Assembly: GCF_007280415.1 (NCBI RefSeq)
Contig: NZ_VKKU01000002.1
Coordinates: forward strand, 1,219,501-1,283,500
Direction: 5' to 3'
Length of the DNA stretch: 64,000 nucleotides
DNA from: Sphingorhabdus contaminans
Lineage (GTDB): Bacteria > Pseudomonadota > Alphaproteobacteria > Sphingomonadales > Sphingomonadaceae
Shown here: positions 1 to 64,000 of the stretch, piece after piece
Layout of the letters: every line of letters begins with the position of its first letter
Numbering within the stretch: the first letter of the stretch is position 1
Notes under the pieces: model-generated
The model's database searches: none
The model's input: the letters and a program-made list of their open reading frames with translations, nothing else
What the model was told of the DNA's origin: nothing
Translations under genes and position numbers: made by a program

Positions 1-191
1 TATCCATGACAGGCGCGCGCCAAGTAACCGCCGTCCTTCCGTGTCCATTCACTCGCCTGTGCCACACCGGACGGAGCATCGATCTCCGCCTGTTTGATGC
101 ACTCGCTAAATTGCACTTCATCAATCGTCGGAAGAGACCCGTCGGATGCGGGAACGGCGGATTGAAAAAGGAAAAGAGGTAGCAGTATCAT
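1..191 (-). CDS. Secreted protein of unknown function, 3' end cut off by the window
   Basis: Reading the minus strand from the ATG at 191 gives an open frame to the window edge. It begins MILLPLFLFQSAVPAS, a short hydrophobic signal-like segment, and continues with a cysteine-containing stretch (FSECIKQAEIDAP). It lies 37 bases after the alpha/beta hydrolase stop on the same strand, so it is probably the last visible gene of the 3439-to-1 run. Only about 63 residues are visible, which is too few to name a family. Many secreted helical or TPR-like proteins look like this, but that is a guess. The ribosome binding site is weak. Confidence 0.55.
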   Translation of the reverse strand, partial: MILLPLFLFQSAVPASDGSLPTIDEVQFSECIKQAEIDAPSGVAQASEWTRKDGGYLARACHG

Positions 192-228
192 TGATATTCC
201 AAGATGCCAGCACGGGCAAATTTATGCG

Positions 229-978
229 TCAGAGTTTTGCAACCACATCGATCAGCAGGGCGATATCCTGATCGCGCGAAAGACGGTGGTCGCCATCCTT
301 TACCAAAAGCGTCTGCACATCGGCTGAACAAAGACCCGCCGCGAGCTTAAGCGAAATTTCCCACGGAACATCGGGATCCTGCTGTCCATGGATAAGCCGC
401 ACAGGGCAGTGGATCGCGATGTTATCTGTCAGTCGGAGATTATCTTGTCCGGACCTCCAAAAATCGTGAGTAATGACCATAGGCTCATAACCATAATCAC
501 TCGGACGTTCGATACGTCCGCTCTCGATCACAGCAGCCTTATCGGCGGCGTCAAAATCCCAATCGGTAAAATCGGGTGCGGCCGCAATACCTACAAGTGC
601 ACGGACTTGGTCACCAAGTGCTTCCGCTACCAAAAGCATTAGCCATCCGCCCATGGACGACCCGATGAGAATGATAGGCCCTGTGACGACTGCAGCGATG
701 ACCGCGCAAACATCGTCCCGCCAGACACCAAGGGTTCCCGATTCAAATTCCCCGCCACTCTCACCGCAACCGGAATAGTCCAATCGCAATATGGCGCGAC
801 CCTGAGCTTGTGCCCATGTGGCAAGCGCCTGTGCTTTGCCGCCCTGCATATCGGACATGTAGCCGGGTAAAAATACGATTGTCGGCCCCTCGCCATTTAG
901 ATGGCGATAGGCAAGGCGGGTGCCGTCCGGACGGTCTAGGAACTGGGCAGGCGGTTCGACCAGTGTCAAATCACCCAA
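229..978 (-). CDS. Alpha/beta hydrolase (ABHD10/serine aminopeptidase-like)
   Basis: A 249-residue cytoplasmic alpha/beta hydrolase, probably an esterase or thioesterase; the substrate cannot be read from sequence. The nucleophile elbow GSSMGG places the catalytic Ser at about residue 108. An acid candidate is Asp201 or Asp203 in GQQDPDVPW, and His231 lies in DGDHRLS. The N-terminal half (FLPGYMSDMQG, LDYSGCGESGG) matches the ABHD10-like proteins common in alphaproteobacteria. No signal peptide is seen. The start is uncertain: codon 1 at 978 is TTG, overlapping the DUF6356 stop by 13 bases, and a second TTG at 969 is also possible. The overlap suggests translational coupling. Confidence 0.88.
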   Translation of the reverse strand: MGDLTLVEPPAQFLDRPDGTRLAYRHLNGEGPTIVFLPGYMSDMQGGKAQALATWAQAQGRAILRLDYSGCGESGGEFESGTLGVWRDDVCAVIAAVVTGPIILIGSSMGGWLMLLVAEALGDQVRALVGIAAAPDFTDWDFDAADKAAVIESGRIERPSDYGYEPMVITHDFWRSGQDNLRLTDNIAIHCPVRLIHGQQDPDVPWEISLKLAAGLCSADVQTLLVKDGDHRLSRDQDIALLIDVVAKL

Positions 979-1220
979 TCAACGGTCAAAGTCTGCGCAA
1001 CGTCCTGCCCCTTCGCCCGGCGCTGTTCGACCATGATCGTGTTGAGACGTTTGACCGTATCGCTCCCGGACGTGATGCACATGCCCGGAATAACGGCGTG
1101 AACAAGAGCCTTCATACCACCCCAGATCATCGCGAAACCGAAGCGACTTGCAACGCCGAAATGCTCCAGATAATTTTCATCTACGCTTTTTGGGTGATCA
1201 ATGAACAGGCGGCGAAACAT
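966..1220 (-). CDS. DUF6356 family small protein
   Basis: An 84-residue protein beginning MFRRLFIDHPKSVDENY, with HFGVASRFGFAMIWGGMKALVHAVIPGMC in its middle. This pattern is typical of the uncharacterised DUF6356 proteins of Sphingomonadales. The central segment (roughly residues 20-50) is hydrophobic and could be membrane-associated, and the C-terminal part is charged (VKRLNTIMVEQRRAKG). It sits 38 bases after the M48 protease gene and overlaps the following hydrolase gene by 13 bases, so it is very likely co-transcribed with both. The function is unknown. Confidence 0.75.
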   Translation of the reverse strand: MFRRLFIDHPKSVDENYLEHFGVASRFGFAMIWGGMKALVHAVIPGMCITSGSDTVKRLNTIMVEQRRAKGQDVAQTLTVDWVI

Positions 1221-1258
1221 GGTCGGGACGGTCTCCTTTCACATGCCATAGCGCAGCG

Positions 1259-2347
1259 TCATTCAAAATCAAAGCCGAAGCCGGATTTCGCTTTGCGGTC
1301 TTGCGTGCACATGGTCTTAAGTTCGGTCCACTCGGTGGCGGTCAAGGCAGGCTTATAATTCTTGCCTTTGACTATGCTCTTTTCAAAGGCTTTCTTACGT
1401 TCGCGCGACAAAGGATGGCTCGACATATAACCGGCGATTCCCTGTCCATTGTCTCCACTCCTTGCGCTGCCGTCCAATTCCGACAATCGTTCAAAAAAGG
1501 AGGCTGTGCCAACAGGTGAGATATCTGCCTTGCCGAGCGCTTTCATTGAATGTGCGTCGGCTTCAGCTTCGGATTCTCGACTGTAACTCATCGCCAGCAT
1601 ATTGTTTACAAGCGCGCCGCTGTTTCCGTCCACGCCGCCAAGCACAACCGCAAGGCCCATCTGCCGCAACAGCGCCTGCATCACATGCTTTTCGCGCACA
1701 TGCCCGATTTCGTGGGCCAAGACTCCGGCAACTTCATCGGGCGACCGGGCTTGTTTCACCAGACCGTCGAACAAAATCACCTTGCCACCGGGCAAGGCCA
1801 CGGCATTGATCATGTCGATCTTGGCAACCTCGACCTGTAAATCTTGCGGGTTGGAATCGAGCGAACTGACCAGCTTTTTCAGGGCAGCGTCCCCTGCGGG
1901 CGTACTGCAGAAGCGTCCACCAAAATCACCTACAAGCGCATCGCCCAGTTTCTTGTCCACGCTGGATGGAATGAGCGGCGCCAGCCATTGGGGACTGAGC
2001 AGGACGACCGCAATTGCGGCAGCACTGGCCAGCGTGAAGGCAATGGTCGCCTTGCCAAGGCCCAGCCGGTCAACCCACCCGCCATATTTGCGGTGCGCAG
2101 GTAGCAGTTCGGACAATTCGGTTGGAACTGGGCCCGACAACATAAGCCGCCAGCCGTCAACATCGGCAAGGCCGTAAACATCGACATTCTCTTTGCGGGT
2201 TACATATTCGACATCGGAGAAGGAAAAAGGACCATGTCGCCTTTCGTTTTCGAGCAGGAAGAATTGCCGCCCTATGGTCTGGATTTCCACCTTCCGGCGC
2301 ACGGCGCTTCGCCCGTCATAATGCCAGACATTGAAAAACGTATCCAT
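1259..2347 (-). CDS. M48 family zinc metalloprotease, membrane-anchored
   Basis: A 362-residue membrane protease. Residues 1-95 form an N-terminal domain without a recognised function. A transmembrane segment follows at about 100-125 (TIAFTLASAAAIAVVLL). The M48 domain carries HEIGH at 212-216, supplying the two zinc His and the catalytic Glu, and SRESEAEADA at about 257-266 carries the third ligand Glu. This layout suits a periplasmic quality-control or proteolytic role like that of BepA/LoiP relatives, although it has its own N-terminal domain instead of a lipobox. It lies only 3 bases after the DUF898 gene; the DUF898-M48 pairing recurs in proteobacteria, implying a joint membrane function. 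Confidence 0.9.
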   Translation of the reverse strand: MDTFFNVWHYDGRSAVRRKVEIQTIGRQFFLLENERRHGPFSFSDVEYVTRKENVDVYGLADVDGWRLMLSGPVPTELSELLPAHRKYGGWVDRLGLGKATIAFTLASAAAIAVVLLSPQWLAPLIPSSVDKKLGDALVGDFGGRFCSTPAGDAALKKLVSSLDSNPQDLQVEVAKIDMINAVALPGGKVILFDGLVKQARSPDEVAGVLAHEIGHVREKHVMQALLRQMGLAVVLGGVDGNSGALVNNMLAMSYSRESEAEADAHSMKALGKADISPVGTASFFERLSELDGSARSGDNGQGIAGYMSSHPLSRERKKAFEKSIVKGKNYKPALTATEWTELKTMCTQDRKAKSGFGFDFE

Positions 2348-2350
2348 CGG

Positions 2351-3439
2351 TCAGATCGCACCGACATCAAAAGCATCGAGCAAACCTTCGCCATGTTTCG
2401 AAACAACTGTTTCGGACTGGGTGAGCTCATCGATGTTGATCTCGCCATAGGCTTCCATGTGGTCGACAAAGAATTTCCAATTGCGATAGGGCATGAAGAT
2501 ATAGCCGATGCCCAGCGTGCAGATGATGATCGCCATGTTGGCGAGAAAGAAAAGGATCCAATCCGGCGCACGGGCGCGAAAGTCGAATTCCAGTTGATGG
2601 AGACGCAGGCCACCCACAGCGAGACGGAAATATTTGCTGTAAAATGCAAGGGCCGCCAGTGGCAGGATGATGTAGAGGCTTAAAATGGCGAGGACGATAA
2701 TAATGCCTCCCACGGCCATACCGGCGCCACCTACTGCGCCAAGTTGGTCACCCGACGCCGCAGCAACGATGGCCATCGTAAAAATGCCTGCAACCAGCAA
2801 AAATGGCACCAAATAGAAAAGAAGATACCGCTTCATAAGCGGCTTCCAGTCCGCATTGGCTTCAAAGCGGTGCGGGCCAAAGCTCATCGCGTTCCAGCGT
2901 TCGTTCCACAAGGATATCATTGACCAGGGTACCAACAGGAAAATCGGCAACCAACCAACGAAGCTTTTCCACATATAGGAAATTCCGTAGCCAAATCCCG
3001 GATCGTCACTTCCCCCGCGAATACCGCGCCAATATGTGCGGCTCAACCGGTAGCGAAGTGCGCGGAAATAAGCGACGCCGCTCAGATAAAATAGCATTAG
3101 AAACATCACGAGCGTAATCACGCCGGCGATCAGTGTCTCCCCACGAAAAATCAGTCCCTGGGAAATGAGCTGGATGACGATCAGCGGAAGACCGAGCAGC
3201 AAGAAGACCATGATGAAGCCGATAAACAGCTCCATACCTTTGCCGGTCCATTCCAGGCGTTCGTCAATGAAGTCGGTTTGCGCCCACAGATATTCGCGTT
3301 CGCGCGTCGTTGCCCAAAAACGGTAAATGCCCAGAGTGACAATAGTCAGCAAAAGGTTGGGAAATGCAATTTTGGCGAATTCCTGCCAGCTTCCATGGAA
3401 ACGGAACGCGCTGTGGCGCTGTGTCAGGTCTTCACTCAT
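2351..3439 (-). CDS. DUF898 (YjgN family) multi-pass membrane protein
   Basis: A 362-residue inner-membrane protein of the YjgN/DUF898 family. The family signature near the N-terminus is clear (FRFHGSWQEFAKIAFPNL, then LGIYRFWATTREREYLW). Hydrophobic segments follow at intervals, with family-typical repeats such as YRLSRTYWRGIRGG and FRLAVGGLRL. The open frame extends 11 codons further upstream, but ATG at 3439 (MSEDLTQ) is preferred because GGGGGCGA lies just upstream. The function is unknown. The gene is followed after 3 bases by the M48 protease and stands 113 bases downstream of pal on the same strand. Confidence 0.88.
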   Translation of the reverse strand: MSEDLTQRHSAFRFHGSWQEFAKIAFPNLLLTIVTLGIYRFWATTREREYLWAQTDFIDERLEWTGKGMELFIGFIMVFLLLGLPLIVIQLISQGLIFRGETLIAGVITLVMFLMLFYLSGVAYFRALRYRLSRTYWRGIRGGSDDPGFGYGISYMWKSFVGWLPIFLLVPWSMISLWNERWNAMSFGPHRFEANADWKPLMKRYLLFYLVPFLLVAGIFTMAIVAAASGDQLGAVGGAGMAVGGIIIVLAILSLYIILPLAALAFYSKYFRLAVGGLRLHQLEFDFRARAPDWILFFLANMAIIICTLGIGYIFMPYRNWKFFVDHMEAYGEINIDELTQSETVVSKHGEGLLDAFDVGAI

Positions 3440-3552
3440 AAATATATCGCCCCCAAATATCCGGCAAAACATGCGCGGAAGGGCTTGGACTTGTCAAGAA
3501 AAGCAATGCCGAAGGGGCGACGCGCTTCGACAAAAGCGCGTCACCCACTCGC

Positions 3553-4083
3553 TTATTGAACGGTTACCGTCACGGCACGGCGGTTTTGGGCCCAGCTTTG
3601 TTCGTCGGATCCTAGCGCTTGCGGACGTTCTTTGCCGTAGCTGACCGTCTGGATCCGGCTGGCATCAACGCCAACGGAAATCAGATAATTCTTCGCAGAA
3701 TTTGCCCGACGCTCTCCCAATGCAAGGTTGTAATCGCGGGTACCGCGCTCGTCCGCATGACCTTCGACGGTAATGCGGGTGTTAGGATAGCGGGCAAGCC
3801 ATTGAGCCTGCCGTTGCAGGGTAGCTTGGTCTTCGGTGTCCACATTGAACCGGTCGGTGTCGAAGAAAATGCGATCGCCGAACTGGCCAACCGTTTGCAG
3901 GAAATCTTCCTGGCTTCCCGGAACAATCGCACCTGTCGTTGGCGTTGTATCGGTAGGTTGCGTTCCATAATCCGTGCCGTCGGCCGCGGGTGGCAGAACA
4001 TCCACTTTCTTTTTGCCGCAACCCGCGACGAGCGCGGTGGAAGCCAGCAATATTGCCGCCATCTTGACTGTGTTGCTTTTCAT
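3553..4083 (-). CDS. pal: Peptidoglycan-associated lipoprotein Pal
   Basis: A 176-residue outer-membrane lipoprotein of the Tol-Pal system, which tethers the outer membrane to peptidoglycan and helps it constrict at division. The signal peptide ends in a lipobox (LVAGC, lipidated Cys22). After a Pro/Thr-rich linker comes an OmpA-like domain from about residue 70 with the motif VEGHADERGTRDYNLALGE. That motif contains the Asp and Arg that bind meso-diaminopimelate. The protein ends in RRAVTVTVQ, as expected for the family. It is the last gene of ybgC-tolQRAB-pal, 50 bases after tolB. Confidence 0.97.
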   Translation of the reverse strand: MKSNTVKMAAILLASTALVAGCGKKKVDVLPPAADGTDYGTQPTDTTPTTGAIVPGSQEDFLQTVGQFGDRIFFDTDRFNVDTEDQATLQRQAQWLARYPNTRITVEGHADERGTRDYNLALGERRANSAKNYLISVGVDASRIQTVSYGKERPQALGSDEQSWAQNRRAVTVTVQ

Positions 4084-4133
4084 CAGCTTACTCCTTTTTC
4101 TCAGCCCCGCTTGTTATCCAGATAGTAACGCCC

Positions 4134-5501
4134 TTAAGGCAAAACAGGTCCCCACGCCGGATCGGAACCGTCGACTGGTGTCGGCAACTTGCGTTCGTTC
4201 GAACCGGTCAAGTCTACCTGCCATATGCTGGTTTTGCCACTTCCTTTCTCCGTGCGGAAAAACTGGATGACACGGCCATTGGGAGCCCAAGTGGGCGCCT
4301 CATCCTGCCAGCTATCGGTCAGGAGGCGTTCTCCAGAACCGTCCGGACGCATCGTGCCGACGCGAAAATCTCCCGCGATACGTGTGTAAGCAATCAAGTC
4401 GGCGCGCGGGCTCCATTCGGGTGTGGCATAACGGCCCTGACCAAAGCTGATCCGGCGCTGGTTTGTGCCGTCGGCGTTCATAACGTAAATCTGCTGGCTG
4501 CCGGAACGATCGCTTTCAAACACGATCTGACGGCCGTCGGGCGAAAAGCTTCCGCCAACATCGATGCCGGGGGAACTGGTCAGCTTTATCGGCGTGCCGT
4601 TGCCCGATGCGGAGATTTTATAAATGTCGGTGTTACCCGATACTGCCATGGAATACAGGATTGTCTGGCCATCGGGTGACCAACGTGGCGCGAAAGTCGG
4701 ATTTCGTGACTGGGTAATCAACCTCTGCCTTCCGGCATCGATATCATAAACATAGATGCGCGGGTTACCGTCGACATAGGACAGATACAGGATGGATTTG
4801 TAGTTGGGCGAGAAGCGCGGGGTCAGCGCGGTCGATTGGCCATTGGTGATGAAACGGTGGTTGGCACCGTCTGAATCCATGATGGCGAGGCGCTTGACCC
4901 GTTTGCCCTTGGGTCCTGTTTCGGCAATGTAAGCGATACGGCTGTCAAAGAAGGGCAGTTCGCCGGTGAGTTTCGAATAGATCGCATCCGCACATTTATG
5001 CGCGGCCCTGCGCCATTCACGCGGCGGCACATTAAAGCCCAAGCGGGTCGTTTCGTTGCCAAAGCCAACATCATAGAGGTAGCAGCCTACGGTCAGATTG
5101 CCGTCGCCGCCCACGCGGACGAAGCCCTGCACCAGTTGTTCGACCGGACGGGCTTTCCAATAATCAAATTGCGGTGCGGTGACTTCGGGCAGGGTAATTA
5201 CGCGCAGGCCATTGGGCCCTTGCGTTTCAAACACACCTGAGGCGCGCAGGTCGGACGAAATCACTTCTGCAATCTGCCGCCCAAGAGCGGTACTGTTGCC
5301 TGCAGGGGTGTCGGCTGGTGAAGGCGCAACGAGGGCAGGGACAGCGATAGATCGGGTTTTAGCCGTATCAAATTCGACGAGTTCCGGCTCATCAGTTGCC
5401 AGAGTAGGAACTGCCGCAGGGGCCTGCGCCTGAGCAACCACAGGCATGAGGAAAAGCGCAAAAAATGCGGCTAGTTTCAGGTGCAGATTTTTGGGCATCA
5501 T
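4134..5501 (-). CDS. tolB: Tol-Pal system periplasmic beta-propeller protein TolB
   Basis: TolB of about 455 residues, a periplasmic protein that links the Tol inner-membrane complex to Pal. A signal peptide (LKLAAFFALFLMPVVAQAQ) precedes the N-terminal domain. A six-bladed propeller follows, with repeated YL/YS...DGNPRIYVYDI, APRWSPDGQ, GSFSPDGRQIVFESDRSG and APTWAPNGR motifs. The frame could start at 5510, but AAAGGA directly abuts that ATG. It is spaced 9 bases from the ATG at 5501, so 5501 is chosen. The gene follows tolA by 27 bases. Confidence 0.97.
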   Translation of the reverse strand: MMPKNLHLKLAAFFALFLMPVVAQAQAPAAVPTLATDEPELVEFDTAKTRSIAVPALVAPSPADTPAGNSTALGRQIAEVISSDLRASGVFETQGPNGLRVITLPEVTAPQFDYWKARPVEQLVQGFVRVGGDGNLTVGCYLYDVGFGNETTRLGFNVPPREWRRAAHKCADAIYSKLTGELPFFDSRIAYIAETGPKGKRVKRLAIMDSDGANHRFITNGQSTALTPRFSPNYKSILYLSYVDGNPRIYVYDIDAGRQRLITQSRNPTFAPRWSPDGQTILYSMAVSGNTDIYKISASGNGTPIKLTSSPGIDVGGSFSPDGRQIVFESDRSGSQQIYVMNADGTNQRRISFGQGRYATPEWSPRADLIAYTRIAGDFRVGTMRPDGSGERLLTDSWQDEAPTWAPNGRVIQFFRTEKGSGKTSIWQVDLTGSNERKLPTPVDGSDPAWGPVLP

Positions 5502-5528
5502 TGTTGTCATTCCTTTGTTGCCTTGTCC

Positions 5529-6356
5529 TTACCCTGTTGCACGAAGCCGAAGTGCGTGGGTCTTCCATATATCATGATATTCCGGGTCCAGCCCCTCAAA
5601 GGGAGATGCCGCACGAACTGCCTGCAAAATACAATCTTTGAGCGGGGCTGCCTGAGGCTGGTTGCTGTCGTTGACGCCGACCTGCTTGTCAAAACGCACC
5701 GAGGTCAGGCGGCCGGATGGCTCAAGATTGAGTGTAACGAAGGTTTCGATCTTGTTGATCTCAACTCCCGAAGGCGCACAAGCGCGGACGCGGCTGCGGA
5801 TCTGGCTTGCAAGCGAGACACTGACAGACCGCCGAACCTCGGATGCCGTCTTGGCTGCCGGGGTTCCAACTGCCTTGCCTGCGCCGGGCGCCTTGCCGAT
5901 CGCGTTGATGCTGTCTTCGAAGCTTTTGCTCAGCCCGCCGGGCTTTGCAGGGGTTGTGCCTTTACCGCTTTTTGCAGGGGCGGTGTTTGTCTTTGCAGGG
6001 GGCTGCTTTACGGCCACTTTCTTGGTGGCCGCCTTTGCCGGAGGCGGCGTTTCGCGGGGCAAGGGTTTGGGTACAGGCTTGGCCTGTGGCTTTTCGACCG
6101 GCCGCTCGATCTGCATCGCAGGGCTCAGGGGTGGCTCTGCCGGTTCGGCCTCAGCGGGGGCGGGGGGTGCGGATTCTTCCTGGATTGCGTCCGGGGCAGT
6201 CGAGACTTCGGCAATCTCACCGACCAGCGAGACCGAGATGGCTTCGGGCTTGGCAATAGGTTCGGCGGACATCATCAGCCCAAGCGCCATCGCGCCCAGC
6301 AGTACGACATGGCCACCAACGGCAGCGCCTAATCCCAGTTTCTCCGCCCGGTCCAT
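5529..6356 (-). CDS. tolA: TolA-like cell-envelope protein
   Basis: A 275-residue inner-membrane-anchored energy transducer of the Tol system. One transmembrane segment lies near the N-terminus (about residues 8-30, AAVGGHVVLLGAMALGLMM). A Pro/Ala/Lys-rich region from about 55 to 160 probably spans the periplasm. The C-terminal domain (about 175-275) carries the TonB/TolA-like pattern VSLASQIRSRVRACAPSG and LNLEPSGRLTSV. It is shorter than the E. coli protein and lacks its long Ala/Lys helix, as is usual in sphingomonads. Position between tolR (11 bases) and tolB (27 bases) supports the call. Confidence 0.9.
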   Translation of the reverse strand: MDRAEKLGLGAAVGGHVVLLGAMALGLMMSAEPIAKPEAISVSLVGEIAEVSTAPDAIQEESAPPAPAEAEPAEPPLSPAMQIERPVEKPQAKPVPKPLPRETPPPAKAATKKVAVKQPPAKTNTAPAKSGKGTTPAKPGGLSKSFEDSINAIGKAPGAGKAVGTPAAKTASEVRRSVSVSLASQIRSRVRACAPSGVEINKIETFVTLNLEPSGRLTSVRFDKQVGVNDSNQPQAAPLKDCILQAVRAASPFEGLDPEYHDIWKTHALRLRATG

Positions 6357-6367
6357 CGCTTCACTAC

Positions 6368-6822
<455 letters not shown>

Positions 6823-6823
<1 letters not shown>

Positions 6824-7518
6824 CAGTTGCCGTCCCGTTCCAATTCACGGCTCAAAGTCCCGTGGAAACCGTCGGCAAAGCGGCCCATGCGCGCTTCATA
6901 CTGATTCAACCTGTGCGAAAAGCGGTTGTAGGCGATGACCGCCGGTATTGCGGCAAAAAGGCCGATTGCGGTCGCAAACAATGCCTCGGCAATTCCAGGG
7001 GCGACGACGGCTAGCGAGCTATTCTGTTCGGCGGCGATGGCTGCAAAGCTGCGCATAATGCCCCAGACCGTGCCAAATAGACCAACAAAGGGCGCGACGG
7101 ATCCTGTTGTCGCCAGAAAATTCAAGCGGTTGGCAAGCTTGTCGGTCTCCGCCGCAATTGTGGCGTCCATCGCTGTTGCCAGCCGTTCGCGCGTTCCGGC
7201 GCGGTCAATATTCCGGCCATTGGTTGAACGCCGCCATTCCGCGACCCCGGCGGTAAAGACACGCGCCAGGGGCAGGTCGCTTTTATTATGGCCGTTGTAA
7301 AAGCCGTCAATGTCGCTGCTCGCCCAAAAATCGCGCTCAAACTTTTCCGTTTGGTTGTTGATGCGGCCCATCTTCAACGTGAAACTGATGATGATCGTCC
7401 AGGCCCAAATACTGGAGAGCGCCAATCCGATAATAACGGCCTTGACCACCCAATCGGCGTCCATGAACAGGGTGATGGGCGAAAAATTTACGGCCTGTGC
7501 TGCTAAAACCAGATTCAT
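6823..7518 (-). CDS. tolQ: TolQ/ExbB-family proton-channel subunit
   Basis: TolQ, 231 residues, an inner-membrane subunit with three transmembrane helices. They are one near residues 20-45 and two in the MotA/TolQ/ExbB core (about 120-200), which includes GSVAPFVGLFGTVWGIM and the Ala-rich VVAPGIAEALFATAIGL. It forms the ion channel with TolR. The open frame runs upstream to 7572, but that overlaps ybgC. ATG at 7518 (MNLVLAAQ) has AAGGAC upstream and lies 8 bases after the ybgC stop, so it is preferred. The C-terminus ends in a charged tail. Confidence 0.96.
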
Positions 7519-7526
7519 GGGCGTCC

Positions 7527-7979
7527 TTATACTTCTTTTCGGTTCAAGATCGGCTGGAACGCTGCCACCCAATCGGCGGGTTGGCGGCGCGGTTTGCCGT
7601 CGGGGGATACGAAAGCGGCTGTGACGGTCGCTTCTACCAATATTTCACTACCGCGCGTGACTGTTTGATGAATGTCGCAACTGGCGGCGCGAACCGCCTC
7701 TACGGTGCTGACTACAACAAGCGCGTCGTCAAAATGTGCCGGACGGCGATATTTAAGTTGCATTTCGGTCACGGCATAGGCGCCTGCGCCTTCTTCATGC
7801 ACGCGCCTCTGGTCGATGCCGACGCACGCCAACATGTCCGAGCGCGCCCTTTCCATGAAGTGCAGGTAGCGCGCATGATAGACTACGCCCGAAAAATCGG
7901 TGTCCTCAAAATACACGCGGACCGCAAAATAATGCCGCGTGCCGTCAAAATGGCCTTGATAGGGTTGGGGCGGGGACAT
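7527..7979 (-). CDS. ybgC: Tol-Pal-associated acyl-CoA thioesterase YbgC
   Basis: A 150-residue hotdog-fold thioesterase. The YbgC/4-hydroxybenzoyl-CoA thioesterase active-site stretch RVYFEDTDFSGVVYHARYLHFMERARSDML is present (about residues 21-50), with the catalytic Asp in DTDFSG. In E. coli YbgC hydrolyses acyl-CoA and is linked to phospholipid metabolism. The gene sits directly ahead of tolQ, as in most proteobacteria, and 91 bases downstream of ruvB on the same strand. Confidence 0.96.
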   Translation of the reverse strand: MSPPQPYQGHFDGTRHYFAVRVYFEDTDFSGVVYHARYLHFMERARSDMLACVGIDQRRVHEEGAGAYAVTEMQLKYRRPAHFDDALVVVSTVEAVRAASCDIHQTVTRGSEILVEATVTAAFVSPDGKPRRQPADWVAAFQPILNRKEV

Positions 7980-8070
7980 CGGCCAATGGCTTACCGCAAG
8001 GATTCACAGACCGAAAGGGGGTTTGGCTTGCAAATCCTCAACTTATCGCCCGAAAGAGTCGGTCTGCCCC

Positions 8071-9096
8071 CTATTTATCAAACAACCCATCCTGCAAACC
8101 GGCAGGCGGGTTGAGACCCAGATGCTTCCATCCCGGGGCATTGAGGGCACGGCCACGTGCGGTTCGGGCAATGAGGCCGAGTTGCAACAGATAGGGTTCC
8201 ACAACATCCTCAATTGTATCGCGCGGTTCGGACAAGCCTGCGGCCAGCGCCTCGACACCGACTGGTCCGCCCCGGTATATATCGGCAATCATATGCAGAT
8301 ACCGCCGGTCCATTGTATCCAGTCCGAGGGCATCGACCTCCAACCGGTTCAGCGCGGCATCCGCAATTTTTGCGGTAACTACCGGTTCACCCGCAACATT
8401 TGCGAAGTCGCGTACACGGCGCAGTAAACGGCCGGCGATGCGGGGGGTCCCGCGTGCGCGCTTGGCAATCTCATTTGCGCCGTCGGGCGCAATGCCCAGA
8501 TCAAGCAATCGGGCGGCACGGGTAACAACCAGTTCCAGTTCGGCATGGGTATAAAAGTTTAGCCGCACGGGTATACCGAAGCGGTCACGCAAAGGTGTCG
8601 TTAGTAATCCCTGACGTGTTGTTGCACCAACAAGGGTGAAGGCGGGCAAATCGATCCGCACCGACCGCGCCGATGGCCCTTCGCCGATCATGATATCAAG
8701 GGCGCGGTCTTCCATTGCGGGATAGAGAATTTCCTCAACCACCGGACTCAGCCGGTGGATCTCGTCGATGAACAGGACATCGCCATCTTCCAAATTGGTC
8801 AGCAGCGCGGCCAGATCGCCGGATTTAGCAATGACCGGACCTGACGTGGCGCGGAATCCCACGCCCATTTCCTTGGCCACAATCTGCGCCAATGTAGTCT
8901 TGCCCAAGCCCGGTGGTCCGAAAAACAGGACATGGTCAAGGGGTTGCCCGCGACCTTTCGCTGCCTCGATAAATACCCGCAAATTATCCCGTGCCGCCGC
9001 TTGCCCCACAAATTCGGCAAGCGTCTTCGGACGCAGCGCAGCATCCATATCTTCGGGGCGCTTGTCAGGCGTGGTCAGGCGATCATCTGGGTTCAT
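8071..9096 (-). CDS. ruvB: Holliday junction branch-migration ATPase RuvB
   Basis: RuvB, 341 residues, the hexameric AAA+ motor that drives Holliday junction migration with RuvA. Visible motifs are Walker A ([13 protein letters not shown]), Walker B ([12 protein letters not shown]), sensor segment [11 protein letters not shown] and the winged-helix C-terminus ([25 protein letters not shown]). The N-terminus [12 protein letters not shown] is typical. Its ATG overlaps the ruvA stop by 4 bases (ATGA). Confidence 0.98.
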
Positions 9097-9701
9097 CGTG
9101 CAGCCTTTTTCAGCGCCAATCGGACCAGAGCATCGAGCGACGCATCGGCCCCCAGTTCCTCAACCGCCGAAGCTACGGCAGTGCTCGCCTCGGCCGGTTT
9201 GAAACCCAGATTTGCAAGGGCCGACAAGGCATCGCCTGCATGGCCGCCGCTCGCCGTCCCGCTGGACATCAGTTTTGCACCGCCGCCAATGCCCGCAAGT
9301 GCGCCGACCTTATCCTTTAATTCATTGACGATCCGGCTGGCGAGTTTGGGACCAACGCCATTGGCACGCGCGACCATCGCGGCGTCGCCGCTGCCGATTG
9401 CAAGCGCGAGATCCTGAGGTTCGATGGCGGATAAAATGGCAAGGCCTACTTTCCCGCCTACGCCTTGTACGCCTGTCAAAAGGCGAAACCAGTCGCGTTC
9501 TTCGCGGGTTGCAAAGCCGATGAGGCGCATATCGTTTTCGCTAACCTGCATTTCGGTGAATACCGTAGCGAAGTCGTCGGCCTTTCCAAGCGCGGCCAAT
9601 GTCCGCGCGCTGGCCTGTACCAGATAGCCAACGCCATTTACGTCAATGACAAGATGGTCCACGCCCGTTTCGTCAATCCGGCCATACAGCTTTGCGATCA
9701 T
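9093..9701 (-). CDS. ruvA: Holliday junction DNA-binding protein RuvA
   Basis: RuvA, 202 residues, tetrameric junction-binding partner of RuvB. It opens [13 protein letters not shown] with the OB-fold segment [15 protein letters not shown] central tandem helix-hairpin-helix region follows ([18 protein letters not shown] and [20 protein letters not shown]). The C-terminal RuvB-binding domain ends [11 protein letters not shown]...[12 protein letters not shown]. The frame extends to 9737, but ATG at 9701 is preceded by AAGGGGCGGAC and gives the canonical N-terminus. Transcribed with ruvB. Confidence 0.97.
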
Positions 9702-9836
9702 GTCCGCCCCTTCATGCTGGACGGTTAGCGTGCCCATGACTCGAGGGCAAGAAAAAGGAGAACAAGAGGCGAACTTTACACGGCCTTTCCTTAGGCACCA
9801 AAGGAAGCTATCCGGAAGAGGGAAGCTGGGGGTCTT

Positions 9837-10658
9837 ATGCGGATATTATTTACCACGGGAATTTTACTGGCGGCGTTGATCATGCCGCATCAGGGTCAAG
9901 CGCAAACGGCCGATCCGGAAGATGCCAAGCCTTGCAACGAGGCTGAAGTCATGATGTTGCTGGGTACGAATAGCAAGGCAACCGACTATTTGCTCGCCTG
10001 CGCTCAAGTTCCGAACCAGACGCCGTTCAAAATCGCAAAATCCCGGTTTCGCCGGTTCCAGCTTTTGCAAGACATGGAACAAATGGCACTGGCCGAAGCG
10101 GAACTTGTTGCACTGACAACGCCACCACTTTCCGAAGCCGAAGTATTTTCGGGTACGCCCAGTGGTGCGATAATTTTTGGCGGCAAACAGTCCATTGGAG
10201 CGACCCAGGTAGCATTGCTAGGGGCACGCGCCAGTTATCGGGTGTTTGATAAAGATCTTACTGCGGGCGTTCCCCTGGCCGACAGGGCGATTGCTCTTGC
10301 AGGGCATGATCCGGCTTTTGTGTTCGATGTTGCTTCCGCTTATGCGGCCAAGGCCAAGGCCGCTTATCTGCAGCAAAACACAACCGAAATTGTCACAAAC
10401 AGTGTTCGTGCCTATTTGCGCGGGATAGAAGATCCGTGGATAAACGATGTAATCAAGCAGTTGCCGCTTGAAACCCAGGCTGCGCTGCAAACGCAGCGTG
10501 CTTCATTGCGCGAAGGTGCAGGGGCCTATGCCTTTGCCATCAGCCCGCAGGCGCAAACACCCGACAAGATCGAAACGGCCAAGCGCGTCGTTGCGGAAGG
10601 CGCGGTAGCCGTGAAAGCACTAGAGGATTTTGAGCACAACCAGTTGGGCTTGCCCTAG
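9837..10658 (+). CDS. Secreted helical protein of unknown function between ruvA and ruvC
   Basis: A 273-residue protein with a signal peptide ([23 protein letters not shown]) and a mature helical, Ala-rich domain, so probably periplasmic. Segments such as [18 protein letters not shown] and [33 protein letters not shown] look like degenerate TPR helices, but no family was recognised. One cysteine pair (CNEAEV..., LLACAQV) lies early in the mature protein. It reads against ruvAB and ruvC and ends 4 bases from the ruvC stop, splitting ruvC from ruvAB. No mobile-element signature is visible around it. Confidence 0.8.
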
Positions 10659-10662
10659 TTTT

Positions 10663-11133
10663 TCAACCCCGGATATGATGGGCGTGGGTAATCGCGACGG
10701 CCAGTGCATCGGCGGCATCCGGACCGGCCAGTTTGAGGCCCGGTAGCAAAATGCGCAGCATCGCCTGTATCTGTTCCTTATCGGCCTTGCCCGTGCCGAC
10801 GACCGATTTCTTAACGAGTCGCGCGGCATATTCGGTAACAATTACTCGCGCCTTCGCCGCCCCGAGCAGGACGACACCGCGAGCCTGACCCAGCTTCAAC
10901 GTGGATTGCGGGTTCTTGTTTACGAACACTTCTTCGACGGCGACCGCATCGGGACGGAAGCTGTTAATTACGGCGTTCAACTTTGCATCCAGCAGGAGCA
11001 GGCGGTTTGCCAGCGGCAACTTGGAATCCGTTTCGATTTCGCCATTGTCTATATGGGAAAGGCGATTGCCTTCCTTGCGAATGACGCCCCAGCCGGTTGT
11101 GCCCAAGCCGGGGTCAAGTCCGAGGATAATCAT
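10663..11133 (-). CDS. ruvC: Crossover junction endodeoxyribonuclease RuvC
   Basis: RuvC, 156 residues, the Holliday junction resolvase. Acidic catalytic residues are recognisable: Asp7 in [12 protein letters not shown], Glu67 in VEEVFVNKN, and the Asp139/Asp142 pair in [17 protein letters not shown]. Its start overlaps the yebC stop by 4 bases, the usual yebC-ruvC coupling. It is normally followed by ruvAB; here an opposite-strand gene intervenes. Confidence 0.97.
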
Positions 11134-11873
11134 CCAAGCTTCGCCATGACCTCGTCGGACATGTCGTAATTGCCCCAGACCGTCTGCACGTCATCATCGT
11201 CTTCTAACGCATCGATCATTTTCAGCAGGGTTGCGGCGTTAGCTTCGTCAACTTCCACGAGGATTTGCGGTTTCCAGGCAAGCTTCGCGCTTTCAGCTTC
11301 GCCAAGGGTTGCCTCAAGTGCCTTCGACACTTCGTGCAAGCTGTCCATTGCGGTCCAGATGCTGTGTTCGTCTTCACCCGACTCCACATCTTCGGCACCA
11401 GCTTCCAAAGCGGCTTCAAACACATGGTCGGCATCACCAACGCTGGCGGGATAGGTGATGAGGCCCATACGGTCGAAGCCGTGGCTCACCGCACCTGATG
11501 CGCCAAGATTGCCGCCATTCTTGCTGAATGCCGTTCGGACATTGGTTGCTGTCCGGTTGCGGTTGTCGGTCAGCGCTTCGACAATGACCGCTACGCCGCC
11601 GGGGCCATAGCCTTCATAGCGCACTTCTTCATAATCTTCACCGCCGGCTGCACTCGCCTTGTCAATCGCACGCTGGATATTATCCTTGGGCATGGACTGG
11701 GCCTTGGCTGCGTTGACCGCCAGCCGCAGGCGCGGGTTCATGTCGGGATCGGGCATCCCCATCTTGGCCGCCACGGTAATTTCGCGGCTCAGCTTGGAAA
11801 ACATGGCTGAGCGTTTTTTGTCTTGCGCGCCCTTGCGATGCTGAATGTTTTTGAATTTACTATGGCCTGCCAT
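11130..11873 (-). CDS. yebC: YebC/PmpR family protein
   Basis: A 247-residue YebC/TACO1-family protein. The N-terminus [21 protein letters not shown] is nearly invariant in the family, followed by [19 protein letters not shown] and [23 protein letters not shown]. Members have been described as DNA-binding regulators and more recently as factors that help ribosomes through difficult sequences. Which applies here cannot be read from the sequence. It is translationally coupled to ruvC and lies 77 bases after the YbjQ gene. Confidence 0.96.
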
Positions 11874-11950
11874 GGCTCTTTTCTTTGAAGCTAAAGTGAA
11901 CTGAAGGCGCGCCCTTACATCAGGGACGGGGTCGAGGGCAAGCCGAGGCC

Positions 11951-12271
11951 TTAACCCAGCTTCACCGCGGTGCCCGATGCGGTGACCATCAGCATCGACC
12001 CTTCTTTGCCCAGCACTTCATAATCGAGGTCAATTCCGATTACAGCATCCGCACCCAGATTGCGGGCCTCGTCCGCCAATTCGGCCAGAGCGGTCTGGCG
12101 GGCGTCGCGCAGGGAGCTTTCATAAGCGCCCGAGCGGCCGCCGACGATGTCGCGGATACCTGCGAACAAATCCTTGAAAATATTGGCGCCCACAATGACT
12201 TCGCCCGTTACGACGCCAAGATATTGGCGGACGGGTTGGCCTTCGATGGTGGAGGTAGTGGTCATCAGCAT
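11951..12271 (-). CDS. YbjQ/UPF0145 family protein
   Basis: A 106-residue protein of the YbjQ (putative heavy-metal-binding) family. Family features are [29 protein letters not shown] at the N-terminus and [25 protein letters not shown] in the middle. It is likely a cytoplasmic pentamer, and its role is not established. AAGGAA lies 8 bases before ATG 12271. It follows gapR by 29 bases on the same strand. Confidence 0.9.
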
Positions 12272-12300
12272 AAGGAAATTCCTTTTTTGGGGGTGGCCCC

Positions 12301-12543
12301 TTATGCCAGACCCAACGCCGACTTGTAAGTGTCAAGAACGGCTTCCATCTCTTGCCGGTCATCATTGCTCATTTTGCGCAAGCGGACGATCTGGCGCATG
12401 ATCTTGGGGTCATAGCCCTGGCTCTTTGCTTCGCTGTAAACGTCGCGAATATCGTCGGCGATGCCCTTTTTCTCTTCTTCCAGCCGCTCGATACGCTCGA
12501 TAAAAAGACGCAGTTGATCGGCGGCGACATTGCCATCGGACAT
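12301..12543 (-). CDS. gapR: GapR family (DUF2312) nucleoid-associated protein
   Basis: An 80-residue protein matching the GapR/DUF2312 family almost throughout ([47 protein letters not shown]). In Caulobacter GapR is an essential tetrameric clamp that binds overtwisted AT-rich DNA ahead of replication and transcription and stimulates topoisomerases. The long N-terminal coiled coil (about 8-45) and the basic helix MRQIVRLRK are visible. A strong Shine-Dalgarno (AGGAG) is 6 bases before the ATG. Confidence 0.93.
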
Positions 12544-12609
12544 GATGTTCTCCTGTTAGTTGGGTGGGCACCGATGGTTGTCGGCGGCCCGAATCAGATT
12601 GCCCACCGC

Positions 12610-12903
12610 TTAATGCGACGCGGCATTCTTCGCTATGCTTTCCTGCATACGTTGCAGCTTTTCCGGTGTCGCCTCGCTTTGATATCGGGCTTTCCATTCG
12701 CTTGCCGGCATGCCGTGGATCAGTTCGCGGGCTTCGTCCTTGGTCAAGGTGCCATCGGCCTCCATAACCCAATCCGCCAAGCAGTTGCGGCAGAAACCGG
12801 CCAGGCCCATAAGGTCGATATTCTCGGCGTCATGCCGGTGCTGCAAATGCGCTACGAGTCGGCGGAATGCGGCAGCAGCGGCCTGGTCGGTCAGTTCTTT
12901 CAT
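12610..12903 (-). CDS. DUF1244 family protein
   Basis: A 97-residue cytoplasmic protein of the DUF1244 family. Its diagnostic stretch is HLQHRHDAENIDLMGLAGFCRNCLADW (about 19-45) with a CxxC pair (FCRNC). DUF1244 is structurally known but functionally uncharacterised; the cysteines and nearby His suggest metal binding. It lies 66 bases ahead of gapR and divergent from pyk, an arrangement common in alphaproteobacteria. Confidence 0.9.
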   Translation of the reverse strand: MKELTDQAAAAAFRRLVAHLQHRHDAENIDLMGLAGFCRNCLADWVMEADGTLTKDEARELIHGMPASEWKARYQSEATPEKLQRMQESIAKNAASH

Positions 12904-12999
12904 CCGTGAATACCTATTCTTGTTACGTGAAGGCCTTTCGCCCTGATTCCCTTGTGCTATAGCCGCTCACGAAACGATTTCCAGTAACGGAGCGGATGC

Positions 13000-14451
13000 T
13001 TGACTCAATATACGAAACCACGTGCCCGCAAGGTGCGTATTCTCGCCACGCTTGGTCCGGCCAGCGATACGCCCGAGATGATAGAGCAGTTGTTTCTTGC
13101 CGGCGCCGACGCTTTCCGCATCAATATGAGTCACGGCGAGCAAGCCGACAAAGCGAAACTGATCGAACATATCCGCGGACTTGAAAAGAAATATGCAAGG
13201 CCGACAACGATCCTTGTTGACTTGCAGGGGCCGAAATTACGCATCGACAAATTTGCCGGGGGCAAGGTTGAGCTTAAAACCGGCGCAAAATTCATATTGG
13301 ATGCCGATAAGAAACCCGGAGACGCCAGTCGCGTCTATTTGCCACATCCCGAAATTTTCGCTGCTCTTGAACCCCAGACCCGGCTGCTGCTGGACGATGG
13401 CAAAATGGTGCTGCGTGTATTGACCGTAAGCCCGCAGCGGATCGAAACACAAGTCGAAGTGGGTGGCATGCTGTCTGACCGCAAAGGACTGAACGTTCCC
13501 GATGTAGTCGTACCGGTTGCCGCGCTGACCGAAAAGGATCGGTCGGACCTTGCTTTTGCCGTGTCACAGCATGTCGACTGGATTGCGATGTCCTTTGTGC
13601 AGCGTCCCGAAGATGTGGCCGAAGGCAAGAAACTGATTGGCGGAAAAGCATCATTGCTGGCGAAGATCGAAAAGCCGGCGGCGATCGGACGGCTGGAAGA
13701 GATTTTGGAACTCGCCGATGCGGTCATGGTGGCGCGCGGCGATTTGGGGGTCGAATTGCCCCCCGAACAAGTGCCGCCCTTGCAGAAGAGGATTGTCAGC
13801 ACCGCCCGGCGCATGGGCAAGCCTGTAGTTGTCGCGACGCAGATGCTGGAATCGATGATTACTTCGCCATCGCCTACACGCGCTGAGGTATCGGACGTCG
13901 CGACAGCGATCTACGACGGTGCAGATGCAATTATGCTATCGGCCGAAACTGCTGCTGGTGCCTGGCCGATTGAAGCGGTGTCGATTATGGACCGGATTGC
14001 AATGCAGGTCGAAAGCGACCCGGATTACCATGCCCGTGTCCAGTTCACCAAGATCCGTGCCGATGCGACAACTGCCGACGCCCTCGCCGCGTCGGCGGCG
14101 CAGATCGTGCAGACCATCGACACAAGTGCCATCATCTGCTTCACGTCGTCCGGATCGACGGCACGGCGGATCGCGCGCGAACGGCCTATGGTGCCGGTGC
14201 TGGTGCTAACGTCGCATATTGCAACCGCGCGGCGGCTGGGCCTGCTTTGGGGCGCGCATAGTGTAAGAACCAAAGATATCGGAAGCTTTGAGGAAATGGT
14301 CGCCAAGGGCCGCCGCATGGCGCTGCGCCACCATTTAGGGACAGCAGGTGCCCGGATCATCATCATGGCGGGCGTTCCCTTTGGTACGCCGGGTTCGACT
14401 AATGTGCTGCACATCGTCCGCCTGACCGGGGACGAGCTAAAAGGTCACTGA
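13000..14451 (+). CDS. pyk: Pyruvate kinase
   Basis: A 483-residue pyruvate kinase, converting phosphoenolpyruvate and ADP to pyruvate and ATP. Diagnostic segments are RILATLGPAS, FRINMSHGE, LVDLQGPKLRI, AKIEKPAAI (catalytic Lys), VMVARGDLGVELP, VVVATQMLESM and IMLSAETAAGAWP. The start is a TTG at 13000 preceded by GGAG; the ATG four bases upstream is in another frame and closes after 62 codons. It diverges from the DUF1244 gene and ends 5 bases from the queA stop on the other strand. Confidence 0.97.
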   Translation: MTQYTKPRARKVRILATLGPASDTPEMIEQLFLAGADAFRINMSHGEQADKAKLIEHIRGLEKKYARPTTILVDLQGPKLRIDKFAGGKVELKTGAKFILDADKKPGDASRVYLPHPEIFAALEPQTRLLLDDGKMVLRVLTVSPQRIETQVEVGGMLSDRKGLNVPDVVVPVAALTEKDRSDLAFAVSQHVDWIAMSFVQRPEDVAEGKKLIGGKASLLAKIEKPAAIGRLEEILELADAVMVARGDLGVELPPEQVPPLQKRIVSTARRMGKPVVVATQMLESMITSPSPTRAEVSDVATAIYDGADAIMLSAETAAGAWPIEAVSIMDRIAMQVESDPDYHARVQFTKIRADATTADALAASAAQIVQTIDTSAIICFTSSGSTARRIARERPMVPVLVLTSHIATARRLGLLWGAHSVRTKDIGSFEEMVAKGRRMALRHHLGTAGARIIIMAGVPFGTPGSTNVLHIVRLTGDELKGH

Positions 14452-14456
14452 TAAAT

Positions 14457-15488
14457 CTAAGCCGGGATCAGCAGGCTGCTGTCTCCATAGCTATAGAACC
14501 GGTAATCGTTAGCGATGGCATGTGCATAAGCCGCCTGCATCGTCTCGCGACCCATCAGCGCACTTACCAGCATGAACAGCGTCGATTTCGGCAGGTGGAA
14601 GTTGGTCATCAGGCCCTGGATAGCCTTGAACCGGTAACCCGGCGTGATGAATATGTCCGTATCGCCAGAAAAGGGACGGATGGTTCCTTCTTCATCCGCC
14701 GCACTTTCAATCAACCGGAGCGATGTCGTCCCCACCGCGATCAGCCGTCCGCCATTTTCGCGGACACTGTTCAGGCGATAGGCCGTGTTGCTATCGATCT
14801 GACCCCATTCATGGTGCATACGGTGCTCGGTCGTGTCGTCCACTTTGACCGGAAGAAAAGTCCCCGCACCGACATGTAAGGTCAGTGTTGCTGTTTCTAT
14901 CCCTGCTGCTTCAATCCCGGCCATCAGTTCCGGAGTAAAATGGAGCGACGCTGTAGGGGCTGCGACCGCACCATCCTTGTCGGCAAACATGGTTTGGTAA
15001 TCCTGTGCGTCGCGTTCATCGGGAGGGCGCTTGCCTGCAATATAGGGCGGCAGCGGCATAGTGCCTGCACGTTCGAGCAGGATTTCTACCCGCTCGTTTC
15101 CTTCAAAATAGAGGGTGAAGCTTCCGTCCTCATGCCGCTCTTCGGCGACAGCGAGAACCCCGCGCCCGAAATCGACGGTTTCCCCGACGCGCAGCCTTTT
15201 GGCATTGCGAACAAAGGCCTGCCACCGGCGCAGGTCTACACGTTTATGCAGCGTGGCCCCAACTTTGGCATCGCCACGCGTGCCTTCCAGCTGCGCCGGG
15301 ATTACGCGGGTATCATTGAAAATGAGACAATCGCCCTTCCGAAGTAGGTTCGGCAGATCGCGGACGCTATGATCGGAAAGACCTTCCTTGCCGCAGACAT
15401 GCAACATGCGCGCGGAATCACGCGGTGACACCGGGCGGAGGGCTATCCGATCGGCAGGTAAAACGAAATCAAACAGGTCGACACGCAT
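14457..15488 (-). CDS. queA: S-adenosylmethionine:tRNA ribosyltransferase-isomerase QueA
   Basis: QueA, 343 residues, which forms epoxyqueuosine in tRNA from preQ1-tRNA and SAM. Recognisable parts are [27 protein letters not shown] at the N-terminus, [49 protein letters not shown] and [19 protein letters not shown] near the C-terminus. It lies 18 bases downstream of the cyclophilin gene on the same strand, a common alphaproteobacterial pairing. The usual partner tgt is not in this window. Confidence 0.97.
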
Positions 15489-15506
15489 CGCAGGCAGGCC
15501 AGATAA

Positions 15507-16160
15507 TCAGGATCCCGGTAGCGGATCAACCATGATCTGGGGTGTCGCCGGCAATTTGGGCGGTACATTGTCTGCGGCGATTGATGCCTGCAGAATCGTG
15601 CTTGGCGTCGCCGGAGGTTCGCCGCGCTCAATCGCATCTACAAACTGCATTCCGGACATGACCCGCCCGAACACTGTATATTTATTGTCCAGGCTGAAGC
15701 GTGGTTGGAAGCAGATGAAAAACTGGCTGTTGGCAGAATCAGGGTCGTTCGCCCGTGCCATCGACACGGTGCCGCGCAAATGGGGCATTTTGTTGAACTC
15801 TGCCTTCAGGTCGGGAAGCTGTGAGCCCCCTTGGCCCGTGCCTGTCGGGTCACCGGTTTGGGCCATGAATCCGTCGATCACGCGGTGAAACACGATTCCA
15901 TTGTAAAACCCTTGACGCGCAAGTGTCTTGATCCGCTCGACATGCGCAGGCGCAATTTCAGGATAAAGCTGGATCGTTACCCTGCCGCCTGTCGAAAGGT
16001 CGAGATGCAGGATATTTTCAGGCAGGGCAGATGCCGGAGGTACCGGAACCGCAGGGACTGCCGCTGGCGCTTCCTGTGCCCAAAGCTTGCCGGGTATAAA
16101 AAGAGTAAAAGCAAGAAGAAGAGCGGTTATGGCACGGGCAATCGAGGGACAAGCAGGCAT
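15507..16160 (-). CDS. Secreted cyclophilin-type peptidyl-prolyl cis-trans isomerase
   Basis: A PPIase of about 217 residues for folding of exported proteins. Starting at ATG 16160 gives a signal peptide (ARAITALLLAFTLFIPGKLWAQ), so a periplasmic location is likely. The cyclophilin core includes GIVFHRVIDGFMAQTGDPTGTG, LRGTVSMARANDPDSANSQFFI and YTVFGRVMSGMQFVDAI. The frame extends 38 codons upstream without a recognisable start region, so the internal ATG is preferred. It precedes queA. Confidence 0.93.
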   Translation of the reverse strand: MPACPSIARAITALLLAFTLFIPGKLWAQEAPAAVPAVPVPPASALPENILHLDLSTGGRVTIQLYPEIAPAHVERIKTLARQGFYNGIVFHRVIDGFMAQTGDPTGTGQGGSQLPDLKAEFNKMPHLRGTVSMARANDPDSANSQFFICFQPRFSLDNKYTVFGRVMSGMQFVDAIERGEPPATPSTILQASIAADNVPPKLPATPQIMVDPLPGS

Positions 16161-16500
16161 AAAGATGTGATCACTCCAAAATGAGGTTGTGCCGCTATTA
16201 ACGAAACCCGCTGTCGCTGTCATGAATGAAATGCATTTCAAATGCTTCAGGCCGGCGTGAAGCAGCCCCGGCAAACTGTTGCATAAATGTTACATGCACC
16301 GATATTTCATGCTGCACGCCAGCAATTTCTTTGCGTGAAAAGTAGATTTAGGTCAAAGCGAGCCCAATCTGGAAGCATTCCGCTTGCCTTGCCGCGTGCC
16401 CGACGTGCGCAAAAAGAGCAGATTTTCCGGAGCATTAACAAGTTTTGCAGGCGCGTCCGAGGCGTCTGCGTGACCCAAATAGCTTATGGAGGGCTATACC
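16161..16500 (+). promoter_or_regulatory. 340-base leader region ahead of the first TonB-dependent receptor
   Basis: No gene is seen in this stretch. Its right two thirds are recognisably the same sequence as the leader of the second receptor (19740-19974). Shared blocks include GTTGCATAAATGTTACA at 16278, an AGCAATTTCTTTG block near 16320, GGTCAAAG, and the identical CTTGCCGCGTGCCCGA. The final shared block is GACCCAAATAGCTTATGGAGGG before the GTG start. The first block contains TGCAT-n9-ATGCA, a candidate operator. A promoter serving the divergent cyclophilin gene must also lie here; exact elements were not identified. Confidence 0.6.
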
Positions 16501-19500
16501 GTGAAAACTACACGTATACACAAATTGAAATATGCCGCAGCGCCGCTTGCGATCGGCCTGGCGTTGATCTCGACGCCGTCATTCGCGCAAGATGCAGCTG
16601 ACGAAGATGAGCCAGCTGGTGAAATCGTTGTTACCGGTTCGCTGATTCAGAACCCCAACCTTGTACAGTCGACTCCGGTCAACGCGACGACCGCAGACGA
16701 AATCGATCTTCTGCAGTCGAACGTTGCTGAAGAAGTCCTGCGCGAGCTGCCTGGCGTCGTCCCCAGCATCGGTTCGGCCGTGAACAACGGTAACGGCGGT
16801 GCGTCCTATGTCGACCTTCGCGGTCTGGGTTCGATCCGTAACATCGTTCTGCTTGACGGCAACCGCATTGCACCTTCGGGTCTTGCAGGTCGCGTCGACT
16901 TGAACAACATCCCACTCGCTCTGGTTGAGCGCGTAGACGCACTGACCGGTGCTGCTGTGACCACCTACGGTGCCGACGCTATTACGGGTGTTGTCAACTT
17001 TGTGACCCGCAAGGATTTTGCAGGCGTTGAAATTTCGGCCGGTACGCAGTTGACCGAAAAGGGCGATGGACACACCGTCCGTATCGACGCGACGGTTGGC
17101 GGAAACTTCGACGATGGTCGTGGGAATGCCGTCCTGTCGATCGGTTACCAGCAGGCTGACCCCATCTATCAGGGCGCCCGCGATTTCTCGCAGGTCCAGA
17201 TCAGCAGCTTCACCGGTGGAGCTGGTGGTTCGGGTACTTCCATTCCTTCGCGCTTTTCGGGCACGCGTCCGCTTGTCGGCGGTACACCTAGCACGTTGCA
17301 GGCCCTGCTTGTTTCTGGCTACTCGACGACTGCAAACCCCAACTACAACCCAGCCAACCCGACCGACTTGGTGCTTGGTATAAACACCCCATTTCTCCCG
17401 ATCTTGGCTGATGCAGGTGGTCTTGCAAACGGAGGCGTTCGCCAGGTTAACGCTGCTGGTCAAGCTGTACCAACATTCCAGACCTTTAACTTTAACCCGT
17501 TCAACGTGTTCCAGACGCCGTTCAAGCGTTTCAACATCTTTGCCCAGGGCAATTATGAAATCTCGGATGCCGTTGAAATCTACACACGTGGTATGTTCTC
17601 GAAGAACACCGTTGATACCATCATCGCACCTTCGGGTTCTTTCGGTGGCACGGTAACAATAAACCTGAACAACCCCTATTTGCCTGCAGCGCTGCGTAAC
17701 CAGTTCTGCGCATTCAATACGGCTCCAGTTGTTTCTGGTGTTAACGCCGCAGGCGTCGCAACGTCAGGTCAAACGACTTACACACCGCGCTTTACGACTG
17801 CTCAATGTGATGCTGCAGCAACTGCGACCGGTCGTTCCGATCCAGCCTATCGTGAAGTCACGGTTACGCTGAACCGTCGTACTTCAGAAGTCGGTCCGCG
17901 TATCTCCAACTATCAGACCACGATTTTCGATTATCGTATCGGTGCTCGTGGCGGTATCACGGACAGCATCGACTGGGACATCAGCGGTGCCTATGGTGAA
18001 TCGGAAAACATCCAGACCATCAAGAACTACACTCTTCAGTCGCGTTTCCGTGAGGCAGCACTGGCAAATAACACAACCACCTGCCAGAGCGGCAATGCGG
18101 CTTGTGTGCCCGTTAACTTGTTCGGACCTGAAGGTTCGATCACGCCTGCGATGGCAGCGTTCTTGACCGCAGACTCCACCACCATTGTTCGGACAACGCT
18201 GGCTCAAGCCCGCGGCACGATCTCGGGTGATGCAGGTTTTGCTTCGCCTTGGGCTGCTGAACAGGTTGGCTTCGCTGTTGGCGCTGAATACCGCAAATAT
18301 GGTGCAAGCCAGGCATCGGATCTGTTGTCGCAGACCCCCGGTGAATTGGGCGGTGCCGGCGGTGCTGCTCCAAATATCGATGGCGGCTATGACGTCTATG
18401 AAGCGTTCGGCGAGATCATCGCTCCGATCGTGGAAGACAAGCCATTGTTCCACAGCCTGACCTTGGAAGCTGGTCTTCGTTATTCGTCGTACAATGTTAC
18501 CGGCGCTGCGCAGCAGAACAAGACCACCACTTGGAAAGCTGGCGGTAGCTGGGAGCCTGTAGAATCGCTAAAGATTCGTGGTAACTACAGCCGTGCTGTT
18601 CGCGCTCCGAACATTGGTGAACTGTTCACGCCGCAAACCGTTGGTCTGACCAACCTTGGCGTTGACCCTTGCGCCGGTGCAGCACCGAATGCCAATGCTA
18701 ACCTTCGTGCTATTTGTTTGGCACAGGGCGCTCCTGCAGGTTCGATCGGTTCGATCACAAATCCAACCGCAGGCCAGGCGAACATCACTGTAGGTGGTAA
18801 CCTGAACTTGGCACCTGAAAAGGCAGATACCTGGACACTTGGATTCGTGTTCCAGCCTGACTTTATTCCAGGCTTCAACGTTTCGCTTGATTACTACAAT
18901 ATCAAGATTAGCAACGTTATCGGAACTGCATTGCCAGCGGATATCATTAACGCTTGCTTCGGAACAGTTACCGCAGCAAGCGCATCGACCGCAGCTTGCA
19001 CCAACATCCGTCGTAACCCCATCACTGGCGGTTTGGACGGTGACCCTGCGACAACCGGTGGTCTGTTCGGTCCCACGAACAACCTTGGCAAGCTTGCAAC
19101 CGATGGTTTCGACCTTCTTGCAAACTGGAAGGGTGACATCGGCTTTGCAGACCTGTCGTTGGCATTTGTTGGAAACTGGACACGTTCGTCCAAGTTCAAC
19201 GCCAACCCGGCTGATCCGACATCGTTGAACCGCGAATGCGTTGGTTACTTCTCGGTCAACTGCTCGTTCACCGGTTCGATCCAGCCTGAATTCCAAACGT
19301 CGACCCGTGCGACCTTTGGCGTTGGTGACGTCGACCTGTCGTTCTTGTGGCGCTGGATCGATGCAGTGGAATATGAGCCTGCCGAAGTTGCAGCAGGTAA
19401 CGGAATTCTTCCGCAATTCCGCAACATCCCTGCCGAACATTATTTCGACCTGACCGCACGTTGGAACGCGAGCGACAACTTCTCGTTCACCTTCACCGTG

Positions 19501-19638
19501 CAGAACCTGTTGGACAACAAGCCGTTCGTCGTGGGTAACACCGCCGGTTCGACTTCGTTCAACAGCGGTAACGTCTTCCCGTCGACTTACGACGCGCTGG
19601 GCCGCCGCTTTGGTGTTGCAGCCAAGTTGACCTTCTAA
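16501..19638 (+). CDS. TonB-dependent receptor, copy A of a tandem pair
   Basis: A 1045-residue outer-membrane active transporter. The signal peptide (KYAAAPLAIGLALISTPSFAQ) is followed by a TonB box-like segment in GEIVVTGSLIQ. The plug domain (about 50-165) includes YVDLRGLGSIRNIVLLDGNR and YGADAITGVVNFVTRKDFAG, and the beta-barrel ends in a terminal Phe (VAAKLTF). There is no N-terminal signalling (STN) domain. The start is GTG 16501: GGAGGG lies 7 bases upstream, and the ATG at 16486 overlaps that Shine-Dalgarno. Codon choice looks more uniform than in copy B, suggesting strong expression. The substrate is unknown. Confidence 0.95.
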   Translation: MKTTRIHKLKYAAAPLAIGLALISTPSFAQDAADEDEPAGEIVVTGSLIQNPNLVQSTPVNATTADEIDLLQSNVAEEVLRELPGVVPSIGSAVNNGNGGASYVDLRGLGSIRNIVLLDGNRIAPSGLAGRVDLNNIPLALVERVDALTGAAVTTYGADAITGVVNFVTRKDFAGVEISAGTQLTEKGDGHTVRIDATVGGNFDDGRGNAVLSIGYQQADPIYQGARDFSQVQISSFTGGAGGSGTSIPSRFSGTRPLVGGTPSTLQALLVSGYSTTANPNYNPANPTDLVLGINTPFLPILADAGGLANGGVRQVNAAGQAVPTFQTFNFNPFNVFQTPFKRFNIFAQGNYEISDAVEIYTRGMFSKNTVDTIIAPSGSFGGTVTINLNNPYLPAALRNQFCAFNTAPVVSGVNAAGVATSGQTTYTPRFTTAQCDAAATATGRSDPAYREVTVTLNRRTSEVGPRISNYQTTIFDYRIGARGGITDSIDWDISGAYGESENIQTIKNYTLQSRFREAALANNTTTCQSGNAACVPVNLFGPEGSITPAMAAFLTADSTTIVRTTLAQARGTISGDAGFASPWAAEQVGFAVGAEYRKYGASQASDLLSQTPGELGGAGGAAPNIDGGYDVYEAFGEIIAPIVEDKPLFHSLTLEAGLRYSSYNVTGAAQQNKTTTWKAGGSWEPVESLKIRGNYSRAVRAPNIGELFTPQTVGLTNLGVDPCAGAAPNANANLRAICLAQGAPAGSIGSITNPTAGQANITVGGNLNLAPEKADTWTLGFVFQPDFIPGFNVSLDYYNIKISNVIGTALPADIINACFGTVTAASASTAACTNIRRNPITGGLDGDPATTGGLFGPTNNLGKLATDGFDLLANWKGDIGFADLSLAFVGNWTRSSKFNANPADPTSLNRECVGYFSVNCSFTGSIQPEFQTSTRATFGVGDVDLSFLWRWIDAVEYEPAEVAAGNGILPQFRNIPAEHYFDLTARWNASDNFSFTFTVQNLLDNKPFVVGNTAGSTSFNSGNVFPSTYDALGRRFGVAAKLTF

Positions 19639-19974
19639 TCCGGTCAACAACCAAGTTTGAAAGGGGGCGGGCAGAAATGTCCGCCCCTTTTTTGTGCTGA
19701 TTTTGGGGCTGACATCGCATCTTGCGCGCAAGAGCCACTGTTGCAGAAATGCTACAGGCTTTGAAATATCCTAACCCAAACAAGCAATTCCTTTGTGTGG
19801 AAAATGGAATTGGGTCAAAGTGACACCGTTCCGGAGGCGTAACCTACGCCTTGCCGCGTGCCCGATGCGTGCAGATTAAGCAGAAGTTCCGGGGCATCAA
19901 CAAGCTTTGCAATTGTAACTCGCAGACGCGTGATGCGCGTTTGCGCGACCCAAAAGCTTATGAAGGGACATATC
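19639..19974 (+). promoter_or_regulatory. Leader region of the second TonB-dependent receptor, containing the first receptor's terminator
   Basis: No gene is seen in these 336 bases. The first part holds the copy A terminator hairpin. From 19740 the sequence is a diverged copy of the leader before copy A: GTTGCAGAAATGCTACAGGC at 19740-19759, then CAAGCAATTCCTTTG, GGGTCAAAG, CCTTGCCGCGTGCCCGA, GGGGCATCAACAAGCTTTGCA and CGACCCAAAAGCTTATGAAGGG. The blocks lie almost the same distance from the start codon (235 versus 223 bases), so both promoters and any operator were duplicated. Each receptor therefore probably has its own promoter. Confidence 0.6.
19664..19693 (+). terminator. Rho-independent terminator after receptor copy A
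   Basis: A 9-bp stem, GGGGCGGGC (19664-19672) with GTCCGCCCC (19679-19687), has a six-base loop and is followed by six T. It stands 25 bases after the copy A stop codon. The equivalent position after copy B has a similar stem but no T-run. Confidence 0.9.
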
Positions 19975-22900
19975 GTGAAAAAGACACGCACCTACAAATT
20001 AAGATATGCAGCAGCTCCGCTTGCTATCGGTCTGGCATTGCTCTCCACACCATCTAACGCACAAGAAGCTAACGCTGAAGACGACAGCGCGGGCGAAATT
20101 GTCGTCACCGGTTCGCTGATACAGAACCCTAACCTTGTCCAGTCAACTCCGGTCAACGCAACGACCGCAGACGAAATTGATCTTTTGCAATCAAATGTTG
20201 CTGAAGAAGTACTGCGCGAACTTCCAGGCGTCGTTCCCAGCATCGGTTCGGCCGTGAATAACGGTAACGGCGGCGCATCCTATGTCGACCTTCGCGGACT
20301 CGGTTCAGTGCGAAACATTGTGTTGCTCGACGGCCAACGGATTGTGCCCGCCGATCTTCAAGGCCGCGTTGACCTGAACAACGTTCCCCTTGCCTTGGTC
20401 GAGCGTGTCGATGCGCTTACCGGCGCTGCCGTGACCACTTATGGCGCGGACGCCATCACGGGTGTTGTCAACTTCATCACCCGCAAGGACTTTGCAGGCG
20501 TCGAAGTTACAGGTGGTGCGCAAATCACCGAAAAGGGGGATGGTCAGACATTCCGCTTAGATGCGACGGTTGGCGGCAATTTCGACGATGGTCGCGGTAA
20601 CGCGGTGCTGTCGATCGGATATCAGCAAGCCGATCCCATTTTCCAGGGCGATCGTGATTTTTCTTTTGAACAGATTAGCAGCTTTTCGGGCGGCGCATCA
20701 GGTTCAGGGACTTCAATCCCTTCGCGCTTTTCCGGTACCCGACCGCTTGTAGGTGGCGCACCAAGCACGCTACAGGAGTTACTTGTTGCTGGCTACTCAA
20801 CGACAGTAAACCCGAACCACGATCCGTCCAAGCCGATTGATTTGGTTCTTGGAGTAAACACCCCGTTTCTGCCTATTTTGCGCGATGCGGGTGGTGTTGC
20901 GAACGGGGGCGTTCGCCAAGTTAATGCAGCAGGTCAAGCGGTTCCAACATTCCAGACCTTTAACTTTAACCCGTTCAACGTTTTTCAGACTCCTTTTGAA
21001 CGCTTCAATATTTTTGCCCAAGCCAATTATGAAATCTCGGATGCAGTTGAAATCTACACCCGTGGCATGTTCTCAAAGAATACCGTTGATACGATCATTG
21101 CACCGTCAGGCTCTTTCGGCGGAACAGTGAAGATAAATCTAAACAATCCCTTCTTGCCAGCAGCGCTGCGTAATCAGTTTTGCGCGTTTAACGTAGCGCC
21201 ATCTGTCAGCGGCCTCGACGCAAATGGCGCATCGCAGGCCGGGCAAACGGGATATATTCCTCTCTTTACGCCAGCCCAATGCGCTGCTGCTGCAACTGCT
21301 ACAGGACGGAGCGATCCGAATTATCGTGAAGTCGAAGTGACGCTGAACCGACGCACGTCGGAAGTAGGACCCCGTATCTCAAACTACCAAACGACCATTT
21401 TTGATTATCGTCTCGGTCTGCGCGGTGCAATTTCGGATAGCATAGACTGGGATATTAGCGGAGCCTATGGCGAGTCTGAAAATGTGCAGGCGATCAAGAA
21501 CTTTACGTTACAGTCGCGCTTCCGCCAAGCCGCGTTGGCTGATAACGCGACATCTTGTCAGAATGCTTCGAATGGTTGTGTTCCAGTCAATCTTTTCGGT
21601 CCGGAAGGCTCCATTACACCTGAAATGGCAGCGTTTTTAACTGCGGATTCTACAACGATCGTTCGCACGACCCTTGCACAAGTCCGTGGTACGGTGAGTG
21701 GTGAAACTGGTCTCGTCCTTCCTTGGGCAGCAGAATCTGTCGGCTTTGCGGTTGGCGGTGAATATCGCGAATATGGTGCTACGCAGGCATCGGATCTTCT
21801 CGCTCAGACTCCTGGCGAACTAGGCGGTGCGGGCGGCGCTGCACCCAATATCGATGGCGGTTATAATGTCTATGAGGCTTTTGGTGAAATCATTGCGCCA
21901 ATCGTGGAAGACAAACCTCTATTTCATAGCCTGACTGTTGAAGCCGGGCTTCGCTATTCTTCATATAAGGTTGCCGGTGCGGTATCGCAGAACCAGACAA
22001 CCACATGGAAAGCGGGCGCGAGTTGGGAGCCTGTCGAATCGCTGAAGTTCCGTGGAAACTACAGCCGCGCTGTTCGAGCGCCTAATATCGGGGAATTGTT
22101 CACGCCGCAAACGGTCGGTTTGACTAACCTTGGTGTGGATCCTTGTGCGGGTAGTGCGCCAACGACCAACGCCAATCTGCGTGCGATCTGTCTGGCCCAA
22201 GGTGCACCTGTTGGAACGATTGGTTCAATCACTAACCCAACCGCGGCACAGGCAAATATAACGGTTGGGGGAAATCTCAATCTCAAGCCTGAAAAAGCCG
22301 ACACATTTACGCTAGGCCTTGTATTTCAACCGGACTTCGTTCCCGGGTTCAATATCTCGCTCGATTATTACAACATCAAGATAGACAGCGTTATTGGCAC
22401 GGCAACACCGGGGGATATTATCGCGGCCTGTTTCGGCAATGTTTCCGCCACCAGCGCCACGAGTGCCGCGTGCACCAATATACGTCGGAACCCAATAACG
22501 GGCGGTTTGGATGGTGATCCGGCTACCACCGGCGGTTTGTTTGGCCTGACCAACAATTTGGGCAAATTGGCGACCGACGGATTTGACCTTCTGGCAAACT
22601 GGAAAGGCAACATTGGATTTGCCGACCTCTCGTTGAGTTTTGTCGGGAACTGGACTCGCTCGTCCAAGTTCAACTCGAATCCTCTGGATCCTAACTCACT
22701 TAACCGGGAATGTGTGGGCTTTTACTCGGTCAACTGCTCATTTACCGGTTCGATACAGCCTGAATTCCAAACATCTACCCGCGCGACTTTCGGCATTGGT
22801 GATGTTGATCTGTCATTTTTGTGGCGTTGGATTGATGCCGTCCAATATGAGCCTGCCCAACTTGAAGCAGAACGCAAAGCTGCAGATGCAGCAAATCGTA

Positions 22901-23235
22901 ACGGCGCAGGTGTGTTATTGCCCGTCGATTTATCGCGGATTGGAAGACCAGGCTTCCAGGGCTGCCCTAACTTTGAAACGACCGATGACGGTGGCTGCTT
23001 GGTCGAAGAAGGATTCCGCCGGATCGGTTCGGAACATTATTTCGACCTGACGGCACGCTGGAATGCAAGCGACAATATGTCGTTCACTTTCACAATCCAG
23101 AATCTGCTGGACAACAAACCTAAGGTCGTAGGCAACACAATCGGATCGACGTCGTTCAACAGCGGTAACGTCTTCCCGTCGACCTATGATGCCTTGGGTC
23201 GCCGTTTCGGGATTGCGGCGAAGCTGACATTCTAA
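19975..23235 (+). CDS. TonB-dependent receptor, copy B of a tandem pair
   Basis: A 1086-residue outer-membrane receptor, near-identical to copy A over most of plug and barrel, with the same terminal AAKLTF. The start is GTG 19975 with AAGGGA 6 bases upstream; the open frame continues to 19858 but lacks a ribosome binding site there. It is 41 residues longer than copy A. A single extracellular-loop region after WIDAVQYEPA accounts for the difference: 58 residues instead of 17 before EHYFDLTARWNASDN. That loop carries CPNFETTDDGGC. Other differences are substitutions, so the copies are otherwise colinear. It precedes the TPR-sulfotransferase. Confidence 0.95.
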   Translation: MKKTRTYKLRYAAAPLAIGLALLSTPSNAQEANAEDDSAGEIVVTGSLIQNPNLVQSTPVNATTADEIDLLQSNVAEEVLRELPGVVPSIGSAVNNGNGGASYVDLRGLGSVRNIVLLDGQRIVPADLQGRVDLNNVPLALVERVDALTGAAVTTYGADAITGVVNFITRKDFAGVEVTGGAQITEKGDGQTFRLDATVGGNFDDGRGNAVLSIGYQQADPIFQGDRDFSFEQISSFSGGASGSGTSIPSRFSGTRPLVGGAPSTLQELLVAGYSTTVNPNHDPSKPIDLVLGVNTPFLPILRDAGGVANGGVRQVNAAGQAVPTFQTFNFNPFNVFQTPFERFNIFAQANYEISDAVEIYTRGMFSKNTVDTIIAPSGSFGGTVKINLNNPFLPAALRNQFCAFNVAPSVSGLDANGASQAGQTGYIPLFTPAQCAAAATATGRSDPNYREVEVTLNRRTSEVGPRISNYQTTIFDYRLGLRGAISDSIDWDISGAYGESENVQAIKNFTLQSRFRQAALADNATSCQNASNGCVPVNLFGPEGSITPEMAAFLTADSTTIVRTTLAQVRGTVSGETGLVLPWAAESVGFAVGGEYREYGATQASDLLAQTPGELGGAGGAAPNIDGGYNVYEAFGEIIAPIVEDKPLFHSLTVEAGLRYSSYKVAGAVSQNQTTTWKAGASWEPVESLKFRGNYSRAVRAPNIGELFTPQTVGLTNLGVDPCAGSAPTTNANLRAICLAQGAPVGTIGSITNPTAAQANITVGGNLNLKPEKADTFTLGLVFQPDFVPGFNISLDYYNIKIDSVIGTATPGDIIAACFGNVSATSATSAACTNIRRNPITGGLDGDPATTGGLFGLTNNLGKLATDGFDLLANWKGNIGFADLSLSFVGNWTRSSKFNSNPLDPNSLNRECVGFYSVNCSFTGSIQPEFQTSTRATFGIGDVDLSFLWRWIDAVQYEPAQLEAERKAADAANRNGAGVLLPVDLSRIGRPGFQGCPNFETTDDGGCLVEEGFRRIGSEHYFDLTARWNASDNMSFTFTIQNLLDNKPKVVGNTIGSTSFNSGNVFPSTYDALGRRFGIAAKLTF

Positions 23236-23257
23236 TTCAATCAGCACGTAAACAAAA

Positions 23258-23285
23258 TAGGGGTGGGCAGCGATGCCCGCCCCTA
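23258..23285 (+). promoter_or_regulatory. Hairpin enclosing the ribosome binding site and start codon of the TPR-sulfotransferase
   Basis: An 11-bp stem, TAGGGGTGGGC (23258-23268) with GCCCGCCCCTA (23275-23285), has the six-base loop AGCGAT. The ATG of the following gene is bases 23273-23275, at the loop/stem junction, and its GGGGTGGG Shine-Dalgarno is in the left arm. It occupies the same place after copy B that the terminator occupies after copy A, but lacks a T-run. It may act as a weak terminator, an mRNA 3'-end stabiliser or a translational control. Confidence 0.65.
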
Positions 23286-24925
23286 CCTTTGCCGGACATC
23301 TACTTGACAATCCGACCCGTGATGCGCCTAGTCCTCCGGTGATTAGCTCAGAACTCGAGGCCGCTGCTGCACTTTCCCAAACGGCTCTGGCCCGCGGAAC
23401 AGGTGATGCATATGACCATGCAATTGTTGCATTGGTGCATTCGGCGCGGGGTGAATTTGATAAGGCGGACGCCTTGTTCCAACGCGCCCTTGCATTGGAA
23501 CCAGGTAATCCATCGACGCTTACCAGTCTTGCTATCCACTACCGCAATCAGGACCGATACCGCGAAGCGGTGCTTGCCTGTGATGAAGCCATTCGCCTCT
23601 ACCCCGAATATGCCGATGCCTGGCTGGAACGCGGTGCAATTCTGGCGGTCGGCGGATCCAGTGAAATTGCCCGGGAAAGCTTTGCGAGAGCGGCGCAACT
23701 GGCTCCGCAAAATCCCGCAGCGCATGCCGGCCTTGCTTCGCTGGCAGCGCGAGAAGGGGACGCTGATCAGGCGCGCGAGCACGCCAATCGTGCATTGGCA
23801 ATCGACCCCACCCATGCGGTTGCCACCAATGCCCTGGCGGGTGCAGAATTACGTTCCGGTGCGCCGGAAAAAGCCCGGCAATTGTTAGAACAACTGCTCC
23901 CTCGGTTGAGTTACCCAAGTCTGGAACGAAGTTTTGCGCATTCGCAAATGGGCGATGTGTGCCATCGGCAATCGGATCATGATGGAGCGTTCCGGCATTT
24001 CTCCGCGTCCAACGCCGATTTCGCAGCTATCCACGAGCATCGAAGTTCAGGTAATTTGGACAATCGGGCATTTGTCGAAGCACTGCTTACCGGTCTTGAT
24101 TCACTTCCCAAAGATGCATGGCTGAAAACGCATGATGACCAGCCCTCCCATGCGGCCCGACGTCATATATTTCTTATCGGCTACCCGCGGTCTGGCACAA
24201 CATTGGTTGAAAATATTCTAGCTTCGATACCTGGCGTTGCAGCGCTTGAAGAGCGTCCGACACTTTACGACGCCGATATCGAATTCATTGCGGGCAACGC
24301 CATACAAATCGCAGAAGGTCTGAAGCGCTTTTCCGAACTGGATGCTGATGAGTTGGCGCGTTACCGAAAGGCTTATTGGGACAAAGTTGTTGCCTCTGCT
24401 GTTCCAGCCGCTTCGCCCTGTTTTGTCGACATGGATCCACTGAAAGCAACGCGATTGCTCTTCATCGCGCGGCTGTTTCCGGAGGCGCGCATTCTGGTCA
24501 TGCGGCGTGATCCGCGCGATGTGGTCTGGAGTTGTTTCCGCACCAATTTTGCCATGAGTAGCGGAACGCTTGAATATACCAGTCTTGAAAGGACGGCGCT
24601 GCATTATGATGCGCTCATGCGCCTTACCGAATTGGCGGTGCAACGCCTCCCACTGCGTGTTCATTATGTCCAATATCACAAATTGGTGCAGGATTTTGAT
24701 GCTGAAACACAAAGAATGTGCGCATTTGCCGGACTTAAATGGACCGAGGCGGTGCGGGAATTTGATCGCACCGCAACCCGCCGCGGGGTGAGCACGGCCA
24801 GTGTGGCGCAAGTCAATCGCGGTCTATATGATGGAACGCGGCAATGGGAACCCTATGCCCGTTATCTGGAGCCCGTAATGCCCATTTTGCAGCCGTGGCT
24901 CGTTAAATTTGGATATGAAAACTAA
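23273..24925 (+). CDS. TPR-containing sulfotransferase
   Basis: A 550-residue cytoplasmic protein. Residues about 45-260 form TPR-like helical repeats (ARGEFDKADALFQRALALEPGNP, YREAVLACDEAIRLYPEYADAW, and others). Residues about 298-540 form a PAPS-dependent sulfotransferase domain. The 5'-phosphosulfate loop is IGYPRSGTTLVENIL (302 onward) and the 3'-phosphate region is VMRRDPRDVVWSCFRTNF. Such TPR-sulfotransferases often stand beside TonB-dependent receptors in sphingomonads, and a protein or peptide acceptor is plausible but unproven. The ATG lies in a hairpin 37 bases after copy B; a GTG at 23339 is an alternative start. The stop overlaps the convergent gene by 4 bases. Confidence 0.9.
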   Translation: MPAPTFAGHLLDNPTRDAPSPPVISSELEAAAALSQTALARGTGDAYDHAIVALVHSARGEFDKADALFQRALALEPGNPSTLTSLAIHYRNQDRYREAVLACDEAIRLYPEYADAWLERGAILAVGGSSEIARESFARAAQLAPQNPAAHAGLASLAAREGDADQAREHANRALAIDPTHAVATNALAGAELRSGAPEKARQLLEQLLPRLSYPSLERSFAHSQMGDVCHRQSDHDGAFRHFSASNADFAAIHEHRSSGNLDNRAFVEALLTGLDSLPKDAWLKTHDDQPSHAARRHIFLIGYPRSGTTLVENILASIPGVAALEERPTLYDADIEFIAGNAIQIAEGLKRFSELDADELARYRKAYWDKVVASAVPAASPCFVDMDPLKATRLLFIARLFPEARILVMRRDPRDVVWSCFRTNFAMSSGTLEYTSLERTALHYDALMRLTELAVQRLPLRVHYVQYHKLVQDFDAETQRMCAFAGLKWTEAVREFDRTATRRGVSTASVAQVNRGLYDGTRQWEPYARYLEPVMPILQPWLVKFGYEN

Positions 24926-25938
24926 ACCAACGGGTAGGGCAGATTAAGGTCAATCCCTGCAGTGCCTGCAACCTGCTCTGCCCATTTTAATATGGTATCG
25001 ATTTCGTCCCCATATGCCACACGCGCGGCGGCATGCTCGGCTTGGCGATCTTCGGTGTTAAACGACCCGCCGAATTTACTGTGTGTTCCGAATGCACGGT
25101 GGTTTGCGATATCGGCTTCATCCACCTGCATACCAAAATGGCGTGCCGCGGCTGATAGGGCCGAATAGGGATCTGCGGTTAATCGTTCACTATCCAGCGT
25201 CGCTATGCGGGTTGGTCCGTATTGATCCGCGAGCTGCCGGAACAGGCGGTGTTGCGCAAGCCAGCCAACGGCGGCCACTTGCAAATCGGACTGCCGGAAA
25301 TAATCGGCAGGTTCAAAGCCCATGTCGACCAAGCCGTCCTTCAATAACCCTTCCAGCAACTCGCGACACCACAGGCGGCACCAAAGGCCTTTGCGGGCAA
25401 CGGAAACAAGGAAGACCGGAAGGGGCGCATAAAGCAAAACGGCATTGCTCGCCGGACGCATTGCAAGGGTCACGGGCATCAAAGCGTTGAACACATTGGA
25501 TGGTTTGACGATGATTGTGCGATCGCTGCCGATTGGGCGGGCCAGCATATGCAGGGCATGATCCAAACGTTCGGCGACGGCGGAAGGAGGCGCTCCACGT
25601 CGGCGATAACCAACAATATCGTTGAGAAGGACAGGCTCCTTCAAACCCATGGACAACCCGGGAAGGTTAAATCCCTTGGCCAAAAGCGTAGACGCACAAA
25701 ATGCCGAATGGACGATGAAGTGCAGACTATTGCTTTTGGATACAACCTGCATTGCATCATGTCGTGGGATCACAACCGGATTGGGTTCTGTGCCTAAATA
25801 GTCATCCGTCAGAAATGTCGCTGAGTCCTGCACTTCGCGCGTCAGATGGCGCAGTTGATAGGCGTCGGCTTCAGCATCAAAACGATGTGCGAGCCATTCG
25901 CCATTGGCCAATATCGGTTCTAACGCGTTGATTGCCAT
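24922..25938 (-). CDS. Sulfotransferase-like P-loop protein
   Basis: A 338-residue protein, probably cytoplasmic. LHFIVHSAFCASTLLAKGF (about 72-90), followed by LKEPVLLNDI, resembles the phosphosulfate-binding loop of a divergent sulfotransferase family with an HxxFCxSTLLA form. A second basic segment is IIVKPSNVFNAL. The assignment rests on these motifs only. ATG 25938 is chosen because the upstream 100 codons are low-quality and overlap the divergent gene. It ends overlapping the TPR-sulfotransferase stop by 4 bases and starts 49 bases from the divergent beta-hydroxylase gene. Confidence 0.65.
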   Translation of the reverse strand: MAINALEPILANGEWLAHRFDAEADAYQLRHLTREVQDSATFLTDDYLGTEPNPVVIPRHDAMQVVSKSNSLHFIVHSAFCASTLLAKGFNLPGLSMGLKEPVLLNDIVGYRRRGAPPSAVAERLDHALHMLARPIGSDRTIIVKPSNVFNALMPVTLAMRPASNAVLLYAPLPVFLVSVARKGLWCRLWCRELLEGLLKDGLVDMGFEPADYFRQSDLQVAAVGWLAQHRLFRQLADQYGPTRIATLDSERLTADPYSALSAAARHFGMQVDEADIANHRAFGTHSKFGGSFNTEDRQAEHAAARVAYGDEIDTILKWAEQVAGTAGIDLNLPYPLV

Positions 25939-25987
25939 GATGCTCGGGACCTTGCCGTTTGTCCCTGTAAATGGCAAGTGGACAACG

Positions 25988-27172
25988 ATGGACCAGAAAA
26001 CACCGCCGGCCGAAGCGGCCCGACTGAATAGCGCAGGGATGCAGGCTCTGCGTGCGCAAAGCTTTGCGGAGGCGGAGCGCCTTTTTGTGGAGGCGGTGAG
26101 CCACGACTCGGCTGCGAGTGCCTTATGGCGCAATGTTGCGGCTGCCCGGCGGGCGCAAGGCAATGATGCCGGCGAACTACAGGCATTGGAAGCTGCGATA
26201 GGCGTTGACCGGTTGGACTTTTTGGCTTGGTTGCGCAAAGCGGAGCTGCATCAGCGGCGATCTGAGGACGCCAAAGCCTTGGAGGCATGGCAGGCCGCGC
26301 TGCAACTGGCTGCGCAAATGGGGGAAGTGCCGCCGGCAGTGGACAATGCCCTGTCGGTCGGCCGCACATTTGTCGCAAATTCGATGGCGCGGATTGCATC
26401 GGCGGTGGAAGCCGAATTGCAGCCGGTTCAACATGCCATGGACGAAACCGAGAAGCGCAGAAGCGGCGCTTTTGTGGATCTCGCACTGGGAAGGCGGCGT
26501 ACTTTTTTCAACCAATGTGAAGGGCTCTACTATCCCTTTCTGCCAGCAGACGAGTTTTTTGACCGGCGTCATTTCACATGGATGCCGGACATAGAGGCCG
26601 CAACCGCAGATATACGGGAAGAGTTATTATCCTTGCTCGCCGATCCGGGGGATGCCCTGCGTCCCTATGTGCGTATGGATAGCGGGATCCCGGACAACAA
26701 ATGGTCTTCGCTGGACCATTCGCTGGATTGGGGTGCCTGCTTTTTATGGGAATATGGCAAGCCGAATCTGCCGGTGCTTGATCGCTGTCCAAAAACCGCA
26801 GCCGCTTTGGCGGCGCTGCCCTCTGCACATATTCCGGGAAGATCGCCCAGCGCTTTTTTCTCGTTACTCAAACCGCATACGCATATTCCTGCGCATACCG
26901 GTGTTACCAATACACGGGCAATCATCCACTTGCCTTTGATCGTGCCTGAGGGTTGCGGATTTCGGGTAGGTGACGAAACGCGGGAATGGCGCGAGGGCGA
27001 GGCCTTTGCCTTTGACGACACGATCGAGCATGAAGCCTGGAACAACAGCGACGATCTGCGTGCAGTGCTCATTTTTGATGTCTGGAACCCGCATTTGACG
27101 GTTGCAGAACAGGAACTGATTATCCGCTATTACACCGCTGCGGACGCGACAGGCCTAAATCCAGCGAATTGA
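25988..27172 (+). CDS. TPR-containing aspartyl/asparaginyl beta-hydroxylase
   Basis: A 394-residue protein. An N-terminal helical TPR-like region (about 10-115, AEAERLFVEAVSHDSAASALWRN) is followed by a linker. The C-terminal AspH-type Fe(II)/2-oxoglutarate dioxygenase domain (about 175-385) shows His303 in PAHTGVTNTRAIIHLPL, His348 in DDTIEHEAWNNSD and Arg359, which fit the iron- and 2-oxoglutarate-binding residues. Family members hydroxylate Asp or Asn side chains of proteins or peptides. ATG 25988 (MDQKTPPAEA) is chosen; the upstream frame lies in the divergent gene. It probably acts with the nearby sulfotransferases on a shared substrate, which is inference. Confidence 0.88.
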   Translation: MDQKTPPAEAARLNSAGMQALRAQSFAEAERLFVEAVSHDSAASALWRNVAAARRAQGNDAGELQALEAAIGVDRLDFLAWLRKAELHQRRSEDAKALEAWQAALQLAAQMGEVPPAVDNALSVGRTFVANSMARIASAVEAELQPVQHAMDETEKRRSGAFVDLALGRRRTFFNQCEGLYYPFLPADEFFDRRHFTWMPDIEAATADIREELLSLLADPGDALRPYVRMDSGIPDNKWSSLDHSLDWGACFLWEYGKPNLPVLDRCPKTAAALAALPSAHIPGRSPSAFFSLLKPHTHIPAHTGVTNTRAIIHLPLIVPEGCGFRVGDETREWREGEAFAFDDTIEHEAWNNSDDLRAVLIFDVWNPHLTVAEQELIIRYYTAADATGLNPAN

Positions 27173-27267
27173 TACCGATTGCATTCGACGAACGACGCCT
27201 TCCTGCGATTGCGACCGCATTATTTGCATGATACACCTGTAGAATAATTACACCCAAGGAATCTCTC

Positions 27268-27549
27268 ATGCGTCACATTTTCTTTGCTCTTGCTTTTACC
27301 ACGTCACTGTCGGTGTCGCCGGTTTTTGCCAACAATGAAGCTGCCAAAAACACGACCACGGCGACTGATCCGGACCAGGTTATTCGCTGTCGTAAAGTTG
27401 AAGTGACGGGTTCGCTGGTCAAGAAGGGCAAGGTTTGCAAGACGATTGCCGAGTGGAAGCAAATCCAGTCCAATGGCAACCGTACCGCACGCGCTATCGC
27501 GGAAAGCGGCAATGTCTGTGCAGGCGGGGCCTGCGGTAACGGCAATTAA
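27268..27549 (+). CDS. Small secreted four-cysteine protein, paralogue 1
   Basis: A 93-residue precursor: a signal peptide (MRHIFFALAFTTSLSVSPVFA), then a mature peptide of about 72 residues. Its core is DPDQVIRCRKVEVTGSLV, KKGKVCKTIAEWKQIQ and NGNRTARAI, ending NVCAGGACGNGN. Cysteines are at 41, 57, 84 and 89, enough for two disulfides in the periplasm or outside. GAATCTC upstream is a weak ribosome site. The next gene, 2 bases downstream, encodes a paralogue with the same cysteine spacing. Similar small proteins of unknown function occur in sphingomonads. No receptor, toxin or enzyme motif is visible. Confidence 0.8.
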   Translation: MRHIFFALAFTTSLSVSPVFANNEAAKNTTTATDPDQVIRCRKVEVTGSLVKKGKVCKTIAEWKQIQSNGNRTARAIAESGNVCAGGACGNGN

Positions 27550-27551
27550 AT

Positions 27552-27863
27552 ATGGCTGAGGGGGCTACGCTTCGCGTTGCCTTAATCGTCTGGATAGCGG
27601 CATTTTCTGTCGCTTCAGCACCTGTCGCTGCGCAAGTTGCGCCGCCGCCAGTCTCTGTTCCTGAAGATCCGGACCAGCAGATTAAATGCAAGAAATTTGC
27701 GGCCGTCGGTTCGATAATCCGCAAAATCAAGGTCTGCAAAACCCTTGCGGAATGGCGGCGCGCGCAACAGGCGGGAAATGACGCTGCGCGTGCAATTGTC
27801 GGCGAGAATGTCTGTTCGGGCGGCGAATGCCGGGGATATGAACCTCCGGATGCGCCGCCCTGA
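27552..27863 (+). CDS. Small secreted four-cysteine protein, paralogue 2
   Basis: A 103-residue precursor: signal peptide (VALIVWIAAFSVASAPVAAQ), a Pro-rich spacer (VAPPPVSVPE), then the same core as its neighbour: DPDQQIKCKKF...VGS, KIKVCKTLAEWRRAQ, GNDAARAI, NVCSGGECRG. Cysteines are at 46, 62, 88 and 93. The intervals are 16, 26 and 5, against 16, 27 and 5 in paralogue 1. The C-terminus GYEPPDAPP has the only Tyr of the mature part. It is almost certainly co-transcribed with paralogue 1 and ends 20 bases from the convergent clpB stop. Confidence 0.78.
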   Translation: MAEGATLRVALIVWIAAFSVASAPVAAQVAPPPVSVPEDPDQQIKCKKFAAVGSIIRKIKVCKTLAEWRRAQQAGNDAARAIVGENVCSGGECRGYEPPDAPP

Positions 27864-27883
27864 TAGAATGTCGCCAGCGCGAA

Positions 27884-30460
27884 TTAGACCGTCAGCACCA
27901 GCGCTCCGTCGCCTTCATCCACCGTCACGGTTGCACCGTCCGGAATGTCGCCGCGTAACAGCTTGTCCGCAAGCGGGTCTTGCAAATAACGCTGGATTGC
28001 GCGCTTTAACGGGCGCGCGCCATAGACGGGATCATATCCGACCCGTCCCAACCAGGCTTTGGCTTTCCCGGTCAAGGCCAGTTCGATTTTCCGATCCTTC
28101 AACAGCTTCTGCACCCGTTTGACCTGTATATCGACAATCGGCGCCATATGTTCGGCGGCGAGACGATGGAACAGGATGATTTCGTCCAACCGGTTTAGAA
28201 ACTCCGGCCGGAAGTGGCTCCGGACAATTTCCATAACCTGGGGCTCAACATCTTTCACATCCTGGCCGTCCTCAAGACCTGCCAGATACTGGCTGCCCAG
28301 ATTTGAAGTCAGAATGATGAGCGTGTTCGAAAAATCAACAGTGCGTCCTTGTCCATCGGTCAGCCGGCCATCGTCGAGCACCTGCAACAGGATGTTGAAT
28401 ACATCGCCATGGGCTTTTTCGACCTCGTCAAACAGCACCACCTGATAAGGCCGACGCCGTACGGCCTCGGTCAAAACGCCGCCTTCTTCATAACCGACAT
28501 AGCCGGGAGGCGCGCCAACCAGGCGCGACACACTGTGCTTTTCCATGAATTCTGACATGTCGATGCGAACCATCGCATTGTCGTCATCAAATAAAAATCC
28601 GGCAAGGGCCTTGGTCAATTCTGTCTTGCCCACACCCGTCGGCCCCAGGAACAGGAAGGATCCCAAGGGACGGTTCGGGTCCTGCAAGCCGGCACGACTG
28701 CGGCGCACCGCTTTCGATACAGCTTCGACCGCGTCCTTCTGACCGATCACCCGGCTTCCGATTATCTCTTCCATCTTGAGCAGCTTGTCTCGCTCGCCTT
28801 CCAACATTTTGTCGACAGGAATACCCGTCCAACGGCTGACGACGCTGGCAATATCCTGCGAGGTGACTTCTTCGCGCAGCATGGCATTTCCTGCGGCTGC
28901 CTCTGCCTCTTCAAGCTGCTTTTCAAGGCCCGGAATGGTGCCATATTGCAGTTCGCCCGCTTTGGCGAGATCCCCGCCACGCTGCGCCTGCTCCAGCTCG
29001 ATGCGCGCGGCATCAAGCTGCTCCTTGATTTTGGCTTCGGCTGAAATCTTCTCTTTTTCCGCTTGCCAGCGTTGCGTTAATCCGGTGGATTGCTGCTCCA
29101 GATTGGCTAGCTCGTTTTCAAGCGCTGCCAGCCGGTCTTTCGATGCGTCGTCGCTTTCCTTTTTCAGCGCCTCGCGCTCGATCTGCAACTGCATGATCCG
29201 GCGATCGAGATTTTCGATTTCTTCGGGCTTGGATTCCACCTCCATCCGCAAACGGGATGCAGCCTCATCCATCAGGTCGATTGCCTTGTCGGGCAAAAAG
29301 CGATCGGAAATATAGCGGTGCGACAGGGTCGCAGCACTGACAAGAGCGCCATCGGTAATTCTTACGCCATGGTGCAGTTCATATTTTTCCTTGAGCCCGC
29401 GCAGTATCGAGATCGTGTCTTCAACCGTCGGTTCGCCGACAAACACCGGTTGAAACCGGCGCTGCAGCGCAGGGTCTTTTTCGACATGCTTTTGGTATTC
29501 ATCAAGAGTGGTGGCGCCAATGCAATGCAGTTCGCCCCGCGCCAGGGCGGGTTTGATCAGATTGGCGGCATCCATTGCACCTTCGCCTTTGCCTGCCCCG
29601 ACCAGAGTGTGCATTTCGTCGATGAACAGAATGATGTCGCCTTCTGCCTGCTTCACCTCGTCCAGCACACCTTTCAGCCGCTCCTCAAATTCGCCGCGAT
29701 ATTTTGCGCCGGCGATCAGCGAGCCCATATCGAGCGAGAGCAGTTTGCGGTGTTTCAGACTGTCGGGAACATCGCCATTGGCAATGCGCAGGGCCAGTCC
29801 TTCGGCGATGGCCGTTTTGCCAACGCCGGGTTCGCCGATCAGAACAGGATTGTTCTTGGTACGGCGGGCCAAGATCTGGATCGTGCGACGGATTTCTTCG
29901 TCGCGGCCGATTACAGGATCGAGCTTGCCTGCACGGGCAACCTCGGTCAGGTCGCGTGCGAATTTCTTGAGCGCGTCATAGCGGTCTTCCGCCCCGGCGG
30001 TGTCGGCTGTGCGACCACCGCGCAATTCATTGATGGCACCGTTCAGACCTTCGGCATTTACGCCTGCAGCTGCAAGCGCCTTGCCCGCCGTGGTCGTAGT
30101 CGCGAGCGTCAGTGCGAGCAGAAGGCGTTCAACGGTTACAAAACTGTCGCCAGCCTTCTGCGCAATCTGTTCGGCAGAATCCAGCACGCGAACGGCATCA
30201 TTATCCAGACCCGGCGTCTGTTGTGCGCCCCCGCCCGACACAGCAGGCACTTTTGCCAAAGCCGCATCTGTTTCACGCAGCGCCGTGGCGGCGTCACCGC
30301 CCGCCGCCTTGATGAGGCCGGACGCCATGCCCTGCTCATCCTCCAGAAGCGCCTTGAGCAAATGCTCCGGACTGATCCGCTGGTGGCTCATGCGGATGGC
30401 TACAGTTTGTGCGCTCTGCAGGAAGCCTTTGGCGCGGTCGGTAAATTTTTCGAGATTCAT
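27884..30460 (-). CDS. clpB: ClpB protein disaggregase
   Basis: ClpB, 858 residues, the heat-shock AAA+ disaggregase that works with DnaK. An N-terminal Clp domain (repeats in [25 protein letters not shown]) is followed by the first AAA module (Walker A GEPGVGKT at about 206, [13 protein letters not shown]). Next are the coiled-coil middle domain (about 400-530) that sets ClpB apart from ClpA/ClpC, and the second AAA module ([15 protein letters not shown] at about 605). The C-terminal small domain is present. There is no ClpP-binding loop. GAGGGC precedes the ATG. Confidence 0.98.
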
Positions 30461-30521
30461 GCCCTCAATCCATCTTTGTCAGTTGCTTCCCCACTACTGA
30501 TTTAGGAAGCGCTCACCAAAG

Positions 30522-30549
30522 ATGTAATGTTGCATTTTTGCCACACAAG
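30522..30549 (-). promoter_or_regulatory. Possible RpoH (sigma-32) promoter of clpB
   Basis: On the minus strand CTTG (30549-30546) is followed, 17 bases later, by ATTACAT (30528-30522). This resembles the alphaproteobacterial heat-shock promoter pattern (CTTG, 17-18 bases, C-rich/AT-rich -10). It lies about 60 bases before the clpB ATG. Only the spacing and the -35 core are convincing; the -10 is a loose match. Confidence 0.35.
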
Positions 30550-30563
30550 ATGCGCGGGCGATT

Positions 30564-32132
30564 TTATTCCGATCGCCAGTTGCGCGCCATTTCGTCGAGC
30601 AGACGCACGCCCCAACCCGATGCACCCTTGGGATTAACGGGCCCGCCCTTGTCGGACCAGTTCACACCAGCAATATCCAGATGCGCCCAAGGCGTTTCCT
30701 TGTTCACAAAAAAGCCTATGAAGGTGGCACCCAATCCCGCACCGGGACCACCGCCTTCGACAACATTTTTGATGTCGGCAATCTCGGATTTCATGTCCTC
30801 GACATAATTTTTATGCAGCGGCATCCGCCAGATTTCTTCGCCTGTGGCGCTTCCGGCTTTGCTCAAGCTTGCAGCCAGCTTTTCGTCCCGGCTGAACAGG
30901 CCCGCATATTCGTCGCTGAGGGCGCCAACAATTGCGCCGGTTAAGGTAGCCATGTTGACCAATCCGGCAGGTTTCCGCGTGGTCAGAACATATTCATTCG
31001 CGTCAGCAAGCACCAGACGACCTTCGGCATCGGTGTTCAAAATCTCGATTGTCTTGCCGCTCATCGTACGAACGACGTCACCCGGACGCGTGGCATTCCC
31101 GTCGGGCATATTTTCTGCCAACGCGGCAACGCCGATAACGTTGACCGGGGCTTTTGATTTCGCAAGCGAAAGCACAGCCCCCATGATGTTGGCGGCGCCG
31201 GACATGTCGGCCTTCATCGCCCACATCCCTGCGCCGGGCTTCAGCGAGACCCCGCCGGAATCAAAAGTGATGCCCTTGCCCACGAGAGCCAATGGCGCTT
31301 GCGTGCCTGCGCCATTATATTCGACAAGCAGCAGTCGCGACGGGCGGCGTGAGCCTTGGCCAACGCCGACAAGCGAGCCCATTCCCAGCTTGCGCATGGC
31401 GGCTTCATCCAGCACTTCAAACTTTACATTGGCCGTTGTTCCAAACGCAGTGCGCACACGATCAACAAAGGTTTCCGGATAGATGACATTTGCAGGTTCG
31501 GTGGCCAGATCCCGTGCCAGGGCAACGCCTTCGGCCAGATGGGCATGGCGCGACTTCCAAAGGGCTTCAGCGGCAGCCGGTTCAGCGCTGATCACCGTGA
31601 CGGGTTGGGAAGGTGGCGCTTTTTTGTCGACCGTTTTGTACCGGTCGAAACGGTATTGGCCCAAGGCAAAGCCAAGTGCCGCCGCCGCTGCCTCGTCTTG
31701 CGTCAGATTTCCTGCAAGGGCGACAGGCTGCGCCTCGTCCTTTAACTCCTGTGCAGCTTTACCTGCCGCATCACGCACATTATTTGCGCGGTCGCCTTCC
31801 TCGCCCGTGCCTGTCAGCACTATTCGGGCGTAGCCGCCGATGCCCCGTAACGAGAGCGTGCTTCCTGCCTTGCCTTCATATTTCGCCGCCGCGATGGCCG
31901 CGTCGATCATCTTCGCCGTTGCGACATCGACCGTATTTGCCGGTAAGGACGCATTGCGCATCGGAATAACCAGAACGCCGTTCGTCGGAACTGTTCCTGA
32001 AAACCCGATCGGACGGCCCGCCGAGTTGGCAACTGTTGCAGGCGCAATTCCGGAACCCGCACCCACATTCTGGGCGAGGGCAGGCGAAACAATCGCAGTG
32101 GCAAGGGCGAGGGCGATAAGGGGGCGGCGCAT
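30564..32132 (-). CDS. Leucyl aminopeptidase (M17), exported
   Basis: A 522-residue M17 aminopeptidase that removes N-terminal residues from peptides using two metal ions. Active-site segments are VGKGITFDSGGVSLKPGAGMWAMKADM and EILNTDAEGRLVLADA (NTDAEGRL signature). Unlike cytoplasmic PepA, it starts with a signal peptide (RRPLIALALATAIVSPALAQ), suggesting a periplasmic peptide-scavenging role. The frame extends 134 codons upstream, into the divergent gene; ATG 32132 with GGAAAG upstream is preferred. It diverges from the penicillin-acylase-like gene across 93 bases. Confidence 0.94.
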   Translation of the reverse strand: MRRPLIALALATAIVSPALAQNVGAGSGIAPATVANSAGRPIGFSGTVPTNGVLVIPMRNASLPANTVDVATAKMIDAAIAAAKYEGKAGSTLSLRGIGGYARIVLTGTGEEGDRANNVRDAAGKAAQELKDEAQPVALAGNLTQDEAAAAALGFALGQYRFDRYKTVDKKAPPSQPVTVISAEPAAAEALWKSRHAHLAEGVALARDLATEPANVIYPETFVDRVRTAFGTTANVKFEVLDEAAMRKLGMGSLVGVGQGSRRPSRLLLVEYNGAGTQAPLALVGKGITFDSGGVSLKPGAGMWAMKADMSGAANIMGAVLSLAKSKAPVNVIGVAALAENMPDGNATRPGDVVRTMSGKTIEILNTDAEGRLVLADANEYVLTTRKPAGLVNMATLTGAIVGALSDEYAGLFSRDEKLAASLSKAGSATGEEIWRMPLHKNYVEDMKSEIADIKNVVEGGGPGAGLGATFIGFFVNKETPWAHLDIAGVNWSDKGGPVNPKGASGWGVRLLDEMARNWRSE

Positions 32133-32225
32133 GGGGGGACTTTCCTTTCCTTCAAACTTGGTTATGCCTCCCTCTATTAAGCGAACGGACCGATGATACA
32201 AGGTCACATCGCACGGGAGAGTGGA

Positions 32226-34337
32226 ATGCGGAAATTTTTGTGGGCGCTGCTGGCGCTGGTAGGGGTAATTGCGGTTGCAGGTCTGGTCTGGGAACCGCTG
32301 GTTGCAACAGAATATACCGCCCCTGCGTCTCGCAAATATGATGTTGAAATCGCACGTGATTCGTTCGGCGTCCCGCATGTTAACGGCAAAACAGATGCCG
32401 ACGCCGCCTATGGTCTTGCCTATGCCCATGCAGAGGATGACTTTGCAACCATTGAAGAGGTCGTCGCCATGACACGGGGGCGCTATGGCGCTATCGCTGG
32501 CTCGGATGGTGCCAAAGTTGATTTTGTTTTCCATCTGCTGGGCGCCCGTGAAACGGCCGATCGCCGTTATCTCGAATTATCACCGCAGGTACGCGCCGTA
32601 GCCGAAGCCTATGCCGCAGGCCTGAACCATTATGCCGACAAACATCCGCAAGAAGTACGTCTTTCGAAACTGTTTCCGGTAACCGGTAAGGATATTGTCA
32701 CAGGATTTGTTCTGCGGGCGCCCTTTTTCTATGGTCTCGACAGCACCATCGGCGCGCTGGCGGAAGGGAAACCTCAGCCCAAGGAAAGCGCGGCGCGAAT
32801 GACCCCGATAGGACGGGATCCGGAAATGAACGGCTCCAACGCCTTTGCCATTGCGCCGAAACGTATGGCGGACGGCAAGACGTGGCTGATTTCCAATTCG
32901 CACCAACCCTATGAGGGCCAGGTTGCATGGTATGAAGCTGTCACGCATTCGGGCGAAGGGCTCGACATGGCGGGTGCATTGTTCCCGGGGTCGCCTTTTG
33001 TGTTGCTCGGTCATAACCGCAATCTTGGCTGGACCAACACGGTGAACCGGCCCGATCTGATCGACGTGTACAAGCTGGTGCTGAACGAAGCAGGGGACAA
33101 ATACCGCTTTGATGGCAAGTGGCTGGTTCTTGAAACGAAGCGGGTCTGGTTGCCGGTAAAATTTGGTCCCTTTACCCTGCCGGTACCGCAGACAATTTAC
33201 CGGTCGGTCCATGGACCGGTCATCAAGAACAAGCGTGGGGCATTCGCTATCCGCTATGCCGGTATCGACAATGTGAAATTGGTTGAGCAATATTATCGCA
33301 ACACCAAGGCGAAGAATTGGGACGAATGGGCCAAGTCGATGGCAATCGGCGGAATTCCTGCAACCAATTTCATCTATGCCGACAAGTCCGGCCGCGTTGC
33401 ATATATCTACAACGCATTATTTCCCGACCGGAAACCCGGTTTCGATTACACGCGGGAACTGCCTGGCGATACATCGGCGGCATTGTGGAATGGGCCCGTC
33501 GGGTTCGACCGTTATCCCAAGATCGTGGATCCGGCTTCGGGCTTTGTCCAGAATGCCAACAATAACCCGTTCCTGGCAGCAGGACCGGGGTCGGAAATGA
33601 AGCCGTCCGACTATTCACCCTATCTCGGCATCGAATTGGGGATGACGAACCGCGGACTGCGGGCGACCGAATTACTTGCCGCCGACAGTTCGATAACCCC
33701 CGAAGAGCTGTTGGCCATCAAGATGGACAAGGCATATAGCAAGAAAAGCTGGGTCGGTGCTTGGATGGAATCTTTTGCCGCATTGGATGTGAAAGACGAT
33801 CCCGACCTGCTGGAAGCGCAAAAGCTTTTGGCGACATGGGACTGGACAAGCGATGGAAACGGCGCGGCAGACGCGCTTGCAGAGCGGGTTATCCGGTTGG
33901 GCGCACGGCGGAACTGGCGCGGTGAAACCATGCCCGATCCGCGTAAAACCCTTCGTGAAGCGGTTGACGAATTCAAGGATCGTTATGGGCGTATGGACCC
34001 GCCACTGGCAGAGGTCCAGCGTTTGCGGCGTGGCAAGGTAGACATGCCCATGTTAGGTGGCACCGATACATTGCGTGCCACAACCATGTGGGATGCCGAG
34101 CAGGCGGACAAGAAAATGCGTGTCCGGCACGGTGACAGCTTCATCATGCTCATCCGCTGGGACAAGGCTGGTACGGTTAATTCCGAGTCCATCCAGCCTT
34201 ATGGTGCAGCAACCACAAGACCGGAATCGCTTCACTATACCGATCAGATGAAGCTTTTCGTGGCGGGGAAATATAAGCCTGTGCATTTTGAATGGGCCGA
34301 CGCGGTCAAGGCATCGAAACGCCGTTATCGCCCCTAA
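32226..34337 (+). CDS. Penicillin acylase family (Ntn-hydrolase) protein
   Basis: A 703-residue precursor of an N-terminal-nucleophile amidohydrolase. Family members cleave acyl groups from penicillins, acyl-homoserine lactones or other N-acyl amides; the substrate here is unknown. An N-terminal hydrophobic signal/anchor (FLWALLALVGVIAVAGLVW) is followed by the alpha-chain segment RDSFGVPHVNGKTDADAAYGLAYAHAEDDF. The autocleavage site is in NGSNAFAIAPKR, giving Ser204 as nucleophile. FPGSPFVLLGHNRNLGWTNTVN is also typical. ATG 32226 has GGAG about 7 bases upstream, and the upstream frame (32193) is not preferred. Periplasmic location is likely. Confidence 0.93.
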   Translation: MRKFLWALLALVGVIAVAGLVWEPLVATEYTAPASRKYDVEIARDSFGVPHVNGKTDADAAYGLAYAHAEDDFATIEEVVAMTRGRYGAIAGSDGAKVDFVFHLLGARETADRRYLELSPQVRAVAEAYAAGLNHYADKHPQEVRLSKLFPVTGKDIVTGFVLRAPFFYGLDSTIGALAEGKPQPKESAARMTPIGRDPEMNGSNAFAIAPKRMADGKTWLISNSHQPYEGQVAWYEAVTHSGEGLDMAGALFPGSPFVLLGHNRNLGWTNTVNRPDLIDVYKLVLNEAGDKYRFDGKWLVLETKRVWLPVKFGPFTLPVPQTIYRSVHGPVIKNKRGAFAIRYAGIDNVKLVEQYYRNTKAKNWDEWAKSMAIGGIPATNFIYADKSGRVAYIYNALFPDRKPGFDYTRELPGDTSAALWNGPVGFDRYPKIVDPASGFVQNANNNPFLAAGPGSEMKPSDYSPYLGIELGMTNRGLRATELLAADSSITPEELLAIKMDKAYSKKSWVGAWMESFAALDVKDDPDLLEAQKLLATWDWTSDGNGAADALAERVIRLGARRNWRGETMPDPRKTLREAVDEFKDRYGRMDPPLAEVQRLRRGKVDMPMLGGTDTLRATTMWDAEQADKKMRVRHGDSFIMLIRWDKAGTVNSESIQPYGAATTRPESLHYTDQMKLFVAGKYKPVHFEWADAVKASKRRYRP

Positions 34338-34429
34338 ATGCCGTTTGTCGAAATATTGGGCCGGTAACATTGTGTTTGGCCGCGCCGACGCTATCTTTCG
34401 GCACAATTTTAAAGCCTTGGGAGCATATA

Positions 34430-37309
34430 ATGGTTCGTAACGTCACACTCGCGCTCATGTTGTCCGGAAGTGCACTTGTTTCAGCTGCACCCGCATTGGC
34501 ACAGGAGCCCGCCCCTGTTTCCAAACTGGTCGAGGCGGTGAATATTCCGCATGAGAAATTCACCCTTCCCAACGGTTTGACCGTGCTGGTGCATGAAGAT
34601 CGCAAGGCGCCTGTTGTCGCCGTGTCTATCTGGTACGGCGTGGGTTCGAAGAACGAGCCGAAGGGTAAGACAGGTTATGCCCATTTGTTCGAACATATCA
34701 TGTTCAACGGCAGCGAAAACGCACCCGGTGATTATTTCGAATATACCAAGAAGATTGGCGCGACTGATCTGAATGGAACGACCTGGCTGGATCGGACCAA
34801 CTATTTCCAGACAGTTCCAACGACCGCGCTGGAATCGGCCCTGTTTCTGGAAAGCGACCGGATGGGCTATCTGCTGAATGGCCTGACCAAAGAAAAGCTA
34901 GATAACCAGATCGGCGTTGTTTCCAATGAAAAGCGGCAGGGGGATAACCAGCCTTTTGGACTTGTCGATTATAAGCGTTCCGAAACACTATTCCCGGTCG
35001 GCCACCCTTATCATCACGACACCATTGGCAGCCTCGAAGATCTGGCGGCCGCGTCGCTGGATGACATGAAGCTGTGGTTCACAGACCATTATGGCCCGAA
35101 CAATGCGGTGCTTGTTCTTGCAGGCGACATCAATGCGGCGCAGGCAAAGCCGCTGGTTGAGAAATGGTTCGGCAGCATCAAGCGTGGCAAAGATGTTCCC
35201 CCGGTGAATGCCCCGATCCCTACTCTTGAAAAGCCCATCAAGATTACGATGAAGGACAAGATTCCCTCAACACGCATTTACCGCAACTGGGTTGTCCCGG
35301 GTCTCGCCGATCCGGACGCGAATGCTCTTTATGTCGCAATGTCGGCATTGGGCGGCCTCTCAAGCTCGCGGCTGGACAATATTCTGGTCCGGCAGGAACA
35401 GAGTGCGGTTTCCGTCGCTGCTTATATGCTGCCATTTGTACATGGCAGTCTCGTGAACGTTCAGGTTGATGTGAAGCCTGGCGGAGATGCCGATGCGGTT
35501 GCCAAGCGGCTGGACGAGATCCTGGCCGAATTCATTGCGAAAGGCCCGACCGCCGAAGAGGTGCAGCGTGTTGCGACCAGCACCATTGCCCAACAGATTG
35601 ATGGGCTCGAACAAGTTGGCGGTTTCGGCGGCAAGGCGGTAGCTCTCGCCGAAGGCCAGCTTTATGTTGGCGATTCCAATTTCTACAAAAAAGAATTGCA
35701 GCGTCTGGCCGCGACGAAGCCGGAAACCGTGAAGGCGGCCATGCAAAAATGGCTTACCCGTCCGGTCCTCGAAATTCGTGTCGAACCCGGTGAGCGCGAG
35801 GCTTATCAGGAAGTTGCAGCCGGGTCGGGCATGCGCACCGGCACTTTGACGGCACCTGCATTTTATGCGCCTCCGGGAAGTGATGATCTCGCAGGGACAG
35901 TGGGCACCAGTTTCCAGGACCGGAGTAAATTTCCCGAGCCAACCGGAACGCCCGCACTCGATTTCCCGACAGTAGAAGAAACAACGCTAAAGAACGGCAT
36001 CAAGGTCTTTTTCGCCCGCCGTGCCGCTGTGCCCACCGTGCGCGTCGCGGTGAGCTTTAACGCGGGATATTCGGCCGATCCGGTCGACAAGCGCGGAATC
36101 GCGTCGATGATGTCGACTATGCTGCTGGAAGGGACTAAAACGCTGACCTCCACGCAGATCGCGGAAACGGAGGAAAAGCTCGGCGCGGATGTAAATGTCA
36201 ATTCATCGCTTGATCGCACCGTTGCCAGCCTGCGGGCGGTTAAGCCCAATCTGGCACCGTCGCTCGACCTGTTGGCGGATGTGATCAAAAATCCGGCCTT
36301 TGACGAAAAGGAGCTCGAGCGTGTCCGGGTGCAGCAGCAGACACGCATCAAGGCGGAGAACAATCAGCCGCAGGGGATAGCTATCCGCACCCTGCCGCCC
36401 CTGATCTATGGCAAGGGACATCCTTATGGTGGCCCGCAAACCGGTAGCGGCTATCCCGATACCGTTGCCAAAATCACCAAGGCGGACGTGTCGGCATTCC
36501 ATCAAAGTTGGATCCACCCCGCAAAGGCGGAGATTTTTGTGGTGGGCGATACCAGCCTGAAGGAAATCAAGCCGCTTCTGGAAAAACGTTTTGGCGATTG
36601 GACGCCGGCAGCATCGGCTGCACCGGCGAAAAACTTCACCGCGGCGGTCCCAGCGGCACAGGCGAAAATCCTTCTCGTCGACCGTCCCAATTCGCCGCAA
36701 TCCCTGGTGATGGCCGGCAAGGTACTGGATGCCAAAGGGTCGGATGACCTTTTGACATTGCGCGCTGCCAACGAAATTTTCGGCGGCGATTTCCTGTCCC
36801 GCATCAACATGGATCTGCGCGAAACAAAGGGCTGGTCATATGGAGTCCGTTCACAAGTCAACGGCGCAGAAGATCGGGTGCCGTTCTACATGTTCGCGCC
36901 GGTGCAAACCAACCAGACCGGCCCGTCGATCAAGGTGTTGATGGATCAGCTAAAGGATTTCAACGGGCCCAAGCCTGTGACGCCTGACGAACTGGACAAA
37001 ACCATCAAGGGTAATGTCCTCGAACTACCGGGCAGCTACGAACAGTCCGCGGCTGTCCTTGGCCAGATGCAGGCGGATCGGTTGAACAAGCGTCCGTTCG
37101 ACTATGCCGAGACAATCGCCGCCAAATACACTGCTCTGACGGCAGAGGCGTTGAACAACGAAATGCGTGCCAAGATCGATCCGGCGAAAATCACCTGGTT
37201 GGTGGTAGGCGATGCGGCAAAAGTGAAGCCACAACTTGAAGCACTCGGTTTGCCAATTGAAATGGTCGGCGAAGCTGCTAACACAAGTGCAAGCAACAAC
37301 GCTAAATAA
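34430..37309 (+). CDS. M16 zinc protease, two-domain, exported
   Basis: A 959-residue insulinase-type protease with signal peptide (LALMLSGSALVSAAPALAQ). The N-terminal half carries the inverted zinc motif HLFEH (85-89) in GKTGYAHLFEHIMFNGSEN. The second half (from about residue 510, PTVEETTLKNGIKVFFARR) repeats the fold without the HxxEH, as usual for these proteins. It probably degrades peptides in the periplasm. The start at 34430 has GGGAG upstream; the open frame back to 34292 overlaps the preceding gene and is rejected. Confidence 0.95.
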   Translation: MVRNVTLALMLSGSALVSAAPALAQEPAPVSKLVEAVNIPHEKFTLPNGLTVLVHEDRKAPVVAVSIWYGVGSKNEPKGKTGYAHLFEHIMFNGSENAPGDYFEYTKKIGATDLNGTTWLDRTNYFQTVPTTALESALFLESDRMGYLLNGLTKEKLDNQIGVVSNEKRQGDNQPFGLVDYKRSETLFPVGHPYHHDTIGSLEDLAAASLDDMKLWFTDHYGPNNAVLVLAGDINAAQAKPLVEKWFGSIKRGKDVPPVNAPIPTLEKPIKITMKDKIPSTRIYRNWVVPGLADPDANALYVAMSALGGLSSSRLDNILVRQEQSAVSVAAYMLPFVHGSLVNVQVDVKPGGDADAVAKRLDEILAEFIAKGPTAEEVQRVATSTIAQQIDGLEQVGGFGGKAVALAEGQLYVGDSNFYKKELQRLAATKPETVKAAMQKWLTRPVLEIRVEPGEREAYQEVAAGSGMRTGTLTAPAFYAPPGSDDLAGTVGTSFQDRSKFPEPTGTPALDFPTVEETTLKNGIKVFFARRAAVPTVRVAVSFNAGYSADPVDKRGIASMMSTMLLEGTKTLTSTQIAETEEKLGADVNVNSSLDRTVASLRAVKPNLAPSLDLLADVIKNPAFDEKELERVRVQQQTRIKAENNQPQGIAIRTLPPLIYGKGHPYGGPQTGSGYPDTVAKITKADVSAFHQSWIHPAKAEIFVVGDTSLKEIKPLLEKRFGDWTPAASAAPAKNFTAAVPAAQAKILLVDRPNSPQSLVMAGKVLDAKGSDDLLTLRAANEIFGGDFLSRINMDLRETKGWSYGVRSQVNGAEDRVPFYMFAPVQTNQTGPSIKVLMDQLKDFNGPKPVTPDELDKTIKGNVLELPGSYEQSAAVLGQMQADRLNKRPFDYAETIAAKYTALTAEALNNEMRAKIDPAKITWLVVGDAAKVKPQLEALGLPIEMVGEAANTSASNNAK

Positions 37310-37320
37310 GGAGCAGGATT

Positions 37321-37620
37321 ATGGCATCAGTTGATGGCGATTGGGACGTAACAATCAAAAGCCCGATGGGCGACCAGAAAGCTGTTTTGACCGTCAACAG
37401 CGATGGCGGCAGCTTTTCGGGCAAAATGGCCGGTGGCCTTGGTTCGATGGATATTCCGAGCGGCACCGTTGACGGGAATACGATCAGCTGGTCAATGGAC
37501 ATGACTGTCCCGATGCCCATGAAGCTTGACTGCACCGCAACAGTAGATGGCGATGCCATTTCCGGTGAGGTGAAGGCTGGTGCATTCGGTTCGATGGGCC
37601 TGACCGGAACACGCAAGTAA
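37321..37620 (+). CDS. Small Gly/Ser-rich protein of unknown function
   Basis: A 99-residue protein without signal peptide or hydrophobic helix. Short beta-strand-like repeats carry alternating Gly and Asp (DGDWDVTIKSPMGDQKAVLTV, GGSFSGKMAGGLGSMDIPSG, VDGDAISGEVKAGAFGSMGL), and it ends LTGTRK, suggesting a small beta-barrel or beta-sandwich. A good ribosome site (AAGGAG) precedes it. It starts 11 bases after the M16 protease and is probably co-transcribed. Function unknown. Confidence 0.8.
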   Translation: MASVDGDWDVTIKSPMGDQKAVLTVNSDGGSFSGKMAGGLGSMDIPSGTVDGNTISWSMDMTVPMPMKLDCTATVDGDAISGEVKAGAFGSMGLTGTRK

Positions 37621-37625
37621 ATAGT

Positions 37626-37694
37626 GCGCGGCAGACGCCGCGCTTCATATTGGAACAACAGGCCGTCTTCCCCCAAGGGCAGGCGGCCTTGTTC
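37626..37694 (+). terminator. Two consecutive hairpins after the M16/small-protein genes
   Basis: The first hairpin is GCGCGGC (37626-37632) with GCCGCGC (37637-37643), a perfect 7-bp stem with an AGAC loop. The second pairs GAACAA..GGCCG (37653-37665) with CGGCCTTGTTC (37684-37694), with a 2-base bulge, followed by TATTTG. Together they probably end the 34430-37620 transcript and protect its 3' end. No clean T-run is present. Confidence 0.55.
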
Positions 37695-37766
37695 TATTTG
37701 TCCGGGATGCTAAGGAATTGGTCGAACGGTGTTCGCCCGAATCGCCGGATAAGTCTGGAGACTCCC

Positions 37767-38327
37767 ATGAACCAGCTTGCATCTGCTTCGCAGTTGCGCA
37801 TGTCGCTTTTGCGCTGGGCGCTATTTGTGATCCCGGTCATCATGTTTCTTGGATTTCTTTCAGGCACGATATCCGGATCGACCGGTGAAAACAGCTGGTA
37901 CCAGACCTTGATAAAGCCCGATATCCAGCCGCCAAGCTGGGTTTTCGGTGTGGTCTGGCCCACGCTCTATTTTCTTATGGGGCTCGCTTTCGCAATGGTG
38001 CTGCACGCGCGCGGTGCCCGGGGCAGAGGTATCGCGATCGGCCTGTTCCTTGTGCAATTTCTGATCAATCTGACATGGTCACCGGTGTTTTTTGGCCAGC
38101 ACAAAGTGACGACTGCTTTTTACATCATTCTGGCAATGCTGGTTGTTGCTATCGCGACAACGGTCGCATTCGGACGTGTGCGCAAGGCCGCGGCCTGGCT
38201 GATGGTCCCCTATCTGGTCTGGATCAGCTTTGCGGCAATTCTGAATTATAAGATCGATCAGTTGAATCCCGATGCAGAAAGCCTTTACGTTCCGGCCGCG
38301 AGTTCCCAAATAGGGTCACGACGCTAA
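37767..38327 (+). CDS. TspO/MBR family membrane protein
   Basis: A 186-residue TspO/peripheral benzodiazepine receptor homologue with about five transmembrane helices. The signature is WYQTLIKPDIQPPSWVFGVVWPTLYFLMGLAFAMV (about 47-80), with LVQFLINLTWSPVFF in the next helices. Family members bind porphyrins and tryptophan-derived compounds and affect stress or photosynthesis-gene control in alphaproteobacteria. The N-terminal helix is longer than usual. ATG 37767 has CTGGAG just upstream; the longer frame from 37650 crosses the hairpins. Confidence 0.92.
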   Translation: MNQLASASQLRMSLLRWALFVIPVIMFLGFLSGTISGSTGENSWYQTLIKPDIQPPSWVFGVVWPTLYFLMGLAFAMVLHARGARGRGIAIGLFLVQFLINLTWSPVFFGQHKVTTAFYIILAMLVVAIATTVAFGRVRKAAAWLMVPYLVWISFAAILNYKIDQLNPDAESLYVPAASSQIGSRR

Positions 38328-38368
38328 TACCCACCCCCGGGGACATTGGCGGAAATGGAGTGAACGAG

Positions 38369-38686
38369 ATGCAAAGCGAAAAGCGTATTTTTGACGATCT
38401 GGCAAAGGTTCTGAACGGCGTCGCCGGAACGGTTGCCGGAATGGGCCGGGAGGCCGAAGCCAGCATGCGCGAACGCGCACGCGAATGGGCCGGTGGCCTG
38501 GACCTTGTGTCCCGTGAAGAATTTGATGCGGTTAAAGCGCTGGCCGCCAACGCCCGCAGTGAAGCAGAGGCCTTGGGTAAACGCGTTGCTGCTTTGGAAG
38601 CTCTTTTGGGCGCTAAGGCTGCTCCAGCAGCAAAGTCGGCACCAAAAGCCAAGGCTACGCCGAAGAAGCCTGCAGCCAAAAAGTAA
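38369..38686 (+). CDS. UbiK/YqiC (BMFP) family accessory protein
   Basis: A protein of about 105 residues of the BMFP/UbiK family. The N-terminal amphipathic part (KRIFDDLAKVLNGVAGTVAGM) is followed by the hallmark coiled coil VSREEFDAVKALAANARSEAEALGKRVAALEALLG. The tail is rich in Ala/Lys/Pro (AKSAPKAKATPKKPAAKK). UbiK in E. coli promotes ubiquinone synthesis under aerobic conditions and binds lipid. ATG 38369 is 8 bases from GGAG; a GTG at 38360 is the alternative. It is followed by a hairpin and then the YbjN gene. Confidence 0.87.
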   Translation: MQSEKRIFDDLAKVLNGVAGTVAGMGREAEASMRERAREWAGGLDLVSREEFDAVKALAANARSEAEALGKRVAALEALLGAKAAPAAKSAPKAKATPKKPAAKK

Positions 38687-38723
38687 AAACTTTTCCACAA
38701 CCGGCCCACAGACTTGTGCGGAT

Positions 38724-38751
38724 ACTCGGCGCAAGCCCCTTGCGCGCGAGT
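38724..38751 (+). terminator. Hairpin between the UbiK-like and YbjN genes
   Basis: ACTCGGCGCAAG (38724-38735) pairs with CTTGCGC-g-CGAGT (38739-38751), a 12-bp stem with one bulged G and a CCC loop. There is no T-run. It may attenuate read-through from ubiK into ybjN or stabilise the ubiK mRNA end. Confidence 0.45.
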
Positions 38752-38795
38752 CTGCGGCAAGGCAGAATCACAGTATAATGATGGGCGCGTAAAGC

Positions 38796-39308
38796 ATGCA
38801 CGATGCAGACGAACAATATGAGCAGTTTGAACGGGATGAATCCGCTCCTGTAGACATGCTCGCCGCGTTGTTCGAGGCGCGCGGCTGGTCCTACGAACTG
38901 GATGGCGAAGACGAAATCACTGCCGAATATAAAGGCAGTTGGACCAGCTATCAGATCCGCGCCATCTGGCGGGAAGAGGATAATGCCCTGCAGCTTATCC
39001 TGTTACCCGATGTTACCGTGCCAAGCGACAAGCGAGACGCCATTTACAAGGCGCTTGGTCTAATCAACGAACAATTGTGGCTCGGGCATTTTGATATGTG
39101 GTCGGCCAACGGCATATTGCTTTTCCGGCATGGCAGTTTGATGCCATCCAACGGGTTGCTGGGCGTCGATCATGCCCAAACGATCATCGACGTCGCCATT
39201 GATGAATGTGAACGTTTTTACCCTGTGTTTCAGTTCATCATCTGGGGCGATAAAACCCCGGAAGAAGCAATAACAAGCGCACTGATCGAAACCCACGGCG
39301 AGGCGTAA
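38796..39308 (+). CDS. YbjN domain-containing protein
   Basis: A 170-residue acidic cytoplasmic protein of the YbjN family (type III secretion chaperone-like fold). Typical stretches are VDMLAALFEARGWSYELDGEDEITAEYKGSW, LPDVTVPSDKRDAIYKALGLINEQLWLGHFDMW, ILFRHGSL and FYPVFQFIIWGDKTPEEAI. In enterobacteria YbjN affects stress and motility; the alphaproteobacterial version is uncharacterised. In related genomes it stands beside proC; here it converges on the proC operon with the inserted amidase and thioesterases between them. Confidence 0.88.
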   Translation: MHDADEQYEQFERDESAPVDMLAALFEARGWSYELDGEDEITAEYKGSWTSYQIRAIWREEDNALQLILLPDVTVPSDKRDAIYKALGLINEQLWLGHFDMWSANGILLFRHGSLMPSNGLLGVDHAQTIIDVAIDECERFYPVFQFIIWGDKTPEEAITSALIETHGEA

Positions 39309-39323
39309 GGCGCTTCTACCCCA

Positions 39324-39743
39324 TCAGTTTTCAGCAACCTTCGGCTTGCGTATCAGATAATGCATCGTGCCGATCGCAATCGGCTTGCTACGATCGTCCT
39401 GCCACGCACGGGCCTCGACATTGGCCATTGTGCGGCCCAGACGGATCACTTCACCTATGGCATAGGTCATCTGTGGCGCGCCGCCGCGCATGAAATCGAT
39501 CGTCACATTGACCTGCTTGATCCCGCTGTCGCTTCCATTGGCACGCAGGGCTTGATGGATGGCGGCAACGGCGGCCATTTCGAGCAACCCTGAAATAGCG
39601 CCACCATGAAGAAAGCCGGGTCGGCCCTGCACCTTGTCGGAAAAAGGCATGGAAATAACAGGAATACCGTCAATGCTGTCGGAGACCTCCATATCCAGCG
39701 CCAGAGCATAAGGCGGCAGACCGCGTCCTTTAGTGTCTGTCAT
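39324..39743 (-). CDS. PaaI-type hotdog thioesterase 1
   Basis: A 139-residue hotdog-fold acyl-CoA thioesterase of the PaaI family. GRPGFLHGGAISGLLEMAAVAAIHQAL (about 45-72) contains the HGG motif and the catalytic helix, and VNVTIDFMRGGAPQ, GRTMANVEARAWQDD and PIAIGTMHYL follow. It is the last gene of the 46419-39324 run, overlapping the preceding thioesterase by 4 bases. The substrate is unknown; PaaI-type enzymes often act on aryl- or short acyl-CoA. Confidence 0.9.
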   Translation of the reverse strand: MTDTKGRGLPPYALALDMEVSDSIDGIPVISMPFSDKVQGRPGFLHGGAISGLLEMAAVAAIHQALRANGSDSGIKQVNVTIDFMRGGAPQMTYAIGEVIRLGRTMANVEARAWQDDRSKPIAIGTMHYLIRKPKVAEN

Positions 39744-40213
39744 GCTATGCGGTCCCCGACCCGGATGAATGTGCCGCTGGCATGCGCCAATGGGTCATCA
39801 ATATCCCCATTGTGGGCAAAGCCCCGGACAAACCCGATTGATTGCGTCAGATGGTAACAAATTCCCCGGCCATAAACCCGTGCACCGGCCGGTGAAGGTC
39901 GAAGATAATCCAGACGCAAATCCATTGTTACCTGGGGTCGAAATTCCCCCAGCTTTGTCCAGATCGACATGCTGGTGGCATTATCCATAAGACTGATAAC
40001 TGCCGCAGAAGCCAATATCCCTGTTTCCGTATCTGCGACCAGATCCGCGCGCCAGTCGATCGCCAGTTCGACCCAGTCCTCGCCATGACCGACATATTCC
40101 ATATCCAGAAAGCCGCCATGGCCAAACTTCCCCATCAGCTTGTTGACCAAAGCCGGGTCGAAAGCGGTATTGGATGGAATGAGGCTGCCCAATTGCGGTT
40201 TGTCGGAGGCCAT
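39740..40213 (-). CDS. PaaI-type hotdog thioesterase 2
   Basis: A 157-residue hotdog protein, more divergent than its neighbour. The HGG is replaced by ADTETGILASAAVISLMDNATSMSIW (about 55-82), with Asp in LMDNATS as likely active-site residue, followed by TMDLRLDYLRPSPAGARVYGRGICYHLTQSIGFVRG. The pair may form heteromers or act on the same acyl-CoA. It starts within one base of the amidase stop and overlaps the next thioesterase start by 4 bases. Confidence 0.87.
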   Translation of the reverse strand: MASDKPQLGSLIPSNTAFDPALVNKLMGKFGHGGFLDMEYVGHGEDWVELAIDWRADLVADTETGILASAAVISLMDNATSMSIWTKLGEFRPQVTMDLRLDYLRPSPAGARVYGRGICYHLTQSIGFVRGFAHNGDIDDPLAHASGTFIRVGDRIA

Positions 40214-41820
40214 TATCTGGCCTCCACGCTTGGTTTATAGGTGGGCGTCGCCCGCTTTTTGGAGAGCTGTTCATAGGCGTAGCCCGCCTTCAATATCTGG
40301 TGGTCGTGCCACTGGCCACCGATGAAGCTCAGCCCCACCGGCAATCCTCCCGAAAGGCCCATAGGGACTGTCAGATGCGGAAAACCGGCAATGGCCGGCA
40401 TTTGGCTTGCGCTAGGTCCGGAAGAAGCATCGCCTTTGCCCAAAGTCGATATCCATGCCGGTCCATTGGTCTGCGCGACAATTACATCCAGTTTGTGCGT
40501 GCTGAGCAAACCGTTGATCACCCCCGCCGCCAGACTGCGGGAGGTGGCGAGCGCTTCCTTATAGGCAGGATCGTCAAGGCTCGCTTCTTTATCGGCAAGT
40601 TCAAACGTGTCTTGCCCAAAATAGGCCATTTCCTTGTCCGCATTTGCCTTGTTAAATGCGATGATGTCGGCAAGCGTTTTATGGGGCACGCCATTTTCCG
40701 GCAGTCCTTGCAGGTAATCGGCAAGATCGGATTTCAATTCGGCAAGAAGGACTTTGAATTCCGCCATTCCCATTTTGCGCCTGTCCAGATTCGGCATTTC
40801 CAGAACGACAACCTCAGCCCCGCCTTTTTTAAGTGTTGCAATTGCATCGTCAAAAAGTGCGGCATCAACATTGGGTGCGCGCAGTACGCCGATACGCATC
40901 CCCTTTAGGCCGTCATCCGACAATCCGGCTGCATAATTTCCCCGCCATTTGTCGGCATCGGCAGTGGCAGGGTCTTCTGGGTCGGTGCCGGCCATGGCAG
41001 TCAGCAAAATTGCTGCGTCGCGCACGCTACGTGTCATTGGGCCTGCTGTGTCCTGACTATGGCTGATAGGAACGACATAGCGACGGGAAACCAGGCCAAC
41101 GGTCGGCTTGAACCCGACAACGCCATTGACGCCTGCGGGGCAGGTTATCGAGCCGTCTGTTTCCGTACCGATGGTGGCCGCGGCCAGGCCGGCCGCCATT
41201 GCCGCACCGCTGCCGCTCGACGAACCGCAGCTATTGCGATCAAGCGCATGCGGGTTTTTGGTCAGGCCGCCAACCGCGCTCCACCCACTGGTCGAGTTGT
41301 CGGAACGAATATTCGCCCATTCGCTCAAATTTGTTTTGCCCAATATAACGGCACCGGCTTCGCGCAACCGTGCGATAAGCTGTGCGTCACGGCCGGTGAT
41401 ATTGTTCGCGAGCGCAAGCGAGCCCGCGGTCGTAGGGATAGGGCCCGCCACTTCGATATTGTCTTTTACCAGAACCGGCAGTCCGTGCATCGGACCACGA
41501 TATTTCCCGGCTTTCAATTCCGCATCCATCGCCCGCGCCTGATCCAGTGCGTCCGGGAAGGTCGCGATGACGGCGTTCAGCATCGGTCCGCTATCGTCGA
41601 CGGCAGCGATCCTGGCCAGATAAGCGGACGTGATTGCTTCGCTGTTCAGTGCGCCATCGTCGATTCCATCCGCGAGTTGGAAAAGGTCAAAATTCTCGAT
41701 GGGTCCCGCCTTGGCAAGATTTGCCTTGGCTGTTTCCGTCGACGGTGGCGGTGCCACGGTGGCCGAAAGGGGCACGGAAACCAGCGCGAGGCTAACCCAT
41801 AGTGCGCTTTTAAACGTCAT
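40213..41820 (-). CDS. Amidase (amidase-signature family), exported
   Basis: A 535-residue amidase-signature enzyme hydrolysing an amide bond; substrate unknown. The Ser-Ser-Lys triad is recognisable: Lys in LPVLVKDNIEVAG, and the Gly/Ser-rich segment NSCGSSSGSGAAMAAGLAAATIGTETDGSI. The N-terminus (MTFKSALWVSLALVSVPLSATVA) looks like a signal peptide, unlike GatA, so it probably acts in the periplasm. Its ATG overlaps the proC stop by 4 bases. The C-terminal segment PHLTVPMGLSGGLPVGLSFIGGQWHD is typical. Confidence 0.93.
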   Translation of the reverse strand: MTFKSALWVSLALVSVPLSATVAPPPSTETAKANLAKAGPIENFDLFQLADGIDDGALNSEAITSAYLARIAAVDDSGPMLNAVIATFPDALDQARAMDAELKAGKYRGPMHGLPVLVKDNIEVAGPIPTTAGSLALANNITGRDAQLIARLREAGAVILGKTNLSEWANIRSDNSTSGWSAVGGLTKNPHALDRNSCGSSSGSGAAMAAGLAAATIGTETDGSITCPAGVNGVVGFKPTVGLVSRRYVVPISHSQDTAGPMTRSVRDAAILLTAMAGTDPEDPATADADKWRGNYAAGLSDDGLKGMRIGVLRAPNVDAALFDDAIATLKKGGAEVVVLEMPNLDRRKMGMAEFKVLLAELKSDLADYLQGLPENGVPHKTLADIIAFNKANADKEMAYFGQDTFELADKEASLDDPAYKEALATSRSLAAGVINGLLSTHKLDVIVAQTNGPAWISTLGKGDASSGPSASQMPAIAGFPHLTVPMGLSGGLPVGLSFIGGQWHDHQILKAGYAYEQLSKKRATPTYKPSVEAR

Positions 41821-42635
41821 GTCTTTTCCTCTTTAGCCAATTCTCTACCTCTGTCCCGCGCGGCCTTCAGTGTTTCTTCGACCAGTTTCGAAAGACCGTC
41901 TTCGGCATCCAGCACCGCAAGTCCCGCTGCGGTGGTGCCGCCCGGACTGGTAACACGCTGGGCGAGTGTTGACGGGCTCGCGCTTGATTCCGCGGCGAGA
42001 CGTGCCGCGCCTTCCACAGTAGCCAAAGCCAACCGTGCCGATGTATCTTCGGGCAACCCTGCTGCCACGCCGCCTTTTGCCATCGCATCGATGAAACGGT
42101 ACACAAAGGCAGGTCCTGAGCCTGCCAGGGCGGTAACGGCGTCCATCTGGCTTTCATCTTCGATCCAGACCGGTGTTCCAAGAGGCAGCACAAAGGCATT
42201 TAGTGCCTCGCGTTCGGCAACGGACAGATTGGGGGAAAATAGCCCGAGCGGCGAAAGACCCAGTTCGGCGGACAGATTTGGCATCAAACGCACTATGCGT
42301 ATATCGGGAAAAAGCGCCGCGAGCGTGGGCGTCATAGTGCCGGCCAAAATCGAAATCACGAGCGCGCCCGGCGCAATCCGTTGTCGAATGTCAGGCGCAA
42401 GACTGTCCAGCATTTGGGGCTTTATACCGATCAGAACGGTATCAAAAACTTCGTCCAGTGCGTTCGTTGATGAAACATGGCGGACGCCCTTGGGCAAATC
42501 CTGTGCGGCCGGATCGATTACCGTAAAGAGCGATGGGGAGCGGCCTGCCGCAATCCATCCGCGCAGCATGGCGCCACCCATATTGCCGCAGCCAATTATC
42601 AGCATATGAGACGATATTTCGGGCACATTATCCAT
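41817..42635 (-). CDS. proC: Pyrroline-5-carboxylate reductase
   Basis: A 272-residue P5C reductase, the last step of proline synthesis. The N-terminal Rossmann motif is MLIIGCGNMGGAMLRGWIAAG (about 11-31). DTVLIGIKPQMLD, RLMPNLSAELGLSPLGL and the C-terminal signature ALAGSGPAFVYRFIDAMAKGGVAAGL...VTSPGGTTAAGLAVL also fit. It overlaps the amidase and lies 26 bases after the siroheme synthase domain gene. Confidence 0.96.
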   Translation of the reverse strand: MDNVPEISSHMLIIGCGNMGGAMLRGWIAAGRSPSLFTVIDPAAQDLPKGVRHVSSTNALDEVFDTVLIGIKPQMLDSLAPDIRQRIAPGALVISILAGTMTPTLAALFPDIRIVRLMPNLSAELGLSPLGLFSPNLSVAEREALNAFVLPLGTPVWIEDESQMDAVTALAGSGPAFVYRFIDAMAKGGVAAGLPEDTSARLALATVEGAARLAAESSASPSTLAQRVTSPGGTTAAGLAVLDAEDGLSKLVEETLKAARDRGRELAKEEKT

Positions 42636-42661
42636 CCTGCAACTTACGTAAGGTTCATGCC

Positions 42662-43444
42662 CTATCCAGAGGTCGACGGCAACCTTAGGTAAAGTACTAA
42701 TCCCTCCGGCGCGGGCGTGGGGGGTGTGCCCTCGACCCGTACCGCATCTGCGCGGGCGCGGTTGAGGATGGTGCCGGGAATATGCGGGTCATGAAAAATA
42801 TAATCGGCCTCGCCCAGCAACCTTGCCGTCAGCAAGGTCAAATCATCCGCGTTACCCGACAGCAAGGGAATTTCGACCAGGCGGGAGGGCAGGGCGTCTT
42901 CACTCTGGTCCAGCCAGGCATCAACGGCGGAAGGCCCGTGGCTTTGAAACGGATCCAGCGAACCGCCCGCCGCAAAGGCCTGGTCAAGAGAACGGCGCCG
43001 GTCTGCGGCTTGCGGCCATTTGTTCCGGATGGCGTCCCGCGCATGCGCAACCGCCTGTGCCAGCTTGCCCACATTTTCGGGAAGCAGTGTTTCAATCCGT
43101 TGCCGAATTGCCTTCGCCATTCCGGCCGATGCGCCGCCTGTTCCTACCGCAATCAGGACAGGCTGGCGGTCGACAACGGCCGGTGTCGTAAAATCGCAAT
43201 GTTCGGGACGATCGACGACATTGACCAAAAGCCCTCTGGCTTTCAGATCGGCAGCGCTGGCAAGGGCTGCTTCTTCGTCTTCGATGGCAACAAATGCCAG
43301 CATGGCGTCCGCATTGCCCGCATCAACACAGATGCCGCCCGCACGTTCTATCAGCCGCCTTTTCGCGTCGGCCGCATCACCTTCGCCAACCAATATGACT
43401 TTCCGGCCCCGCACATTCACAAAAATGGGTAGCTGGTCCACCAA
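42662..43444 (-). CDS. Siroheme synthase N-terminal-domain protein (precorrin-2 dehydrogenase/ferrochelatase)
   Basis: A 260-residue protein matching the CysG N-terminal domain: LPIFVNVRGRKVILVGEGDAADAKRRLIERAG, then LVNVVDRPEHCDFTTPAVVDRQPVLIAVGTGGASAGMAKAIRQRIETLLP. It would oxidise precorrin-2 and insert iron to make siroheme. The C-terminal about 100 residues (GNADDLTLLTARLLGEADYIFHDPHIPG) resemble the start of the SAM-dependent uroporphyrinogen methyltransferase domain (DLTL...AL..ADVV..D), but stop short. So it is a dehydrogenase with a truncated methylase remnant. Confidence 0.88.
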   Translation of the reverse strand: MVDQLPIFVNVRGRKVILVGEGDAADAKRRLIERAGGICVDAGNADAMLAFVAIEDEEAALASAADLKARGLLVNVVDRPEHCDFTTPAVVDRQPVLIAVGTGGASAGMAKAIRQRIETLLPENVGKLAQAVAHARDAIRNKWPQAADRRRSLDQAFAAGGSLDPFQSHGPSAVDAWLDQSEDALPSRLVEIPLLSGNADDLTLLTARLLGEADYIFHDPHIPGTILNRARADAVRVEGTPPTPAPEGLVLYLRLPSTSG

Positions 43445-43453
43445 CAGATCCTT

Positions 43454-44716
43454 TTATTTCAGCCAATCCGGTACATGTTCGGCAGCCAAAATGGTTTCGG
43501 GCGCAATGCGTTCCGCAACGATGGCGAATTTGTCGCCATCGACCAGCACTTCGGGAACCAGGCCCCGGCTGTTATAGGTGCTGGCCATGGTGGCCCCATA
43601 GGCCCCGGCGGTCCGGAAAATCGCCAGATCGTTGGCGGCAACAACATCAATGTCGCGCGCCATGGCAAAGGTATCCCCGGTTTCGCAGACAGGGCCCACA
43701 ATATTCGCGGCCATTTTTTGCCCTGTCGGTTCCACAGCCTCAAAATCATGCCAAGCATCATAAAGCGCCGGCCGCGCGAGGTCGTTCATGGCCGCATCCA
43801 CGATGGCAAACGGCAAATTCCCCGAACCCGGCTTCACCCGGATTACACGGGTCAGCAGGATACCTGCATTTCCGGCGATGACCCGCCCCGGTTCGAACAT
43901 CAGCCGCACATCCCAACCGCGCGTCACGCGGGCCACCATGGCGCCATAGTCAGCCGGCTCGGGGGGATTGTCCCCGTCCTTATATCGCACACCCAGACCA
44001 CCGCCCAGATCGACATGGGTTATGCGATGGCCGTTGGCGCGCAAATCCTGCACCAGCGTCCCAATTTTCCCAAAGGCCGTTTCCAAAGGATCCAGACTGG
44101 TAAGCTGGCTGCCGATATGCAGGGCGATCCCGCGCATGTTGAGGCCAGGTAATGCGTCCAGCCGCCCGTAAATTTCGGGAGCACGGTGGATGCCCACGCC
44201 GAATTTATTGTCTGCCTTACCAGTCGATATCTTGCCATGCGTGCCGGCATCAACGTCGGGATTGATGCGCAGCACCGCGTTTGCGGGCAGGTTCAGCGTA
44301 TTGGCGAGGGTCGCAAGTTCGCGCCCCTCTTCCTCCGATTCAATGTTGAACTGGCCAATCCCGGCTTTCAATGCGCGGACAATTTCCTCCGCGGTTTTGC
44401 CGACACCTGAGAATACAATGTCCTCAGCGGCCATACCCGCCGCGAGTGCGCGATCCATTTCGCCGCCCGATACCACATCCGCGCCATAACCCTGCCGCGC
44501 GAGAACCTTGAGGACCGCAAGATTTGGATTGGCTTTCACGGCAAAGGCAAGATGCGGATTGTCGAGGCCCGACAGGGCATCGCGAAAAACCTGCGCATGC
44601 CGTTCCAACGTGGCGCGGGAATAGACATATACCGGCGTTCCGACCTGGTCTGCGATGGTAGGCAGAGGTACGTCTTCGGCGTGCAACACGCCATTCACAA
44701 GATCAAAATGGTTCAT
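43454..44716 (-). CDS. lysA: Diaminopimelate decarboxylase
   Basis: LysA, 420 residues, the PLP enzyme for the last step of lysine synthesis. PLP lysine in LAFAVKANPNLAVLK (about residue 59), VVSGGEMDRALAAG, FNIESEEEG, RINPDVDAGTHGKISTGKADNKFGV, GIALHIGSQL, VDLGGGLG, FEPGRVIAGNAG and GPVCETGDTF are all family signatures. It lies 12 bases after the small lipoprotein and 9 bases before the next gene. Confidence 0.97.
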   Translation of the reverse strand: MNHFDLVNGVLHAEDVPLPTIADQVGTPVYVYSRATLERHAQVFRDALSGLDNPHLAFAVKANPNLAVLKVLARQGYGADVVSGGEMDRALAAGMAAEDIVFSGVGKTAEEIVRALKAGIGQFNIESEEEGRELATLANTLNLPANAVLRINPDVDAGTHGKISTGKADNKFGVGIHRAPEIYGRLDALPGLNMRGIALHIGSQLTSLDPLETAFGKIGTLVQDLRANGHRITHVDLGGGLGVRYKDGDNPPEPADYGAMVARVTRGWDVRLMFEPGRVIAGNAGILLTRVIRVKPGSGNLPFAIVDAAMNDLARPALYDAWHDFEAVEPTGQKMAANIVGPVCETGDTFAMARDIDVVAANDLAIFRTAGAYGATMASTYNSRGLVPEVLVDGDKFAIVAERIAPETILAAEHVPDWLK

Positions 44717-44728
44717 GGGAGAATGGAC

Positions 44729-45034
44729 TTAATTCTGCTTTGGATTTGGACTGGTACCGGGGTCTTCCGGATTGAACGGTTTGGGCTCCTCGCCCGGTGG
44801 AACGTCAAAGGGATCATCCTCGCGACGTTCGGATCGTTTGAGCAATTCGTCGGTCCGGCCGGGGCGCGCCTGGACATTTGGCGTCGACAGCGCCTGCGCG
44901 GATTGTTCGGTCTTTTGGCCATAGGCTTTGACCGGCAGGGAGTTTCCGGCGCGCGGTTCAAGATCGCCAACCTTGCCACATCCGGCCAGACCGAGGCCAA
45001 GGGCAAGGATCAACAGCTTGTGTTTCGATGTCAT
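44729..45034 (-). CDS. Small lipoprotein between argH and lysA (LptM-like)
   Basis: A 101-residue lipoprotein: signal peptide with lipobox LAGC (Cys19) followed by [15 protein letters not shown], then a Pro/Glu-rich disordered tail ([20 protein letters not shown]). A short lipoprotein with the LAGCG..G.L..P start next to lysA is conserved in proteobacteria. In E. coli the equivalent short protein LptM (YifL) stabilises the LptDE translocon. The present protein is longer, so LptM equivalence is inference from position and the N-terminus. Its ATG overlaps the argH stop by 4 bases. Confidence 0.82.
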
Positions 45035-46419
45035 GGCTCAAGCTCCTTTCGCGCTGCGGCGATGGCTTCCCTTACCCGAAGCGGGGCCGTACCGCCAGCG
45101 CTCGTCCGGCTTGCAACGGATCCTTCGACCGATAAATCGGGCAATGTGCATCCTGCCAGAGGCGGATGAACGGCGGCAAGGTCGTCCACGCTAATCGCTT
45201 CCAGGCTAATGCCCCGCGCTTCGCACGCCTTTACTACATTACCGGTCACATGATGGGCCTCGCGGAACGGCATGCCATGTTCGCGCACAAGCCAGTCGGC
45301 AAGATCGGTCGCGGTGGAAAAGCCCGAAGATGCAACCTCGCGCATGCGTTCCGTCTTGAACGCCACATTGCCAACCATGCCCGTCATCGCCGCAATGGAT
45401 AGCGCGAGCAGGTCATAGGCTTCGAACACGGGCGGTTTGTCGTCCTGCATGTCCTTGGAATAGGCAAGCGGAAGCCCCTTCATCGTCACCATCAGGCTGG
45501 TCATGCAGCCCATGATCCGGCCGGCATGACCGCGCACAAGCTCCGCAGCGTCAGGGTTGCGCTTTTGCGGCATGATCGAACTGCCCGTCGACCATGCGTC
45601 GGGAAGGGCGATGAAGCCAAATGGTTGCGAAGCCCACAATATCATCTCTTCGGCAAGGCGCGACAGGTGCAGTGCTGTCTGTGTCGCGCAGGTCAAAAAC
45701 TCCAGAGCGAAATCGCGATCCGAAACTGCATCAAGGCTGTTCGCCATCGGTCGGTCAAAACCGAGCGACTGTGCCGTCGCGGTGCGGTCGATGGGGAATG
45801 ATGTCCCCGCCAGCGCGGCGGCACCCAAAGGCGACTGGTTTAAACGGTTGGCGCAATCGGAAAAACGGCTTCGATCACGCTTTGCCATTTCAAAATAGGC
45901 CATCAGATGATGGCCGAGCGTTACAGGCTGTGCCACCTGCAAATGGGTGAAACCGGGCATGATGCTTTCGGCATGTTCGTCCGCACGAGTGACGAGCGCA
46001 AGCTGAAATGCCTTCAGACCCGCATCAATCCGTCCAATGGCTGTACGCACCCAAAGACGGAAATCGGTCGCAACCTGATCGTTGCGGGACCGGGCGGTGT
46101 GCAAACGCGCCGCTGGCTCTCCGACCAGTTCGCGCAGCCGCGTTTCGGTGACCATATGAATGTCTTCAAGCGTCCAGTCTTCAGGGACGCCATTTGCCGC
46201 ATATTCCGCATGGATGTCGGAAAGTCCCTGCTGAATCGCAGCCTCGTCTGCGGCGGAAATAATTCCCTGTGCGGCAAGCATCTGTGCATGCGCCTTGCTT
46301 CCGGCGATGTCTTCCTGCCAAAGGCGCTTGTCGAATGGAATCGAGGCATTTATCTCACGCATGATATCCCCGGGCCCTTCGCCAAAACGGCCGCCCCACA
46401 TGCTATTGGAATCTGACAT
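45031..46419 (-). CDS. argH: Argininosuccinate lyase
   Basis: ArgH, 462 residues, cleaving argininosuccinate to arginine and fumarate. The sequence has [21 protein letters not shown] near the N-terminus, DVHMV-type [49 protein letters not shown] and the signature [16 protein letters not shown]. The frame extends to 46566 but ATG 46419 gives the normal N-terminus. That ATG overlaps, on the opposite strand, the ATG of the TlpA-like gene (shared CATG). First gene of the eight-gene run. Confidence 0.97.
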
Positions 46420-47014
46420 GCGCTTGTTAATCGCCCTAGTCCTTCTCGTTCTGGCCGGGTGCGATACGGGAACTACGCCAAAGGGGCAAGTGCAAGCCGA
46501 TTCTGCGACCGATAATGCGAAAAAAGCCGGTAAGGCAGAAATCGGACTGGAGAGCGCCAACGGCATGCGCGCGACATTGAGCTATGCCGCCGCCGGCCAA
46601 AAGGCCCCGACGGCTGTTTTCACCGATGCCAAGGGGGGTGATGTAACCCTGGCGGATTTTGCCGGACGTCCGGTGCTTGTGAATTTCTGGGCGACTTGGT
46701 GTGCGCCCTGCAAGGCGGAAATGCCCACGCTTGATGCCTTGGCAGCCTTGGAAAAGGGACGTGTCGCTGTTATTGCGGTGTCGCAGGATCTCGAAGGGCG
46801 GGCGCCGGTAGATGCCTTTTTTGCAAAGGCCGCGATCAAGAATTTGGAAGCCTACACCGACAGCGACAATGCGCTGCTTGCTGCATTCAACAACCAGCTC
46901 GCGCTGCCGACCACCATATTATATGATTCCAAAGGCCGCGAAGTCTGGCGCGTGATCGGCGGTGTCGAATGGGATGATGCCGAAATGGCGAAACTGCTGC
47001 GCGAAGCAGTCTGA
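46418..47014 (+). CDS. TlpA/thioredoxin-like lipoprotein
   Basis: A 198-residue lipoprotein (lipobox LAGC, Cys15) with a TlpA-type thioredoxin fold. [29 protein letters not shown] carries the active-site pair Cys95-x-x-Cys98, and [16 protein letters not shown] the cis-Pro loop. It is a periplasmic thiol reductant, probably for cytochrome c maturation or general disulfide reduction. Its start codon lies in the CATG shared with divergent argH; in-frame upstream alternatives (46400) would lie inside argH coding sequence. Confidence 0.92.
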
Positions 47015-47278
47015 TTACATCAGGACGCGGCGGACCCGGATTTTGTCTTTTTTCCGAATCGGCACGGATTCCGTCAAAGAACGGACGACGGAATGGCGAT
47101 GTTTGGGATCGGTGCAGTTGGCTGCATCATGTTGCTCATTTTGCTCATTTTCACGTGCATAGGCAGAATCAGGCACAAACAGTACCGCGCACATGATCAA
47201 GGCTGCTCCCAATGTCGAAATATGACCCCTCATACGGGGAAATTGCACTTTGAAAGCTGTCTGCACGATGAACAACAC
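47015..47278 (-). CDS. Small secreted basic protein of unknown function
   Basis: An 87-residue precursor starting at GTG 47278, chosen because AAGGAG lies exactly 7 bases upstream. The N-terminal about 42 residues include a hydrophobic stretch (STLGAALIMCAVLFVPDSAYA) with a plausible signal-peptidase site. The mature part is short and charged (ENEQNEQHDAANCTDPKHRHS, then IRKKDKIRVRRV) with one Cys and several His. An internal ATG at 47233 would give a shorter signal peptide but has no ribosome site. It lies 38 bases downstream of tRNA-Val on the same strand. No family recognised. Confidence 0.65.
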   Translation of the reverse strand: MLFIVQTAFKVQFPRMRGHISTLGAALIMCAVLFVPDSAYARENEQNEQHDAANCTDPKHRHSVVRSLTESVPIRKKDKIRVRRVLM

Positions 47279-47315
47279 GAGCTTTCTCCTTATTTTTCAG
47301 CCAAATTCTGAAAAA

Positions 47316-47391
47316 TGGTGGGCGCTAACGGGCTCGAACCGCTGACCCTCTCGGTGTAAACGAGATGCTCTACCAACTGAGCTAAGCGCCC
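47316..47391 (-). tRNA. tRNA-Val (anticodon UAC)
   Basis: A 76-base tRNA on the minus strand including an encoded CCA. The acceptor stem GGGCGCT pairs with AGCGCCC, the D-loop region is TAGCTCAGTTGGTAGAGC, and the anticodon stem is TCTCG/CGAGA around TTTACAC (anticodon TAC, valine). The T-arm contains GGTTCGAGCCC. All arms pair as expected, so it should be functional. Confidence 0.97.
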
Positions 47392-47441
47392 CCGTGGGGA
47401 AGCGCGCCTTTGCCAAAGCGCTGCGCCTTTGGCAAGAGCAT

Positions 47442-48389
47442 TCAGATAATTTGTACGAGACGATCGGCGATAGAGGCAAAATAATCCTCGATTCTGGCGC
47501 TTGTTTCGTCGGAAAGCAGGATGAATACGCGCCGAGCATCATCCGGATCCTGCTGCCGGATCAGCATTCCGCTTTCGGTCATCGCAGATATCCAGCGAAG
47601 GGCAGTTGTGGGTGGAACAGCAGCGGCGATACAAAGGCTCGATACCGAGACCATTTGTTTCTCTATCTGTGCAGCCTTCAGATCAAGAAGTATGTCCCAT
47701 GCCGGATCTGCGAACAGGCCATTGTCGAAAAAGCGTTCCCGTTGCCGCCGAAGCCTTATGATTTCGCGCAATTTCTCCGAAGTCAGCGCAGAAGAATGGG
47801 ATGCCACTTTTGTCGGAAAGGGTTGAAATCCACCTATGGGTGCAGGTCGGAATGACACGGGCTTGTCGGCAAGAATTTGGGTTGTGTCACGCTCCGCGAT
47901 TCGCGCTAATGTCCGCGCAAATTCGGCCAGTTCATCGCTAATGCGGTGCAGCGAGCTGAATTCCACTAAACGGTCTTTGTCATGCAGTCGGTTCATTCCG
48001 CGCCGTCCCAATGCCCCTGCCAAAATCGGCACCGCTTCCACATCTTCGGCATCGACCAGAAAATGGCATCGCGCTTGGGGCAATAGGGCATAGACAGCCT
48101 CCAATTCCTCAAACGATGTCCACACCACAGCGACGCTAAGATTCCGATCGAGATATCGCACTAATTCGGACAAGAAATCCGGGAGCGTCTCCGTTTCCGA
48201 GCAAAGGTCTGCCAGAACATAGTCCGACTGACAGTCCGGGTTCCACGGTTCCGCTTTCAACCCCGCCACATGGGCCAGCATGGAAAGGGACTCCTGACGC
48301 TGTGTTGAAGTGGTATGGATCATGGCCGTTAAGTGCTGCGACAGGGGCGGGAAACCAGTGTCCAAATTTCGTCTCCCTATTCGTTTCAT
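47442..48389 (-). CDS. Winged-helix (MarR-like) DNA-binding regulator
   Basis: A regulator of about 315 residues. The C-terminal about 110 residues look like a MarR-type winged helix: a helix pair (SSALTSEKLREIIRLRRQRERFF), recognition region SVSSLCIAAAVPPTTALRWISAMTESGMLIRQ, wing DPDDARRVFILLSDETSARI. The N-terminal part (about 40-180; VLADLCSETETLPDFLSEL, LSVAVVWTSFEELEAVYALL, CHFLVDAEDVEAVPILAGAL) resembles a degenerate receiver-type alpha/beta domain without clear phosphoacceptor. The effector is unknown. The start is uncertain (48389 preferred; 48323 possible). It diverges from the M3 peptidase. Confidence 0.78.
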   Translation of the reverse strand: MKRIGRRNLDTGFPPLSQHLTAMIHTTSTQRQESLSMLAHVAGLKAEPWNPDCQSDYVLADLCSETETLPDFLSELVRYLDRNLSVAVVWTSFEELEAVYALLPQARCHFLVDAEDVEAVPILAGALGRRGMNRLHDKDRLVEFSSLHRISDELAEFARTLARIAERDTTQILADKPVSFRPAPIGGFQPFPTKVASHSSALTSEKLREIIRLRRQRERFFDNGLFADPAWDILLDLKAAQIEKQMVSVSSLCIAAAVPPTTALRWISAMTESGMLIRQQDPDDARRVFILLSDETSARIEDYFASIADRLVQII

Positions 48390-48579
48390 CGCATAGCTTA
48401 CGATAAAAAATCCATTAAATTCAATATTTAAATAGGAATGACAATTTGCTCCGATATGGAGGTGTCTGTCCGTATGCAACGGGCATTTGCATGACCGGAG
48501 TGCAAAGGCTACTCCTCCACATCTGCGCAGGATTTGGTGCGATACCGCCCTGCACTTTGTCTTTTAAGGAGTGACATGC

Positions 48580-50712
48580 GTGAAAATCGGAAAAATGCTG
48601 GCAAGCGCTGCGGTGCTTTCAATCTCAGGGATCGCCATGACTACGGTTGCTGAAGCGAAAGAAATGAAGGCTGCACGGGCGGCCGAACCTGCGTTGCTGC
48701 AGGAATGGACAGGCCCTTATGGCGGCGTCCCGCCTTGGGATAAGGTGAAGGTGTCGCAGTTTCCCGCCGCGTTTGAAGCGGCAATGGCCGATTATAAGGC
48801 TGAGTTCGAGGCGATTTTAGAAGCGCCGGGACCCATCACGTTCGACAATACAATTACCGCCAACGAACTGTCCGGCGAGAAAATGGGACGGCTGTTTTCC
48901 ATTTGGGGCGTACATTCGTCCAACCTGTCCAATCCGGAAGTGCGCAAGATCCAAGCGGAGTGGGAACCAAAGGTCAGCGCCTTTTTCTCGGAACTGACGC
49001 TTGATGCACGTTATTTCCAGCGCGTCAAATTTCTCTATGACCAGCGGGCATCGCTTAATCTGGACGCGAAGCAATTGCGTCTGCTGGAACGAACATATGA
49101 TAGCCTTGTGCGCAATGGCGCATTGCTGAACGCCGCGAAAAAGGCCCAGGTCATCGGCATCGAAACCGAGCTATCGAAGAAATTCTCCGCTTTTTCCGAA
49201 AAAGTTCTGGCGGATGAAGAGAGCTTTATCCTGATCGACAAGGAAGCCGATCTGGCCGGATTGCCTGATACCTTTGTCGCCGCCCTCAGTGCCGCTGCCA
49301 AGGCAAAGGGCAAATCCGGCTGGGCGGTTGTAAACACACGATCGGCGGTTCAGCCGTTCCTGGAAAATTCAACGCGTCGCGACCTGCGCGAGAAAGTGTG
49401 GCGTGCCTTTACCAAGCGCGGCGATAATGGCGGGGCGAACGATACCAACGCGACCATCGCGGAAATATTGAAGCTGCGTCAGGAACGTGCGGAAATTTTG
49501 GGTTTCCCGACCCACGCACATTACCGCATGGCAGATACCATGGCCAAGGATCCGGAACGGGCAATGGATCTTATGATGAAAGTGTGGCCGGCCGCGGTCG
49601 CGCGCGTCAAGGAAGAAGTCGCGGATATGCAGGCGATCGCCAATGCGGACGGCATCACCATTGAGCCATGGGATTACCGCTTCTACGCTGAAAAAGTGCG
49701 CAAGGCGAAATATGACCTCGATCAGGAAGCGATCAAACCCTATTTCCAGCTCGACAATATGGTAGCGGCCATGTTCGACGCCGCAGGCAAACTCTACGGC
49801 ATGAGCTTCACGGAAAACACCGGGACGGTTCCGGTATTCGAACCACAGGTGCGGACGTTTGAAGTCAAACGTAACGGCAAGGTAATTGGCCTGTTCTATC
49901 TCGACAATTTTGCCCGGGCCGGCAAGCGGTCGGGGGCATGGATGACCACCTACCGCAGCCAGCACAAGCTGGGCGGTAAAAATGATATTGTGCTGGCGTC
50001 CAACAACAATAATTTCGTGCCGGGTGCCGATGGCGTACCGACATTGATCAGTATCGACGATGCATCGACGCTGTTTCATGAATTCGGGCACGCCATTCAT
50101 TATCTCAATTCGGACATAACCTGGCCCGGTCTTGGCGGAACGCCGCGCGACTTTGTGGAATATCCAAGCCAGGTGAACGAGAATTGGCTTTTGACGCCCT
50201 ATATCCTCAATACCTACGCCAAACATTATAAGACCGGTGAGCCTATTCCGGCCGCACTGGTGGAAAAGATCAAGGCAAGCGATACATTCAACCAGGGCTT
50301 TGCCACGGTAGAATATCTGTCGAGCGCAATTCTCGATATGAAATTGCACAACCGGGCAACCCCTGTAACCGACCCGGCAGCCTTTGAACGCGACACATTG
50401 GCGGAAATAGGCATGCCAAAGGAAATGGTCATGCGGCATCGCCTGCCCCAGTTTAACCATCTGTTCGCGGACGATGGCTATTCGGCGGGCTATTACAGCT
50501 ACCTGTGGTCCGAGACGATGGATGCGGATACATGGGCTGCCTTTACCGAAAAGGGCGATGTCTGGGACAAGGAAACGGCAGAACGGTTCCGGTCGATGTT
50601 GCTGGCAACCGGCAATGAAACTGACCGGATCGAGGCCTACCGCGCATTTCGCGGTCGTGACCCGGATGTGAAATACATCATGAAGAAGCGTGGGTTCCCC
50701 ACGGGCGAATGA
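48580..50712 (+). CDS. M3 family metallopeptidase (peptidyl-dipeptidase Dcp-like), exported
   Basis: A 710-residue zinc peptidase releasing dipeptides or processing oligopeptides. The zinc motif HEFGH is at 500-504 in STLFHEFGHAIHYL. Family segments such as LFYLDNFARAGKRSGAWM and HRLPQFNHLFADDGYSAGYYSYLWSE also match Dcp. A signal peptide (MLASAAVLSISGIAMTTVAEAK) places it in the periplasm. GTG 48580 is chosen: AAGGAG is 8 bases upstream and would abut the GTG at 48571. Confidence 0.94.
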   Translation: MKIGKMLASAAVLSISGIAMTTVAEAKEMKAARAAEPALLQEWTGPYGGVPPWDKVKVSQFPAAFEAAMADYKAEFEAILEAPGPITFDNTITANELSGEKMGRLFSIWGVHSSNLSNPEVRKIQAEWEPKVSAFFSELTLDARYFQRVKFLYDQRASLNLDAKQLRLLERTYDSLVRNGALLNAAKKAQVIGIETELSKKFSAFSEKVLADEESFILIDKEADLAGLPDTFVAALSAAAKAKGKSGWAVVNTRSAVQPFLENSTRRDLREKVWRAFTKRGDNGGANDTNATIAEILKLRQERAEILGFPTHAHYRMADTMAKDPERAMDLMMKVWPAAVARVKEEVADMQAIANADGITIEPWDYRFYAEKVRKAKYDLDQEAIKPYFQLDNMVAAMFDAAGKLYGMSFTENTGTVPVFEPQVRTFEVKRNGKVIGLFYLDNFARAGKRSGAWMTTYRSQHKLGGKNDIVLASNNNNFVPGADGVPTLISIDDASTLFHEFGHAIHYLNSDITWPGLGGTPRDFVEYPSQVNENWLLTPYILNTYAKHYKTGEPIPAALVEKIKASDTFNQGFATVEYLSSAILDMKLHNRATPVTDPAAFERDTLAEIGMPKEMVMRHRLPQFNHLFADDGYSAGYYSYLWSETMDADTWAAFTEKGDVWDKETAERFRSMLLATGNETDRIEAYRAFRGRDPDVKYIMKKRGFPTGE

Positions 50713-51046
50713 CATTGGTGGGCGCCCCGGTGCAGACCGGGGCGCCATTCAATCTCTAACGGATTCAGAAAAAGAAAAGCTCTCCTCACTGTGGGAAGAG
50801 GAGAGCGTGTATGCCCGTCGATGGGGTCGCAATTCACCGCCAGGCATTGTTAAAATCGGAATGGCTCTCCGGAAGGAGCGTGCCCCCACACCCGATTCTT
50901 TTCTGTGTCAATAGGGAATAACAACGTCGTCATGTTAGTCAAGAATTAACAAGCCTTTCGTCTGTCCAAAACGGAGCGGAATCAACGATAATTCCGCAAC
51001 TGTGGGAAAGCTGCAACAGTCTGCCAAATCAGGTAAAATCGATGAT
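50713..51046. other. 334-base intergenic region with two perfect hairpins
   Basis: No gene is supported here. It holds a terminator-like hairpin at 50721-50746 and a second 9-bp perfect hairpin at 50779-50806 (GCTCTCCTC with GAGGAGAGC, ten-base loop). About 60 bases further on, GGCTCTCCGGAAGGAGC repeats the same pyrimidine and purine motifs. AT-rich sequence follows from about 50910. The region could hold a small RNA; nothing was recognised by family. Confidence 0.5.
50721..50746 (+). terminator. Hairpin after the M3 peptidase gene
   Basis: An 11-bp perfect stem, GGCGCCCCGGT (50721-50731) with ACCGGGGCGCC (50736-50746), and a GCAG loop, 8 bases after the stop codon. No T-run follows, so it may be a Rho-assisted end or a stabilising 3' structure. 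Confidence 0.65.
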
Positions 51047-52294
51047 TCAGGGAGCGGACTGCGCTGAAAAATCGAATGCTATCGCCACGGCGTCGGCAAT
51101 TTCGCCGGTTGCCGACCATTCGCCACTGCCGACGCCGAACTGGGTCCGGCGAAGTTTGGAGGTACCCGTCACCTTCGCTGTCGCGCCATCGATTTTCAGT
51201 TTGAAGTTGAGCGTTACGGGATGGGTTTCGCCATGCAGCTTCAATGTCCCGCGTGCGCGATAATTGTCACCCCGGACTAGCTGGATATCGGAAGATGAAA
51301 AGACGGCTTTCGGGTGTGCGGCAACATTCAGGAAGCTTTCGCCCAGTAGCATTTCGTCACGCTGGCTGTCGGCCGTGCTGGCCGATCCCAAATCGACGGT
51401 CACTTGCACGTTCGAATTGCCCAGATCATCCGGGCTGAACCGAATGCTGCTGCTCCATCTGCCAAAGGTGCCGTTGATCGGCGTCCCGTTCCAATCTGCT
51501 GTAAATGCCAGTCTTCCGCCCTTGGACACGCGCCAGTTTTTGACAGGTTCAGCAGCTTCCGGCTCTTTAACCTCTTCCGGTGTCTCTTCGGCTTCGGGCT
51601 GCGCGCGCGCCGTTGACGCTGCTTCCGGAGCCGGCGATGGCGCTATCGATTGGGCTGCCGGCTTCGCATCGGCAAGGCTGAGTGTCGTTCCCGATGCATA
51701 GGCGACGCCCAGTCCGGCAACCACCGTCACCGTCGCAATGGCAGCGGTCGATTTGCGCTCCAGCTTCAAGGGAAGCATACGCTGCAACAGATCCTCATCC
51801 TTGAAGAACTGATGCCGCAAGGCGCCTGCAACATGAAGCAGCAGCAGCACTATTGCGAGCCACGCCAGCTGCGCGTGGAGAGTTTCGGCTGACGCATGTG
51901 CCGAGGGGCCGATCGGCAAATGCGGAAGCGGCAGATAGCCGAACAGAATCGTTGGCACCTTCACCTTCGCGCTTGAAACCAGCAGCCAGCCTGTCAGGGG
52001 CCCGCCGATCAGGACAAGGTAGAAGCCCCCATGCACGATACTGGCGATCAGCCGGGACCAGGCTGTGTCCGCCATCGGCTGGGGGCGCGGGCGCGCAATC
52101 CGTATGGCAAGCCGCGCAAGGCTGAGTACCAATATGGCGATGCCCACCGATTTGTGCAGCTGGTAAAGCGCGAACATGTTCGGGCCACGTTCAAGCGTCT
52201 CAAATTGCCAGCCGAGGCCAATCTGGAACAACAGGGCGAGCGCAAGCCCCCAGTGCAGAACCATCGCTGTTTTGGAATAACGGGAAGTGGTCAT
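51047..52294 (-). CDS. Cytochrome b561 - YceI fusion protein
   Basis: A protein of about 415 residues. The N-terminal about 180 residues are a b561-type four-helix membrane cytochrome with candidate heme His14 (MVLHWGLALAL), His47 (LYQLHKSVG) and later His in LHAQLAWLAIVLLLLHVAG. After a fifth hydrophobic segment and a Pro/Glu-rich linker (PEAEETPEEVKEPEAAEP), a YceI-like lipocalin-fold domain (about 240-413) includes FTADWNGTPINGTFGRWSSSIRFSPDDL and FGVGSGEWSATGEI. YceI domains bind isoprenoid quinones or other lipids, so quinone-linked electron transfer is plausible. Start 52294; 52312 possible. Confidence 0.9.
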   Translation of the reverse strand: MTTSRYSKTAMVLHWGLALALLFQIGLGWQFETLERGPNMFALYQLHKSVGIAILVLSLARLAIRIARPRPQPMADTAWSRLIASIVHGGFYLVLIGGPLTGWLLVSSAKVKVPTILFGYLPLPHLPIGPSAHASAETLHAQLAWLAIVLLLLHVAGALRHQFFKDEDLLQRMLPLKLERKSTAAIATVTVVAGLGVAYASGTTLSLADAKPAAQSIAPSPAPEAASTARAQPEAEETPEEVKEPEAAEPVKNWRVSKGGRLAFTADWNGTPINGTFGRWSSSIRFSPDDLGNSNVQVTVDLGSASTADSQRDEMLLGESFLNVAAHPKAVFSSSDIQLVRGDNYRARGTLKLHGETHPVTLNFKLKIDGATAKVTGTSKLRRTQFGVGSGEWSATGEIADAVAIAFDFSAQSAP

Positions 52295-52473
52295 ATTCAG
52301 GGCATCCGGCATTATTCGGCTATCGGCCCGGAAAGGAGGGACGATATCGCACGGTCGCATACCGGCGCTAACAAATCCCATGTCGCGAGGCAAGCCTGCG
52401 CACGATGCTTGAACAAATGGCGATCCGGCTCTAGGTCTGGGGCAACGGGGATAGGGAAGGACGGTTTGGCCGC

Positions 52474-54462
52474 ATGCAAGGGGACGATGTCGGCAGCTCT
52501 GTTTTGCGCCCACCGGTGGTGACGCTCGATATTGCAATCACCGGCCATCGCAGCCGCCATCCCGTTTTTGCAAAAAACAAAGCGGCGATTGCGCAAAGTC
52601 TCTCCGCACTGATGGATTTGCTGGACAGAATGGCAATCGAGGAATCCGGCTGCGGCGGGGAGGGGGAACGTCCGCACATCCGCTTGCATTCGTTGTTGGC
52701 CTATGGCGCAGATTTGATGGCGGTCGATGCGGTGCAGAATAAAGGCTGGCCGGTTGTTGCGCCCTTACCCTTTGGACGGGACCTTAATCTTGCCATCAAT
52801 GCCCAGCCGGTGCTTGCGGACGATATCCAGATATTGCTGGATGGCGGCGTGGTAGCGGACCCGGAAATTGCTGAGCGCGCCGCCGAGATCAGGGGCATTG
52901 CCGCCAAAGCGCGGATTTTCGAACTGGCAGAGCAGGACCGGGAGGTCGAGGCGCTGTATCGAAAGCATTTGGCCGAACCTGAAAATCGAACGGCCGAGCA
53001 GGACTTCGTCGCCATCTGTTCCGACCGCGCAGCCATGGCCGCACGGGTGATGGTGGAACATTCCGATATTCTGATCGGCATCTGGGACGGCGTAACGCAC
53101 GGTAATGTCGGGGGCACACGGCATACGATCGAAAGCGCGCTGGAACAGGGGATTGCCGTCATCTGGCTCGACGCAGGCAACCCCAATCAGTGGCATGTGC
53201 TGCGGGCGACTGAAGAACTGGCCGGACTGGGCAACCGCAAGGCCCCCTCGGACTCCGAAGCTTCGGTCCGGGAAATCATTCGCGAGGCGCTTTGTCCCAT
53301 AGGCGACACATGGCAGAATGCGCGCGCAAACCGGGTATGGCGGGACAAAAGCAACCGCTTTTTCCATGCCTATCGGCGGATTGAAGCGCTGTTCGGGACC
53401 CCCGGCCTCGGGGCGTTGCGCAGTCTGCGCCAGCATTATGAACATCCCGATGCGATTGCCGGAGGCAGCGGTGCGCCCCTGCTGTCTGCGGTGGCCGGGT
53501 TGCCCGGTGGCGATGCTGCACTCGCCCAGCGGATCGGGAACGATATATTGAAGCCATATGCCTGGGCTGACAGCGTTTCCACATGGCTGTCCGATGCCTA
53601 TCGCGGTGGCATGGTGGCCAGTTTTCTGCTTTCCGCCTTCGCGATCATCGGCGGAATCGGCTATCTCCCCTTTGCTACAATCGAGGAAAAGTGGGGCTTT
53701 GCGGCATTCGAATTTCTGCTGCTCGCCGCGATTGTGGTCATTTTCCTGACAGGGAAAAGTCGCAAATGGCACGAACGCTGGTTTGAAACACGCCGTGTCG
53801 CGGAATATTTCCGCCATGCGCCGCTCTTGCTGCTTTTAGGCGCGGCACGTTCGACCGGGCGCTGGCCGAGAGGGCCGAAAGGCAATTGGCCCGAATGGCA
53901 TGTCCGGCATGCCTTGCGTGCAATTGGCTTGCCACAGATGCAGGTAACCTCCGCCTATCTCAGGTCCGTGCTCATGCTGATGCGCGACTTTCATGTTGTC
54001 CCCCAGAGGGCCTATCATCTGGGCAAGGCAAGCCGGCTGAAGCGTACGCAGCATAATTTGCACCGTTGTTCGGAATTGCTCTTCCTCTCCGCTGTGCTGT
54101 CCGTTGCCGCCTATCTCCTGATCGAAATGGGCGCGAGGATCGGTTGGCTGCCGCATCATATGCCCCATGATGTCGCAAAGATGTTCACCTTCCTGGGCGT
54201 TTTGTTTCCAACCCTGGGCGGCGCTTTGGCGGGCATCCATTATTTCGGCGACTTCGAAAGGTTCGCCGCCATTTCCGAAATAACGGCGCAAAAACTGGGT
54301 GATGTCGAAACACGTATTGAAATGCTTTTGGCGGCACATGACAGCGATATCAGCTATGCACGTGTGTCCAGCCTTGCGCACCGAATTGACGACATAGTGG
54401 TTGATGAGATCGAAAACTGGCAGTCGGTCTTCGGCGGGAAGCACATCACCGTTCCTGTCTAA
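52474..54462 (+). CDS. SLOG-like nucleotide-sensor domain fused to a four-TM membrane domain
   Basis: A 662-residue protein. The N-terminal 250 residues have a Rossmann-like pattern of the SLOG superfamily: VTLDIAITGHRS (about 16-28), RLHSLLAYGADLMAVDAV, VVAPLPFGRD, then VMVEHSDILIGIWDGVTHGNVGGTRHTIESALEQGIAVIWLDAG (192-235). A helical linker leads to four hydrophobic segments (about 379-399, 409-426, 533-550, 567-590). Between pairs two and three lies a cytosolic stretch with ERWFETRRVAEYFRH, like the SLATT/SMODS-associated membrane effectors. Family knowledge: SLOG domains sense nucleotide signals and the membrane partners are predicted pores. Function here is inference. Confidence 0.72.
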   Translation: MQGDDVGSSVLRPPVVTLDIAITGHRSRHPVFAKNKAAIAQSLSALMDLLDRMAIEESGCGGEGERPHIRLHSLLAYGADLMAVDAVQNKGWPVVAPLPFGRDLNLAINAQPVLADDIQILLDGGVVADPEIAERAAEIRGIAAKARIFELAEQDREVEALYRKHLAEPENRTAEQDFVAICSDRAAMAARVMVEHSDILIGIWDGVTHGNVGGTRHTIESALEQGIAVIWLDAGNPNQWHVLRATEELAGLGNRKAPSDSEASVREIIREALCPIGDTWQNARANRVWRDKSNRFFHAYRRIEALFGTPGLGALRSLRQHYEHPDAIAGGSGAPLLSAVAGLPGGDAALAQRIGNDILKPYAWADSVSTWLSDAYRGGMVASFLLSAFAIIGGIGYLPFATIEEKWGFAAFEFLLLAAIVVIFLTGKSRKWHERWFETRRVAEYFRHAPLLLLLGAARSTGRWPRGPKGNWPEWHVRHALRAIGLPQMQVTSAYLRSVLMLMRDFHVVPQRAYHLGKASRLKRTQHNLHRCSELLFLSAVLSVAAYLLIEMGARIGWLPHHMPHDVAKMFTFLGVLFPTLGGALAGIHYFGDFERFAAISEITAQKLGDVETRIEMLLAAHDSDISYARVSSLAHRIDDIVVDEIENWQSVFGGKHITVPV

Positions 54463-54564
54463 CCAGCACACGGGACCTCTCACTATAAGGTCGTTTCCGC
54501 TGTAAAGTCATGTTATCCTGCCGGCAGGGTCGCACCGAAACCACCTTTGGGGGAGGGGGAGTGG

Positions 54565-56574
54565 ATGCGTCCTTTACAGGCAAATCGCCGGACTTCACGG
54601 TCTTGCTGCTTCAGATTTGCAATCGGCCTTTTGTTCGGCGTAAGCGCGCTCGCAAGCCAGTCTGGCTACGCGCAGCAACTGGATACGGATGATGGGGCCA
54701 TAGCGGACGATGAAATCGTTCCCCCCTATGTCCCGCCGCCTTTGCCCACGTGCGCGCCGAACCGGAACGCTCCCGGCGCGGTTATTGGCGAAACGGTGAC
54801 TGGAAAAGAGGGCTGCTCCGAATATCAGCCGGTCGCCATTGGTTTCCGTACAAATCTGGGCGCTGATCTTGATCGGATGCAGGCGCTGGTGGCGAAAAAT
54901 GCCGCCTTGCGTATCGGTTGGCCGGCAGAGTTTGAAATGAGCCGCTCGTTAGACGATGTTCGCCAGATCATCTTGTTGGATATGCTCAACCCGCCGGCAC
55001 GCAATGTCGCGCCGGCAGAGGACGTTTCCTATTTTGCCCATAATTATGATGTCGAAGCGGTCCGCGAACCGATACAATATGGCGTCACCATAGGTGATCC
55101 TGACGCACCGGATTTTGGCGCTCGTTTTGATCGCGCGGTACGTAAAATCATCCGGGCACGCGCTGTCATTGCCTTTGCGCAAACTCCGCAGGTTCCAGAA
55201 TATACACTCTGCGCAGAGACAGACGAACGGGAGTGCCCATTATCGGGCAGTTCGATACTGACCGATTTGCGGAAAAATGACCGTGTCAGCTTGGGCGTGC
55301 GGAACGAGGGCAAAAAGGCACAATATCTCTATCTCCTGGTGATTGATCCTGATCTGGATTTGCGACTTCTGCTCGCGAGTGACGCTCCGGTCGAGCCCGG
55401 CGCCTTGCTTGAAGATAAGCAAAAGCCTTTACTAATCAGGCCAGGCCGCAACCGGTTCATCACCATTCGGTCGGAGCAGCCAATTAATCCCGCCTTGTTC
55501 AATCTCGATCCCGCAACGGTTGATCCTGCAAATTGCCGGACACGTGCGGAAGAGGAATTGTGCGCCCTGTTATCGGGTCAGGATATTCGGATTCCGCGCA
55601 TGACTGACGAGGTGGATGCAAGCTGGGGTATGACTTTAGAAGCTGTGGTCATAAGTGACCGCACGCCCGTCAGGGTCGGTGGCGGCTCATATGTCCGCGC
55701 AGGCTATGCACCGTGGCAAGTGCAGATTTATTCCAACCAGACTTACAGCCAGCAGCAATTGGACGCCGACGCCAGACTGCTGGGTGATGGCAAATGGTTG
55801 AAGCAGCAATTACCCTTTCAACGCTATCACCGCTGTGGCGGTTCGCTCATTGCGCCGAACATCGTTTTGACCGCGGCCCATTGCGTGGCCAAACCTCCAT
55901 TGGGCGGTACAAATGTTCTCAAGATGCGTGAAATATTGGTGGGCACTCAAAATCTGACAGTTGGTGGTGCGCGGTACCGGATCGTTGCTGCTGTCGTTCA
56001 TGGCGGATACAAGCCGGGTGGACAGAAGGATGACATTGCGCTGCTTCGGATCGAACCGAAAGCCGCCGCTGCCCCGCAGAGACCCGTTGACCTGCCCGCC
56101 GATGTTCCCGGGTTTCAGCGCGCGGCGACCGGCGGCTTAATCAAGGTGCTGGGCTGGGGCTTTACCGAAGTTGTCAAACGCGGCGAACGGCATGAACAGA
56201 CCCAAGATGGGCCGCAATTTCCGCAAGCACGTCTACGCATCGCGGATATGGAGGTGTTCGATACCGACAGATGCCGCAAGATTCCGGGCTATACCGATAT
56301 CGACAAAAAGATTTGTGCCGTCACGCCGCAGCGCAGGACGCAAGCAGGAAACACCTTCAGTTGCCGCGGAGATAGCGGCGGTCCGGTTGTTCAGGAAGTG
56401 AGTGGCCGCGTTGTGCAGGTCGGCCTCGTGTCGGGAGGTGTAGGCTGCGGCGCAGAGGAGAATGGGCAGCAAAACCCTTCTCTCTTCGTGGATCTGGTCC
56501 AGTTTACGGCATGGATAAAGGCGGCGGAGGCACGCGTCCGCGCGCTATCCGGCACCGTGATATCCCTACCTTGA
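54565..56574 (+). CDS. Secreted trypsin-like serine protease with N-terminal DUF4384-like region
   Basis: A 669-residue precursor with signal peptide (RFAIGLLFGVSALASQSGYAQ). Residues about 85-210 are unrecognised; about 235-315 (KNDRVSLGVRNEGKKAQYLYLLVIDPDLDLRLLL) look like the DUF4384 domain usually attached to caspase-like proteins. The C-terminal about 280 residues are a chymotrypsin-fold protease with His439 (LTAAHC), Asp490 (KDDIALLRI) and Ser604 (CRGDSGGPVV), all present. ATG 54565 has a very strong GGGGGAGGGGGAG upstream. It lies 102 bases after the SLOG-TM gene on the same strand. Confidence 0.88.
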   Translation: MRPLQANRRTSRSCCFRFAIGLLFGVSALASQSGYAQQLDTDDGAIADDEIVPPYVPPPLPTCAPNRNAPGAVIGETVTGKEGCSEYQPVAIGFRTNLGADLDRMQALVAKNAALRIGWPAEFEMSRSLDDVRQIILLDMLNPPARNVAPAEDVSYFAHNYDVEAVREPIQYGVTIGDPDAPDFGARFDRAVRKIIRARAVIAFAQTPQVPEYTLCAETDERECPLSGSSILTDLRKNDRVSLGVRNEGKKAQYLYLLVIDPDLDLRLLLASDAPVEPGALLEDKQKPLLIRPGRNRFITIRSEQPINPALFNLDPATVDPANCRTRAEEELCALLSGQDIRIPRMTDEVDASWGMTLEAVVISDRTPVRVGGGSYVRAGYAPWQVQIYSNQTYSQQQLDADARLLGDGKWLKQQLPFQRYHRCGGSLIAPNIVLTAAHCVAKPPLGGTNVLKMREILVGTQNLTVGGARYRIVAAVVHGGYKPGGQKDDIALLRIEPKAAAAPQRPVDLPADVPGFQRAATGGLIKVLGWGFTEVVKRGERHEQTQDGPQFPQARLRIADMEVFDTDRCRKIPGYTDIDKKICAVTPQRRTQAGNTFSCRGDSGGPVVQEVSGRVVQVGLVSGGVGCGAEENGQQNPSLFVDLVQFTAWIKAAEARVRALSGTVISLP

Positions 56575-56581
56575 AGGTAAT

Positions 56582-56848
56582 TTATTGGTCGGTTGAACCT
56601 TGGTCGGTCGAGCCCTGATCAGTTGATCCCTGATCGGTCGAGCCTTGATCGGTTGAACCCTGATCTGCGGGCTTGGTTTCCGTTGCGCCGTCTTCGGTCT
56701 TGGCCGCTGAATCTTCTACAGCAGGTTCGGCAACGACGGTTTCTTCCGCGACAACCTCTTCCGATGTTTTTTCGGCTTCGGGCTTGTTGCAGGCGGTAAC
56801 GCCCAGAACCAAGAATGCAGCAGCAGACAATGTTACGATTTTACGCAT
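56582..56848 (-). CDS. Small lipoprotein with GSTDQ tandem repeats
   Basis: An 88-residue lipoprotein: MRKIVTLSAAAFLVLGVTAC lipobox (Cys20), then an acidic Glu/Val/Ala-rich low-complexity stretch (EEVVAEETVVAEPAVED), ending in five GSTDQ units. No domain is recognised; the mature part is predicted to be disordered. It starts 28 bases after the TIR-TPR gene stop on the same strand, so it may be co-transcribed. It converges on the trypsin gene with 7 bases between the stops. Confidence 0.75.
   Translation of the reverse strand: MRKIVTLSAAAFLVLGVTACNKPEAEKTSEEVVAEETVVAEPAVEDSAAKTEDGATETKPADQGSTDQGSTDQGSTDQGSTDQGSTDQ
56585..56659. repeat. Five-unit 15-bp tandem repeat
   Basis: Five in-frame 15-base units, each encoding GSTDQ on the minus strand, occupy 56585-56659 at the extreme 3' end of the lipoprotein gene. 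Units differ at a few positions (for example GGTTCAACCGACCAA and GGATCAACTGATCAG). Copy number could change by slippage without altering the frame. Confidence 0.9.
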
Positions 56849-56876
56849 GTTCTTTCCCCCTTCAGGAAACAGGAGT

Positions 56877-58892
56877 TTACACGAATTTCAGTTGTCCTAG
56901 CAAGGCTTTATACCGTGGGTCATCGCGCAAGGGATCGAGAAACGGATCGTTCAGCAAATAGACCAGTCCGGAATCGGCTACATCATAGGCTTTTTCAAGT
57001 GCGGCAAAGGCATCTTCCTTGTCGCCCCACTGCGCCAGTATCTGCGCCTGCTGGTACAGTGCATTGTCGCCATGTTCACTGATCAATGCCGACAAAGCGG
57101 CTTTAGCCCTGCCACGCGCACCCTTCTTTTGGGCAATGATCGCATTTCCCGCCAGCGCCAGCAGCGTGTTGGTTTCCAGCGCAAATTCCGCTTGCGCCTT
57201 GTCGAGATCGCCCAGCATCAGATAGGCGTTGCCGATATCGCCGTGCAACGTGCTGCGTTGCGGGTTGAGCGCCAGCGCCTTGCGTCCGAAACCGATCGCT
57301 TCCTGATAGGCCTTTGCCGCATATTTGATATTGCCTGCGGATTTGAACATCGTGGAATTGAGCGGATCGAGTATCGCAGCTCGGTTGATTGCCGTTTCCG
57401 CGGCTACAAACCTTCCGGTCCGTGCACAATAAACGGCATAGCGGCTGAGGACATCCACATCGCTTTTCGCTAGTGTATATGCCTGCTCATAGGGCTTTCG
57501 TGCGGCTGCCGCATCAAGTCGGCCGTAAAACAGGGCATATCCCAGTGCAGCATAGGCAGGCGCAAAATTCGGGGCTGCCTTGGCCGCCCTTTGCGCTTCG
57601 GTTACGGCATCGGCATATAGGGCCTTCCGCTCGACCGCCGATGCATATTGGTTGGCAATAACGGCCAATGTCCGCGATCGCAGGGCCCGTGCAGCCGCAT
57701 AATCGGGGTCGATGGCAATTGCCTGCTCCAGCTTGGCCAGTGCTGCCCGTTCCGACGCTTCATCGATATGGGATTCGAACAGCTCGCGCCCGCGCAAATA
57801 GGCGTCGAACGCGGTCAGGCTGCGGGTACCGCCGACTTGCAAGGCTTTCTTACCCGCTGAACTTTCATCCATGGCGGCGGACAGGGCACCTGCAACCGCA
57901 CTGGCGATTTCGCTTTGCACGGCGAAGATATCCGAAAGCTGGCGTTCAAATATTTTCGACCATTTGTTTGTGCCGCTGCGGCCATCGGTCAACTCGACCG
58001 CTATCTTAACCTTGTCGCCAACGCGCTGCACATTGCCATCCAGCAGGAATGAGACCTTCAATTCCCGGGCGATGGACTGGATATTGCCTTTACGATCGCG
58101 AAACTGGTTGGACGATGTTTGTCCGACAATTTCCAACAACGCATTGCGCGAAAGATTGGACCGGATTTCGGAAGCGAGGCCATCGGAGAAATAACGTTGT
58201 TCGGGATCGCCACTAAGATTGTCGAACGGCAAAACGGCCACGCTGTTGCGGGTCGATGAACCGCCGAACAGATCGGCTTTCCAAATCGCAAATCCGGCGG
58301 CACCTGCCACCGCAGCCACCCCGCCGCCAAGCGCCCAGCGCCGGTTGAACGTCAAACCCGTTTTGGTCGGAGGTGCCGGAACATTCAGGACGGCGCGATG
58401 CGATGCCGCAATGGCGCGCAGCATGCGCAGAATTTCGGTATCCGAGCTGTCCATTTTTGATTTTGCGAGGTTTATGACCTGGAACTGGCCGAACCCCAAT
58501 GGCGGATCCGTGCCATCGAGCGACAAGGGGATAAGGATTCCGCGGTCACGGCCCCGGGTGGCCTCGTCATGAACCCAATGCGACTGGACCGATGTTTTCG
58601 ACCAGAGCACGACAACTGCCTTGGCCCTGTCGAGTGCCTCTTCGGTCGATCGTGAAAAGCGCTCGCCACCTTCGAGCATTCCGTCCCACCATGTGGAAAA
58701 ACCGGCGTCCTGGATCAGCCCGATAATCGGAATAGCGCGTGCCTGGTCTTCGCGCGAATAACTGAAAAAAACAGTCGACTTTCGCGTATCGGATTCGTCG
58801 GTTGGCGGAACGCTTTCAGTCAAATCGGTGCATGCCCCCCCGTTGCAGCATAGCCCGAGATATCGAGCCCGAAATCGCCCTATTCCTCCCAT
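56877..58892 (-). CDS. TIR - TM - FlgO-like - TPR protein
   Basis: A 671-residue protein. TIR domain at about 36-145: STVFFSYSREDQARAIPIIGLIQDAGFSTWWD, then SHWVHDEATRGRDRGILIPLSLDG, where Glu110 aligns with the catalytic NADase Glu of SARM1-type TIRs. A transmembrane segment (about 185-204) follows, then a FlgO/TolB-like domain (SVAVLPFDNLSGDPEQRYFSDGLASEI, about 217-350), and about eight TPR-like helices to the end. Many sphingomonads have this TIR/TPR architecture, annotated as adenylate-cyclase-like although no cyclase domain is present. The start at 58892 is uncertain; a TTG at 58823 is possible. Confidence 0.82.
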   Translation of the reverse strand: MGGIGRFRARYLGLCCNGGACTDLTESVPPTDESDTRKSTVFFSYSREDQARAIPIIGLIQDAGFSTWWDGMLEGGERFSRSTEEALDRAKAVVVLWSKTSVQSHWVHDEATRGRDRGILIPLSLDGTDPPLGFGQFQVINLAKSKMDSSDTEILRMLRAIAASHRAVLNVPAPPTKTGLTFNRRWALGGGVAAVAGAAGFAIWKADLFGGSSTRNSVAVLPFDNLSGDPEQRYFSDGLASEIRSNLSRNALLEIVGQTSSNQFRDRKGNIQSIARELKVSFLLDGNVQRVGDKVKIAVELTDGRSGTNKWSKIFERQLSDIFAVQSEIASAVAGALSAAMDESSAGKKALQVGGTRSLTAFDAYLRGRELFESHIDEASERAALAKLEQAIAIDPDYAAARALRSRTLAVIANQYASAVERKALYADAVTEAQRAAKAAPNFAPAYAALGYALFYGRLDAAAARKPYEQAYTLAKSDVDVLSRYAVYCARTGRFVAAETAINRAAILDPLNSTMFKSAGNIKYAAKAYQEAIGFGRKALALNPQRSTLHGDIGNAYLMLGDLDKAQAEFALETNTLLALAGNAIIAQKKGARGRAKAALSALISEHGDNALYQQAQILAQWGDKEDAFAALEKAYDVADSGLVYLLNDPFLDPLRDDPRYKALLGQLKFV

Positions 58893-58940
58893 TGTTTATC
58901 CGTGCTTGCAACCGTTTTAATGGCGCTTTAGGCAAATAAA

Positions 58941-59777
58941 ATGACAGGATCAGAAAAGTCTACATCGCCGCTGCGGTCTTTGCTGCGCGAACCTCTCGTC
59001 CATTTCCTGATTGCCGGCTTTCTGGTTTTCCTCCTGTCGCTTTGGCGCGGTGGAGGGGTCGATGCGGAAAGCCGTACGATCCACATCACCGAGGAGAAAG
59101 TGGCGCGCTTGTCGGCCAGCTGGGAACAGATATGGCGCCGACCACCAACCCCTGCCGAAATCGACGGCCTGATCCGTGATTATATCAAGGAAGAGGTCTA
59201 TTATCGCGAAGCCAAGAGGCTGGGTCTTGATGAGGATGATACAGTCATTCGCCGCCGCCTGCGCGCAAAGATGGAGTTCCTCGCCAAGGCTCAGGTTGAA
59301 AATGCTGAGGCCGATGAACAGACCCTGCAACGCTGGCTGGACCAGCATCCCGAGCGCTTTGCCACCGACATGACCTATGATTTTGACCAGATCTATCTGG
59401 GAGAGAACGGGCAGGGCAGCGCCGCCATTTTGCGGAATATCGCATCGGGTGCTGACTGGCGTGCCATGGGTAAAACAATTTCGCTACCGCAGGCGTTGGA
59501 ACGTGCATCCGCCTCGGACATTGCCCGGCAATTTGGCGACAGCTTCGCGCAAGCCCTGTCGTCCGCCCCCTTGGGAGAATGGACAGGTCCGGTCAACTCA
59601 GGCTTTGGCGAGCATCTGGTCCGCGTGCGTGCAAGGACGGCTTCGGGTAAACCGACGCTCGCCTCTGTCCGGCAACGCGTGGAAAATGACTGGCGTGTCA
59701 ACGGAGCCAAAGCGCGGGAGGAAGAGGCTTATCAGTCTCTGCTCGACGCCTATACAATCAAGATTGCCAAGCCGTGA
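58941..59777 (+). CDS. Membrane-anchored peptidyl-prolyl isomerase (PpiC/SurA-like)
   Basis: A 278-residue protein with one N-terminal hydrophobic segment (about 18-36, LVHFLIAGFLVFLLSL) and a periplasmic part: a SurA-N-like helical region (TEEKVARLSASWEQIWRRPPTPAEIDGLIRDYIKEEVYYREAKRLGLD) and a PPIase-like region ending SVRQRVENDWRVNGAKAREEEAY. The parvulin core is poorly conserved, so enzymatic activity is uncertain; a chaperone role is possible. Its stop overlaps the HupE-like start (GTGA), so the two proteins probably work together in the membrane. Confidence 0.82.
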   Translation: MTGSEKSTSPLRSLLREPLVHFLIAGFLVFLLSLWRGGGVDAESRTIHITEEKVARLSASWEQIWRRPPTPAEIDGLIRDYIKEEVYYREAKRLGLDEDDTVIRRRLRAKMEFLAKAQVENAEADEQTLQRWLDQHPERFATDMTYDFDQIYLGENGQGSAAILRNIASGADWRAMGKTISLPQALERASASDIARQFGDSFAQALSSAPLGEWTGPVNSGFGEHLVRVRARTASGKPTLASVRQRVENDWRVNGAKAREEEAYQSLLDAYTIKIAKP

Positions 59778-60751
59778 TCCGGCTGATTTGCCTGCTCATA
59801 CTTCTTGCTATCGGATCCCCTGCTCGGGCGGATGAATTGCGGCCCGGCTATATGGAATTCACCCAGAAATCGGCAACGCAGTGGGTGCTGGTCTGGAAAG
59901 TGCCGATGCAGGGCGGCTTTACGCCTTCGACAGCGCCCTATCTGCCCAAAGGGTGCGAACCGACGGGCCAGGCCCAACGCGACATTGCTAATGCAGCGGT
60001 GACAACGCGGACCACCTATCGGTGCAGCAGGGAAGTTGCCGGACAGCGGATCGGACTGGACGGCATGGAAACGGCGCAATCCGATGTGCTGGTGCGGGTT
60101 GCCCCGCTCGGGCGCCCGGTTCAGGCCCTGCGCCTGACGCCTGCCGAACCGCGTGTACTGATCCAAGGAAAGGCAAGCGGCTGGCAGGTTGCGCGGACCT
60201 ATTTTTTGACCGGCATAGACCACATTCTTTTTGGCTACGACCATTTGCTCTTCGTCGTTTCGCTCGTCCTCCTGCTTTCCGGTTTCTGGACCATTGCCAA
60301 GGCGGTAACAGCCTTCACCGTCGCCCATTCGCTGACCCTGGTCGGCACGACTTTGGGCTGGATCGGGCTACCGCAACAGCCTGTTGAAAGCATCATCGCG
60401 CTGTCCATCCTTTTTTTGGCTGTTGAGATCATAAAGCGTAAGCCGGGTAAAATACGCCTCTCCGAACGCGTCCCATGGGTCGTCGCTTTCGGATTTGGTC
60501 TTTTGCATGGTTTTGGCTTTGCCGGGGCGCTGAAGGAAATCGGCCTTCCGGAGCAGGATATCTCCGTCGCTTTGTTTACCTTCAATATCGGGGTGGAGGT
60601 CGGTCAGATCATGATCGTTGCACTGACCATGCTTTTGCTGACCATTTTGCGACGCATTTCCGAGGCCCTGCTCCCTCCCGTGGTAAAGGTTGCGACCTAT
60701 GCCATCGGTATCACAGCCAGCTATTGGTTCATCGAACGCACCTTTTCTTAA
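59774..60751 (+). CDS. HupE/UreJ-like multi-pass membrane protein
   Basis: A 325-residue protein starting at GTG 59774, coupled to the preceding gene. After a signal peptide (IRLICLLILLAIGSPARA) comes a periplasmic domain of about 140 residues. The rest is the HupE/UreJ membrane domain with about six helices: YFLTGIDHILFGYDHLLFVVSLVLLL (His-rich signature), AFTVAHSLTLVG, AFGFGLLHGFGFAGAL. HupE/UreJ proteins are nickel/cobalt permease-like. No hydrogenase or urease is in the window, so the metal and role are unknown. Confidence 0.85.
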   Translation: MIRLICLLILLAIGSPARADELRPGYMEFTQKSATQWVLVWKVPMQGGFTPSTAPYLPKGCEPTGQAQRDIANAAVTTRTTYRCSREVAGQRIGLDGMETAQSDVLVRVAPLGRPVQALRLTPAEPRVLIQGKASGWQVARTYFLTGIDHILFGYDHLLFVVSLVLLLSGFWTIAKAVTAFTVAHSLTLVGTTLGWIGLPQQPVESIIALSILFLAVEIIKRKPGKIRLSERVPWVVAFGFGLLHGFGFAGALKEIGLPEQDISVALFTFNIGVEVGQIMIVALTMLLLTILRRISEALLPPVVKVATYAIGITASYWFIERTFS

Positions 60752-60834
60752 GCGACGGAAACAAGGGAATATTTACCATTCCGAAAGGGCTTTCTGATAG
60801 CTGCTCTGACTGGATCAGTTAGGCATTTTGTAAA

Positions 60835-63081
60835 ATGGCGGCAGGAAAATTTTCGTGGGGTGGTGGAAAGCCTTCAGACGCGCCGTCTGAAGGATCGTCA
60901 CGCTTGTTCGGGAAAATTGCTGCACGCTCGGTGGCGAAGCCCGCGCAACTTGCAATCAATGCCATTGCCGGCTCTTCAAAAGATGCGCTGTTGCTCTTGC
61001 AAAATTATGAAGAAAGCGGGCGTGGCTGGTTCTGGTCGACCGATGCCGAAGGCCGCATCACCTATCTGACTGAATCGGTCTGCGAACTGCTTGGCCTGAC
61101 CAGGGACGAACTGATCGGAACTCCTTTTACCAGTCTTTTCCAGCAAGCTGATGATGCTGCCGGGCACCAACGCACTCTGCCGTTCATTCTGCGCAAACAG
61201 TCCAAGTTCGACGATCTTCCCCTGCAGGCCGCCAAGCCCGGTGAAGATGAAATCTGGTGGTCTGTATCCGGCCGCCCCTATTTCTATGGCCCGGACCAAT
61301 TTGGCGGTTATCGCGGAAGCGGGACAGACATCACCGCACAGCGTATCAGTGCCAAGGACAATTCGCGTCTTGCAACCTATGATTCCCTGACCGGATTGCT
61401 GAACCGTTTCCGAATGGGCAAGTTGCTTGAAACGACACTTTCCGCGTTTAAGCAGCAACGACGCGCCTGCTCGGTGATGTTGATCGACCTTGACCGGTTC
61501 AAGCATGTCAATGACACGCTTGGCCATCCGGCAGGTGATGCCTTGTTGAAACAGGTAGCGGAAAGACTGATAAAGGTTGTTGGCGACCGCGAGAAGATCG
61601 GTCGTCTGGGTGGTGACGAATTCCAGATCATCTTGCAGGACGTCGATGACCGCGGGGCCCTCGGTGACATGGCGGAAAAGATCATTAAGAGCCTTTCTCA
61701 ACCCTATTCGGTAGATGGTAGCCGATGCATCATCGGTGCGTCGGTCGGCATTGCTGTCAGTCCGTTCGACGGACAGAGCAGCGAAGAATTGATCCGCAAC
61801 GCAGACCTTGCCCTTTATGCCGCAAAGGGTGGCGGTCGGGGGCGGTTCCGTTTCTATTCGAGCGAACTTTTGCAGGCAGCCGAAGATCGGCGTGTTCTTG
61901 AAGAAGATCTGCGCGACGCGCTTGAAAACAACCAGATCTGGCTTGCCTACCAGCCCGTCGTAGATGCCAAAACCAATGTGGTTACCGGTTTTGAAGCGTT
62001 GATCCGGTGGAACCATCCTGAACGCGGCGATATATCGCCAGCCCTGTTCATTCCGATTGCCGAGGAAACCAATCTTATTGGCCAACTCGGCGAATGGGCC
62101 TTGCAAAAGGCATGTGAGCAAGCCGCAACCTGGCCCGGGAAACTACGCGTTGCGGTAAATGTCTCCCCCATCCAGTTTGCCAACGACATGCTTCCAAAGC
62201 TTATCGAAGGCGCACTGACGACTTCCGGACTTTCACCCGACAGGCTGGAGCTTGAAATCACAGAAGGCGTATTCCTGCAGGAAAGTTCCGACACCGACGC
62301 CATGTTTCAGGCGTTAAAGAAGATAGGCGTCCGCCTCGCGCTCGATGACTTTGGAACCGGATATTCTTCGCTCGGCTATTTGCGGACAGCGCCCTTTGAT
62401 AAGATAAAGATTGACCAGAGTTTCGTTCGCACCGCGACCGAACCCGGCAGCCGTGACGGGGCGATCATCGCCGCCATCGTGGCCCTCGCCGACGCGCTGG
62501 ATATGGATACGACGGCAGAGGGTATTGAATCCCTCGACCAATTGGCCATGATCCGCGATCTCAACGTCAGCCATGTGCAAGGATTTGTGTATAGTCAGGC
62601 GGTTAGCAACGAAGTTCTGCTGGAAAGGCTGCGGGCAGGAGAATGGTCGATTGTTCCTTCTGGCCCCGCGGTAACACGTGGCGATCGCCTGTCGATGTAT
62701 CGGAAAATCGGCGCGATCCACGAAAACCATTGTTACAATGTCGTCTTGCGCAATCTGTCCGTTTCGGGGGCGCTGATCGAAGGTATTTTGGACGTGCCGG
62801 AAGGGACCAAATTTGTTCTCGATTTCGGGGATGGACAACTCGCCGTTTCGACCGTGGTTCGATCCATGGGGCATCAGCAAGGTCTGGCTTTTGAAGAGCG
62901 TCTGGTAAACGATGGCAATGGCGGCTTATGCACCAGCCGCAGGATTTCCCCCTATATGCTTGCCGCAGCCGGCATGCCCATCAGCAATCTCCCGCCTGGA
63001 TATTATCAGTCTACCGAAGCCGAAACCCGCCCCAAATCCTTGCCGGTGTTCAGTACGGTGAGTGACTGGAAGGCTGGCTGA
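60835..63081 (+). CDS. PAS-GGDEF-EAL-PilZ cyclic-di-GMP protein
   Basis: A 748-residue cytoplasmic protein. A PAS-like domain (about 60-170, RGWFWSTDAEGRITYLTESVCELLGL) is followed by a GGDEF domain (DSLTGLLNR, IDLDRFKHVNDTLGHPAGDALL, RLGGDEFQ) and an EAL domain (YQPVVDAKTNVVTGFEALIRWNHPE, LELEITEGVF, LALDDFGTGYSSL, TTAEGIES). The C-terminal PilZ-like region (about 615-700) has NLSVSGALIEG. Both catalytic signatures look intact, so it may make and/or degrade c-di-GMP; the PilZ-like part lacks a clean RxxxR. No ribosome site is obvious before the ATG. Confidence 0.93.
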   Translation: MAAGKFSWGGGKPSDAPSEGSSRLFGKIAARSVAKPAQLAINAIAGSSKDALLLLQNYEESGRGWFWSTDAEGRITYLTESVCELLGLTRDELIGTPFTSLFQQADDAAGHQRTLPFILRKQSKFDDLPLQAAKPGEDEIWWSVSGRPYFYGPDQFGGYRGSGTDITAQRISAKDNSRLATYDSLTGLLNRFRMGKLLETTLSAFKQQRRACSVMLIDLDRFKHVNDTLGHPAGDALLKQVAERLIKVVGDREKIGRLGGDEFQIILQDVDDRGALGDMAEKIIKSLSQPYSVDGSRCIIGASVGIAVSPFDGQSSEELIRNADLALYAAKGGGRGRFRFYSSELLQAAEDRRVLEEDLRDALENNQIWLAYQPVVDAKTNVVTGFEALIRWNHPERGDISPALFIPIAEETNLIGQLGEWALQKACEQAATWPGKLRVAVNVSPIQFANDMLPKLIEGALTTSGLSPDRLELEITEGVFLQESSDTDAMFQALKKIGVRLALDDFGTGYSSLGYLRTAPFDKIKIDQSFVRTATEPGSRDGAIIAAIVALADALDMDTTAEGIESLDQLAMIRDLNVSHVQGFVYSQAVSNEVLLERLRAGEWSIVPSGPAVTRGDRLSMYRKIGAIHENHCYNVVLRNLSVSGALIEGILDVPEGTKFVLDFGDGQLAVSTVVRSMGHQQGLAFEERLVNDGNGGLCTSRRISPYMLAAAGMPISNLPPGYYQSTEAETRPKSLPVFSTVSDWKAG

Positions 63082-63158
63082 GTTTCCTCTATTCCCCGCT
63101 TGCGAAGTGGCGCGATTGAGGGGTAGAACCATTCTCTGTCTTTACGAGAGGGAACAGG

Positions 63159-63692
63159 ATGCGGAAAATCAGGCAAATCGGTTTCATTATTGCGTTGGCT
63201 TTGGTGGCATCGCCCACTGTGGCCAAGGATGACAAACTGACCGAGGCGCGTCCCCCTATCTTCGAAGAATTGGTCAACTGCCGGACCATTGCCGACCCCA
63301 CCGAGCGCTTGTCTTGCTACGATGCGAAAGTTGCCGCGATGGACGAGGCGGAAAAGAAGGACGAACTTGTCCTTGCCGATAAGGAATCGATGAAAGAAGC
63401 GCGGCGCGGCCTATTTGGCTTTTCCATCCCCAAGCTGAAGATTTTCGGCAATGACGGCAAGGAGGACGAGAAGTTTGAGCTGGTTGCCAAGATCGATTCT
63501 GCTTATCAGGCCAGCCCTGGCAAATGGACGATCCTTCTCGATGATGGTGCACGCTGGGTGCAGATCGATTCGCAGGTTATGCGCAAAAATCCGGAACGCG
63601 GTATGGAGATCAAGATTCGCGAAGCGGCCATGGGCAGCTATTTCGCGAATATCAATGGACAGCGTGCCATCCGCATGCGGCGCGTGAACTAG
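63159..63692 (+). CDS. Secreted protein with ERLxCYD motif, unknown function
   Basis: A 177-residue precursor: signal peptide (IGFIIALALVASPTVAK), then CRTIADPTERLSCYDAKVAAM. This short Cys-bearing motif is shared by several exported proteins, including the T6SS-associated TagN/VasI type. A C-terminal beta-rich domain follows (FELVAKIDSAYQASPGKWTILLDDGARWVQIDSQV). It resembles conserved uncharacterised proteins of Sphingomonadales. No T6SS genes are visible. A good ribosome site (AGAGGGAACAGG) precedes ATG 63159. Confidence 0.8.
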   Translation: MRKIRQIGFIIALALVASPTVAKDDKLTEARPPIFEELVNCRTIADPTERLSCYDAKVAAMDEAEKKDELVLADKESMKEARRGLFGFSIPKLKIFGNDGKEDEKFELVAKIDSAYQASPGKWTILLDDGARWVQIDSQVMRKNPERGMEIKIREAAMGSYFANINGQRAIRMRRVN

Positions 63693-63726
63693 GCAAGTTT
63701 TCCATACCTGCGCGGCCTATGCGGAA

Positions 63727-64000
63727 ATGACCGATTTGGTATCTATACCTACGCTGAATACCGCGCGTCTCGAACTGCGGGCACCCATAGGCGAAGACTA
63801 TCCTGTGTACCGCGATTTTTTTGCCGATGCAGAAGCTTCGCATTTCTATGGCGGTCCTTTGGACGCCGACCGGGCATGGCGCGTGCTGGCCACCGACCTC
63901 GGTCATTGGGCGTTACGCGGCTATGGCCGCTGGTCCATTGTTGAAAAGGCCACAGGACGCATGGTCGGAGGCTGCGGCCTTTGGTGGCCAGAAGGCTATC
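63727..64000 (+). CDS. GNAT family N-acetyltransferase, 3' end cut off by the window
   Basis: An open frame from ATG 63727 to the window end (91 residues): MTDLVSIPTLNTARLELRAP, PVYRDFFADAEASHFYGGPLD, HWALRGYGRWSIVEKATGRMVGGCGLWWPEGY. The TARLxLRxP start and WxxxGYGxWSIV...GxxVGxxGLW pattern are typical of RimJ/RimL-type GNAT acetyltransferases. The acetyl-CoA site lies beyond the window. GCGGAA is the only hint of a ribosome site. The substrate cannot be told. Confidence 0.85.
   Translation, partial: MTDLVSIPTLNTARLELRAPIGEDYPVYRDFFADAEASHFYGGPLDADRAWRVLATDLGHWALRGYGRWSIVEKATGRMVGGCGLWWPEGY

Follow-up and report, generated by a model that had tools for sequence, protein, structure and literature searches.

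Gene content of the locus

The window analysed here is a stretch of 64,000 nucleotides from Sphingorhabdus contaminans (contig NZ_VKKU01000002.1). Its region 16486–27863 carries the genes of a tandem pair of TonB-dependent receptors (TBDTs), of a TPR-sulfotransferase and a TPR hydroxylase, of an orphan P-loop protein and of two secreted miniproteins. All seven genes reported by an earlier sequence-only reading of this DNA were found at their places. The gene families are multi-copy, with PF13469 present at 7 places and the hydroxylase at 3 places in the S. contaminans genome, where a second locus (L108) carries a P-loop paralogue and a miniprotein without TBDT. No title describing this gene set was found among the literature matches listed, which covered mostly open literature without preprints.

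The first receptor (16486–19638, forward strand) begins with EIVVTGSLIQNPNL at its N-terminus and contains the plug (PF07715) and barrel (PF00593) domains. The second receptor (19960–23235, forward strand; open frame from 19858, with 19960 as the likely start) is its tandem paralogue, and the two are 86% identical over residues 1–970. The pair had been recognized as paralogous before; to this can be added that the DNA upstream of the first gene (16275–16449) is repeated with 72% identity upstream of the second one (19737–19911), which on nucleotide comparison is the trace of a tandem duplication. A single TBDT is found in both nearest relatives (L133 and L135). A by-eye search of the receptors revealed no acidic-Tyr tyrosine sulfation site tracking the sulfotransferases. 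As for the proposed uptake of a modified compound, what points to it is the family to which the receptors belong.

The protein encoded at 23273–24925 (forward strand) combines TPRs with a sulfotransferase domain (PF13469, E 6.4e-32), whose PAPS loops PRSGTTL and RDPRD...S align with those of tyrosylprotein sulfotransferases (TPSTs). All 7 solved-structure sequences matched by this half at E up to 0.001 are TPSTs, including TPST1/2 and tick TPST (best E 8.8e-11), so that the product is characterized as TPST-like with protein tyrosine sulfation as its predicted activity, while the TPR fusion sets it apart from the TPSTs themselves.

The second TPR enzyme (25988–27172, forward strand; open frame from 25904) is an aspartyl/asparaginyl hydroxylase (PF05118, E 5.5e-42) with human ASPH as its nearest solved relative. 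The HTG and DD..EHE.W motifs of the iron site align with those of ASPH, and within the hydroxylase family HTG is kept in 97 of 121 members and DD[ST]..EH in 110 of 121. Its N-terminal TPRs are scarcely detected by Pfam (E 0.085), but residues 50–142 match an engineered TPR chain with E 5e-18; in ASPH a TPR region likewise precedes the oxygenase domain. The substrates of ASPH are folded EGF domains in the endoplasmic reticulum, whereas the bacterial protein has no membrane anchor or export signal recognizable by eye. Among NCBIfam models, OlsC (91 bits) and LpxO (45 bits), both of lipid hydroxylases, fit it best, the scores falling far short of the cut-offs, and Asp/Asn hydroxylation of a protein is its predicted activity. 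The fusion of a repeat domain with a modifying enzyme, noted earlier for both TPR proteins, was confirmed.

Between these genes, the reverse strand encodes the orphan P-loop protein, which has 338 aa. Its listed open reading frame is too long: since relatives align from about residue 104 and a start codon stands at residue 101, the gene is placed at approximately 24922–25938. Neither Pfam nor NCBIfam gave a match for the protein at E up to 0.1, and its best sequence hit among solved chains (E 0.26) is not significant. In a fold search its structure model (pLDDT 91.9) gave TPST2 (E 9.5e-5) and curacin sulfotransferase as best PDB matches, with rmsd of 8–12 over about 315 columns, and a sulfotransferase fold is predicted from it. 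The previous description as a second sulfotransferase-like P-loop protein holds for the predicted fold, but not as a match to any Pfam or NCBIfam family. In canonical sulfotransferases an Arg binds the 3'-phosphate of PAPS. In the P-loop family the positions A171-P172...S179 are invariant, and according to one sub-threshold profile alignment the Ala stands in place of this Arg, an apparent second difference from TPSTs, so that catalysis is uncertain.

The two miniproteins (27268–27549 and 27552–27863, both forward strand) are paralogues by sequence comparison and share a two-cysteine hairpin-plus-helix core, which in the first member has the motif C-x5-[TI]-G-S-x7-C-x-T-x2-[EQ]-W, is preceded by a signal peptide recognized by eye and is followed by an extra C-terminal CAGGAC. 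They had been described as four-cysteine proteins, and both members in the window do have four; in the family (n=131) four or more cysteines after residue 25 are a minority trait (28 members), exactly two being found in 94. The core has no conserved Tyr, and its acidic Asp/Asn stretch is variable. No Pfam or NCBIfam model matched the window miniproteins; for miniprotein 1 the sole NCBIfam hit was PuuR at E 0.078, the sole PHROGs hit was phrog_22439 (E 0.0074), and the best PDB match to the miniprotein model had E 2.0. In the consulted part of the main text of a top-down periplasmic proteomics study of Novosphingobium aromaticivorans (PMC3608174) no words beginning with "hydroxyl" or "sulfat" were present.

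A covariation between the receptor motif VTG[ST](L/R) and the miniprotein GS(L/R), whose TGS lies at the hairpin turn of the predicted model, seemed to link the two proteins and is kept only as a lead. Of the 15 loci with TBDT R, 9 have R in the miniprotein as well, whereas none of the 77 others does (76 with TBDT L, 1 with TBDT I; n=92, Fisher 6e-9). On the receptor tree, which has 90 rows after removal of two that were too short (L162 and L207, the latter supportive), these loci reduce to only 3–4 independent pairs, with which a sign test cannot reach significance. Two loci (L115 and L126) run counter to the covariation, and for L077 and L162 the closest receptor is another, second TBDT. The pooled covariation, cysteine and motif tallies count three loci twice, as L074/L148, L079/L177 and L082/L170 are the same DNA.

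Conservation of the gene set

The gene set is a conserved module in many sphingomonads. Of the best 80 of 292 P-loop relatives, 60 have a locus of 18 kb or more; among these loci 59 contain the hydroxylase, 58 the miniprotein, 57 a TBDT and 12 the TPR-sulfotransferase. Of the 31 hydroxylase-anchored loci, which are the 33 closest matches minus those on short contigs, 25 include a TBDT and 17 a miniprotein (one of them, L093, found by further search); in 10 of the 31 TBDT is present and no miniprotein was found, and in 4 neither was found. Conversely, six loci (L115 and L122–L126) have TBDT and miniprotein, no gene there being labelled as any of the four enzyme kinds, and miniproteins also occur without TBDT or module enzymes, including in other alphaproteobacterial families. 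The 20 miniprotein-anchored loci of the analysis were hand-picked, chiefly in genomes that gave no close match to the hydroxylase or P-loop protein. Four distinct Blastomonas-type loci (L073, L074 = L148, L149, L150), which lie near an RND pump gene, have miniprotein, hydroxylase and P-loop protein and no TBDT in 20 kb; G001 and G095 carry a close TBDT elsewhere in the genome. A Kordiimonas locus (L205) from another order has the P-loop protein and a TBDT of the same motif, no hydroxylase or miniprotein being found, and L235 shows the order TBDT-TPRST-HYD-TPR2OG, again with no miniprotein found.

The sequence-only reading had made its cassette dependent on co-occurrence beyond chance, and such co-occurrence was seen in linkage, at genome level and across flank groups. 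In 148 family genomes, members no more than 10 kb apart are far more frequent than expected from uniform placement, an expectation which ignores the relatedness of genomes; for example, a miniprotein is near the P-loop gene in 25 of 79 cases against 0.28 expected. Excluded from this linkage count are the rows of the S. contaminans genome itself, two P-loop fragments in antisense, one TBDT's second piece, and those hydroxylase rows that are weaker than about 1e-38. At genome level (148 genomes, own genome left out) TBDT co-occurs with the hydroxylase in 23 genomes against 6.9 expected and with the P-loop protein in 24 against 7.1, while TBDT and TPR-sulfotransferase show no significant co-occurrence (6 against 4.5, p 0.27). 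The counts are lower bounds, because only the best few candidates per genome were scored (TBDT 5, TPR-sulfotransferase 9, hydroxylase up to 12, P-loop up to 11).

Shared descent of one chromosomal slot inflates these counts, and it could be supposed that the genes have no joint function and persist, unrelated, in a slot near clpB and xseA-M23-purD. Such a slot is indeed seen in many hydroxylase loci, clpB being present in 18 of 31, and the largest of the seven flank groups, defined by shared flank genes and single linkage, holds 44 of the 60 P-loop loci. However, hydroxylase, P-loop protein, miniprotein and TBDT are together in five of the seven groups, four of them outside the largest; co-occurrence at genome level persists where linkage is broken, and combinations of the same enzyme kinds recur among loci. 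The absence of joint function is considered unlikely.

Possible substrates of the modifying enzymes

The explanation preferred here, tentatively and with somewhat less than even confidence, is that a protein exported from the same locus, likeliest the receptor, is hydroxylated and sulfated in the cytosol and that the miniprotein is a partner of the receptor. The module would be centred on one outer-membrane TBDT. The TPR hydroxylase, the TPR-sulfotransferase and the orphan protein of sulfotransferase fold appear to be cytosolic, with no export signal seen by eye, and via TPR or surface recognition they would modify a protein ahead of its export, by hydroxylation of Asp/Asn and by sulfation. 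The likeliest target is the receptor encoded in the locus, while the exported disulfide-hairpin miniprotein may act as its periplasmic or surface partner. The receptor is the apparent hub because the enzymes occur with TBDT without miniproteins and miniproteins occur with TBDT without enzymes. Against this stand the Blastomonas-type loci devoid of TBDT, the 4 of 31 hydroxylase loci with neither TBDT nor miniprotein, the insignificant genome co-occurrence of TBDT with TPR-sulfotransferase and the by-eye search that revealed no receptor Tyr site tracking the sulfotransferases.

The same Blastomonas-type loci, together with L108 and the presence of the miniprotein in nearly all P-loop loci, speak for the miniprotein itself as a substrate, which after hydroxylation or sulfation in the cytosol would be exported to serve as a ligand, metallophore or signal that the adjacent receptor takes up or senses. 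According to PMC3621798, methanobactin operons (MbnA, MbnS) also join a small ribosomal precursor peptide with, in some cases, a sulfotransferase and a TonB-dependent transporter. The resemblance is one of parts only: by eye the window miniprotein carries a Sec-type signal, its core is predicted to be folded, and the hydroxylase is of another family; Pfam and NCBIfam searches found no MbnB/MbnC-type family, and with it no methanobactin core, among the seven window proteins. The RaxST sulfotransferase of Xanthomonas reportedly acts on an exported small protein, RaxX, a pairing similar to that in the window; to our knowledge it has no TonB-dependent receptor or hydroxylase partner. The title of PMC4216712 names a putative type I system. 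The suggestion that four-cysteine miniproteins specifically are the substrates was not borne out, since miniproteins stand beside TBDT without labelled enzymes, or in other families without either, and enzymes with TBDT were found in 10 hydroxylase-anchored loci where no miniprotein was found; nor does the core, with its changing acidic stretch, offer a conserved Tyr. A substrate role of the miniprotein is regarded as rather unlikely.

It is also conceivable, at a slightly lower and again small probability, that the receptor handles a small molecule, lipid or peptide, such as an outer-membrane lipid or metallophore, and that this compound, not a protein, is what the enzymes modify. PF05118 includes lipid hydroxylases, and the best NCBIfam models OlsC and LpxO tell against a protein substrate; sulfotransferase folds serve many small acceptors, with curacin, Teg and StaL among the fold matches. 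A protein substrate is nevertheless favoured, because the nearest solved relatives of the catalytic halves of the TPR enzymes are the protein modifiers ASPH and TPST and the best fold match of the P-loop protein is TPST2. Those recurrent neighbours that were inspected are either housekeeping genes or additional modifiers, and the other map frames, mostly without annotation, may include biosynthetic genes. The earlier expectation that the TPR enzymes act on a protein or peptide is consistent with these likenesses, the modification itself being predicted.

Biological significance

A more specific form of the preferred, receptor-targeted explanation, which we consider distinctly unlikely as a whole, is a decoration of one TBDT by enzymes that work in the cytosol under TPR guidance. 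These would be convergent with the enzymes that hydroxylate proteins and sulfate tyrosines in the animal secretory pathway. The combination of hydroxyl and sulfate groups that they attach would vary between lineages and change what binds the receptor (nutrient, bacteriocin or phage), while the miniprotein with its receptor-like VTGS[L/R] would tune TonB docking or receptor gating.

If receptor or partner modification is true, bacteria would use ASPH- and TPST-like enzymes to place hydroxyl and sulfate groups on outer-membrane receptors of their own or on a partner miniprotein. This would be a new layer of control on TonB-dependent uptake and on what phages and bacteriocins see, and it makes testable what two families do, one of them unannotated and of sulfotransferase fold, the other composed of secreted miniproteins.

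Organization of the module

In the 3.29-Mb genome (two contigs) the module occupies window positions 16486-27863, where two TonB-dependent receptors (TBDT 1 and TBDT 2) and a TPR-sulfotransferase lie on the plus strand, an orphan P-loop protein on the minus strand, and a TPR hydroxylase and two miniproteins again on the plus strand, followed by clpB (named by eye) on the opposite strand to the miniproteins. TBDT 1 and TBDT 2 are a tandem duplication, since they agree at 86% over residues 1-970 and the DNA upstream of both is repeated; the loci of the nearest relatives (L133 and L135) contain a single copy. By eye, TBDT 2 (19960-23235) possesses near its C-terminus an insertion with two cysteines (GCPNFETTDDGGC), which is missing from TBDT 1. 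The P-loop open frame as listed is over-long: matches to relatives begin at about residue 104, and the start codon at residue 101 places the gene start at 25938, minus strand, leaving 49 bases to the hydroxylase start (25988).

Enzymes and miniproteins

The hydroxylase was assigned to PF05118 by Pfam (E 5.5e-42) and has a TPR region at its N-terminal end. Among solved structures it is nearest to human ASPH (E 1.3e-27), with which it has in common the HTG and DD..EHE.W motifs, conserved in 97/121 and 110/121 members, respectively. The top NCBIfam models are lipid hydroxylases with scores far under the cut-off. The only solved chains that the sulfotransferase half of the TPR-sulfotransferase matched with an E-value of 0.001 or better were tyrosylprotein sulfotransferases (7 sequences, best 8.8e-11); the TPR half of the protein matched designed TPRs and O-GlcNAc transferase.

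The orphan P-loop protein gave no match in Pfam and NCBIfam searches. Its model is confident (pLDDT 91.9) and matches sulfotransferase folds, the top one being TPST2 (E 9.5e-5, probability 1.00, TM 0.48 and 0.53, rmsd 8.1). Of 85 close members, 84 carry the family loop H-S-[AG]-[FY]-C-x-S-T. Canonical sulfotransferases have Arg before the conserved Ser. In this family an invariant Ala-Pro stands at that place, so that sulfate transfer by the protein is only putative. A diverged P-loop paralogue of the same genome (L108:9217-11913, contig 1, about 484,000-487,000) is located near a miniprotein, with two open frames between them; no TBDT was labelled within 20 kb of it.

The two window miniproteins had no Pfam match and a single weak NCBIfam match (E 0.078). 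Among 56 members the core consensus is mostly C-x5-[TI]-G-S-x7-C-x-T-x2-[EQ]-W (C 56/56, G 56/56, S 52/56, C 56/56, T 55/56, W 55/56). The predicted structure (mean pLDDT 68 overall and 82-88 in the core blocks) consists of a hairpin and then a helix; in our reading of it Cys41 and Cys57 probably face each other in the hairpin, which is cationic (mean net charge +3.4, n=128). The sequence-only reading had spoken of four-cysteine miniproteins; four or more cysteines characterize a minority of the family (28/131), and two are found in 94/131. The same genome has a third copy (L105:9799-10095, contig 2 at 753822), 67% identical to miniprotein 1, and no other module gene was labelled in the 20 kb examined there.

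Co-location across the family

All module proteins were used as queries against one set of 149 family genomes; few candidates were scored per genome, so that the counts are lower bounds. Outside the own genome, and against an expectation of uniform placement on 3.3 Mb with genomes treated as unrelated, miniprotein hits lay less than 10 kb from a P-loop gene in 25/79 cases (expected 0.28), from a hydroxylase in 21/79 (0.52), from a close TBDT in 26/79 (0.26), and from a TPR-sulfotransferase in 9/79 (0.12); 41/79 had no partner in the same tables. At least one partner was nearby for 31/37 close TBDTs, 28/32 close P-loops, 24/33 close hydroxylases, and 14/25 TPR-sulfotransferases.

At the genome level (n=148, genomes again treated as unrelated) co-occurrence exceeded expectation for TBDT with hydroxylase (23, expected 6.9), P-loop (24, 7.1), and miniprotein (28, 13.6) and for hydroxylase with P-loop (25, 6.7). 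Weaker pairs were hydroxylase with miniprotein (19, expected 12.8, p 0.01) and P-loop with TPR-sulfotransferase (8, 4.3, p 0.04), while TPR-sulfotransferase was not significantly associated with miniprotein (12, 8.2, p 0.06) or TBDT (6, 4.5, p 0.27).

The P-loop alignment scanned against 84,980 species genomes yielded 292 relatives, and the 80 best of these were retained. Most are titled as Sphingomonadales groups, some carry no more than a class or phylum name, and Kordiimonas marina (order Kordiimonadales) is also among them. When 289 genomes were drawn evenly from the class, just two, both family members, had the P-loop at 1e-15. Of the 80 loci, 60 spanned 18 kb or more, and these had a hydroxylase in 59 (58 once overlaps were resolved), a miniprotein in 58, a TBDT in 57, clpB in 38, and a TPR-sulfotransferase in 12. 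A secreted family of about 180 residues, "c4" (L109:3371-3928 and other loci; weak VasI match, E 0.0032), occurs in 26/60 of them and has no labelled member in the module of the window.

This association might reflect shared descent of one chromosomal slot, near clpB and xseA-M23-purD. Clustering by flank genes divided the 60 loci into seven groups (44, 5, 3, 3, 3, 1, and 1), and since hydroxylase, P-loop, miniprotein, and TBDT are all present in five of the seven, descent of the slot accounts for part of the association, not all. The Blastomonas-type group lacks a TBDT and lies near an RND pump (PF00873 in L074, identical to L148). In Kordiimonas marina (L205) the P-loop gene adjoins a TBDT bearing the same GSLIRNPNL motif; hydroxylase and miniprotein were looked for at this locus and not found.

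The receptor and its partners

In 31 hydroxylase-anchored loci a TBDT accompanied the hydroxylase 25 times and a miniprotein 17 times (16 at first, plus the one in L093 that was found separately); four loci had neither, and two had a miniprotein but no TBDT. Twenty hand-chosen miniprotein loci contained TBDT in 14, hydroxylase in 0, P-loop in 2, TPR-sulfotransferase in 2, and a TPR plus PF13759 oxygenase in 5. Because some loci combine TBDT and miniprotein without labelled enzymes (L115, L122-L126), others place this oxygenase next to the TBDT (L109-L114, L120, L121, L127, L235; one member scanned), and L111 adds a methyltransferase, the receptor is accompanied by modifying enzymes that vary from locus to locus. 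Genomes carry many TBDTs of various kinds (12 to 116 loose candidates per genome among the rows listed), and no labelled TBDT occurred in 15 slot-free stretches, a non-random sample of 4 own-genome paralogue loci and 11 miniprotein loci from elsewhere. Against the receptor as hub, miniprotein and enzymes stay together without it at Blastomonas-type loci.

The miniproteins are a wider secreted family. In the class sample they were found in 6 genomes from three other family codes, where eight loci (L222-L229) lacked all labelled enzymes and TBDT, and none of seven long neighbours Pfam-scanned from five of these loci was a TBDT. In L222-L230, from other alphaproteobacterial families and genome G014, miniprotein relatives are often paired in tandem, and neither a TBDT nor an enzyme was labelled beside them.

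Possible target and relation to known systems

No export signal was seen by eye in the hydroxylase or sulfotransferases, which would therefore encounter any protein target in the cytosol, ahead of Sec export. The TPR regions found in three of the enzyme kinds are consistent with polypeptide recognition. We infer that the receptor is the likeliest target, followed by the miniprotein and then by a lipid or small molecule. The receptor start (IVVTGSLI, 16486-16700) and miniprotein core (VTGSLV, 27268-27863) have a short segment in common, whose L/R residue tends to agree between receptor and miniprotein of one locus, a tendency confounded by phylogeny; as a linked motif it was set aside for too few phylogenetically independent cases. 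The receptors were also searched for a tyrosine position that tracks the sulfotransferases, as a sulfation target would, and none emerged.

Methanobactin operons resemble the module in outline, since they encode a small peptide and, in some cases, a sulfotransferase and a TonB-dependent transporter (PMC3621798), but their biosynthetic core was not recognised among the seven module proteins. A literature search by title and listing found no account of this gene set. As far as that search goes, the module is an undescribed, conserved combination of known enzyme kinds; it includes an orphan family with a predicted sulfotransferase fold and a miniprotein family that lacks annotation.
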